This document shows, piece by piece, positions 1-35,752 of a DNA stretch of 35,752 nucleotides. The notes beneath the pieces are model-generated. The model saw only the letters and a list, made by a program, of their open reading frames with translations, was not told the origin of the DNA and made no database searches. Both the position numbers and the translations under genes were made by a program. Numbering within the stretch: the first letter of the stretch is position 1; every line of letters begins with the position of its first letter. This DNA comes from Bacteriovoracaceae bacterium (lineage in GTDB: Bacteria > Bdellovibrionota > Bacteriovoracia > Bacteriovoracales > Bacteriovoracaceae): contig JAEUWD010000040.1 in NCBI GenBank assembly GCA_016786485.1, forward strand, positions 1-35,752, in the 5' to 3' direction.

Positions 1-324
1 AACGAAGTGGCTGCTCATTCGTTATGTGGTATTTCAGATTCAAATGATCCGCTAAAGCATACTGTGACTATTAAGCAATTTCCTTTCAATTATTTATTAC
101 ACAACAGTAACTACATGGTTGAACATTATCTGTACCCACAATTAAGTTTTTCAAAGTTACCTAAGATTCAAAAGGGATTGAAAAAACATTTCAAGAGTGA
201 GTATAAACAAATTAGTAAATTTCGCGCGATGATGTATTTGTATTCTCTGCCAAAAGTTTATAAGAGCAATACCGAAGTTATACATCCAGTAACTGAAAAA
301 ACATATACGCTTCCCCTGAAATAA
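1..324 (+). CDS. Fatty acid desaturase-like protein, C-terminal fragment
   Basis: The reading frame is already open at base 1 and ends at the TAA at 322-324, so only the last 107 residues are visible; the 5' part lies outside the window. A stretch at about residues 36-55 (NYMVEHYLYP followed by LPKIQ) resembles the third histidine-box region of membrane fatty acid desaturases, normally NYHVEHHLYP followed by LPKLH. Two of the three expected histidines of HxxHH are replaced (by Met and Tyr), so this copy may not bind the di-iron centre in the usual way. The methyltransferase start follows after two bases, so the two genes are probably co-transcribed. The family call rests on this one short region and is moderate; the earlier histidine boxes cannot be seen. 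Confidence 0.5.
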   Translation, partial: NEVAAHSLCGISDSNDPLKHTVTIKQFPFNYLLHNSNYMVEHYLYPQLSFSKLPKIQKGLKKHFKSEYKQISKFRAMMYLYSLPKVYKSNTEVIHPVTEKTYTLPLK

Positions 325-326
325 AT

Positions 327-962
327 ATGAATTTTCGCAAAGATTATTGGCGCGAAAATTATTCTGATATCCAAACCATGGATGGAATTTATAACGCTAA
401 AGAACACGCTGAATATGTGCATTCGTTGCTAGCGCTACATGAATTTTCCATTAAAAGTATGGTGGATATTGGTTTTGGATACGGCTATTTACTCAATGAA
501 TTTATAAAAAAATTTAAATTGCAGAAAGTTTTAGGCATTGAGCCCTCGGAACATGCTTATAAGTATGCCACGCAAAAAGTGCTGAAAAAACTTCCTAAAA
601 AGGTTAAGCTCGAAAATCTTTCCATCGCTGAATGGTGTGTCACCAATGACGATATCGTTTATGATTTCGGGATTTGTAATTCTGTTTTTCAATACTTAAA
701 AGATGAGGAAGTGGCCAAAGTGGTTCCGTATTTGGCCCAGAAAATTAAACATCTTTATTTCACCGTACCGACCGATCGAGAATACGAGCGCATTTTAAAA
801 AACTTTGATTTTCATGACCGGTTTGCAATCCAGCGCCCCAAAGAGTTTTATTGGGAAATTCTCGCGCCTCACTTCACGGTAGTTTCGAATCGTTTCCTCG
901 AAAGCAAAGTTCATTTCACCGAAGAAGATTCACCCTTTTCTGAGTTCTTTTATCGGTTTTAA
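327..962 (+). CDS. Class I SAM-dependent methyltransferase
   Basis: This 211-residue protein has the glycine-rich SAM-binding motif I (VDIGFGYGYLL, about residues 46-56), followed by the acidic end of strand beta 2 in GIEPSEHAYKYA. The middle segment (DFGICNSVFQYL) matches the motif IV region in which small-molecule methyltransferases place the target. No membrane segment or signal peptide is visible, so it should be cytoplasmic. The substrate cannot be deduced. It starts two bases after the upstream desaturase-like gene, without a convincing Shine-Dalgarno sequence, which suggests translational coupling and possibly a lipid or other hydrophobic substrate; that last point is inference only. 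Confidence 0.75.
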   Translation: MNFRKDYWRENYSDIQTMDGIYNAKEHAEYVHSLLALHEFSIKSMVDIGFGYGYLLNEFIKKFKLQKVLGIEPSEHAYKYATQKVLKKLPKKVKLENLSIAEWCVTNDDIVYDFGICNSVFQYLKDEEVAKVVPYLAQKIKHLYFTVPTDREYERILKNFDFHDRFAIQRPKEFYWEILAPHFTVVSNRFLESKVHFTEEDSPFSEFFYRF

Positions 963-1018
963 AAAAGACCGAGACATCTAAAAAAAAACAAGTAAGATAG
1001 AATCAAATTGGAGCTTAT

Positions 1019-1549
1019 ATGACACTCTTACTCAAGCAAATATTTGCTTTCTTTAAATTGTTAAATTCAGACACGGGTGAGCAGCAATTGGCGGCAGGCA
1101 TTGCGTGCGGTTTAATTCTTGGCTTTGCGCCGGCTTTATCTTTGCAAACCTTAGTCGTTTTCGTATTGCTTTTTTTCTTTAGAATTCAAATGGGGGCAGC
1201 TTTCCTGGCCGCTTTCTTTTTCAAACTAGTCGCTTACATTTTTGATCCGTTGTTTCACCAGATAGGAGTAGTGATTTTGGAAGTTGAATTCTTACGTCCG
1301 CTTTATACGATACTTTACACGATGCCGATTATCCCGTTTACTAAATTTTATAATACAGTCGTCATGGGTGCAGGCGTTGTGGGCTTCTTACTTGCTCCCG
1401 TCGTTTATTTTTTTGCAAAAAAATCAATTGTAAAATATCGCTTAACGGTAGTTGCAAGATTTAAAGCAACCAAGGTTTGGAAATTTGTTCAAGCCACAAG
1501 TTTTTATAAATGGTACGCCAAGTACGATCAACTCTATGGTGAAGTATGA
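1019..1549 (+). CDS. TIGR03546-like inner-membrane protein (DUF2062-like)
   Basis: This is a 176-residue protein with several hydrophobic segments (about residues 25-55, 58-75, 95-110 and 115-135). The GIACGLILGFAPALSLQ stretch is typical of DUF2062-like membrane proteins, and the overall pattern matches, from memory, the TIGR03546 family of unknown function. The strongest support is context: the next gene overlaps by four bases (ATGA) and looks like TIGR03545, the usual partner of TIGR03546. A ribosome binding site (TTGGAG) lies about six bases before the ATG. Function is unknown; a role in the inner membrane alongside the AsmA-like partner is inferred. Confidence 0.7.
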   Translation: MTLLLKQIFAFFKLLNSDTGEQQLAAGIACGLILGFAPALSLQTLVVFVLLFFFRIQMGAAFLAAFFFKLVAYIFDPLFHQIGVVILEVEFLRPLYTILYTMPIIPFTKFYNTVVMGAGVVGFLLAPVVYFFAKKSIVKYRLTVVARFKATKVWKFVQATSFYKWYAKYDQLYGEV

Positions 1550-3417
1550 ATCAACAATTAAAAAAACAATCTATTGTTAGAAAAGGTGCGGTTATCCCAT
1601 TTACGATAATCGTGGCCTTAACGGTTATCTTTAACATTTTATTCCTTGATTACTTTATTCGTAAATCGGCTGAGTTTATAGGAACTAAAATTAATGGCGC
1701 TGAGGTTAACGTTGCAGCGGTTAATACCAGTTTCATGAATTTATCGTTTGAGATTGTAGGAATCGAGATGACCGATCCTGAGTTGCCTCATCAAAATCGT
1801 CTTCAGGTCGGAAGAATTCTTTATAAGATGTCGTGGGACGCTTTATTACGTGGAAAAATCTATATCGAAGATGGAATGATAAACGATATTAATATTCGTA
1901 CCAAGCGTAAGTATCCTGGTTACGTGGTACCAGAAGATGTTTCAACAGAACCTTCAGCGGCTCAAACTTCTTTAGCGGCAGCGAAAGAAGAATTTAAAGG
2001 AAATATTTTTGGAGATATCTCTTCAGTTTTAACTGGAGTAGATGCAAAATCTCAAACGGCGCAAATTGGTAACGAGCTAAAAAGTAAAAAACGTTATGAG
2101 GAATTAAATAAAGAAGTGGCCGGCAAAGAAGAACAGTGGAAGGCCATCATGAAAGACCTGCCGAAAGATGATGAAATCTCTTCTATCAAAAAACGCATTA
2201 AGGCCATCGATTTTGGTAACTTAAAAGATTTTAAAAAAGCTAAAGACACTTTAAAAGAAATCGACAGCGTAAAAGATGATATCAAAAAAGTCAGTAAGTC
2301 TTACGAGTCAGCTTCAAAACAACTTAAGACAGATGTGAACTATATCGAAACATCAATTAAGGATGTGGAAAAATTAGTTAAAGAAGATGTCCAAGATTTG
2401 AAAAAGCGTTTGAATATTCCATCGCTTGATCCACAAAGTATGGCAAAAATTCTTTTTGGTGCTGAGTTTGCGAATAAAATTAAAGAAGTTGAACATTACG
2501 CTTCTATCGCAAAAGAATATATGCCACCTAAAAAAGATAAGACCAAAACGAAAGACACCATTTCGACACCACCTCCGCGTGGTAAAGGTGTGAATTATCA
2601 ATTTGGTACTCCAACTTCATATCCATTATTTTGGGCCAAACATTTGCAAATTGATTCCAGCAATGCTCAAGGAAATTTAAAAGGTCAGATTTTGGACTTA
2701 ACCAGCGACCAAGCCACCATCAATAAAGCGACAAAGATTAATATTGAAGGAAATCTTCCTCCTGAAAATATTAACGGCATGATGGCCAACATTGTTTTTG
2801 ACCATCGAAATGGTGCTAAAGATTCAGTTTTCGTAAGAATTGCTTCGATGGGTATCACAGATAAAAATCTATCGAATTCTGAAGATGTGAAATTTGCAGT
2901 AAAGAACGCGATAGCTTTCTTAGAATTTAAAGCGAATCTCATTGATGGTCGAGTAGGCATAACACTTCAGAATATTTTAAAAGAAGTGAATTACAGTATT
3001 GAGGCGAAATCAAAAACGATTCAAGAAATCTTAGAAAGTGTGGCCGCAAGTACCCAAACCATTTCAGTTAATGCTGAAGCAAAAGGTTCATGGTCTGATC
3101 TCGACTGGTCACTTCGTACCAATTTGGCCGAGTCGCTTAAAAATGGCGTAGGTGCCCATGCTGATAAGAAAATTAAAGAACTTCAAGATAAGTTAGAAAA
3201 CGAAGTGAAATCAAAAATTGAAGGTGAGAAAAGCAAGTTACTATCTAAAGTTGATTCACTGAAAGGTGATTATCTTGGGAAGTTAGATCTTGATAAAAAT
3301 AAATCAAACGATCTTCTAAAAGAATTGGCCGATGGACAATCTAATTCATCTAAGAGCGCTGCTAAAAAAGCAGGCGCTAAGCAGCTCGATAAATTAAAGA
3401 AAAAACTTAAACTTTAA
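1546..3417 (+). CDS. TIGR03545-like protein with AsmA-like N-terminus and coiled coil
   Basis: This 623-residue protein has one N-terminal membrane segment (about residues 15-36). It is followed by an AsmA/DUF748-like portion in which an 'EIVGIEMTDPELP...NRLQVGRILYKMSWDALLRG' type pattern can be seen. A long lysine- and glutamate-rich helical region (about 180-270) is probably coiled coil, then come a beta-rich part and a second charged helical tail. The layout suggests an inner-membrane anchor with a large periplasmic domain. Its ATG overlaps the stop of the upstream membrane protein (ATGA), so translation is probably coupled. Proteins of this pair are conserved together in Gram-negative bacteria, but I know of no assigned function. 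AsmA-like proteins in general act in envelope lipid transport; extending that to this gene is inference. Confidence 0.72.
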   Translation: MNQQLKKQSIVRKGAVIPFTIIVALTVIFNILFLDYFIRKSAEFIGTKINGAEVNVAAVNTSFMNLSFEIVGIEMTDPELPHQNRLQVGRILYKMSWDALLRGKIYIEDGMINDINIRTKRKYPGYVVPEDVSTEPSAAQTSLAAAKEEFKGNIFGDISSVLTGVDAKSQTAQIGNELKSKKRYEELNKEVAGKEEQWKAIMKDLPKDDEISSIKKRIKAIDFGNLKDFKKAKDTLKEIDSVKDDIKKVSKSYESASKQLKTDVNYIETSIKDVEKLVKEDVQDLKKRLNIPSLDPQSMAKILFGAEFANKIKEVEHYASIAKEYMPPKKDKTKTKDTISTPPPRGKGVNYQFGTPTSYPLFWAKHLQIDSSNAQGNLKGQILDLTSDQATINKATKINIEGNLPPENINGMMANIVFDHRNGAKDSVFVRIASMGITDKNLSNSEDVKFAVKNAIAFLEFKANLIDGRVGITLQNILKEVNYSIEAKSKTIQEILESVAASTQTISVNAEAKGSWSDLDWSLRTNLAESLKNGVGAHADKKIKELQDKLENEVKSKIEGEKSKLLSKVDSLKGDYLGKLDLDKNKSNDLLKELADGQSNSSKSAAKKAGAKQLDKLKKKLKL

Positions 3418-3422
3418 AACTT

Positions 3423-3911
3423 ATGAGTAAAATTCGTGTGCTTTTCGTTTGTCTCGGGAATATTTGCCGTTCTCCAGCCGCAGAGGGAATTTTTTTAAAA
3501 AAAATTGATGCGAAAAACTTTAATCGCAATTTCCAAGTGGATTCTGCTGGAACCGGTAATTGGCACGTGGGTCAATTGCCTGATGCGAGAATGCGTCAAG
3601 TTTCCTTAACTCGCGGCTATGAACTTACCAGTCGCGCTAGGCAATTTACCGCTGAGGATTTTGAAAATTTTGATTTGATTGTTGCTATGGATAATTCCAA
3701 TTATGCTAATATCTGTAAACTATCAAATAACCCCGAACATTTAAAAAAAGTCACCATGATGACTAGTTATTGCCTTAAGCATAAATTAACTGAAGTGCCC
3801 GATCCTTATTTTGGCGGAGAGCAAGGTTTTCATCATGTTATTGATATTTTAGAAGACGCCACAGAATCTCTCTTATCAAGCCTGATTATAAAGCATAAAC
3901 TAGAAGGGTGA
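3423..3911 (+). CDS. Low-molecular-weight protein tyrosine phosphatase
   Basis: The N-terminus carries the LMW-PTP P-loop CLGNICRS: the nucleophile is Cys10 and Arg16 is the phosphate-binding residue of CX5R. The general-acid loop is present as PDPYFGG near residue 124. At 162 residues the length fits the family. Such enzymes dephosphorylate phosphotyrosine, often on bacterial tyrosine kinases that control envelope polysaccharide, or on small phosphorylated substrates. No tyrosine kinase is seen in the window. The start lies five bases after the TIGR03545-like stop, and the next gene overlaps its end by four bases, so it belongs to the same operon; a link to envelope assembly is inferred from that context. 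Confidence 0.9.
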   Translation: MSKIRVLFVCLGNICRSPAAEGIFLKKIDAKNFNRNFQVDSAGTGNWHVGQLPDARMRQVSLTRGYELTSRARQFTAEDFENFDLIVAMDNSNYANICKLSNNPEHLKKVTMMTSYCLKHKLTEVPDPYFGGEQGFHHVIDILEDATESLLSSLIIKHKLEG

Positions 3912-4900
3912 AGGCCTATTATCTTATTTTAATCTCACTTTTATCTTTCAATACTCTAGCTGCGCCTAAGAAATCGAGGAAAACCACGAAGGCCTCAAAA
4001 GCAGAAAAAAAACAAGTGATGTTGCCGGTAGTTAAAGAACCGACCGGAACCGCGATAGATAGATATCAACTTTATGCTAGTAGTAAAATTTTAAACTTAA
4101 GTAGCAGTGTGGATTACTTCTTTGGTGGAATTCGGGTCGACGATGAATCGAATGGTACGTACGCCCGTTTAACTTTTGATAATCTTATCAAGGAGCGTGA
4201 TGGTTATACTTTAACGCCAACGGTGCGTATTCGAATGGATTTACCGGGAACGCGACAAAAGATGAAACTCGTTCTTGATGATGATGATGATTCAGCTAAT
4301 CGTAATACTCAAACCTCCGGTATCACAACCCGCGATCGTTCACGCGGCTTTAATGCTTCATTACGTTTTGTTATCGATCAAAAATCAAAATGGAACCTTT
4401 CTACCGATCTTGGGGTGAGAATGAGAAGTAGTCCATGGTTAAACCCTTTCGTTCGTCTGAGGGGCAGAAGATCATTTTTATTAACTGAAAATTTAGAAAT
4501 GCGTTTTATTCAAGAGTTGTATGAGTTCCTGGAAACGGGAGCTGAAACTCGCAGTACACTCGATTTCGACTATCCTCTTGGTAGTAATATGTTGTTTCGT
4601 TTTGGCAATAATGCCATTTGGACTGATGAGTTGGATTACTTCACCTACAGCAACGGCCCATCGTTATATAAGAAATTATCTCATAAACGAGCGTTAGGTA
4701 TTCATGCGCGGGCATCGGGTGATAATAGTAATGGTTCCACATATACTAACTATGAACTTTTCGTTTCATATAGACAGTTAATTTATAAGGATTGGATCTT
4801 TGCGGAACTAACTCCAGGATTAAGTTATCCTAAAGCACTCGATTTTCAACAAGTCGCTTTTATCAAGATTTCGATTCAGTCACTTTTTGGAAATTTCTAA
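3908..4900 (+). CDS. Secreted beta-barrel-like outer-membrane protein
   Basis: A GTG start overlaps the phosphatase stop by four bases (GTGA). The protein opens with a signal peptide (KAYYLILISLLSFNTLA, cleavage probably before APKK), followed by a short lysine-rich stretch. The rest alternates short amphipathic strands rich in Arg, Tyr, Phe and Asp, with a DDDDD loop near residues 120-125. It ends in Phe after SLFGN, as outer-membrane barrels usually do. It resembles a barrel of about 300 residues but I do not recognise a named family. It is the last gene of the 1019-4900 operon. Its stop codon is nested with the stop of the convergent desaturase gene. Confidence 0.65.
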   Translation: MKAYYLILISLLSFNTLAAPKKSRKTTKASKAEKKQVMLPVVKEPTGTAIDRYQLYASSKILNLSSSVDYFFGGIRVDDESNGTYARLTFDNLIKERDGYTLTPTVRIRMDLPGTRQKMKLVLDDDDDSANRNTQTSGITTRDRSRGFNASLRFVIDQKSKWNLSTDLGVRMRSSPWLNPFVRLRGRRSFLLTENLEMRFIQELYEFLETGAETRSTLDFDYPLGSNMLFRFGNNAIWTDELDYFTYSNGPSLYKKLSHKRALGIHARASGDNSNGSTYTNYELFVSYRQLIYKDWIFAELTPGLSYPKALDFQQVAFIKISIQSLFGNF

Positions 4901-6027
4901 AGATATTGTTTCATCTCTGCGACACAGCTAATCGTTTTTTTCTCTGTTCCGCATTTTGGATTCACCAATGTATCCGCATTCTTGTAAATACGTGGTGTTT
5001 GATAAAGCATTTTAACCGCTTTCCATTTTGGCATAATCATATATTTTTCAGGAAAGAGTTCTCGGAGTTTTTTATCCACGATTTTGGCATTATTCATTGG
5101 TAATGCAGGGAAAAGATGGTGAACAGCATGGTAACCAAAATTTAAATGTAGCACTTCTAAAATCGGGTGGTTGGTAACAGAAACCGTATTTACCAGAGGA
5201 TCATTAGTTTTAGTATAAGGACAAAGATTGTGATTGGTTGAAATATAACTCATAGGGATAGAGTTCTGAACCGCAAACGGAATAAGCACTAAAAAAATCC
5301 AATCTTGTGAGCCAACAAAATAAATATAGGTTGAAAGCATCGCTAACTGGAGTGTGAATTCCGTAAGCATACGTGGCTTGTTCATGCTGTCGTAATATTT
5401 ATTTTGAAAACAGAAAAAAAGTTGATTGGTAATGGCCTGAAATGGAAACCAAAAGAAAAAATAGAAAAAACTTCTTTTATGCCCAGAACCTGGAGTCCAT
5501 GGGAAAATGGCTTTCATAAATTTACTTTTCTTCCAAATCATTTTGGTAGGAAAAGCATCTGGGTCTTTATAAACCAACTGAGTGTGACCATGGTGTAGTT
5601 TATTGTGATTATAGCGCCAATAAGTCGGAGTCGTTAAATAAGGTCCTAAGCCAAAAAAGACAATGAGGTCCTGTAGATTTTTGCTCTTAATAATAGAGCC
5701 ATGAGATGCTTCATGGGCCAAAAAAGCAAAGTTCGTCGTGAGCGTGCCTAGGAGTAAAGATAAACCAAATTTGAAAATGATTGGTAGATCAAAATTGATA
5801 ATCAAGAAAACAGTAAAACTATAGATAAAAATATTGCAAGGAATCCAAAATAAGCGCCAAGGGTTTCTTTGAAAAATTTCTTTTGGTAATGATCCCATGA
5901 GAATTTTTTTATAATCTGGAATGCTCATTAATTCTGGAGATTTCTCATCCATGAAATGTGCAGTTTGCGGCTCAGCTGTTTTTAGCGATAGTTGTTCCAG
6001 GATCGGGGATTCGAAAGATGTTTCCAA
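4897..6027 (-). CDS. Membrane fatty acid desaturase
   Basis: The 376-residue protein has the three histidine clusters of the di-iron membrane desaturases: HEASH at residues 105-109, HNKLHH at 141-146 and HAVHH at 300-304. Hydrophobic segments lie around 60-80, 85-105 and 220-255. Such enzymes introduce double bonds into acyl chains of lipids in the inner membrane. The start chosen is TTG at 6025-6027 because AAGGA lies five bases upstream; the first in-frame ATG is 25 codons further in and has no such site. The 3' end overlaps the convergent barrel gene by four bases. The double-bond position and acyl carrier cannot be told from the sequence. Confidence 0.88.
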   Translation of the reverse strand: METSFESPILEQLSLKTAEPQTAHFMDEKSPELMSIPDYKKILMGSLPKEIFQRNPWRLFWIPCNIFIYSFTVFLIINFDLPIIFKFGLSLLLGTLTTNFAFLAHEASHGSIIKSKNLQDLIVFFGLGPYLTTPTYWRYNHNKLHHGHTQLVYKDPDAFPTKMIWKKSKFMKAIFPWTPGSGHKRSFFYFFFWFPFQAITNQLFFCFQNKYYDSMNKPRMLTEFTLQLAMLSTYIYFVGSQDWIFLVLIPFAVQNSIPMSYISTNHNLCPYTKTNDPLVNTVSVTNHPILEVLHLNFGYHAVHHLFPALPMNNAKIVDKKLRELFPEKYMIMPKWKAVKMLYQTPRIYKNADTLVNPKCGTEKKTISCVAEMKQYL

Positions 6028-6171
6028 AGCATTTCCTTGTCGATTTTAAATAGTTCTTAATTATGCCTGAGGGATGATTCTGCGTAAATAAATAGTTAAA
6101 CAAAAGTTAATTTTACCCGGGTGTCTGAGTCTGATTCTGGACATTCCACAAAGTTATGCCAAAATGTCAGA

Positions 6172-7389
6172 ATGCTGATTTTGTGGCTTCTCATCTTGAA
6201 CATTCACCCTAGTTATTCACTGACTTTGGACGAAGCGTTGAAATTGTCTCTTAAGAATGAAGATAATCAAATCGCCAATGCCAATGTTGAACAAGCTGAT
6301 CACAACAAGAGCTTAGCATTGTCAGCAGCATTACCTCGAATAACAGTCTCAGGGCTCCATCTTCAGCAGCAGGATGCTGCCATTTTTCAATCAGGCTTCG
6401 GACAAAGATATCAAAGAACCTTGTCGATTGGTCTGGTTCAACCACTGTTCAGTGGTTTGAAAGAATTTAAGACCATGGATTATCAAAATTTAAGTATTGA
6501 AAATAGTAAACTTCAGGCCAAGCTAAAAAAATGGGAAACCTATTTAACAGTGGTTCAGCTTTTTTTCTCCGTTCTTTATCTTGAAGATGAAAAACTTAAC
6601 GCTGAAAAATTGCGTGATCTTTATGAAGATCGCGTGAGTTTTCTTCGTGGTCGAGTAAATATTGGTCGTTCTCGTAATAGCGAACTCTACGGTGCCGAAG
6701 CGGAATTCAATAAAGCCAAAATTGAACTGCAAGCTTTAGAGGTTGAGATTCATCGACAAAAGCGTGAGCTCGCACGCATTATCAGTTCCGAAGAAAATCT
6801 CACTTTTAATTATGCCGAGATTAAACTCGAAGATATTGCAGATTACTTATTTAAGTTAGAAGAGCATCCAGAGATTTTAAGTCGCGAAAAACAACTTCAG
6901 ATGGCAGATAAAAACGTATCGATTGTGAAGTCTGATTATTGGCCAACCTTTAATCTTGAAACAAACTATTATATTCGTCGTGGTGGTTCGCTTCGTGACG
7001 TTGAATGGGACGTGGGTATTCGTTTAACCTATCCCATTTTTGAAAGTGGAAAAACTAATCAGGAGCTCAACATAGCTCTTGAAGAAAAAAATAAGGCGAC
7101 GCTTGAATACCAAAAGTTGAAAAAAATTTTAACGAATAATTTTACGTTGCTATATGAACAGATTAAGTATGGTGTGAATCAATTAGAATTACTTGAAACA
7201 ACTGTAAAATTGAGTAAAAAGAAATTAACGGAGTTGCAGAATGAGTACAAACTTTCGTTAGTGACAAATTTAGAGGTCTTGCAAGCTTTGAATGAATATA
7301 TTCTGGCCAAGAAAAATTTAAATAAAACAAAACATGAGAACTACACTAACTTTCATTCACTTCTCATTTTAATCGGAGAACAAGAATGA
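6172..7389 (+). CDS. TolC-family outer-membrane efflux protein
   Basis: The protein has a signal peptide (LILWLLILNIHPSYS) directly followed by LTLDEALKLSL, the classic mature start of outer-membrane efflux proteins. Long heptad-rich helices follow (about residues 170-210 and 330-390), and repeated internal patterns are consistent with the two-repeat TolC fold. From the ATG at 6172 it is 405 residues, normal for the family. An in-frame GTG at 6121 would add 17 residues before the signal peptide and is less likely; neither start has a clear Shine-Dalgarno sequence. The RND pump gene overlaps its stop by four bases (ATGA), so the two proteins should form one export system. No adaptor gene lies between or beside them. 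Confidence 0.88.
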   Translation: MLILWLLILNIHPSYSLTLDEALKLSLKNEDNQIANANVEQADHNKSLALSAALPRITVSGLHLQQQDAAIFQSGFGQRYQRTLSIGLVQPLFSGLKEFKTMDYQNLSIENSKLQAKLKKWETYLTVVQLFFSVLYLEDEKLNAEKLRDLYEDRVSFLRGRVNIGRSRNSELYGAEAEFNKAKIELQALEVEIHRQKRELARIISSEENLTFNYAEIKLEDIADYLFKLEEHPEILSREKQLQMADKNVSIVKSDYWPTFNLETNYYIRRGGSLRDVEWDVGIRLTYPIFESGKTNQELNIALEEKNKATLEYQKLKKILTNNFTLLYEQIKYGVNQLELLETTVKLSKKKLTELQNEYKLSLVTNLEVLQALNEYILAKKNLNKTKHENYTNFHSLLILIGEQE

Positions 7390-10300
7390 ATTTAACCGAA
7401 TTATCCATTCGAAAGCCCGTTTTCGCATGGATGTTAATGTTAAGTTTTATTATCTTTGGAACGATTTGTTTTTTTGACATGGGCATTAGTGATAAGCCTG
7501 ATATCGATTTCCCAGTGGTTAATATTAATGTTGTTTGGGAAGGTGCTGCTCCAGAAGTTATGGAGCTGGATATTGTCGATCCACTTGAGAGTTCGCTCTT
7601 GGGTGTCGAAGGAATCAAATTAATTACTTCAGATTCAAAGCGTGGCCAGGCCAATATTACTTTAGAATTTGGCCTTGATAAGAATGTCGATATCGCTGTT
7701 CAGGAAGTTCAAGCCATTTTGGGGCAGGCCCAAAGAAATTTACCATCCGGAATTGAAACTCCGACTGTTCGAAAAACTAATCCTGAAGATCGTCCAATTA
7801 TTTGGTTAGCGGTAAAAAGTCAAAAAATGGATCGGCGTGAACTGATGACGTTCGTTCGTGATAATATTAAAGATCGTTTTCAAACGATTAAAGGTGTTTC
7901 TGAAATTAACTTAGGTGGATACATTGAGCCGAACTTAAGAGTTTGGTTATCAGAAGATAAATTACGCAAGTACGATCTGACCGCGATGGATATTTTAAGT
8001 ACCGTTTCGAGTGAGCACTCAGAGTTGCCATCGGGAATTTTTGAAAACTCGACAACGCTTTATAATATTCGAACACTCGGTGAAGCGTATACCTTAAAAG
8101 AATTTGAGAAGCTTTCGATTAATCGTCGTGGTGGCTCACCAAACTTTCATCCAATTCCTCTTAGTGCTGTAGCAAACATCGAAGATGGTCTCGAAGATGT
8201 AAGGCGTTTGAGCCGTGTTAACGGTGAGCCATCGATTGGTTTAGGGATCAAAAAACAACGTGGTGTTAATACAGTTGAGGTTGCAAATTTGGTTCGTGAA
8301 CGTATGGCCGAAATTGCAAAAGATCTGCCTAAAGGAACTGAGATTGGTATTAACTATGACGGTTCAGTTTTTATTGAAGATGCGGTCGGTGAGCTCGAGC
8401 ATACTTTATGGTTAGCGGGTTTAATGACTTCTATCGTAATTTGGTTTTTCCTCGGTTCACTTTCATCAACATTTAACGTTGCTCTCTCGATTCCAACCGC
8501 CATCATGGGAACTTTCGTTATCTTAAAATTTATGGGTTACACCCTAAATACTTTCACGATGCTCGGGTTAACGATGGCCGTCGGTATTATCGTTGATGAT
8601 AATATTATGATTTTAGAAAATATTTATAGGAAGTATGGGATTCTAAAAGATAAGGTTCGAGCATCGCTGGAGGGTACCGAGGAAATTAAGTCTGCTGCAC
8701 TGGCGGCATCAACTGCGATTATTGCTATTTTCCTTCCGATCGCTTTTATGGATGGAATCATTGGTAAATATTTTGCCCAATTTGCAATTACCATTTCCGT
8801 TGCCATCGTCTTTTCATATATCGATGCTATTACCTTAACACCAATGAGAACTTCGATTTTTATCGACGAACATAGTGCTAATAATCCACGCTGGATTGAT
8901 CGGAAAATGCTGGAATGGGAAGTAAGCTATACAAAAATTTTGAAATGGTGCCTGAATAAAAGTTGGACGATTATTTTGGGTTCGTTTGCCACACTGCTGA
9001 TTACCGGGATTATTTATACTTTTGTAAAAAAAGAATTTGTTCCCCCGCAAGATCAATCACGCCTTATGATTATTTTTAAAACACCACCGTCTTCATCATT
9101 AGAATTTACTGATACGAAGATGAAGGAAATTGAAAAGATTTTGATAGCTCAGAAAGAAATTAAACGTTATTTCGCAACCGTTGGTGGATTTAGTGGCGCA
9201 GAGGCCAACTCTGGTATGTCATTCGTAACACTTCATAATTTTGATGATAGGCCGATTAATCCTGAAAAGAAAAAGCGTTTAACTCAACAAGAATTTGCTG
9301 ATTACTTGAAACCAAAGTTAGCTGAGGTTAAAGGTATTTTTAGTATTATCCAAGACCCGTCGCTGGGTGGATTTTCGGGCGGTCGAAGTTATCCTGTTGA
9401 ATTCGCCATGGTGGGAACGAATTGGGATAAAATTATCGAGCAGAGTGAATTATTAAAAACTGAAATGCTAAAAAGCGGTTTGATGGTTGAAGTCGACTCA
9501 GATTACAAAGGTAAAGTGCCTGAGATTCGTATTATTCCAGATCGCGATAAAGCTATTGCTCGTGGTGTGAGTATTGAAGAAATAGGGAAAACCATTCAAT
9601 CCATGATTAGTGGCGTGGTGGCCGGTAAGTTTGCTAAGGGAGGAAGACGCTACGACATTCGTTTGAAAATTCAAGACCGTGAATTGAAATCAATAGAAGA
9701 CTTAGAAAAAATTCGTATTAGAAATAATCGAGGTGAATTAATATCACTCTCTGAGGTAACAACAATTAAAACGGATGAAGGTTTATTGGCCATCACTCGT
9801 AATGAGCGCCGTCGTGCTATTTCGATTTACTCCAATGTGCCTGGAACTTCAACTCAAGCTGAAGCGCTAGACTTCGTAAACAAAGAAATTAAACCGAAAC
9901 TAGATCCTTCAGTTTCGTTGGTCGAGTCAGGAACATCAAAAGAATTTAATAAAACTTTCCAAAGTTTTATTTTCGTTTTCATCTTAGGAATCTTGATTGC
10001 CTATATGTTGCTAGCATCCCAATTTAATAGTTTTATTCACCCGGTAACGATTCTTGCGGCCCTTCCTTTCAGTGTGACCGGCGCATTGATTACGCTTTGG
10101 TTAACTGGGCATTCTCTCAATATTTACAGTCTTATCGGTCTGATTCTTTTAATGGGAATTGTTAAGAAAAATTCGATCATTCTGGTGGATTACACCAATC
10201 AGATTCGCGCTCATGAAGGTTTAGCAGTGCCTGAGGCATTACTTAAAGCATGTCCGATACGTTTGAGACCGATTGTCATGACTTCAATTTCAACACTGGC

Positions 10301-10487
10301 GGGAACTTTACCGGCGGCCTTAGCTTTAGGTCCTGGTGCTGAAACGAGAGTTCCAATGGCGCTAGCGATTATCGGTGGGGTTTTACTTTCAACCATTTTA
10401 ACTTTGATTGTTATTCCATGTATTTATTTATTGCTTTCGCCGCTTGAGAAAAATGCGCCGATTAGTACTGAAGGACCTGTTTCGTAA
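7386..10487 (+). CDS. RND-family efflux pump permease (HAE1/AcrB type)
   Basis: At 1033 residues the protein has the AcrB architecture: a first membrane segment near residues 12-30, a large periplasmic domain, a membrane bundle (about 335-490), a second periplasmic domain, and a final bundle (about 865-1020). The proton-relay residues are in place: adjacent aspartates at 404 and 405 in GIIVDDNIMILEN, and the lysine corresponding to AcrB Lys940 at 928 in GIVKKNSII. It should export small molecules by proton antiport. Translation is coupled to the TolC-family gene through an ATGA overlap. The usual periplasmic adaptor gene is missing from this operon. The 3' end overlaps the convergent SGNH hydrolase gene by 26 bases. 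Substrate unknown. Confidence 0.93.
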   Translation: MNLTELSIRKPVFAWMLMLSFIIFGTICFFDMGISDKPDIDFPVVNINVVWEGAAPEVMELDIVDPLESSLLGVEGIKLITSDSKRGQANITLEFGLDKNVDIAVQEVQAILGQAQRNLPSGIETPTVRKTNPEDRPIIWLAVKSQKMDRRELMTFVRDNIKDRFQTIKGVSEINLGGYIEPNLRVWLSEDKLRKYDLTAMDILSTVSSEHSELPSGIFENSTTLYNIRTLGEAYTLKEFEKLSINRRGGSPNFHPIPLSAVANIEDGLEDVRRLSRVNGEPSIGLGIKKQRGVNTVEVANLVRERMAEIAKDLPKGTEIGINYDGSVFIEDAVGELEHTLWLAGLMTSIVIWFFLGSLSSTFNVALSIPTAIMGTFVILKFMGYTLNTFTMLGLTMAVGIIVDDNIMILENIYRKYGILKDKVRASLEGTEEIKSAALAASTAIIAIFLPIAFMDGIIGKYFAQFAITISVAIVFSYIDAITLTPMRTSIFIDEHSANNPRWIDRKMLEWEVSYTKILKWCLNKSWTIILGSFATLLITGIIYTFVKKEFVPPQDQSRLMIIFKTPPSSSLEFTDTKMKEIEKILIAQKEIKRYFATVGGFSGAEANSGMSFVTLHNFDDRPINPEKKKRLTQQEFADYLKPKLAEVKGIFSIIQDPSLGGFSGGRSYPVEFAMVGTNWDKIIEQSELLKTEMLKSGLMVEVDSDYKGKVPEIRIIPDRDKAIARGVSIEEIGKTIQSMISGVVAGKFAKGGRRYDIRLKIQDRELKSIEDLEKIRIRNNRGELISLSEVTTIKTDEGLLAITRNERRRAISIYSNVPGTSTQAEALDFVNKEIKPKLDPSVSLVESGTSKEFNKTFQSFIFVFILGILIAYMLLASQFNSFIHPVTILAALPFSVTGALITLWLTGHSLNIYSLIGLILLMGIVKKNSIILVDYTNQIRAHEGLAVPEALLKACPIRLRPIVMTSISTLAGTLPAALALGPGAETRVPMALAIIGGVLLSTILTLIVIPCIYLLLSPLEKNAPISTEGPVS

Positions 10488-11115
10488 GATTGTAAATGCT
10501 TTGGGCCCATTTACCAGCTTCAAGTTTTCCAGCAGCACCCCAATAATGAATCCCATCTAATTTACCAGTGTTAGGATACTCACTATAAAGTCTGCTATCA
10601 ATTAAAAGGGTATTGGGTGCAAGTGATTGGTTCAGTAGTTGATAAATTTTTTCGATATTCTTTTTATTTTTTTCGTTCGCGTTGGGTGGCCCAACCCAAA
10701 TGATTTTAGCTTCAGCTTTTACAGTCCTTTCGAGTTTTTGTAGATCGGCTTTGGCCCACATCTGATCGTAATTTAAATAATTCATACCCAGTGCCACGAT
10801 AATCAGATCGGGTTTTATGTGATTTATAAGTTCACTCAGGAGTGGAGTATAGGCATTATCACCTTGTTCGATTTTTCCGAAGAGTGGTGAAAAATAGTAT
10901 CCCCATTTAGAATATGTGCCTTGAAAATAATAACGTCCAATCGCTCCACCGACACCATAAGTAGCGATTTGATATTGCTCATCAGCTTTAAAGAGTGAGT
11001 CCAACGCTTGTCCAAAATATCCTGCAGTATGTGAATCGCCGATAATTAAAATTGTCGATTTCGAATAGATATTCAAACTTGTGATGAGTGAAATTAGTGC
11101 AAATAGTTTTTTCAT
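10462..11115 (-). CDS. Secreted SGNH/GDSL-type hydrolase
   Basis: The protein (217 residues) begins with a signal peptide (MKKLFALISLITSLNIYS). The SGNH blocks follow in order: GDSH with the nucleophilic serine at residue 28, the glycine block VGGAIG, the asparagine block LGMNY, and the DGIHY block supplying the catalytic Asp/His. Enzymes of this type cleave ester bonds, including lipid and O-acetyl esters on glycans, and this one should act in the periplasm or outside the cell. The start lies only 30 bases from the divergent glyoxalase II gene, so their promoters must overlap. Its 3' end runs 26 bases into the RND pump gene on the opposite strand. The substrate is unknown. Confidence 0.8.
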   Translation of the reverse strand: MKKLFALISLITSLNIYSKSTILIIGDSHTAGYFGQALDSLFKADEQYQIATYGVGGAIGRYYFQGTYSKWGYYFSPLFGKIEQGDNAYTPLLSELINHIKPDLIIVALGMNYLNYDQMWAKADLQKLERTVKAEAKIIWVGPPNANEKNKKNIEKIYQLLNQSLAPNTLLIDSRLYSEYPNTGKLDGIHYWGAAGKLEAGKWAQSIYNLTKQVLQY

Positions 11116-11131
11116 ACTGGTTCAAAAATCG

Positions 11132-11137
11132 TATAAT
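11132..11137 (+). promoter_or_regulatory. Candidate -10 box for the glyoxalase II gene
   Basis: A perfect TATAAT lies eight bases before the ATG at 11146, with a weak TTTTCA -35 at 11109-11114 (17-base spacer). Transcription would start near 11144, so the mRNA would have almost no leader. No Shine-Dalgarno sequence is present, which agrees with that reading. Confidence 0.5.
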
Positions 11138-11145
11138 GAATTCTT

Positions 11146-11826
11146 ATGAGCTGGCCAGTGAGTATTATTCCCATCTTGTCTGATAATTTTGTCTACATTA
11201 TCCATCACGGAAAAAAGGCGATTGTGATTGATCCGGGCCAGGGGCAGCCGGTGATTGATTTTCTCGAGAAGAATAAGTTAACTTGTTCACATATTCTCAT
11301 TACCCATCATCACAGTGATCATGTAGGTGGCGTGGAAACATTAAAAGAAAAATATCATCCCATCGTTTATGCTCCGGCCCAAGAGAAAAATAAATTTTCC
11401 TTTAAGGCCAATCATTATCTAACGCCAGAACATGAATTTGAGATCGATAAAATAAAATTTAAAGTCATCGATGTTTCTGGTCATACGCTTGGGCATATTG
11501 CCTATTGGTCAGTAGCAAACGAATGGTTGTTTTCGGGTGATGCGATTTTCTCTTTAGGTTGTGGGCGAATTTTTGAAGGCACGCATGCTCAGACTTTCAG
11601 TAGTTTACAAAGGGTTAAGGGCCTTCCCATTGCGACCAAACTCTACTGTGCTCACGACTATTTTGCTAAAAATAGGGCCTTTTGCGAAAGCTTGAAACTT
11701 AATGTGGATGGGTATTCCAGCGTTTTTCCATTATCACTTGAACAAGAATTAAAATATAATCCTTTTTTAAAAAGCTCTCACTTATCAGACTTTACACTCC
11801 TAAGACAAAAGCGTGACGTCTTTTAG
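11146..11826 (+). CDS. gloB: Hydroxyacylglutathione hydrolase (glyoxalase II) family
   Basis: This is a metallo-beta-lactamase-fold hydrolase of 226 residues. The metal-binding motif is at residues 53-61 (THHHSDHVG), a further ligand lies in the GHTLGHIAY region, and the bridging Asp is in FSGDAIFSLGCGRIFEG. The C-terminal CAHDYFAKNRAF stretch matches the glyoxalase II pattern, in which this loop and nearby basic residues bind glutathione. It would hydrolyse S-lactoylglutathione to lactate and glutathione in methylglyoxal detoxification. The protein is slightly short for the family and ends in FLKSSHLSDFTLLRQKRDVF, close to the usual tail. It has no Shine-Dalgarno sequence and may be read from a nearly leaderless mRNA. 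A Crp/Fnr regulator follows closely. Confidence 0.85.
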   Translation: MSWPVSIIPILSDNFVYIIHHGKKAIVIDPGQGQPVIDFLEKNKLTCSHILITHHHSDHVGGVETLKEKYHPIVYAPAQEKNKFSFKANHYLTPEHEFEIDKIKFKVIDVSGHTLGHIAYWSVANEWLFSGDAIFSLGCGRIFEGTHAQTFSSLQRVKGLPIATKLYCAHDYFAKNRAFCESLKLNVDGYSSVFPLSLEQELKYNPFLKSSHLSDFTLLRQKRDVF

Positions 11827-11849
11827 CAATTTTGTTAGACCTAGCGCTC

Positions 11850-12434
11850 ATGACGCCTAAGTATCCACAACTTTATGAAATTGTTTTAGCGAAAGCTCAG
11901 CTATCTCTTGCAGAATGGCTATTGTTGGAAAATACGCTTGAGCCTATGGCCTTTAAAAAAGGCGAGTTTTTGGCGAAGCCAGAGGAAACTCCAGATGCGA
12001 TTTACGTGGTGATTGAAGGTATCGTGAGAAATTATTTCACCAGCAATAATGGTCGTGAATATACTAAAATCTTTCGCGGTACAGGTCGTCTGGTTGGCCC
12101 TTATAGTGAACTCTTGGCCCAGACCAAAACCAAGTACTATATTCAAGCCACTCTCGACGCAAAAGTTTTAAAATTCTCCTATAGTCACTTTAAAACGCTC
12201 ATGCAAAGTTCTCATGCCTGGGAACGTGTTGGGCGAGTGATTGCAGAAGAAAACTTTTTAGAAAAAGAAAAAAGAGAATACATGCTGATGCATATGGATA
12301 TCGAAGAGAAGTATAATGAGTTTTTAAAGGACTTTGCTCCTTTCCAAGATGAAATTCCACAGTACCAAGTCGCGAGTTATTTAGGGGTTAGTCCAGAAGC
12401 CTTAAATCGTTTCCTGAAAAAGAATAATAAGTAG
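11850..12434 (+). CDS. Crp/Fnr-family transcription regulator
   Basis: Residues of about 20-120 form a cyclic-nucleotide-binding-like beta roll (FKKGEFLAKPEETPDAIYVVIEG is typical). It is followed by a long dimerisation helix and a short C-terminal helix-turn-helix (QVASYLGVSPEALNRFLK). The pattern is closest to Crp-like regulators whose DNA-binding part ends soon after the recognition helix. No cysteine cluster for an Fnr-type iron-sulfur centre is visible, so the signal is unknown. The ATG at 11850 is preferred; a TTG at 11832 would add six residues, and neither has a clear ribosome site. The gene follows the glyoxalase II gene by 23 bases and probably shares its transcript. Confidence 0.82.
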   Translation: MTPKYPQLYEIVLAKAQLSLAEWLLLENTLEPMAFKKGEFLAKPEETPDAIYVVIEGIVRNYFTSNNGREYTKIFRGTGRLVGPYSELLAQTKTKYYIQATLDAKVLKFSYSHFKTLMQSSHAWERVGRVIAEENFLEKEKREYMLMHMDIEEKYNEFLKDFAPFQDEIPQYQVASYLGVSPEALNRFLKKNNK

Positions 12435-12491
12435 CCTAACAGCTTGGATTTATGCCCTTTTGTGTAATTTTTCCAGCTTTTAACCTGCTGA

Positions 12492-12520
12492 TTGATGCGT
12501 TGCGTTACTGGTGTTATAGT
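12492..12520 (+). promoter_or_regulatory. Promoter for the J-like secreted protein, leaderless start
   Basis: TTGATG at 12492-12497 and TATAGT at 12515-12520 are separated by 17 bases, with an extended -10 TG at 12512-12513. The expected first transcribed base is 12527, exactly the A of the ATG start codon, and there is no Shine-Dalgarno sequence. This predicts a leaderless mRNA. Confidence 0.6.
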
Positions 12521-12526
12521 CCGGCC

Positions 12527-13684
12527 ATGAAGTTTTTATGTCTATGGTTTTTAGGTTGGCTTTTAACGTTCGGGGCTTGGGCCCAGACGAAGAATTACTT
12601 TGAATCCTTAAAGCTACCTAATGGTGCTTCTCAAGTCGAAATCCAGGCCAAATTTAAAGCTTTAATGGCGGCTGCTGCTTCAGATGCTGAACGAGATGAA
12701 TATTATGATGCCATTAATTTCTTGAGTGTCGAATCCCAGCGCCTAAAGCTTACGCAGGAACTGAAGGCGCATCAACAAGCTGACCAAATACTTGAAGGGG
12801 CCATGCCGACTGCCTCTGAGTTGCATTTTATGGAATTGTCAGCAACTGGTGGACTAAATATTACAACACCAGAGCAAGGGCTTGAAGTCGCAGAACGAAT
12901 GTGGTGTGGGCCTCAGGGTAATGGAAAATTACTTAATGAAGTGAATTTCATTGCGACTTTTTTTCTCCTCTCTGAAGAAAAGCGTATTGGATTTTATAAG
13001 CGCTATTTTTTCCAAAAGCACATTGAAGTTGGTTTTGAATCAATGCTCCTGATTGCTTCCAAGGTATATGATTCAAAACAAATTTATTTTGAAAAATTTA
13101 AAAAAGAATTCACCGTTTTGTTTGGCCAGCTTTTAACTTTTTATTATGAAGACCCAGAGAAAGCCTTGGGCGAAATGATAAGTGCCATGTACCAGACTCA
13201 CGTTTTGAATAGCTTTCATTTCACCGATCGTTTTGATGCAAGTTACCCGTTTCAAGATTATGTTTACAACCAATCTTCTGAACAGAGTTATCAAAAACTA
13301 AAGGATTCAATTAGAGGTGATATTTTTGCCCTGACGGATGATTTTAATCAGTATCAATTAGGTCGCTTGCTTACTGATATTGCAGTCGAATTGTCGTCGA
13401 TAGAAACATTAAAAGCTTTAATAAAAAATGAAGAGAATAATCGTATTCGCCTGCTACATTTACAGTGGGGTGATCAGTACCCAGAGGCGGTTCCGGAACT
13501 TAAGCGCATGTTGCGATATACTCAAGCTGCTGTCATAAAAGTCGGTGGCCCGGCTGCCTTTACGCAAATCACATTTAAGGGTTGGCTAAAACAAATTCCT
13601 CGAACACTTTGTAATTTATTTTTGGCACCGTCGCCGATGAAGATGACAGATTTTCCTAAGGCGAATCGTTATATGGGTTATTAA
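12527..13684 (+). CDS. Secreted protein with degenerate J-like N-terminal domain
   Basis: The start at 12527 gives a clean signal peptide (MKFLCLWFLGWLLTFGAWAQ); an ATG at 12452 would place 25 odd residues in front of it. Just after cleavage comes a J-domain-like pattern (YFESLKLPNGASQVEIQAKFKALM, then DAERDEYYDAINFLS). The HPD tripeptide that lets J proteins stimulate Hsp70 is absent, and the loop is shortened. The remaining roughly 310 residues are mostly helical with no family I recognise, and contain a few scattered cysteines. The protein is 385 residues, probably periplasmic. The strong promoter just upstream puts it in its own transcription unit, ending six bases before the oppositely oriented tRNA-Asp. 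Function unknown. Confidence 0.65.
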   Translation: MKFLCLWFLGWLLTFGAWAQTKNYFESLKLPNGASQVEIQAKFKALMAAAASDAERDEYYDAINFLSVESQRLKLTQELKAHQQADQILEGAMPTASELHFMELSATGGLNITTPEQGLEVAERMWCGPQGNGKLLNEVNFIATFFLLSEEKRIGFYKRYFFQKHIEVGFESMLLIASKVYDSKQIYFEKFKKEFTVLFGQLLTFYYEDPEKALGEMISAMYQTHVLNSFHFTDRFDASYPFQDYVYNQSSEQSYQKLKDSIRGDIFALTDDFNQYQLGRLLTDIAVELSSIETLKALIKNEENNRIRLLHLQWGDQYPEAVPELKRMLRYTQAAVIKVGGPAAFTQITFKGWLKQIPRTLCNLFLAPSPMKMTDFPKANRYMGY

Positions 13685-13690
13685 AAAAAG

Positions 13691-13767
13691 TGGCGGGAGA
13701 GACGGGACTTGAACCCGCGGCCTTCTGCGTGACAGGCAGACGTTATAACCAACTTAACTACTCCCCC
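13691..13767 (-). tRNA. tRNA-Asp (GTC)
   Basis: The minus strand folds into a full cloverleaf of 77 bases. The acceptor stem is GGGGGAG paired with CUCUCCC (one G-U pair), followed by discriminator G and an encoded CCA. The anticodon loop is CUGUCAC with anticodon GUC on a UCUGC/GCAGA stem, and the T arm is GCGGG-UUCAAGU-CCCGU. The anticodon reads aspartate codons. A T-rich run follows the CCA. Confidence 0.95.
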
Positions 13768-13789
13768 GCTTAAATGGTGAGTAACGACG

Positions 13790-13818
13790 AATATAGGGAT
13801 TTGACCGAGCACAGTCAA
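13790..13818 (-). promoter_or_regulatory. tRNA-Asp promoter
   Basis: On the minus strand TTGACT (13813-13818) and TATATT (13790-13795) are separated by 17 bases, close to sigma-70 consensus, about 22 bases before the mature tRNA end. The bases after the -10 box (CGTCG) are GC-rich, as in stable-RNA promoters under stringent control. Confidence 0.7.
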
Positions 13819-13891
13819 GAAATTTTAAAAATACCGTTGCAAGTATGCGATGCGTCGGGATGCCTAATAACATCAGATGTATTATCTTCAT

Positions 13892-14650
13892 ATGAAATCA
13901 GTCTTTATCACCGGTGGGACAACAGGAATAGGCTTGGCCTTGGCAAAATATTATTTGGCCAATGGTCATCGTGTTGGCATTTGCGGACGGGATAAAAACC
14001 GGCTGGAAGATAAAAGCCTCCTTACTCATCCTCATTTTTCGATTTATGAATTAGACGTTAGTGATCGTGAAAAAACCAAAAAAGTTATTTCTGATTTTGC
14101 TGGAAACCAGGGGCTTGATCTGATGATTGCTAACGCTGGGATTTCGGTCGGAAATAAAACCCAGTTACCAAACTTTGATAAAGCTCAAGAGCTTATGAAA
14201 ACCAATGTTTTTGGGGTCATGAACTCGTTTGAGGCCGCCCTTGAAATCATGCTAAAGCAGAAGCGTGGGCACTTGGCCGGCGTTTCAAGTGTTTCTGGCT
14301 TTGTGGGATTGCCGGGAGCCGCGCCTTACAGTGCTTCGAAGGCCGCCGTGATTAAAATGTGTGAAAGTTTTCGAATCGATCTGGCACAATTTAATATCCG
14401 AGTTTCGGTTATTGCTCCGGGTTTTGTGGATACACCGTTAACGCAAAAAAACCATCATCCGATGCCGTTTATGATTTCGGCAGATAAAGCGGCAGCGATC
14501 ATTGCCAAACGTTTGGAGAAAAATCATTTTATGATTTCATTTCCATGGCCAATGTATTTGATCACGCGCTTAATGGAAATTATACCGAGGCGATGTTATT
14601 TTAAGCTCATGAGTTTAAAAATATTTAATTATTCAAAAAAGAGTTACTAG
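13892..14650 (+). CDS. Short-chain dehydrogenase/reductase
   Basis: A classical SDR of 252 residues. The nucleotide-binding motif TGGTTGIG is at residues 7-14, NAG at 81-83, the helix-4 asparagine near 105, the catalytic serines in GVSSVSG near 132-135, and YSASK with Tyr146 and Lys150. The C-terminus is basic and hydrophobic. It would be an NAD(P)(H)-dependent oxidoreductase; the CGRDKNR stretch after the second strand, with a basic residue after Cys, leans towards NADPH. The substrate is unknown. Start codons at 13877 and 13892 are both possible; 13892 begins right at the first strand and has TATTAT six bases upstream, so it may be leaderless. A small lipoprotein gene follows eight bases later. 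Confidence 0.88.
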   Translation: MKSVFITGGTTGIGLALAKYYLANGHRVGICGRDKNRLEDKSLLTHPHFSIYELDVSDREKTKKVISDFAGNQGLDLMIANAGISVGNKTQLPNFDKAQELMKTNVFGVMNSFEAALEIMLKQKRGHLAGVSSVSGFVGLPGAAPYSASKAAVIKMCESFRIDLAQFNIRVSVIAPGFVDTPLTQKNHHPMPFMISADKAAAIIAKRLEKNHFMISFPWPMYLITRLMEIIPRRCYFKLMSLKIFNYSKKSY

Positions 14651-14658
14651 GAGAGTTT

Positions 14659-14853
14659 ATGAAATTAGTTTTTGTTTTAATGAGTCTTTTCTTTTTCAAC
14701 GCTTGTATGTCAGATGCTGAACAAGTTAAGCAAGCCGAAACTGGCGCAGTACCAAGTACTTTAGAAGATTGTGATGATAAAGCTAAAAAAGAAGTAACCT
14801 CTGAGACAGTTGATTTAACCAAAAGTCCTGATCAAGGTTGTACACTGGAATAA
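14659..14853 (+). CDS. Small lipoprotein
   Basis: This 64-residue gene has a good ribosome site (AGGAGAG, about four bases before the ATG). The signal sequence ends in a lipobox (FFFNAC, lipidated Cys16), followed by an acidic mature peptide of about 48 residues with two further cysteines (in LEDCDDK and QGCTLE) that could form a disulfide. The residue after the lipidated Cys is Met, so there is no Asp+2 inner-membrane retention signal and it is probably sent to the outer membrane. It sits between the SDR gene and the broken glycosyltransferase, with only four bases to the latter. No family recognised. Confidence 0.72.
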   Translation: MKLVFVLMSLFFFNACMSDAEQVKQAETGAVPSTLEDCDDKAKKEVTSETVDLTKSPDQGCTLE

Positions 14854-14857
14854 ATAA

Positions 14858-15317
14858 GTGAGAGGACCTACGCAAAATATTCTGATTATTCAAACGGCAT
14901 TTATCGGCGATGTTATTTTAGCGACCTCTTTCATTAGTTTAGTGAAGGAGAAGTATCCGAATTCTTCAATTCACTTTGTTTTACGAGATGGAAACGAAGG
15001 TTTACTAAAAAATAATCCGCTGGTGGATAGAGTTTGGGTTTGGAATAAGAAAAGTAATAAAAATAAAAATCTTTGGAATATGATCAAAGAACTTCGAAAT
15101 TATCATTTCGAATATGTTTTTACACTGCAGAGATTTTTTTCGACCGGTTTAATAACTTTAATGATGAAGGCGAATCATAAAATTGCTTTTGATAAAAATT
15201 CTTTATCCATTTTCTTTACCAAAGAAAATTAAAAACCAAATTCCACACTGTCGTGAAAATAAAACTTATCTTCATGAAGTGGAAAGAAACGTGCAATTGG
15301 CAGCGGCAAAATTCTAA
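14858..15317 (+). pseudogene. Glycosyltransferase family 9 remnant, frameshifted and truncated
   Basis: The first 124 codons (GTG 14858 to TAA 15232) match the N-terminal half of ADP-heptose:LPS heptosyltransferase-type GT9 enzymes: ILIIQTAFIGDVILATS, then NPLVDRVWVW, then LRNYHFEYVFTLQ. Around 15217-15232 the frame shifts: one base on, the reading continues as PKKIKNQIPHCRENKTYLHEV and VERNVQLAAAKF, which is the expected next GT9 segment, and stops at 15315-15317. The whole C-terminal nucleotide-sugar-binding half (about 180 residues) is absent. The frameshift plus the missing half make a functional enzyme unlikely. Its remnant end meets the stop of the convergent secreted-protein gene, suggesting a deletion joined the two here. 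Family assignment is firm; loss of function is inferred. Confidence 0.75.
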
Positions 15318-16084
15318 TCTTTATTCTTTTTCTTAGAACCTTTTAAGTATCCGCGAATTCGAGCATTCATAATTTGTGTGTGGTAATGCTCCACCATTTC
15401 TACACAATATTTTTGAGTATTAGGATTTTTGTTTTCTGATTTAAGACAAGGGGCAAGTGCAATCAAGTAGGCTGCATCAACGACAATCGTTGCACCTAAG
15501 TAAACCTTGGCCCAGCTCTTTTTTATAAGACCAATAAGTATCGTTGGAGCTACATATTTCATTGCGTTTCCAGTAATAACCTCGCTCAAACGCAGGCGAT
15601 ATTCAGGAGCTAGAAATAATAAGCGATCGATTTCTGCTGCCGTTAATTTCTGATCCGATTGAACTTTCTTAATTAAATTTTCTAATTCAGAGATTTGATT
15701 TTTCTTGGCGTATTCTTCGACTTGTAAACTCCAGTCCTGGACGAGCGCTTTGGTTTTTTTTGGCTTTGTTTTAAAAGTTTTCTCTAAGAATCCAGTAATG
15801 AAAGCGGAAATATTAACAAAAGGCTTAGTGGTAAGCGTGTGAATTTTGCCTAAAAATAAACCCACTTTGCTTAAAATTTTTCCAAGACCAGATTGTTTGT
15901 TGTTCATAACTGTCGCATCTAACGAATCAATGATGTCATAGACTGCAGCTCTTTCTTCCGGCGGAAGTTCGGCCGATTCTCTTTCTAGCTCAGTCTTAAA
16001 TTCTTCGAATTGAACTTCGTTAATTTCGTTTGAAAAAGCTAATGTTGAATTTAGCAGTAGTGCTAGTAGTACTATTTTCATCAT
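15314..16084 (-). CDS. Secreted or periplasmic protein of unknown function
   Basis: The 256-residue protein has a signal peptide (MMKIVLLALLLNSTLAFS). It continues with a glutamate-rich helical part (FKTELERESAELPPEERA), a basic middle section rich in lysine (FKTKPKKTKA), and a hydrophobic stretch near residues 180-215 (APTILIGLIKKSWAKVYLGATIVVDAAYLIALAPC) that may be a membrane hairpin. Two cysteines (APCLKSEN, KYCVEM) could pair. It ends with a lysine-rich tail. I do not recognise a family. The gene follows flagellin on the same strand but is separated by a hairpin terminator that also carries a TATAAT. A GAGGG ribosome site precedes the ATG. Confidence 0.6.
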   Translation of the reverse strand: MMKIVLLALLLNSTLAFSNEINEVQFEEFKTELERESAELPPEERAAVYDIIDSLDATVMNNKQSGLGKILSKVGLFLGKIHTLTTKPFVNISAFITGFLEKTFKTKPKKTKALVQDWSLQVEEYAKKNQISELENLIKKVQSDQKLTAAEIDRLLFLAPEYRLRLSEVITGNAMKYVAPTILIGLIKKSWAKVYLGATIVVDAAYLIALAPCLKSENKNPNTQKYCVEMVEHYHTQIMNARIRGYLKGSKKKNKD

Positions 16085-16110
16085 AAAAAACCCTCGTATT
16101 ATAGGGTTAC
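16085..16110 (-). terminator. Rho-independent terminator after flagellin, overlapping a -10 box
   Basis: On the minus strand AACCCT (16103-16108) and AGGGTT (16089-16094) form a six-base-pair stem with an eight-base loop, and the stem runs straight into six T residues (16085-16090). It lies about 30 bases after the flagellin stop. The loop contains TATAAT, and the next gene's ATG begins right after the T tract, so the same bases may also serve as that gene's promoter. Confidence 0.6.
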
Positions 16111-16138
16111 CAGTTTCTAGTGAATTTGTAAATTTTGC

Positions 16139-16972
16139 TTATTCTAGGAGCTTTATAGCATTTTTACCAAAGTTATTGGCTTGGCTTAACATTGCATTAC
16201 TGGCATCTTCGCGTAGTCTTTGGGTGGCAAGTTCGGTGGTCGCCATAGCAAAATCTAAATCTCGAATACGTGAATTGGCGGATGATATATTTTCATCCGA
16301 AGTTTGTAGGTTATTCGTAGTACTGATTAAGCGGTTTTGATAAGAACCTAATTTCGCCCGATAACCAGAAAGTTTACTAATGGCCTGATCGATGCGGTGA
16401 ATACTGTTTTGGGCACCCGGCTTGGTTAAGACATCCAAATTTGCGATCCCTAGAGTGGTAGCAGTACTGTCAGTGTCACTGGGATTAAAGGTAATTCGAT
16501 CTTGAAAATCATCGTTATGAATATTGACTTGAAAATCAAATTTTCCACTTCCTCCGGCCAGAAGTTTTGTCCCACCATATTGAGTTGCTTCAGCGATTCG
16601 TTGAATTTCATTTTGCATTTGTTTGTATTCTTCATGAATAAGAATACGTTCATTATCGGAATAAGTGTCAGAAGCAGCTTGAATTGCTAGTTCACGTAAG
16701 CGGTTTAAAGCGTTTGAAACTTCACTTAAGCCGCCTTCAGCAACTTGAACAAAAGAAATACCTTGGTTGGTGTTTCGATCAGCGGCCCGATAACTGCGTT
16801 GATAAGATTTTAGTTTTTCACTGATGGCCAAACCAGCTGCATCATCGCGTGCTTCCACGATGCGTTCGCCTGACGACATTTTGCGTATGCTACGATCGAT
16901 TTCTTGTAGCGTGTTGTTCGTGTAGCGTTGAGCTGCTACCGACGCAACATTGCTGGCGATTCTAAAGCTCAC
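16139..16972 (-). CDS. fliC: Flagellin
   Basis: The 277-residue protein has both conserved D0/D1 ends of flagellins: an N-terminal helix set (SFRIASNVASVAAQRYTN, later RIVEARDDAAGLAISEKL and EGGLSEVSNALNRLRELAIQA), and a C-terminal helix (RDLDFAMATTELATQ, SQANNFGKNAIKLLE). The central variable part is short, so the filament surface domain is small. It is exported by the flagellar type III system and forms the filament. The start is GTG at 16970-16972, with GGAGG nine bases upstream; no ATG fits. A sigma-28-type promoter lies about 58 bases before the start and a hairpin terminator follows, so it is a single-gene unit. Confidence 0.95.
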   Translation of the reverse strand: MSFRIASNVASVAAQRYTNNTLQEIDRSIRKMSSGERIVEARDDAAGLAISEKLKSYQRSYRAADRNTNQGISFVQVAEGGLSEVSNALNRLRELAIQAASDTYSDNERILIHEEYKQMQNEIQRIAEATQYGGTKLLAGGSGKFDFQVNIHNDDFQDRITFNPSDTDSTATTLGIANLDVLTKPGAQNSIHRIDQAISKLSGYRAKLGSYQNRLISTTNNLQTSDENISSANSRIRDLDFAMATTELATQRLREDASNAMLSQANNFGKNAIKLLE

Positions 16973-17030
16973 TTCCTTGGGCCTCCGTAAACCACGTAGA
17001 TTCCAATCCTTTTGAAATCTGTCGATCTCA

Positions 17031-17058
17031 TTATCGGCAGTATTGACTAGGAAAATTA
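17031..17058 (-). promoter_or_regulatory. Sigma-28-type promoter of flagellin
   Basis: The minus strand carries TAATTTTC (17051-17058), 12 bases, then GCCGATAA (17031-17038), an exact match to the flagellar sigma-28 -10 box and a fair -35. The expected transcription start is near 17024, giving a leader of about 50 bases that holds the GGAGG ribosome site. Confidence 0.8.
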
Positions 17059-17147
17059 TTCCCCTTTACCAAAAATAAAATTACTCAGGTATTAAGTTTT
17101 CGACAGAATTCTCATCATTTATCTAAAATTGATCGATAATAATTTAG

Positions 17148-19829
17148 ATGAAAACAAAAGATAACCTACCAGAACTATCGGAAGATTTGTTCTCGACCAT
17201 TTTGGAAAGTCTACCATTCATGCGAGTTAGCGTGGACAATAATGTTATTTTTGTCAGCGATCTCATTTGCAAACTTTCAGGTTATCAAGCTTCAGAAGTT
17301 CTGAATAAAAACATGGCGATTTTTAAAAGTGATTATCACACTGATGAATATTACGAGTGGATGATGAGTTCGATCCGCAAAGGTAAAGAGTGGCAAGGTG
17401 ATATGAACTGTGTGGGAAAAAATGGTGTTTCGTTTTGGTTGGATCTTCAAATTAAGCCCGTTGTGAAGTCCGGTGTGATTCAAGAATTTTTGATTATTTG
17501 TAAAGATATTACATATCGCAAAGAACTCGAGCGAAATTTATTATTACAAAAAGAGCGGATGGAACTCGTTTTTGATGGTTCCAACACTGGTCTGTGGGAT
17601 TGGAATCCTAAAACAAATCAGGTCTATTTCAATGAGAGCTGGTGTAAAATGTTGGGCCATGAACAGCATGAGATTAAGCCTACCTTGTCTTCATGGCAAA
17701 ATTTAGTTCATCCTGATGATATTGAGAAGTGCCTCGCCGATATCAAGCTTCACATGGATGGTCTCACTGATATGTACTCTAATGTTCATCGAATGAAACA
17801 CCGTGAGGGGCACTGGATTTATATTTTGGATAAGGGACGCATTTATGAGCGCGATGAGGCAGGTCATCCAATCCGCTTTACGGGTACGCATAATGATATT
17901 TCAGAACAAGTTTGGGTTCAAAATGCTTTTAATGAAATATCACAATCAGCTAAAATTGGGTCTTGGGAATATGATATTCTTAAACAAAAAATTAACTGGT
18001 CTCAGGTTACATACCAAATCCATGAAACGACCCCAGAAGAGCATGTTCCAGATCTTGCGACAGGTATCGATTTTTATTACGAAGACGATAAAAAAATCAT
18101 CACCGAACATTTTAGCAGGATTGTTGAGCAGGGTGGAACTTTTGACCTTGAACTAAGAATCAAAACTAAAAAGAATAATATTGTTTGGGTCAGGTCAATT
18201 GGCAAAACACAAATGATAAATAATATGCCGTATAAAGTTTTTGGCACCTTTCAAGATATTAATGAAAAAAAACTGATGGAGCTAAAAATTCAAGAATCTA
18301 AGGAGCGCTTAGACCTGGCGCTTATGGCTAGTAAAATTGGTATTTGGGACTGGCATCTTGGTAGTGGTGATTTATTTTGGGATGAGCAAATGTTTAGTGT
18401 TTTTGAAATCGATAAAAAAGATTTCAAGAATAATTTCGAATCATGGTCGAAGCTTGTTGATAAAGATGACTTGGAAGAAGCAAATAAGCAGCTGCAAATG
18501 GCACTAACAAATAAAACACTTTTTAATACACAATTTAGAATTATAACTCATAATAATAAAACGAAACACATTAAAGCAATAGCGCGTGCTTATTATGACA
18601 GTAAAGGTGAACCGATCAGGATGGTTGGTTGTAACTGGGACATTTCATACGAGATGTCGATACTCGAAAATGCCAATATGGCCAAACAAAAAGCTGAAGA
18701 AGCTTATAATGTCAGAACCAGATTTTTGGCCAATATGAGTCACGAAATTCGGACGCCATTAAATAGCATTTTAGGTATGACCGAATTATTACAAGACACG
18801 GAATTAGATCGGAAGCAAAAAGAAATGCTACATCTGATTAATTTTTCCGGCGAAGCCTTATTGAAATTAATTAATGATATTTTAGAACTTTCAAAAATTG
18901 AAGCCGGTGAATTAAATATTATTAATACCAATTTCAAATTGGCAGATTTTATCCAAAGTATTTATCAGATGTTTAAGGTTGCGACCGATAAAAAGAAAAT
19001 TGATTTCAGTTTTGTGATTGATAAAGATGTTCCAGCCTATTTAAATTTGGATAAATTTCGTTTACAGCAAGTTTTAATAAATCTCATTTCTAACGCCGTC
19101 AAATTTACAGAAAAAGGTGAAGTTGTTATTGAAGTCGGTCCGGCCAAAAAAAGAACTGGTGGGCATTTAATTGAATTTCGCGTGAAAGATACGGGTCTGG
19201 GTTTTGATGATGAAGATACCAAGAAACTTTTTCAACCTTTTAAGCAACTGGATGATTCGCCAACCAGAAAGTATGGTGGAACCGGTCTAGGCTTAGCGAT
19301 TTGCAAAGAACTCGTTTTTAACTTAGGTGGGGATATATCGGTAAAAAGTAAAAAGGGTGAAGGTTCCGAATTTATATTTTCGGTTTTTTCTAATACGGCA
19401 GATAAATCAGAAATCGTCGAGATTGATATCGACCAAGAAATTAAAAACTTGGGTGATTACAGTTTAAAAATTCTTGTCGCCGAAGATAATAATATTAATC
19501 AGATATTAATTAAGGCCTACTTAAAGAAATTTGGTTTTGACTGTTTTATCGCGGAAAATGGCGAGCAGGTTGTGAAGGCCGTGGAAAGTAATGATTTTGA
19601 TTTGATTCTCATGGATTTACAAATGCCAGTGATGGATGGGCTTGAGGCGTGTCGGCAAATTCGTAAAATGAAAAAGAAACAACCGATCATTGTCGCGATG
19701 ACCGCCAACACTTTTGATGAAGATAGAAATTCAAGTTTTGAGAGTGGCATGGATGAATTTCTAACTAAACCAATTAAGAAAACTGATTTAGTTAGAATAT
19801 TCAAAAAATTTAGAGAACGTTTTAGTTAA
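17148..19829 (+). CDS. Hybrid sensor histidine kinase with four PAS domains and a receiver
   Basis: The domains run in order over 893 residues: PAS (about 10-130), PAS/PAC (135-260), PAS/PAC (265-375), PAS/PAC (385-505), HisKA with the phosphorylated His532 in MSHEIRTPLN, and HATPase with the N box (NLISNAVKFTEKG), G1 (DTGLGF) and G2 (GGTGLGLAI). A C-terminal receiver follows, with Asp823 in LMDLQMPVMDG and the conserved Lys in LTKPI. No membrane segment is visible, so it should be a soluble kinase sensing an internal signal. No response regulator or Hpt gene is adjacent, so its output partner is elsewhere. There is no Shine-Dalgarno sequence; GATAAT ends seven bases before the ATG. The stop is nested with that of the permease gene. 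Confidence 0.93.
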   Translation: MKTKDNLPELSEDLFSTILESLPFMRVSVDNNVIFVSDLICKLSGYQASEVLNKNMAIFKSDYHTDEYYEWMMSSIRKGKEWQGDMNCVGKNGVSFWLDLQIKPVVKSGVIQEFLIICKDITYRKELERNLLLQKERMELVFDGSNTGLWDWNPKTNQVYFNESWCKMLGHEQHEIKPTLSSWQNLVHPDDIEKCLADIKLHMDGLTDMYSNVHRMKHREGHWIYILDKGRIYERDEAGHPIRFTGTHNDISEQVWVQNAFNEISQSAKIGSWEYDILKQKINWSQVTYQIHETTPEEHVPDLATGIDFYYEDDKKIITEHFSRIVEQGGTFDLELRIKTKKNNIVWVRSIGKTQMINNMPYKVFGTFQDINEKKLMELKIQESKERLDLALMASKIGIWDWHLGSGDLFWDEQMFSVFEIDKKDFKNNFESWSKLVDKDDLEEANKQLQMALTNKTLFNTQFRIITHNNKTKHIKAIARAYYDSKGEPIRMVGCNWDISYEMSILENANMAKQKAEEAYNVRTRFLANMSHEIRTPLNSILGMTELLQDTELDRKQKEMLHLINFSGEALLKLINDILELSKIEAGELNIINTNFKLADFIQSIYQMFKVATDKKKIDFSFVIDKDVPAYLNLDKFRLQQVLINLISNAVKFTEKGEVVIEVGPAKKRTGGHLIEFRVKDTGLGFDDEDTKKLFQPFKQLDDSPTRKYGGTGLGLAICKELVFNLGGDISVKSKKGEGSEFIFSVFSNTADKSEIVEIDIDQEIKNLGDYSLKILVAEDNNINQILIKAYLKKFGFDCFIAENGEQVVKAVESNDFDLILMDLQMPVMDGLEACRQIRKMKKKQPIIVAMTANTFDEDRNSSFESGMDEFLTKPIKKTDLVRIFKKFRERFS

Positions 19830-21154
19830 GCTTTTTTATTTTTATATTCAAGAAATTTATAAATAGGGTATCCCGCAGCTGCAATCAAAATAGAAATTAA
19901 TGGATCAAATTTAGTTGCTTCACTAACCGCTGACTGTTGAATCATACCGTAGGTAATAAACAAACAACCTGCAATGGCTATAAGTGGAATGAATGGATAA
20001 AGCGGAACTTTATATTCACCAGCTTTTGGGGCTCCATATTGTTTACGAACTTTAAAAATCCCAATGAAAACAACTCCGTAGAATAGGTACATACTGAAAA
20101 TACCAATATCAGTAATTCGGTTTGGGTCAAGAAGTAGGATCATGATGGTCGCGACAACTGATTGCAAAATAATTGAATAAGTCGGAGTTTGAAACTTAGG
20201 ATGAAGAGTTGCAAATTTTTCACGACATGGAAAAAGACTGCGATTGGCAATCGCGAATGGAACTCTTACCATGGTAAGAATATTTCCGTTCAATGCTCCA
20301 AAAATTGAAACTAAAATCCCTAAACTGATCAACGTCCCACCGATACTACCAAAAATAACGACAGCAGCTTGTGAAGCAGCTCTTTCACCAAGTTCAGCAA
20401 TTTGAGCATGATCAAGAACGTGGAAAAGTGAAATGTTAACAAGTAAGTAAGCACTCATAACAGTTAAGATACCGATAACAATAGCACGAGGTAAATTTTT
20501 CGCTGGATTTTCTAATTCACCAGCGATGTTTGCAACTTGCATCCAACCATCGTAGGCCCAAAGTGTTGCAAGAACCGCAGCACTTAAGCCGGCACGTTCT
20601 GTCACCTCTGGCAGAGCTACACCAAAAATAGTTTGCTCGCCCATGAAAAGCCCTAAAATACCGATTGCAAGAATCGGAAGAAGTTTAATGAGTGTGGTTG
20701 CATTTTGAATAAGAGCAGATGTTTTGGTGCTTATGGCGCAAATCGCTGCTAATAAATAAACGGCGATCAGCGAAATAGGTTTTAATGTTCCTTCGCTTAA
20801 TCCTAAAAATGGAATTAAAAGTGAAGCAAAGAACATGGCGAGTGCCGCAAAAAGAGCAGGACCATAAATAACTGTTTGAACCCATCCACAAACAAATCCC
20901 ATCGTTTTTCCGTAAAGCTCTTCCATGTAAGTGTAAACACCACCGGTTTTTGGAATACGGAAAGCAATTTCAGCAATAGTAAGACCACCGGCCAAAGAAA
21001 TGATACCACCTAAGATCCAAGCTAAAATAGCAAGGTTAGATGAACCGGTTGCGACTAAAACTCGACCTGGTTTTACGAAAACACCAGAGCCGATAACACA
21101 ACCAATAACAACTGAAATAGCAGTTATAAGTTTCAAACGAACTGGATTTGTCAT
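19826..21154 (-). CDS. APC-family amino acid permease
   Basis: The 442-residue protein has about twelve hydrophobic segments. The first helix carries the APC substrate-site motif (VIGCVIGSGVFVKPG), followed by the typical TGGVYTYMEELYG and GWVQTVIYGPA stretches. The pattern is closest to the LAT-like/SteT-type exchangers of the amino acid-polyamine-organocation superfamily. It would import or exchange amino acids across the inner membrane; the exact substrate cannot be told. A good ribosome site (AAGGAG, seven bases from the ATG) is present. It overlaps the convergent kinase gene by four bases at nested stops. Confidence 0.9.
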   Translation of the reverse strand: MTNPVRLKLITAISVVIGCVIGSGVFVKPGRVLVATGSSNLAILAWILGGIISLAGGLTIAEIAFRIPKTGGVYTYMEELYGKTMGFVCGWVQTVIYGPALFAALAMFFASLLIPFLGLSEGTLKPISLIAVYLLAAICAISTKTSALIQNATTLIKLLPILAIGILGLFMGEQTIFGVALPEVTERAGLSAAVLATLWAYDGWMQVANIAGELENPAKNLPRAIVIGILTVMSAYLLVNISLFHVLDHAQIAELGERAASQAAVVIFGSIGGTLISLGILVSIFGALNGNILTMVRVPFAIANRSLFPCREKFATLHPKFQTPTYSIILQSVVATIMILLLDPNRITDIGIFSMYLFYGVVFIGIFKVRKQYGAPKAGEYKVPLYPFIPLIAIAGCLFITYGMIQQSAVSEATKFDPLISILIAAAGYPIYKFLEYKNKKA

Positions 21155-21221
21155 TGGAATACTCCTTCGAATTGATATTTATCAATGATAACGGTTTTTG
21201 AGATGAAGTCTAGAAATAAGT

Positions 21222-23030
21222 CTAAAACCAGACCTTTACTGGAGCATCAAGCTGATTGCTATGCATGTAGTTGTATAGGGCCAGTTTTAAACTTTCGCCT
21301 AATGTATCATGATTGGTAGTGAGACCATCATCGAATGCAATTTCATTTTGAGCAAACAATCCTTCGGCTGGAATTTCTTGTGGAAATAATTGTACTGAGA
21401 ATTTTTCAGGATCTCGACCGACAGGACTATGGACGGTACATGCAAAACGATGCCAATAAGCCGACTGGATATGGTTGTTCTTAAATAGCTGTCTGACAAC
21501 TTCTAAACTTTGTATGGTTTCTTTTTTCGTCTGCGTAGGGAAACCATACATTAAATAGGCGTGTACATAGATACCTGCATCACTAAAGTTCTTTGTCACT
21601 TTTTTGACTTGCTCAATGGAAATGCCCTTATTGATAAGTTTTAAAATTCTTTCGTTGGCCACTTCAAGCCCGCCAGTGACGGCAACACATCCAGCATCTG
21701 CCATGAGTTGACACAACTCTTGATTGAAATGAGGATCAAATCTTAAATTTCCCCACCACGTGATATTGACTTTTCTTTCGATCAACTCTTTGCAAAGTGT
21801 TTTAATTAAAGCTGGTGGAGCTGCTTCATCAACGAAATGGAAGCCCGTTTGTTTTGTTTCTGCAATAATTCTTTCGATTTGATCGACTAACTGTTTGGCC
21901 TTGGCCGGTTCATATCGACCGATATAATCAATCGAGATGTCGCAGAAGGTACATTTCTTCCAATAACAACCATGGGCAAGAATCATCTTGTTCCATCTAA
22001 AATCACTCCACATGCGATGCATACTATTGGGCATTTCACATAATGAAATATACTTATCAAGAGGTAAGCCAACAAAAGTGGGACCAGGATGCTCTTTGTA
22101 AGGAAGATTTTTATTTGTAAGTTCAGATTTAAAAATTTTTGAATCTTTCAAAAACCAAGTTCGAACTAATTCCTCTTCCTTCTTTTTTCCTTCTAAATAT
22201 CCGAGCAGCATTTCGAGTGGTACTTCTCCATCATCAAAAATGAGGTAGTCAAAAAATTTAAAGGGGCGAATATCTTGCATTGAGCGAAGCTCAGTATTCA
22301 CATAACCACCACCAACGCCGATTGAAATTTTTGGGAATTTGCTTTTGATGACTTCACATGCCCTAAGTGCTCCAAGTAAATTTCCGGGAAAGGGGAGTGA
22401 GAGCCCTACAAAATCCGGTCGGACTTGTTCAATATTCTTAGTGACAATAGCTTCTAACATCTCGTCGATGAGAGTTTTCTTTTTCAGCCTTTGATATAAA
22501 GGATTAAATGAATTCATCGAAGACGCGAGTTTTTCTCCATAGCGTGAAATGGAAAAATCAGCATCGATGCCTTCAGATATATAATCCGAAAGATCATCGA
22601 TATACAGACTTGCTAAATATTTGGCTTTATCTTGAATCCCCATTTCACCATAAAGTTCTTCCCAATTAGGCATATCTTCTAAAACTTGAAAACGAGGGCC
22701 TTCTGGTAAAAAATTACGTTTTGATATTCTTAGAGCGAGACTCGGGTCATTTCCTCTCAAAAAAGCAATGACGGAGTCGATGGTTTTTTGATAGTCATTG
22801 AATGCTTCTAGAAAAAAATCAATTTTCTCACTCTTTAAATTTTTGTTTGATAATTCGCCTTTTATTCTTTCGAGTCCGTTCGAAGAAAATAATGAATCAA
22901 TCAGCTCCACACTCCAATCGGATTGAAAAACGTCGTGCCCCAATTTTTCTAAATAACCCTTGAGATAAGCCGTCGAAGGATATGGCATATTAAATTGAGT
23001 CATCGGGGGTAGAGCTAGTAGTATCTTCAT
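21222..23030 (-). CDS. Radical SAM protein with B12-binding-like N-terminal domain
   Basis: The 602-residue protein has an N-terminal region similar to B12-binding radical SAM enzymes (DFVGLSLPFPGNL, ISIGVGGGYVN, YLIFDDGEVPLEMLL), but no DxHxxG cobalamin ligand motif. The radical SAM core follows, with its three cysteines at 355, 360 and 363 (HGCYWKKCTFCD). The spacing is C-x4-C-x2-C rather than the usual C-x3-C-x2-C; I recall the same CYW..CTFCD pattern in related proteins, so it is probably family-typical. Later motifs include VDEAAPP and the GGLEVANERIL stretch. The reaction is unknown. Its ATG overlaps the stop of the upstream secreted-protein gene (ATGA), so the two are translationally coupled. 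Confidence 0.88.
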   Translation of the reverse strand: MKILLALPPMTQFNMPYPSTAYLKGYLEKLGHDVFQSDWSVELIDSLFSSNGLERIKGELSNKNLKSEKIDFFLEAFNDYQKTIDSVIAFLRGNDPSLALRISKRNFLPEGPRFQVLEDMPNWEELYGEMGIQDKAKYLASLYIDDLSDYISEGIDADFSISRYGEKLASSMNSFNPLYQRLKKKTLIDEMLEAIVTKNIEQVRPDFVGLSLPFPGNLLGALRACEVIKSKFPKISIGVGGGYVNTELRSMQDIRPFKFFDYLIFDDGEVPLEMLLGYLEGKKKEEELVRTWFLKDSKIFKSELTNKNLPYKEHPGPTFVGLPLDKYISLCEMPNSMHRMWSDFRWNKMILAHGCYWKKCTFCDISIDYIGRYEPAKAKQLVDQIERIIAETKQTGFHFVDEAAPPALIKTLCKELIERKVNITWWGNLRFDPHFNQELCQLMADAGCVAVTGGLEVANERILKLINKGISIEQVKKVTKNFSDAGIYVHAYLMYGFPTQTKKETIQSLEVVRQLFKNNHIQSAYWHRFACTVHSPVGRDPEKFSVQLFPQEIPAEGLFAQNEIAFDDGLTTNHDTLGESLKLALYNYMHSNQLDAPVKVWF

Positions 23031-23761
23031 AATAAGTAATCACACAATTTTTTATTATTGCTTTCGAACATTTGAGTTTCTTTTTCTAGCGCAGCGTTCA
23101 TATCGTTTATCATTTTAGGTGTTAAATCATTCTGAAAATTTCTTAAGACGTTTTCAAGAAATAATTTGTTCTTCTTAAAAGCGTTTACTTTAGATTTAAG
23201 TTCTATTTCTTCTTTTAAATCAAAATTATCTGCAAACTCAGCCGATGAAAGGAGTTTTATATTTTGTCTATAATAAATAAGATTCCCATGAATCTGTCTT
23301 CCTAGTGCTGAGACCAGACGAACGAAAGCATCAGGTCTCTCTATTGGACGATTATTTCTGATTTCGTAGAGAGTTTTATCCCAAAAGATTCTAATGAGAA
23401 CGGGTGCATTTTTATCTTGAGAAAAGAGAACTGAGTAACCATCGCCGTCTGTTGTTGAAAGTCGTATTGTGCCTGGATGAGTATCTTTTTTAACGGCTTT
23501 ATCAGAGCTAGTGATTTGAATAAAAAATTTAGCAGCACTGAAAGTATCAACAGGTTTAAACGAATAATGTGACAAAGGTGCGGCAGATGAAACGAGAGCG
23601 AGTGCTTTGTTAAGAAGCGTTTGGGCCTCGCTTTTAAAGCGAATATTATCATCAAGATTTGTGCTGTAAGCGAGTGAGATTTGCTTATCGACATAATCTG
23701 TTTGCGAAAAAAGATTCGTCGAAATAATGAGCAAATTGAGAATAAAAAGCGATTTTAACAT
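23027..23761 (-). CDS. Secreted protein coupled to a radical SAM gene
   Basis: From the ATG at 23759-23761 the protein is 244 residues long, with a signal peptide (LKSLFILNLLIISTNLFS, cleavage before QTDY). The mature part mixes strands and helices (DTHPGTIRLSTTDGDGYSVLF, RIFWDKTLYEI) and ends in a charged helical segment and LCDYLL. I recognise no family. A TTG three codons upstream is possible but has no ribosome site. The stop overlaps the radical SAM start (ATGA), so both are made from one mRNA. A secreted partner could be a substrate, a substrate-binding protein or just an operon neighbour; the sequence does not decide. It is transcribed away from the tRNA-Leu region. Confidence 0.6.
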   Translation of the reverse strand: MLKSLFILNLLIISTNLFSQTDYVDKQISLAYSTNLDDNIRFKSEAQTLLNKALALVSSAAPLSHYSFKPVDTFSAAKFFIQITSSDKAVKKDTHPGTIRLSTTDGDGYSVLFSQDKNAPVLIRIFWDKTLYEIRNNRPIERPDAFVRLVSALGRQIHGNLIYYRQNIKLLSSAEFADNFDLKEEIELKSKVNAFKKNKLFLENVLRNFQNDLTPKMINDMNAALEKETQMFESNNKKLCDYLL

Positions 23762-23909
23762 AATGGACAAATTATTATCATTTTAGTCAAAGTAGCGCAA
23801 TGCGTCTACCGAGGTTTTGGTAATAACTTCAGATGTGTAACTTGATGAAATTTAAAGATTTTTTCGTTGAAATCTCAGGAGGTACTCTTTTTTCTTTGAT
23901 GAAGTAAAG

Positions 23910-23994
23910 TGGTGGCTCTCCCGAGACTCGAACTCGGACGATTTATGGTCGGCGGATTTTGAATCCGCTGCGTCTACCGTTCCGCCAGAGAGCC
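23910..23994 (-). tRNA. tRNA-Leu (CAA)
   Basis: The minus strand folds into an 85-base class II tRNA. The acceptor stem GGCUCUC pairs with GAGAGCC, followed by discriminator A and an encoded CCA. The anticodon loop UUCAAAA carries CAA on a GCGGA/UCCGC stem. The long variable arm is CGACCAUAAAUCGUC, and the T arm is CCGAG-UUCGAGU-CUCGG. It reads UUG leucine codons. Confidence 0.95.
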
Positions 23995-24016
23995 ACTATA
24001 TAGGCGTGTGGGCCAG

Positions 24017-24022
24017 ATTATA
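24017..24022 (-). promoter_or_regulatory. Candidate -10 box for tRNA-Leu
   Basis: A perfect TATAAT on the minus strand lies about 22 bases before the mature 5' end of tRNA-Leu, followed by a GC-rich discriminator (CTGGCCC). The -35 region is poor, with an A-rich spacer. Confidence 0.5.
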
Positions 24023-24050
24023 ACGTTTTTTTGACTTTTACTACGGGATT

Positions 24051-25016
24051 TTATCTCATCGAAATAAGATCGAGAGTTTCGCGAACATTGTATCGATAAA
24101 ATTTCTCACCGAGATGCTTCTTTATGGCCTGGTTATCAATCAAACAGGAGTATTTTAAGTAATCAATGAAGTAATCCGGAACATCCATACCAAAAAATTT
24201 GAGCAGTTTATTAATCGGTTTGCCTAAACTGACCGGAAAAGGGATAGACTGACCTTGAACCTGCTCAAGCGCTTCTTTGATGCTAATAAAATCGTTTGGG
24301 GCCACGTTATAAACACCTGTCGGCAGCTCTTCAATTGCCCTCTCAAGAATGCTGGCCATATCAAATTCATGAATAAACTGAAACATCGGATTAAAATCAA
24401 CCGGGTTAAGGGTTAAGCGACCAGTTAAATATTTAGTGATAGCATTTTGAATTTGCGTTCCAATAATATTGCAAGGTCTTAAGACTACAGTGCTCATTTC
24501 TTTTTGGTTTTTCCACATCCAACCCGTACAAAGCTGATCCATTTCGACGACGTCACGTAATTCTGGATAATGAATGCTCGCTTGCAGTGGTGAGTTTTCA
24601 GGGATGAAAACAAAATTGTCTGGCAGAGAGCCGTAGACATGATAAGTACTTAAAATAATCAGTTTTTTCACTTTAAAACTTAAGCACAAACTTAAAATGC
24701 GATTGGTGCCCATGAGATTTAAATCGAGTCTTTTTGAAACATCATCATTTTTATTTGAACTATGACTCACGCGCGCAAGATGAAAAACAATATCAAATTC
24801 AAAACTACGGAAAATGTTTTCAAAATTACCGCGTGAGTATTTCATGCGCATATATTCAATGCCCTTGAGTTTGGGACATTGAGAAAGATCACGCGAATCG
24901 ATACCTAAAATTTTAGCATGCGGATTATTTTTAAGAATGAGGCGGGAAGTCAGTTGAGCTAAGCCTCCGGCCATTCCAATAATTAAGATTTTTAATTCTT
25001 TTTTTTCTGCTGTCAT
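24051..25016 (-). CDS. NAD-dependent epimerase/dehydratase-like protein (extended SDR)
   Basis: An extended-SDR protein of 321 residues: the glycine-rich loop is near the N-terminus (LIIGMAGGLAQ), an acidic residue ends beta 2 (GIDSRD), and VFHLARVSHSS, LIILSTYHVYGS and VLRPCNIIG mark the core. Two signature positions differ from active epimerases: the loop reads GxxGGxA and the usual YxxxK is YPELR, with Arg for Lys, so activity may be altered or lost. The ATG at 25014-25016 overlaps the PlsC stop (ATGA) and is chosen over an ATG ten codons upstream inside PlsC. From memory, epimerase-like/acyltransferase pairs also occur in actinobacteria, suggesting a shared lipid or glycolipid job; this is inference. 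Confidence 0.8.
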   Translation of the reverse strand: MTAEKKELKILIIGMAGGLAQLTSRLILKNNPHAKILGIDSRDLSQCPKLKGIEYMRMKYSRGNFENIFRSFEFDIVFHLARVSHSSNKNDDVSKRLDLNLMGTNRILSLCLSFKVKKLIILSTYHVYGSLPDNFVFIPENSPLQASIHYPELRDVVEMDQLCTGWMWKNQKEMSTVVLRPCNIIGTQIQNAITKYLTGRLTLNPVDFNPMFQFIHEFDMASILERAIEELPTGVYNVAPNDFISIKEALEQVQGQSIPFPVSLGKPINKLLKFFGMDVPDYFIDYLKYSCLIDNQAIKKHLGEKFYRYNVRETLDLISMR

Positions 25017-25909
25017 TTGCGATTTAATTTTCCAAAAAAGTCCCACACAGGTTTTCTGATATCATCAAAAAACGGTCGGCGATTTTTTAAGCCTTGGTTA
25101 AGTAATGCCTTAATTTTAGTTTCAATTTTATAGACATGTTCACGAATGAGATTTTCAGAAGCATCATAAGAAAGTTCTGTCGGTAATTGATAAGGTTTAC
25201 CAATATAAATATCAATCGGTGAAGGAAGTGGGACTAATCCCAAAGGCCCTGCCAATGGAAAGAGTGGAGTAATAGGAAAAGAAGGAAGCTTTAAAAACTT
25301 CGCCAGTTTCTTGGCTTGATAAACAAACGGGTACATTTCTTCAGCGCCCACCACTGCTACGGGTAAAATTTCAATCTTATTTTTTATCGCCATTCGACAA
25401 AAGCCCGTACTAAATTTTTGAAGTTTGTAATAGTCTTTGGTGTTTTTAGAAACGCCTCGAACGCCTTCCGGGAAAACGAGAATCGATTCGCCATGCTCGA
25501 GTAAGTACTGACAATTTTTTCGATCGCCTAGAATGGATCCAAGTTCTGCTGAGACTTTTCCAATAAAGGGAAGTTGCGCCATAAAGCGTTCAATCATGGC
25601 CCGTAAAACAATTGGATTTTTTGTTTCTAGAATGAAGGCCATACTAATTAACATAGCATCAATTGGCAGTTGTCCTGAGTGATTGCCCACTACGATGTAT
25701 GGTTTCATTTCCAAATCTTCAATCCCAAAAACACGAACTTTGAAATATCCCTTATAAAGTGGGTAAAGAATTTTGACTGCTTTTAGGAAAGTTTTTGGAT
25801 CAAATCCCCAAGGATCTTGATAGTCTTTATAGCGTTCACCTAAAAAAGCTGCAAGCCTCTCGTAGGTTTCCTGAGGTAGTTGATAGTTAAACTCAGTATT
25901 TTCGGTCAT
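25013..25909 (-). CDS. PlsC-family lysophospholipid acyltransferase
   Basis: The 298-residue protein contains the acyltransferase block I as NHSGQLPID, with His77 and Asp84. This gives six residues between them rather than the four of the classical HX4D motif. The block III motif FPEGVRG is at 146-152, and a basic, proline-rich block IV (ILPVAVVGAEEMYP) follows. It would transfer an acyl chain to a lysolipid at the inner face of the membrane. The NHSG..P.D variant is one I associate with a distinct LPLAT subgroup rather than with housekeeping PlsC. The epimerase gene overlaps its stop by four bases. The divergent small helical gene starts 77 bases away. Confidence 0.85.
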   Translation of the reverse strand: MTENTEFNYQLPQETYERLAAFLGERYKDYQDPWGFDPKTFLKAVKILYPLYKGYFKVRVFGIEDLEMKPYIVVGNHSGQLPIDAMLISMAFILETKNPIVLRAMIERFMAQLPFIGKVSAELGSILGDRKNCQYLLEHGESILVFPEGVRGVSKNTKDYYKLQKFSTGFCRMAIKNKIEILPVAVVGAEEMYPFVYQAKKLAKFLKLPSFPITPLFPLAGPLGLVPLPSPIDIYIGKPYQLPTELSYDASENLIREHVYKIETKIKALLNQGLKNRRPFFDDIRKPVWDFFGKLNRK

Positions 25910-25986
25910 ATTGTCTCTGTGTTGCGAGAATTTCTTAACAGTTATACACTAAAAATGTTCCAACGTGCATTATGCAAGGAGATATC

Positions 25987-26325
25987 ATGAGCGAAACTCG
26001 CAATAATCGAAAAAATATGACTCCCGATTTTGATTTAAATACATGGAAAGCTAAATTTCAGGACTTGGTGCAAAGTGCCCAGGATGAAATCAAGAAAACG
26101 ACAGCGATTGGAAAGAAGATGATTTCGGCCAGTAAGTCGAATTCAACTCTTCATGACGCGTATGAGAAATTAGGTATTTTAGTGGAAAAGGCCATTCATA
26201 ATAATGAAATTAAGTGGGAAGATCCACAGGTGACTGAAATTCTAGAGCAAATTAAGAATTGCAAAGATGAACTTAACCGCTTTGAAGAAGAGGTTCGTCA
26301 GATTAAGACTTCGCCTCAAGATTAG
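25987..26325 (+). CDS. Small cytoplasmic helical protein of unknown function
   Basis: The ATG at 25987 is preceded by AAGGAG with five bases of spacing, so the upstream ATG at 25972 is rejected. The protein is 112 residues, highly charged and almost wholly helical by eye (NTWKAKFQDLVQSAQDEIKK, then VTEILEQIKNCKDELNRFEEEV), with a probable C-terminal coiled coil and no membrane segment. I recognise no family. It lies between the divergent acyltransferase gene and the convergent EngB gene, whose 3' end it overlaps by 23 bases. Confidence 0.65.
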   Translation: MSETRNNRKNMTPDFDLNTWKAKFQDLVQSAQDEIKKTTAIGKKMISASKSNSTLHDAYEKLGILVEKAIHNNEIKWEDPQVTEILEQIKNCKDELNRFEEEVRQIKTSPQD

Positions 26326-26959
26326 TTTTTTTGCGTAAATAAGTTTCTATAGCGAGTTGTATTTCTTCTAATCCGGTTTTCTTCTCAGCCGAAAAATAAT
26401 GAATTTGTTTAACCCACTTAAGCTGTTTATAAAGTGGCTTCATTTTATTTTTTAATTCGTTTTTTTCTTTCTGCGATTTTAACTTATCGATCTTGTTATA
26501 GATAACGTAGGTCTCATTATCAAATGTTTTAAAAAATTCATGAAATTCTTGATCGGCAGCTTGGTGAGGATGACGAGCATCCTGGATATTTAATAACAAA
26601 ACATTATGAGACAAATATTGAAAGAAAGCACCCATGAGCTCATCCCAGTTTTTGCGCATCTGTTTCGTAATTTCAGCGTGGCCGTAACCAGGTAAATCAA
26701 AAAAATAAAAAGGCATGTCAGGCTTTTCATTTAAATAAAATTCAAAAATATTAATTTGTCGCGTGCGTCCTGGTGTTTTTGAAACGCGTGCAGTTGTTTT
26801 TCCAAAAAGAGTGTTAATCGTGGAAGATTTACCTACATTTGAACGCCCGACAAAGGCCAAACCTGTAATGGCGGCATGTGCGCGAAACCAATCCACTAGT
26901 TGTTCAGCGGAATCGATTCCCATTAAAAAATTCGGTTTGGTCCATGGTTTTTGTTGCAT
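26303..26959 (-). CDS. engB: Ribosome biogenesis GTP-binding protein EngB/YsxC
   Basis: From the ATG at 26957-26959 the protein is 218 residues, close to the family norm. The GTPase motifs are G1 GRSNVGKSS (about 38-46), the G2 region TPGRTRQIN, G3 DLPGYG (88-93), G4 in the form NKIDK instead of the more common TKxDK, and G5 SA near the end (FSAEKKTG). EngB is an essential GTPase acting in 50S ribosome assembly. A TTG 16 codons upstream would add a leucine- and phenylalanine-rich tail and is unlikely. Its 3' end overlaps the convergent small helical gene by 23 bases. Confidence 0.93.
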   Translation of the reverse strand: MQQKPWTKPNFLMGIDSAEQLVDWFRAHAAITGLAFVGRSNVGKSSTINTLFGKTTARVSKTPGRTRQINIFEFYLNEKPDMPFYFFDLPGYGHAEITKQMRKNWDELMGAFFQYLSHNVLLLNIQDARHPHQAADQEFHEFFKTFDNETYVIYNKIDKLKSQKEKNELKNKMKPLYKQLKWVKQIHYFSAEKKTGLEEIQLAIETYLRKKTNLEAKS

Positions 26960-27064
26960 AAGACTTCTTAATTCAAAAAAGAAAAAGTGTAAATCATCCA
27001 ACAGCAAATGATAGCTAAAATCCCTCTTTTCTTTATATAGAGAGTAAAAAAGAGAGGATTACTT

Positions 27065-28405
27065 ATGCAGCAACTTAAAGGTCACCGTATTTTAGAGGAT
27101 GAAGAACAGAACCAGAAATTACTTAAAGAAGGGTTAAGGCTAGATGACCAGGTCAGGTTAAGGCCTTTTTATGGTAAGACCAAGCACCTGCAACTTAAGA
27201 GAACTAAGTATTACATTGTCAGTGAGAATGATTTTTCAGCTGAAGAAAGTATTCCACAAATGAGTTTGCCTTGCATGCAAGAAGAGCATTTTAAATTAGA
27301 ATTAAGTCTCTATCATCCACGTGAGATTTCTAGAAATGAAAATAATAGTCGGTATTTGCTTCGTTCATTAAATGACCATCCTTTTCTGCTCAATCAACAA
27401 TTAGTTTTTGCTGCTTATGTTCAGCACGGGGATTGTTTGCAATTAGGTTTAAATAAATTGGATTTTTTGGCGTCACAAGCCGATAAAGCGCATGAAAATT
27501 TTAATAAAATTTTAGAGAATGAAAAAATTGTTCATTCTTTCATCCCGATTTTACTCGAAGGTGAGACCGGGACGGGAAAAAGCTATTTGGCAAAACAGAT
27601 TCATGAAAAAAGTCAGATGGTTGGAAAATTTGTGCATATTAACCTGAGTGCATTTTCCGCCAACCTCATTGAGTCAGAATTGTTTGGTCACGAGAAAGGT
27701 GCTTTTACTGGGGCCAATTTTGAAAAGAAAGGGGCTTTCCAATGTGCGGATCGCGGTACACTTTTTATTGATGAAGTTGATTCTTTATCATGGGATTTAC
27801 AAACCAAATTATTACTTTTCCTCGACTCAAATACCATTCGTCCAGTCGGAGGAAATAATGAAAAAGAGATTCGTGCGCGTCTCATTTTTGCTTCTGGTCG
27901 TCCCCTGAAGCATTTAGTAGAGGCTGGAAAAATGCGTAAAGATTTTTACTTTAGGTTAATGTCTGGAGCGCTAGTGCAACTAAAACCACTACGTGAGGAT
28001 CCCGAGCGCATTTCTAAAATCATCCAAGATTTTAGTTTGCAAAAAAATGTGATGTTAAGTTACAAGTTAGTTGAATTTTATAAGTCACTCCCTTGGCCAG
28101 GCAATATTCGCGAACTGAAAGGACATCTCGAGAAAAAATTAATTTTAGCTCAGCATTCACGTCTTGATTTTGACCAAGAAGATGAATCATTACTAACACA
28201 AAGTTTTGAAATTGATGCTCTAGCCGTACCACGACGTTCAAAGAGCCTGCATGAAGTTCGATATGAACATTGCTTCACAACCTTTGTTCAATTGAATCAG
28301 AATTTTAAGCTGACGTCTGAGGTTTTAAAAATCAATGTGAAAACGCTGAAGCGAATTTTAAAAGATGGTTTGATTGGGGAGAGTTTAATCTTAGGTCCCG
28401 AGTAA
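27065..28405 (+). CDS. Sigma-54 activator with FHA-like N-terminal domain
   Basis: The 446-residue protein has a sigma-54-activating AAA+ core: Walker A GETGTGKS (166-173), the GAFTGA loop that contacts sigma-54 (212-217), Walker B GTLFIDEVD, and the arginine-finger region FYFRL. The first 140 residues end in a beta-rich pattern (LLNQQL, then VQHGDCLQLGLNKLDFL) that resembles an FHA domain, although the usual Ser-Arg/His phosphothreonine-binding signature is weak. The C-terminus has a Fis-like helix-turn-helix (FKLTSEVLKINVKTLKRIL). There is no receiver domain, so control is probably by Ser/Thr phosphorylation or protein binding. A GAGAGGA ribosome site precedes the ATG. The target operon is unknown; no sigma-54 promoter was seen in the window. 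Confidence 0.88.
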   Translation: MQQLKGHRILEDEEQNQKLLKEGLRLDDQVRLRPFYGKTKHLQLKRTKYYIVSENDFSAEESIPQMSLPCMQEEHFKLELSLYHPREISRNENNSRYLLRSLNDHPFLLNQQLVFAAYVQHGDCLQLGLNKLDFLASQADKAHENFNKILENEKIVHSFIPILLEGETGTGKSYLAKQIHEKSQMVGKFVHINLSAFSANLIESELFGHEKGAFTGANFEKKGAFQCADRGTLFIDEVDSLSWDLQTKLLLFLDSNTIRPVGGNNEKEIRARLIFASGRPLKHLVEAGKMRKDFYFRLMSGALVQLKPLREDPERISKIIQDFSLQKNVMLSYKLVEFYKSLPWPGNIRELKGHLEKKLILAQHSRLDFDQEDESLLTQSFEIDALAVPRRSKSLHEVRYEHCFTTFVQLNQNFKLTSEVLKINVKTLKRILKDGLIGESLILGPE

Positions 28406-29293
28406 GTAGATAACCTTAACATCTTCAACTTTACCTTCGATATTTCGCTCTTGCAGATAGTTGTTGAGTTCGGTTTTTACTTTGTCTTTAATTATTTGAC
28501 GGCCTTCATCTTCCAATGGGAACTCAGGCACGATAGGCTCAATTGTTTGTAAAAGATAATCATGAATTTCGTGTTCATATTTATCAAAATATTTTGTCGT
28601 CCAACGATTTGATAATTGAATTGAAAGCTCCGTGTCTACGTTGTGAAGTTCGTTAATATCTTCGAAGTAAACTGGAATTTTCACGTTCGTAAGAACATAC
28701 TGTTTGGCATCTTTTTTGTGGTAGTCAGGTCGTGCCGGTAGACTTGGTTCAACTTCAAGCTCGTTGTCGCCAAGTTCGACACTGGCAGGTGTACGATTAT
28801 TCGAAACACTGAATTCAACGATTCTTTTGGTTTGAACGAAAATGTTTAATGCGCTCAAAGCAAAAACGCTAAATCCAACCGTCAACATAAGAATCTTTTT
28901 TGGAGCTAGACCACCGAACCACTCTCTCAAGAAGATAAAGGGCAAAGTTAATTGCAAAAAGAATAATCCCAAAATTTGATTTTTAGGCGTTTTCTTCACT
29001 TTATCAGCGAAGCTTGCGGCAAAGGCTATGGTTTTCGTTTTGAAATCGATTTCTTTGGTGCGTTCAAATTTGTTAAGCGTTTGCGCTTTAAGATTATTAA
29101 TTAATTGTGCAGTCTTACGTTGGATATTTTCTTTTCGACTCTGAATATCTTTTTCTAGTTTGTGTTCTAAGAAAATAACCTTTTCACGGAAGCTTTGAGG
29201 AACGATTTTCTTGAAGAGTAAAATAAGTAAATGCCCTAGTTTAATTAGCACCTTATCTAAAAACACTTCAGCTTGAATAAGCAGGTTATACAT
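28391..29293 (-). CDS. FliL-like membrane protein with a sigma-28-type promoter
   Basis: The 300-residue protein has a charged, helical N-terminal part (about 35-100, likely coiled coil), two close hydrophobic segments (about 107-123 and 133-153), and a C-terminal domain (about 198-300). That last part follows the FliL pattern: VKIPVYFEDIN, VDTELSIQLSNRW, HDYLLQTIEP, KTELNNYLQ, KVEDVKVIYL. FliL is the flagellar basal-body protein that associates with the stator. Ordinary FliL is about 160 residues with one membrane segment, so this is a larger relative. A sigma-28-type promoter lies directly upstream, and AGGGAG precedes the ATG by five bases. The motility role is inferred from promoter and fold together. 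Confidence 0.68.
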   Translation of the reverse strand: MYNLLIQAEVFLDKVLIKLGHLLILLFKKIVPQSFREKVIFLEHKLEKDIQSRKENIQRKTAQLINNLKAQTLNKFERTKEIDFKTKTIAFAASFADKVKKTPKNQILGLFFLQLTLPFIFLREWFGGLAPKKILMLTVGFSVFALSALNIFVQTKRIVEFSVSNNRTPASVELGDNELEVEPSLPARPDYHKKDAKQYVLTNVKIPVYFEDINELHNVDTELSIQLSNRWTTKYFDKYEHEIHDYLLQTIEPIVPEFPLEDEGRQIIKDKVKTELNNYLQERNIEGKVEDVKVIYLLGT

Positions 29294-29311
29294 GATGACT
29301 CCCTAAAGTAC

Positions 29312-29339
29312 TTATCGGGCCTTTAGCGCAAAAACTTGA
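29312..29339 (-). promoter_or_regulatory. Sigma-28-type promoter of the FliL-like gene
   Basis: The minus strand reads TCAAGTTT (29332-29339), 12 bases, then CCCGATAA (29312-29319), one mismatch each from TAAAGTTT and GCCGATAA. The flagellin promoter in this window has the same 12-base spacer. Transcription would start near 29305, giving a short leader that just includes the ribosome site. Confidence 0.7.
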
Positions 29340-29459
29340 GTAAAAACAGCGTGTATTAGGGGCGAAAAAGAGGCAATACTTTCCACTACTTAGGAAATAA
29401 GCTTCAAGAATTCATAAGCAAGATAGGAAAGCCGAAAGTGATTATAGGAGGGTTGAATC

Positions 29460-30092
29460 ATGAAAAATACCAACCTTTTAATCATGTTTTTTATTAGCTC
29501 GTGCTCGATGATAGCACCTGAGCGTACCTTTATCGAAATGATGGAGGAACCGGAGTACGAAGTCTTTACCCCAAGAGAAGATTTTGCGGTTATTCCAGGT
29601 GATACAGGCAAAGACTATCGTGATAAGACGGAAATTCTTCGCCGTACTCCCGCGACTGAGTTTATGCAACAACAGCAAGGTTATTCGACTAGTTTAGAGT
29701 CGGAATTAGGTTATTTAGAATCGATTCAGAATGCTCATGCCATGGCACAATATCGTCAGGTGAGAGATAAATTCACCAGTACATCAGAGCGCATTTATTT
29801 TTTGAAAATAGGCTCGATGAATGAGCGCAAAGACTATCTTATTTCCCGCGGAATGCTATTGGAGCAGGCCCAATATCCAGATTCAGATTACTACGCTGCA
29901 AGCCAAGTTCGTGAATTATTGATGGGTATGAGTAAGAGTGATGTAACGAATACCTGGGGCAGACCCATTCGTAAAGATATCGCAGGTCATCCAGCCTATC
30001 AGAACGAGCGTTGGGCCTTCTATATGGACGGTGCTACCAAATATGTTTTCTTTGAAAACGGTAAGGTCGCCGGCTGGTCAGATTCACCGTAA
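29460..30092 (+). CDS. Lipoprotein with BamE/SmpA-like C-terminal domain
   Basis: A short signal sequence ends in a lipobox (FFISSC, lipidated Cys15). The middle of the 210-residue protein is charged and glutamine-rich. The last 60 residues (RELLMGMSKSDVTNTWGRP, then NERWAFYMDGATKYVFFENGKVAGW) match the BamE/SmpA-OmlA fold: a helix after 'GMSKSDV', then strands ending in 'ENGKV..W'. BamE-type proteins are outer-membrane lipoproteins that help barrel assembly, but this one is longer than BamE and is better called BamE-like. GGAGG lies eight bases before the ATG. The accA start is 35 bases downstream, so read-through into the accA operon is possible. Confidence 0.68.
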   Translation: MKNTNLLIMFFISSCSMIAPERTFIEMMEEPEYEVFTPREDFAVIPGDTGKDYRDKTEILRRTPATEFMQQQQGYSTSLESELGYLESIQNAHAMAQYRQVRDKFTSTSERIYFLKIGSMNERKDYLISRGMLLEQAQYPDSDYYAASQVRELLMGMSKSDVTNTWGRPIRKDIAGHPAYQNERWAFYMDGATKYVFFENGKVAGWSDSP

Positions 30093-30099
30093 TGTTCTA

Positions 30100-30127
30100 A
30101 AATGCCCTCTTAACGAGGAGAGCATTT
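30100..30127 (+). promoter_or_regulatory. Hairpin hiding the accA ribosome binding site
   Basis: AAATGC (30100-30105) can pair with GCATTT (30122-30127), and CCTC (30106-30109) with GAGG (30115-30118), leaving a five-base loop and a three-base bulge. The paired GAGG plus bulge AGA is the Shine-Dalgarno sequence, and the stem ends on the base before the accA ATG. Confidence 0.55.
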
Positions 30128-31114
30128 ATGGACTACAGTCTGGATTTCGAAAAACCAGTTAATGAGCTGGAAAATCAAATCGCTGAATTAAAACAAGCTT
30201 CGGCCAATCCCAATCTCGACATTACTCGTGAGATTAAGGCGCTTGAGCTTAAAGTTACAACTTTAATTAAAGAAATTTATGAGAAGTTAACTCCATGGGA
30301 GCGCGTCCAGTTAGCACGACACCCTTCACGCCCACATGCCATTGATTATATTAATAAGCTTATTACCGATTTCCATGAAATTCATGGAGACCGAAGATTT
30401 GCCGATGATGCTGCTATGATTGCAGGCTTTGGTTTTTTAGGTGCTCAGAAAGTAGCGGTGCTTGGAATTGAAAAAGGTCGTAAGACACAAGATAAAATCA
30501 AAAGAAACTTCGGGATGGCCAATCCAGAAGGTTATCGAAAGTCATTACGTTTAATGAAACTCGCCAGCCAATTTAATATTCCCGTTATTGCTTTTGTTGA
30601 CACTCCTGGAGCTTACCCAGGAATCGGTGCGGAAGAGCGGGGTCAGTCTCAAGCGATTGCTGAGAATCTCGAAGAAATGTTTGGAATTGAATCACCAATC
30701 GTTTCGGTCATTATCGGTGAAGGTGGTTCGGGTGGAGCTTTAGGCTTAGCGATCGCTGATAAAGTTTTGATGATGGAGTATTCGGTTTATTCGGTTATTT
30801 CTCCAGAATCGTGTGCTTCAATTCTTTGGTCTGATCCAAAGAAAGCTGAAGTCGCGGCAAACTCTTTACAGCTTGGCCCGCAGAAAGCTTTAGATTTAAA
30901 AGTTATTGATGCGGTTATTGCCGAGCCGTCAGGTGGTGCTCATCGAAATGCTGAGCAAGCGATTCAAATGGTTGGTCAGGAAATCTTAGCTCAGATAAAA
31001 AATCTGACTAAAATTAAAAAAGATAAATTATTAGAAGAAAGATTTTCAAAATTCCGCAGTATGGGCAATCTGACTATCACAACCTCAGACGTAACAGATA
31101 TTAAAGGAAACTAA
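30128..31114 (+). CDS. accA: Acetyl-CoA carboxylase carboxyltransferase subunit alpha
   Basis: The 328-residue protein matches AccA throughout. The N-terminal helical part has FEKPVNELENQIAELK, followed by HGDRRFADD, GRKTQDKIKRNFGMANPEGYRK, FVDTPGAYPGIGAEERGQ and GEGGSGGALGL. It forms the carboxyltransferase with AccD, making malonyl-CoA from acetyl-CoA, the first step of fatty acid synthesis in the cytoplasm. AccD is not in the window. Its stop TAA shares its last base with the yicC ATG, so translation is probably coupled into the yicC-gmk-relA/spoT run. The leader hairpin may limit its translation. Confidence 0.97.
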   Translation: MDYSLDFEKPVNELENQIAELKQASANPNLDITREIKALELKVTTLIKEIYEKLTPWERVQLARHPSRPHAIDYINKLITDFHEIHGDRRFADDAAMIAGFGFLGAQKVAVLGIEKGRKTQDKIKRNFGMANPEGYRKSLRLMKLASQFNIPVIAFVDTPGAYPGIGAEERGQSQAIAENLEEMFGIESPIVSVIIGEGGSGGALGLAIADKVLMMEYSVYSVISPESCASILWSDPKKAEVAANSLQLGPQKALDLKVIDAVIAEPSGGAHRNAEQAIQMVGQEILAQIKNLTKIKKDKLLEERFSKFRSMGNLTITTSDVTDIKGN

Positions 31115-31989
31115 TGAAAATCTATTCGATGACAGGTTTTGGTCGAGCGGAAAAATCAGATAGCGATTTTACGGTGACCATCGAAATTAAAACGGTCAAT
31201 AATCGTTTTAAAGATTTCCGTTTTAAAATTCCAGGTCAATTCAATGTCATCGAAAAGAAACTAAAAGATATTCTCGATGAGAACTTTAAACGTGGTTCAT
31301 TTGATCTTTATTTGAATGTAAAAAAAGCCGCACAAGAAAACACTGATTTTGATTTGGATGATAATAAGATTGAACAATTTATTGCTGCTTTTAAAAAACG
31401 TCATCCAAGTGTGGCGGATAGATTAAGTATTAATCCGACAGATTTTTTTCGTCGTGAGTTCTCGGTTGAAGATGATGAAGAGAAAGAAAAAAAATTACAC
31501 CCGTTAATTTTCTCAACGATGCAAGCGGCGTGCAGTGAAGTTCTACAATCACGCAAAGAAGAAGGTAAGAAATTAGTTCAGGTTTTAAATTCACATTTGG
31601 ATATTTATCGCGACTATTATAAAAAAGTGCAAAAATTGAAAGCTGGATATGAAGAATCAATTCGTGAACGTATTCTGAAGAAATTTGAAGAGAATAAAGA
31701 GTTAGTGAAAGTGGAAGAAACTCGCTTTCATCAAGAAATTATTTATTATCTTGAAAAGCTTGATATTGAAGAAGAAATTAATCGTATTGATTCACACTTA
31801 AAAAAAATCGATAAAGTTTTAAGTGGTGATGGCGAAGTTGGAAGACAACTTGATTTCTTATTACAAGAACTCAATCGCGAAACGAATACGATTGGTTCAA
31901 AGTCGGGAAATGTTGAAATCTCAGATAGTGTTATCCAAATGAAAGTTCAGTTGGAAAAAATTCGTGAACAAGCACTGAATTTAGAATAA
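31114..31989 (+). CDS. yicC: YicC-family endoribonuclease
   Basis: The 291-residue protein begins with YSMTGFGRAEK and EIKTVNNRFKDFRFKIP, the hallmark of the YicC/YloC family. It ends in the conserved QLDFLLQELNRETNTIGSKS, where the family keeps an acidic metal-binding cluster, followed by the usual C-terminal helix with VQLEKIREQALNLE. Recent work on the family describes an endoribonuclease acting on RNA. It overlaps accA by one base and precedes gmk by eight bases, an order (yicC-gmk) common in many bacteria. Confidence 0.93.
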   Translation: MKIYSMTGFGRAEKSDSDFTVTIEIKTVNNRFKDFRFKIPGQFNVIEKKLKDILDENFKRGSFDLYLNVKKAAQENTDFDLDDNKIEQFIAAFKKRHPSVADRLSINPTDFFRREFSVEDDEEKEKKLHPLIFSTMQAACSEVLQSRKEEGKKLVQVLNSHLDIYRDYYKKVQKLKAGYEESIRERILKKFEENKELVKVEETRFHQEIIYYLEKLDIEEEINRIDSHLKKIDKVLSGDGEVGRQLDFLLQELNRETNTIGSKSGNVEISDSVIQMKVQLEKIREQALNLE

Positions 31990-31997
31990 AGGTTAAA

Positions 31998-32576
31998 ATG
32001 CCACGCGGACGTTTGATTGTTATCGTTGCTCCTTCCGGTACAGGGAAATCAACTTTAATTGATAGATTAAAAGCGGAAGTGCCCGAGCTTAAATGGTCAG
32101 TTTCTTGTACGACAAGACCAATTCGTGAAGGTGAAGTTGATGGTGTGAATTATTATTTCCTCGACCGCCAAACTTTTTCCGAAAAAATAGCTGATCATGA
32201 TTTTATAGAATGGGCCGTCGTTCACTCGAATTTTTATGGAACGTCGAAAGAGTTTACGGACACTGGTTTAAAAAACGGTGTGAACATGTTGTTCGATTTA
32301 GATGTCCAAGGTGCTGATGCCATTAAACGACTTTATCCTAAAGATTCGGCGGTTATTTTTATTGAGCCACCTTCAGTCGAAGATTTATTGAAACGCCTCA
32401 AGAAAAGAGGAACTGATCCTCAGGAAGTTATTGACGAACGCGTGAGAAATGCTAAGAAAGAGCTATTGCGAAAGAATGACTTTGATTACTTAGTTATGAA
32501 CGATGAAATTGATAAGGCCTATGCCAAACTCAAGTCAATTATCTTAAAAGAAATGGGAAAAAGCGAACGTGGATAG
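31998..32576 (+). CDS. gmk: Guanylate kinase
   Basis: A 192-residue guanylate kinase, with the P-loop APSGTGKST at residues 11-19. The GMP-binding residues are in SCTTRPIREGEVDGVNYYF, with FIEWA and the YGTSKE stretch after it, and the lid is in KRLKKRGTD. It converts GMP and ATP to GDP and ADP, which feeds both GTP and ppGpp synthesis. The length and motif order are normal. The relA/spoT gene begins inside its last codons (eight-base overlap), so there is no room for rpoZ between them. Confidence 0.96.
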   Translation: MPRGRLIVIVAPSGTGKSTLIDRLKAEVPELKWSVSCTTRPIREGEVDGVNYYFLDRQTFSEKIADHDFIEWAVVHSNFYGTSKEFTDTGLKNGVNMLFDLDVQGADAIKRLYPKDSAVIFIEPPSVEDLLKRLKKRGTDPQEVIDERVRNAKKELLRKNDFDYLVMNDEIDKAYAKLKSIILKEMGKSERG

Positions 32577-34752
32577 ATTAGATTTTTCTCACGAAATTGA
32601 TCTGACAATCGATGAACTTGCTCGTCGCTTCCTTGCGTACGAACCTGAAGGCAAAGTCGAAATTCTTAAAAAAGCCTACGAGTTCGCGAATAAACATCAT
32701 AGTAAACAGAAGCGTAGCTCTGGTGAACCCTATATCATCCATCCATTAAATGTTTGCGGTACGCTTATTAAATTGAAAATGGATTTAGATACGATTGTGG
32801 CGGGATTACTCCATGACGTTATCGAAGATTGTGAAGTCACGCCTGAAACACTGGAAGCGGAGTTTTCGGCAGGTGTTGCACAGATTGTTGTTGGTTGTAC
32901 AAAAATTTCTAAAATTAAATTTAAAACTAAAGAAGAAAGTCAGATTGAAAACTTTCGCAAACTCGTAGTCGCGATGGCGAAAGATATTCGAGTTATTATC
33001 GTGAAGCTTGCCGATAGAATGCACAATATGATGACTCTGCAATACGTTTCAGAAGAAAAACAAAAAATGAAGGCACAGGAAACGCAAGATATCTACGTTC
33101 CGCTAGCAAGTCGTTTAGGTATTAACTCGGTAAAAGCAGAACTGGAAGATTTGTGTCTTCGTTATTTGCATCCAGAAGTTTATTATAAGCTGGCTGAAAA
33201 AGTAGCGATGAAGAAATCTGAGCGAAATAAATATATTCGCGAAGTAGTAGAGCTTATTATTGAAAAACTTCAAGAGTATTCGGTTGTTGGTGAAGTTACG
33301 GGCCGTTCAAAACATTTTTATTCGATTTATAAAAAGATGACCAATCGTGGAGTGGATTTTGAGCAGATTCAAGATTTGCTCGCCTTTCGAATCATCGTAG
33401 GTAATATTACCGAATGTTATAAATGCTTAGGGGTTATCCACTCAGCGTTTACGCCGGTGCCTGGACGTTTTAAAGATTATATTGCGATTCCTAAGATCAA
33501 TAACTATCAATCACTTCACACTATGGTGATGGGCCCTAAAGCGGAAAGAATTGAGATTCAAATCCGTACCCAAGAAATGCATGAAGTTGCTGAACGTGGG
33601 GTTGCTGCTCACTGGAAATATAAAGAAAGAGATAAAAACCAAGAAGCAGGCAAAAAGCTTAAGTGGGTAGAAGAGTTACTTGAGTTTAACAAGAACTTAG
33701 ATGATGGTTCAGATTTTATTGAAAATGTTAAAGGTGATTTAGATATTGGTGGAATTTTTATTTTCACTCCAACTGGTGATGTGAAAGAGCTCCGTTATGG
33801 TTCTACTCCACTAGATTTTGCCTATGCTATTCACACAGAAGTTGGAAATAAGACTATCGGCGCGAAAGTAAACGGCAAGATGGTTCCACTTAAACATCGT
33901 TTAAAATCAGGCGATTCTGTTGAAATCCTCACGAGTAAAACTCAGACTCCATCTAAAGACTGGATGAAGATTGTTAAGACCTCACGCGCTCGCGCTAAAA
34001 TCAAACAGTGGTTACTTAAAGTTGAACGTGACCGTCAACGTGAAGTGGGAATGGAGTTACTTGAGAAGTCTTTAAAGATTTACAATACATCGATTTCCAA
34101 AATTGAAAAAGCCGGACATTTTAAACCAGCGTTCGACGCATGCCACGCTAAAGACCTTGAAGAACTTTTTATTCACATTGCTTCAGGTCGAAACAACATC
34201 AAAGAAGTGCTCGCACTTATTCCTGGAATTGAAATTAAAGAAGAAGAAGTTAAGGTTGAAGAAGTTGAAACTTTTTACGATCGAATCAATAAAACAGCGA
34301 AGCGAACATCGAATAAAGATAATGCGATTATTGTTGATGGCGAAGATGAAGTTCTCGTTCGTATGGCGCGTTGTTGTAATCCTATTCCAGGTGACCCGAT
34401 TACGGGGTTTATTACTCGTGGTCGTGGGATCACTGTTCACACGGTTCAATGTACACGTGCCCAGCAAACAGAAAATTTAAACAAGGTCCATGTTGAGTGG
34501 AATAAAGATTACAGTTTTAAATATCCAGTTGGAATTCGAGTTATTACGCATGATAAACCTGGTATTTTATCGGCTATTTCAAAAACTATTAACAACCTCG
34601 GAATCAACATCAAGAGTGCTATCGCTCGTTCGATGCCAGATTTAAAAGGTAGTTTTGTTTTTGAAGTGGAAGTTAAGGATTACAGCGAATTCTTAAAAAC
34701 AGTAAGTGCCATTGAATCGATGGAAGAAGTTATCAGCGTAACTCGTGCTTAG
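32569..34752 (+). CDS. Bifunctional (p)ppGpp synthetase/hydrolase, RelA/SpoT family
   Basis: The 727-residue protein has all Rel domains. The hydrolase HD domain carries His58 and the His82-Asp83 pair in LLHDVIED. The synthetase has RSKHFYSIYKKM, DLLAFRI, FKDYIAIPK, NYQSLHT and IEIQIRTQEMHEVAERG. A TGS domain (FIFTPTGDVKELRYGSTPLDFAYAIH, in part) follows, then a cysteine-containing zinc-finger-like region (MARCCNPIPGD) and a C-terminal ACT domain (KPGILSAISKTINNLGINIK). Both active sites look intact, so it should make and degrade the alarmone (p)ppGpp. The GTG start overlaps gmk by eight bases. Its stop is nested with that of the convergent YdcF-family gene. Whether it is the only long Rel in the genome cannot be seen. 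Confidence 0.95.
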   Translation: MDRLDFSHEIDLTIDELARRFLAYEPEGKVEILKKAYEFANKHHSKQKRSSGEPYIIHPLNVCGTLIKLKMDLDTIVAGLLHDVIEDCEVTPETLEAEFSAGVAQIVVGCTKISKIKFKTKEESQIENFRKLVVAMAKDIRVIIVKLADRMHNMMTLQYVSEEKQKMKAQETQDIYVPLASRLGINSVKAELEDLCLRYLHPEVYYKLAEKVAMKKSERNKYIREVVELIIEKLQEYSVVGEVTGRSKHFYSIYKKMTNRGVDFEQIQDLLAFRIIVGNITECYKCLGVIHSAFTPVPGRFKDYIAIPKINNYQSLHTMVMGPKAERIEIQIRTQEMHEVAERGVAAHWKYKERDKNQEAGKKLKWVEELLEFNKNLDDGSDFIENVKGDLDIGGIFIFTPTGDVKELRYGSTPLDFAYAIHTEVGNKTIGAKVNGKMVPLKHRLKSGDSVEILTSKTQTPSKDWMKIVKTSRARAKIKQWLLKVERDRQREVGMELLEKSLKIYNTSISKIEKAGHFKPAFDACHAKDLEELFIHIASGRNNIKEVLALIPGIEIKEEEVKVEEVETFYDRINKTAKRTSNKDNAIIVDGEDEVLVRMARCCNPIPGDPITGFITRGRGITVHTVQCTRAQQTENLNKVHVEWNKDYSFKYPVGIRVITHDKPGILSAISKTINNLGINIKSAIARSMPDLKGSFVFEVEVKDYSEFLKTVSAIESMEEVISVTRA

Positions 34753-35465
34753 TTTCTATCCCAAGAAATAATCAGAAAAAAGGCTTGTGTTAATTTGACA
34801 GCTTCTGTGAGCAAGTGCTTAAGGTTAGTGAAATTGCCGAAGTCTGTTTTCATGCCTATATAATTAAATTCGAACTTTTCGTGTTTCTTAATCATGCTAT
34901 CGATTAACCACTTAATTCGTGGAATGTGATAATCACTTGAGATGATAAGAATATTTTGGTGTTCATATTCTTGTCGTAAATAATGAAAGGTGTAAAAAAC
35001 GTTTTCAATGGTGTTACGAGCTTCGTAATCGATATCAATTGTTTCAGGTATGTTTGTTCCCTCGTTATGAATAATTTGCATTTCTTCTTGCTCAAGCAAG
35101 CGCGATTGCTCGAGTTTCTCAAGCGCGATTTTTTGATTGGGACGAACTTGTTTGGCATAAATAGTTTCAATCGTGTTCTTATTATAAACACCACTGATGT
35201 AAACTTTAGCGTTAGGATATTTTTTAGCAATCTCGAGACCAAATGCGATTCGACCGGCACCGCCAGTGAAAATGGCAATGAGATCTGGTGATTTATTAAA
35301 TAGATGAGCTTCAGCTTGTTTTTCTAAACGATAAGCGAAGTAGGGGATCGAAGCACAGATAGTAACAAGACATGCAGAAACAAAGCACACCACAATCGTA
35401 ATGCTGATGATGAGGCGTACCAGTCGAGATTTTTCTGTTTCGAATATATATTTTTTATCTAACAT
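34749..35465 (-). CDS. YdcF/SanA-family (DUF218) membrane protein
   Basis: The 238-residue protein has one N-terminal membrane segment (about residues 15-40) followed by a DUF218 domain. The pattern is the expected one: IAIFTGGAGRI, KVYISGVYN, then the acidic and Arg/Asn-rich ARNTIENV, and ILIISSDYHIPRIKWL. Proteins of this family (YdcF, SanA, ElyC) face the periplasm and have been linked to envelope integrity, but the biochemical activity is unsettled. The ATG lies two bases after the stop of the upstream RidA gene on the same strand, so they are probably one operon. Confidence 0.85.
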   Translation of the reverse strand: MLDKKYIFETEKSRLVRLIISITIVVCFVSACLVTICASIPYFAYRLEKQAEAHLFNKSPDLIAIFTGGAGRIAFGLEIAKKYPNAKVYISGVYNKNTIETIYAKQVRPNQKIALEKLEQSRLLEQEEMQIIHNEGTNIPETIDIDYEARNTIENVFYTFHYLRQEYEHQNILIISSDYHIPRIKWLIDSMIKKHEKFEFNYIGMKTDFGNFTNLKHLLTEAVKLTQAFFLIISWDRN

Positions 35466-35467
35466 TT

Positions 35468-35752
35468 CTATTTAGCTGCAATAACTTCAATTTCCACTAA
35501 AGCACCTTTCGGTAAAGCTGAAACTTCAACTGTGCTTCTGGCGGGAAATGGAGCTTCGAAAAATTCGATATAAGCTTTATTTACTTTATCGAAGTCACCT
35601 AAATTGGTAAGGAAAATAGTGGTCTTGATGATTTTATTTCGATTAGTTGAAGCCGCCTCAAGGAGTCCATCGATATTTTTCATGACTTGTTTTAATTGGG
35701 AATCAAAGTCTTCGTGCAATTTTCCTGATTTTGGTTCGATTCCCACCTGGCC
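35468..35752 (-). CDS. RidA-family enamine/imine deaminase, 5' part outside the window
   Basis: The frame is open to the window edge, so the N-terminal residues are missing; the visible start is GQVGIEPKSGKL, which corresponds to the usual SGQIPIDPKTG region. The rest matches RidA: KNIDGLLEAASTNRNKIIKTTIFL, FEAPFPARSTVEVSALPKGALVEIEVIA. The conserved arginine in PARSTVEV, which binds the carboxylate of the substrate, is present. RidA proteins hydrolyse reactive enamine/imine intermediates of amino acid metabolism. It lies two bases upstream of the YdcF-family gene. Confidence 0.93.
   Translation of the reverse strand, partial: GQVGIEPKSGKLHEDFDSQLKQVMKNIDGLLEAASTNRNKIIKTTIFLTNLGDFDKVNKAYIEFFEAPFPARSTVEVSALPKGALVEIEVIAAK

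Follow-up and report, generated by a model that had tools for sequence, protein, structure and literature searches.

Introduction

The closest described relatives of the gene pair analysed here are the NCBIfam families TIGR03545 and TIGR03546, both of which are annotated without a function. The larger of the two proteins is related at its N-terminus to the AsmA clan, which comprises AsmA (PF05170), DUF748 (PF05359), TamB (PF04357), and YhdP (PF13116), while the smaller one falls within the DUF2062 family (PF09835). AsmA-like proteins have been linked to the transport of lipid between membranes. In eukaryotes, membrane scramblases cooperate with bridge-like lipid transfer proteins such as Vps13 and Atg2. 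Among the bacterial proteins, TamB, YhdP, and YdbH have more than 700 beta-rich residues and are able to cross the periplasm, according to a 2021 paper, which also states that YhdP and YdbH had no known partners at that time (PMC8593681). DUF748 is treated as AsmA-like in the accessible sections of a Pseudomonas study (PMC10900882).

Here, we analysed a contig of 35,752 nucleotides from a Bacteriovoracaceae bacterium (JAEUWD010000040.1, assembly GCA_016786485.1; hereafter called the "window"), in which a TIGR03546 gene and a TIGR03545 gene head a row of four. To the two known families, we add an AsmA-clan domain at the N-terminus of the larger protein. We propose, with a probability of roughly 0.45, that the pair handles lipid at the inner membrane, where TIGR03546 would be the obligate partner of TIGR03545. 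This reading offers a testable function for two families that have none. In the literature searched by the family names and by FTT0505, we found no report of lipid binding, an interaction, or a phenotype for the pair, and a search for AsmA-like proteins together with Bdellovibrio returned nothing.

Organization of the locus

The ORF list and the sequence of the window place four co-directional ORFs on the + strand, between positions 1019 and 4900. Gene 1 (1019..1549, 176 aa) encodes a TIGR03546 (DUF2062-type) polytopic membrane protein, and gene 2 (1546..3417, 623 aa) encodes a TIGR03545 protein. They are followed by gene 3 (3423..3911, 162 aa), for a low-molecular-weight protein tyrosine phosphatase, and gene 4 (3908..4900, 330 aa, with a GTG start), for a probable outer-membrane beta-barrel protein. 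The successive junctions are a 4-base overlap, a 5-base gap, and a 4-base overlap, exactly as in the original prediction, and the end of gene 4 overlaps a convergent desaturase gene by four bases. Since the promoter and terminator scans of the window yielded no excess of sites over shuffled sequence, it is the spacing that suggests a single transcription unit.

The family names given to the first two genes were correct, as both curated NCBIfam cut-offs are exceeded. Gene 1 matches TIGR03546 with 155.4 bits (E 1e-45, cut-off 79.45) over positions 1-153 of 154, and gene 2 matches TIGR03545 with 347.2 bits (E 1.6e-103, cut-off 173.35) over positions 2-553 of 556. In their adjacency and their order the two genes show no difference from the families to which they belong.

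Conservation of the TIGR03546/TIGR03545 pair

The two genes are adjacent, on one strand and in the same order, in all 89 other loci of the phylum, which bears out the earlier description of a conserved couple. They are also adjacent and co-oriented in 79 of the 80 loci of a named genome collection, which overlaps with the 89 phylum loci and includes Nitrosomonadales, Gallionella, Sideroxydans, and gammaproteobacterial metagenome-assembled genomes; in the 80th locus, the contig ends 144 bases past the gene 1 match. Each family passes its cut-off in 163 of the 290 phylum genomes. When strong matches are counted, 169 of these genomes carry both families, 119 carry neither, two carry TIGR03545 only, and none carries TIGR03546 only; one of the two exceptions is a gene cut by the contig start. 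The pairing of genes 1 and 2 across the phylum is thus far more frequent than expected by chance. The pair is ancient, and TIGR03545 is hardly ever found without TIGR03546. The two genes are inherited and lost together with their order kept, and it is these two, rather than all four, that make up the functional unit.

The accessible part of a 2014 ortholog study reports that both domains are fused in one gene in two species (PMC4035852). The gene order and the predicted topology would suit such a fusion, as the basic C-terminal part of the gene 1 product and the N-terminus of the gene 2 product should both lie in the cytoplasm. No conserved functional neighbour of the pair was found across the 90 loci, or in the beta- and gammaproteobacterial loci.

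TIGR03546

Small, polytopic, and strongly conserved, TIGR03546 is a membrane protein whose model is all helical (pLDDT 85.8). Its mean column identity is 69% in an alignment of 51 rows, as compared to 36% for TIGR03545 in an alignment of 75 rows. This far better conservation of TIGR03546 suggests that the working part of a putative complex is situated in the membrane. Gene 1 also matches DUF2062 in Pfam with 37.1 bits, above the cut-off of 27.4, and all 51 TIGR03546 members scanned match this family; TIGR03546 differs from the rest of DUF2062 in being the subfamily tied to TIGR03545.

A sequence search with the TIGR03546 alignment returned no PDB match, and when VIA-align compared the model with 30 chains, no fold stood out, the best match being FLVCR1 at Z 3.2. 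DedA/TMEM41B (VTT) proteins are likewise small polytopic membrane proteins with short helices, and were considered with a possible lipid scramblase in mind. The homology to DedA/VTT (PF09335) was unsupported: the best hhalign probability was 3.4%, and four single E. coli DedA proteins scored inside the range of 24 control proteins, so that gene 1 was not assigned to this group. The accessible text of the TMEM41B/DedA paper (PMC7818093) names neither PF09835 nor DUF2062.

An AsmA-type domain in TIGR03545

Several profile searches indicate that the N-terminal approximately 125 residues of TIGR03545 form an AsmA-type domain behind a membrane helix. In the genome search, the DUF748 profile matches the window gene (E 3.8e-7, 28.9 bits, profile positions 7-133), and the domain covers about residues 4-133 of the protein (1555..1944, + strand). 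This score lies below the Pfam cut-off of 50, so the gene does not qualify as a DUF748 member over the whole family, and when the window protein was scanned by itself, Pfam reported neither AsmA nor DUF748. Of the 45 family genomes in which TIGR03545 is known to be present, the same DUF748 profile picks up the gene in 35; as a positive control, this search recovered the N-termini of 13 TamB-length frames. Pfam searches with 75 TIGR03545 members detected DUF748 in six (best E 3.1e-8) and AsmA in five (best E 1.6e-4). When 20 members were scanned singly, two matched DUF748 (E 4.4e-8 and 4.2e-7), with residues 24-128 and 20-129 aligned against the start of the profile.

The reverse search points the same way. 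The TIGR03545 profile, searched against eight genomes of other groups, gave five extra matches, all at the N-terminus of the profile. All five are AsmA-clan proteins: four are AsmA (PF05170, E about 1e-62), and one carries a YhdP match. Direct hhalign comparison of TIGR03545 with the E. coli AsmA, YhjG, and YicH proteins was not significant; in a ranking of 113 E. coli proteins, AsmA came 4th and 7th, aligned in the wrong register, and YhjG came 63rd and 71st. The AsmA kinship therefore rests on the Pfam DUF748 and AsmA profiles together with the reverse search.

Like the proteins of the AsmA clan, TIGR03545 thus begins with a membrane helix and then has the same domain of about 105 residues. 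It differs from the clan in that it stays below the whole-family cut-offs, in that its beta structure is limited to two short sheets, with a helical insertion and a C-terminus drawn out into a long helix, and in that every locus examined also encodes a DUF2062 partner. The earlier label "AsmA-like" accordingly stands for the N-terminal part, and does not extend to the helical insertion, the second sheet, and the C-terminal helix.

Architecture of TIGR03545: lipid handling or a tether?

The structural model of TIGR03545 (pLDDT 85.7, pTM 0.70) consists, in order, of a transmembrane helix (13-50), four strands (54-120), helices (138-338), nine strands (362-525), and a final helix (526-620), the end of which is modelled with low confidence. 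The inner-membrane and periplasmic parts of the layout originally predicted are supported. The strands are confined to 54-120 and 362-525, and the model therefore falls short of the length that characterizes the beta-rich bridges; the sheets look too short to span the periplasm. Where TamB, YhdP, and YdbH have their long beta-rich bridge, TIGR03545 is predicted to have a helical stalk. The last helix could reach about 14 nm at 1.5 angstrom per residue, its direction aside.

Does the model contain a lipid groove? It has an amphipathic sheet, along with a long helical stalk that is foreign to the known AsmA bridges, and a groove is plausible from the model. The beta moment is z 2.7 for residues 355-526 and z 0.9 for residues 46-130, as compared to 5.4 for the AsmA control, and hence the N-terminal strands lack significant hydrophobic alternation. 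Strand by strand, three of the 13 reach p<0.05, uncorrected.

Foldseek returned nothing at E<=0.001 for this model. By VIA-align, helical bundles came out on top, followed at comparable Z by porins, apolipoprotein B, LPD-3, and a Vps13 fragment. LPD-3 (Z 7.2, rmsd 8.7, 251 residues aligned) and the N-terminal fragment of Vps13 (Z 6.1, rmsd 5.2, 156 residues aligned) both match from model residue 34 onward, which is the likeness to the eukaryotic bridge-like proteins Vps13 and LPD-3/BLTP1. However, TIGR03545 is far shorter than these proteins, and porins and apolipoprotein B, which are unrelated, score as high. When the TIGR03545 alignment was searched against PDB sequences, all that came up were coiled-coil, apolipoprotein, and comparable helical proteins, and we ascribe these matches to composition.

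The abundance of helix raises the alternative that the pair serves to tether or scaffold the envelope. An anchor and a stalk would then connect the inner membrane with either the cell wall or the outer membrane, no lipid would be moved, and the AsmA-type domain would be retained only as a mount. The model fits this idea with its helical insertion of about 200 residues and its C-terminal helix of about 95 residues, the strong amphipathicity of its helices (z 5.4 and 4.2 for the alpha moment), and the helical bundles among its best structural matches. However, those matches are unspecific, and a tether leaves both the AsmA-clan homology at the N-terminus and the moderately amphipathic second sheet unexplained. 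We regard a pure tether as somewhat unlikely, and retain lipid handling at the inner membrane as the preferred reading.

Relation to TamB

TamB is present in 84 of the 95 family genomes, and in all 62 of the good ones, including the genome of the window. Since TamB is universal in the good genomes while the pair is missing from several of them, the pair adds to TamB and does not replace it. AsmA itself is uncommon in the family, with two of the 95 genomes over the cut-off.

The ubiquity of TamB would also leave room for a special cargo, and the proposed substrates of AsmA-clan proteins are diverse in the published passages available to us. By analogy with the proposals for TAM, the pair might thus secrete or assemble another cargo, such as a glycolipid, a lipoprotein, or an outer-membrane protein. 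We consider this unlikely, as the genes flanking the pair include no conserved candidate for a cargo.

Proposed mechanism

How might the pair handle lipid at the inner membrane? The following scheme is built on the predicted domains and topology.

Complex formation: The TIGR03546 and TIGR03545 proteins would make one inner-membrane complex, in which TIGR03546, within the bilayer, may hold or gate the base of TIGR03545 and may thus gate or place the lipid for its periplasmic partner.

Lipid exit: Lipid, most likely phospholipid, would leave the inner membrane via the base of TIGR03545 and pass into the sheet of the AsmA-type domain. A stalk made of the long helical part and the basic C-terminal helix would point towards the cell wall or the outer membrane. 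The complex could thereby aid envelope lipid homeostasis beside TamB.

Gating: A more specific version, which we hold to be rather improbable, is that the role of TIGR03546 in the inner membrane is to gate lipid specifically for a transfer protein of the AsmA type, perhaps by acting as a scramblase. If true, TIGR03546 would be a partner that an AsmA-clan protein always requires in the inner membrane, and the two would form a bacterial parallel of the arrangement of Vps13/Atg2 with scramblases. In any case, a short AsmA-type protein with one small conserved membrane partner makes a tractable system for studying how lipid enters such proteins.

Genes 3 and 4

Gene 3, as originally predicted, encodes a tyrosine phosphatase. 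Its sequence matches PF01451 with E 5.8e-43, its closest solved structure is 3jvi (E 4.6e-46), and residues 10-17 (CLGNICRS) contain the CX5R(S) motif, CX5R being the active-site motif of low-molecular-weight tyrosine phosphatases, the class to which these matches assign it. Gene 4 has no Pfam match over the cut-off, no NCBIfam match, and no PDB sequence match. It probably encodes a secreted, outer-membrane beta-barrel protein, judging from its signal-peptide-like N-terminus, its C-terminal Phe, and the strongly alternating hydrophobic pattern of the family-averaged sequence from residue 45 onward (beta moment z 6.3 against local shuffles); the beta-barrel originally assigned to gene 4 is thus a reasonable reading of the beta moment and the N-terminus.

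The original prediction treated the four genes as one system, and made this depend on their being neighbours in relatives. For genes 3 and 4, this is largely not the case. Among the 90 loci, just two, that of the window and one from a related genus, have homologues of both behind the pair, and these are absent beside the pair in 88 of the 89 other loci. Homologues of gene 3 and gene 4 occur in 63 and 58 of the 95 family genomes, respectively, and of the 32 genomes in which a gene 4 homologue occurs along with the pair, 30 have the two on different contigs. Homologues that sit apart from the pair rule out the quartet as a general unit. Since they are found elsewhere in unrelated contexts, both genes joined the pair in one branch; they are recent, local neighbours, probably either passengers or late accessories of one lineage. 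A four-part trans-envelope machine, with the barrel as its outer-membrane end and the tyrosine phosphatase as its regulator, would account for the tight packing in the window and for the same order in the second genus, but is very improbable given that genes 3 and 4 are located elsewhere in other family genomes and that the phosphatase homologue of the second genus ranks just 7th among the matches listed, the window's own included.

YhdP is present in two of the 95 family genomes, which are exactly the two with the four-gene order; the simplest reading is that they represent sister lineages.

A regulatory role of the phosphatase, as suggested originally, finds no support. In 14 of the 18 other gene 3 loci of the family, the same gene lies next to the homologue; where it was identified, in a single locus, it encodes a peptide deformylase. 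Genes for GreA/GreB, a DUF6165 protein, and a methyltransferase are also present in that locus. ThiF-type and pseudouridine synthase genes often lie near the gene 4 homologues.

The YhdP-type protein and the four-gene order

The genome from which the window derives (G000) encodes a YhdP-type protein of approximately 790 amino acids outside the window, at G000:C13:32595-34916. In the genome search of the family set, only 2 of the 95 family genomes, G000 and G088, possess a YhdP-type protein, and the same two genomes carry the four-gene order. Possibly, G000 and G088 have both features in common merely as sister lineages. In the Nitrosomonadales MAG that also contains locus L141, a YhdP N-terminal match lies at residues 605-687, in the middle of a 994-residue protein (L259:225-3206), and this mid-protein position suggests that an AsmA-type module is fused into it.

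Gene neighbourhood of the pair

Upstream, 56 bases separate the pair from the end of a co-directional SAM-methyltransferase gene (327-962), and these genes could share one transcript. Downstream, a fatty acid desaturase gene (4897-6027), for which the nearest NCBIfam model is DesB with a score below the cut-off, is convergent to the putative beta-barrel gene and overlaps it by 4 bases. Farther along the window, positions 6121-10487 hold genes for a TolC-type channel and, immediately after it with a 4-base overlap, an AcrB-type pump, and no periplasmic adaptor gene lies between the two. At several loci, all outside the window's family (L074, L076, L084, and L085), the pair adjoins a thioredoxin-like gene as well as apparent ribosomal-operon genes, both recognized by eye from the sequence.
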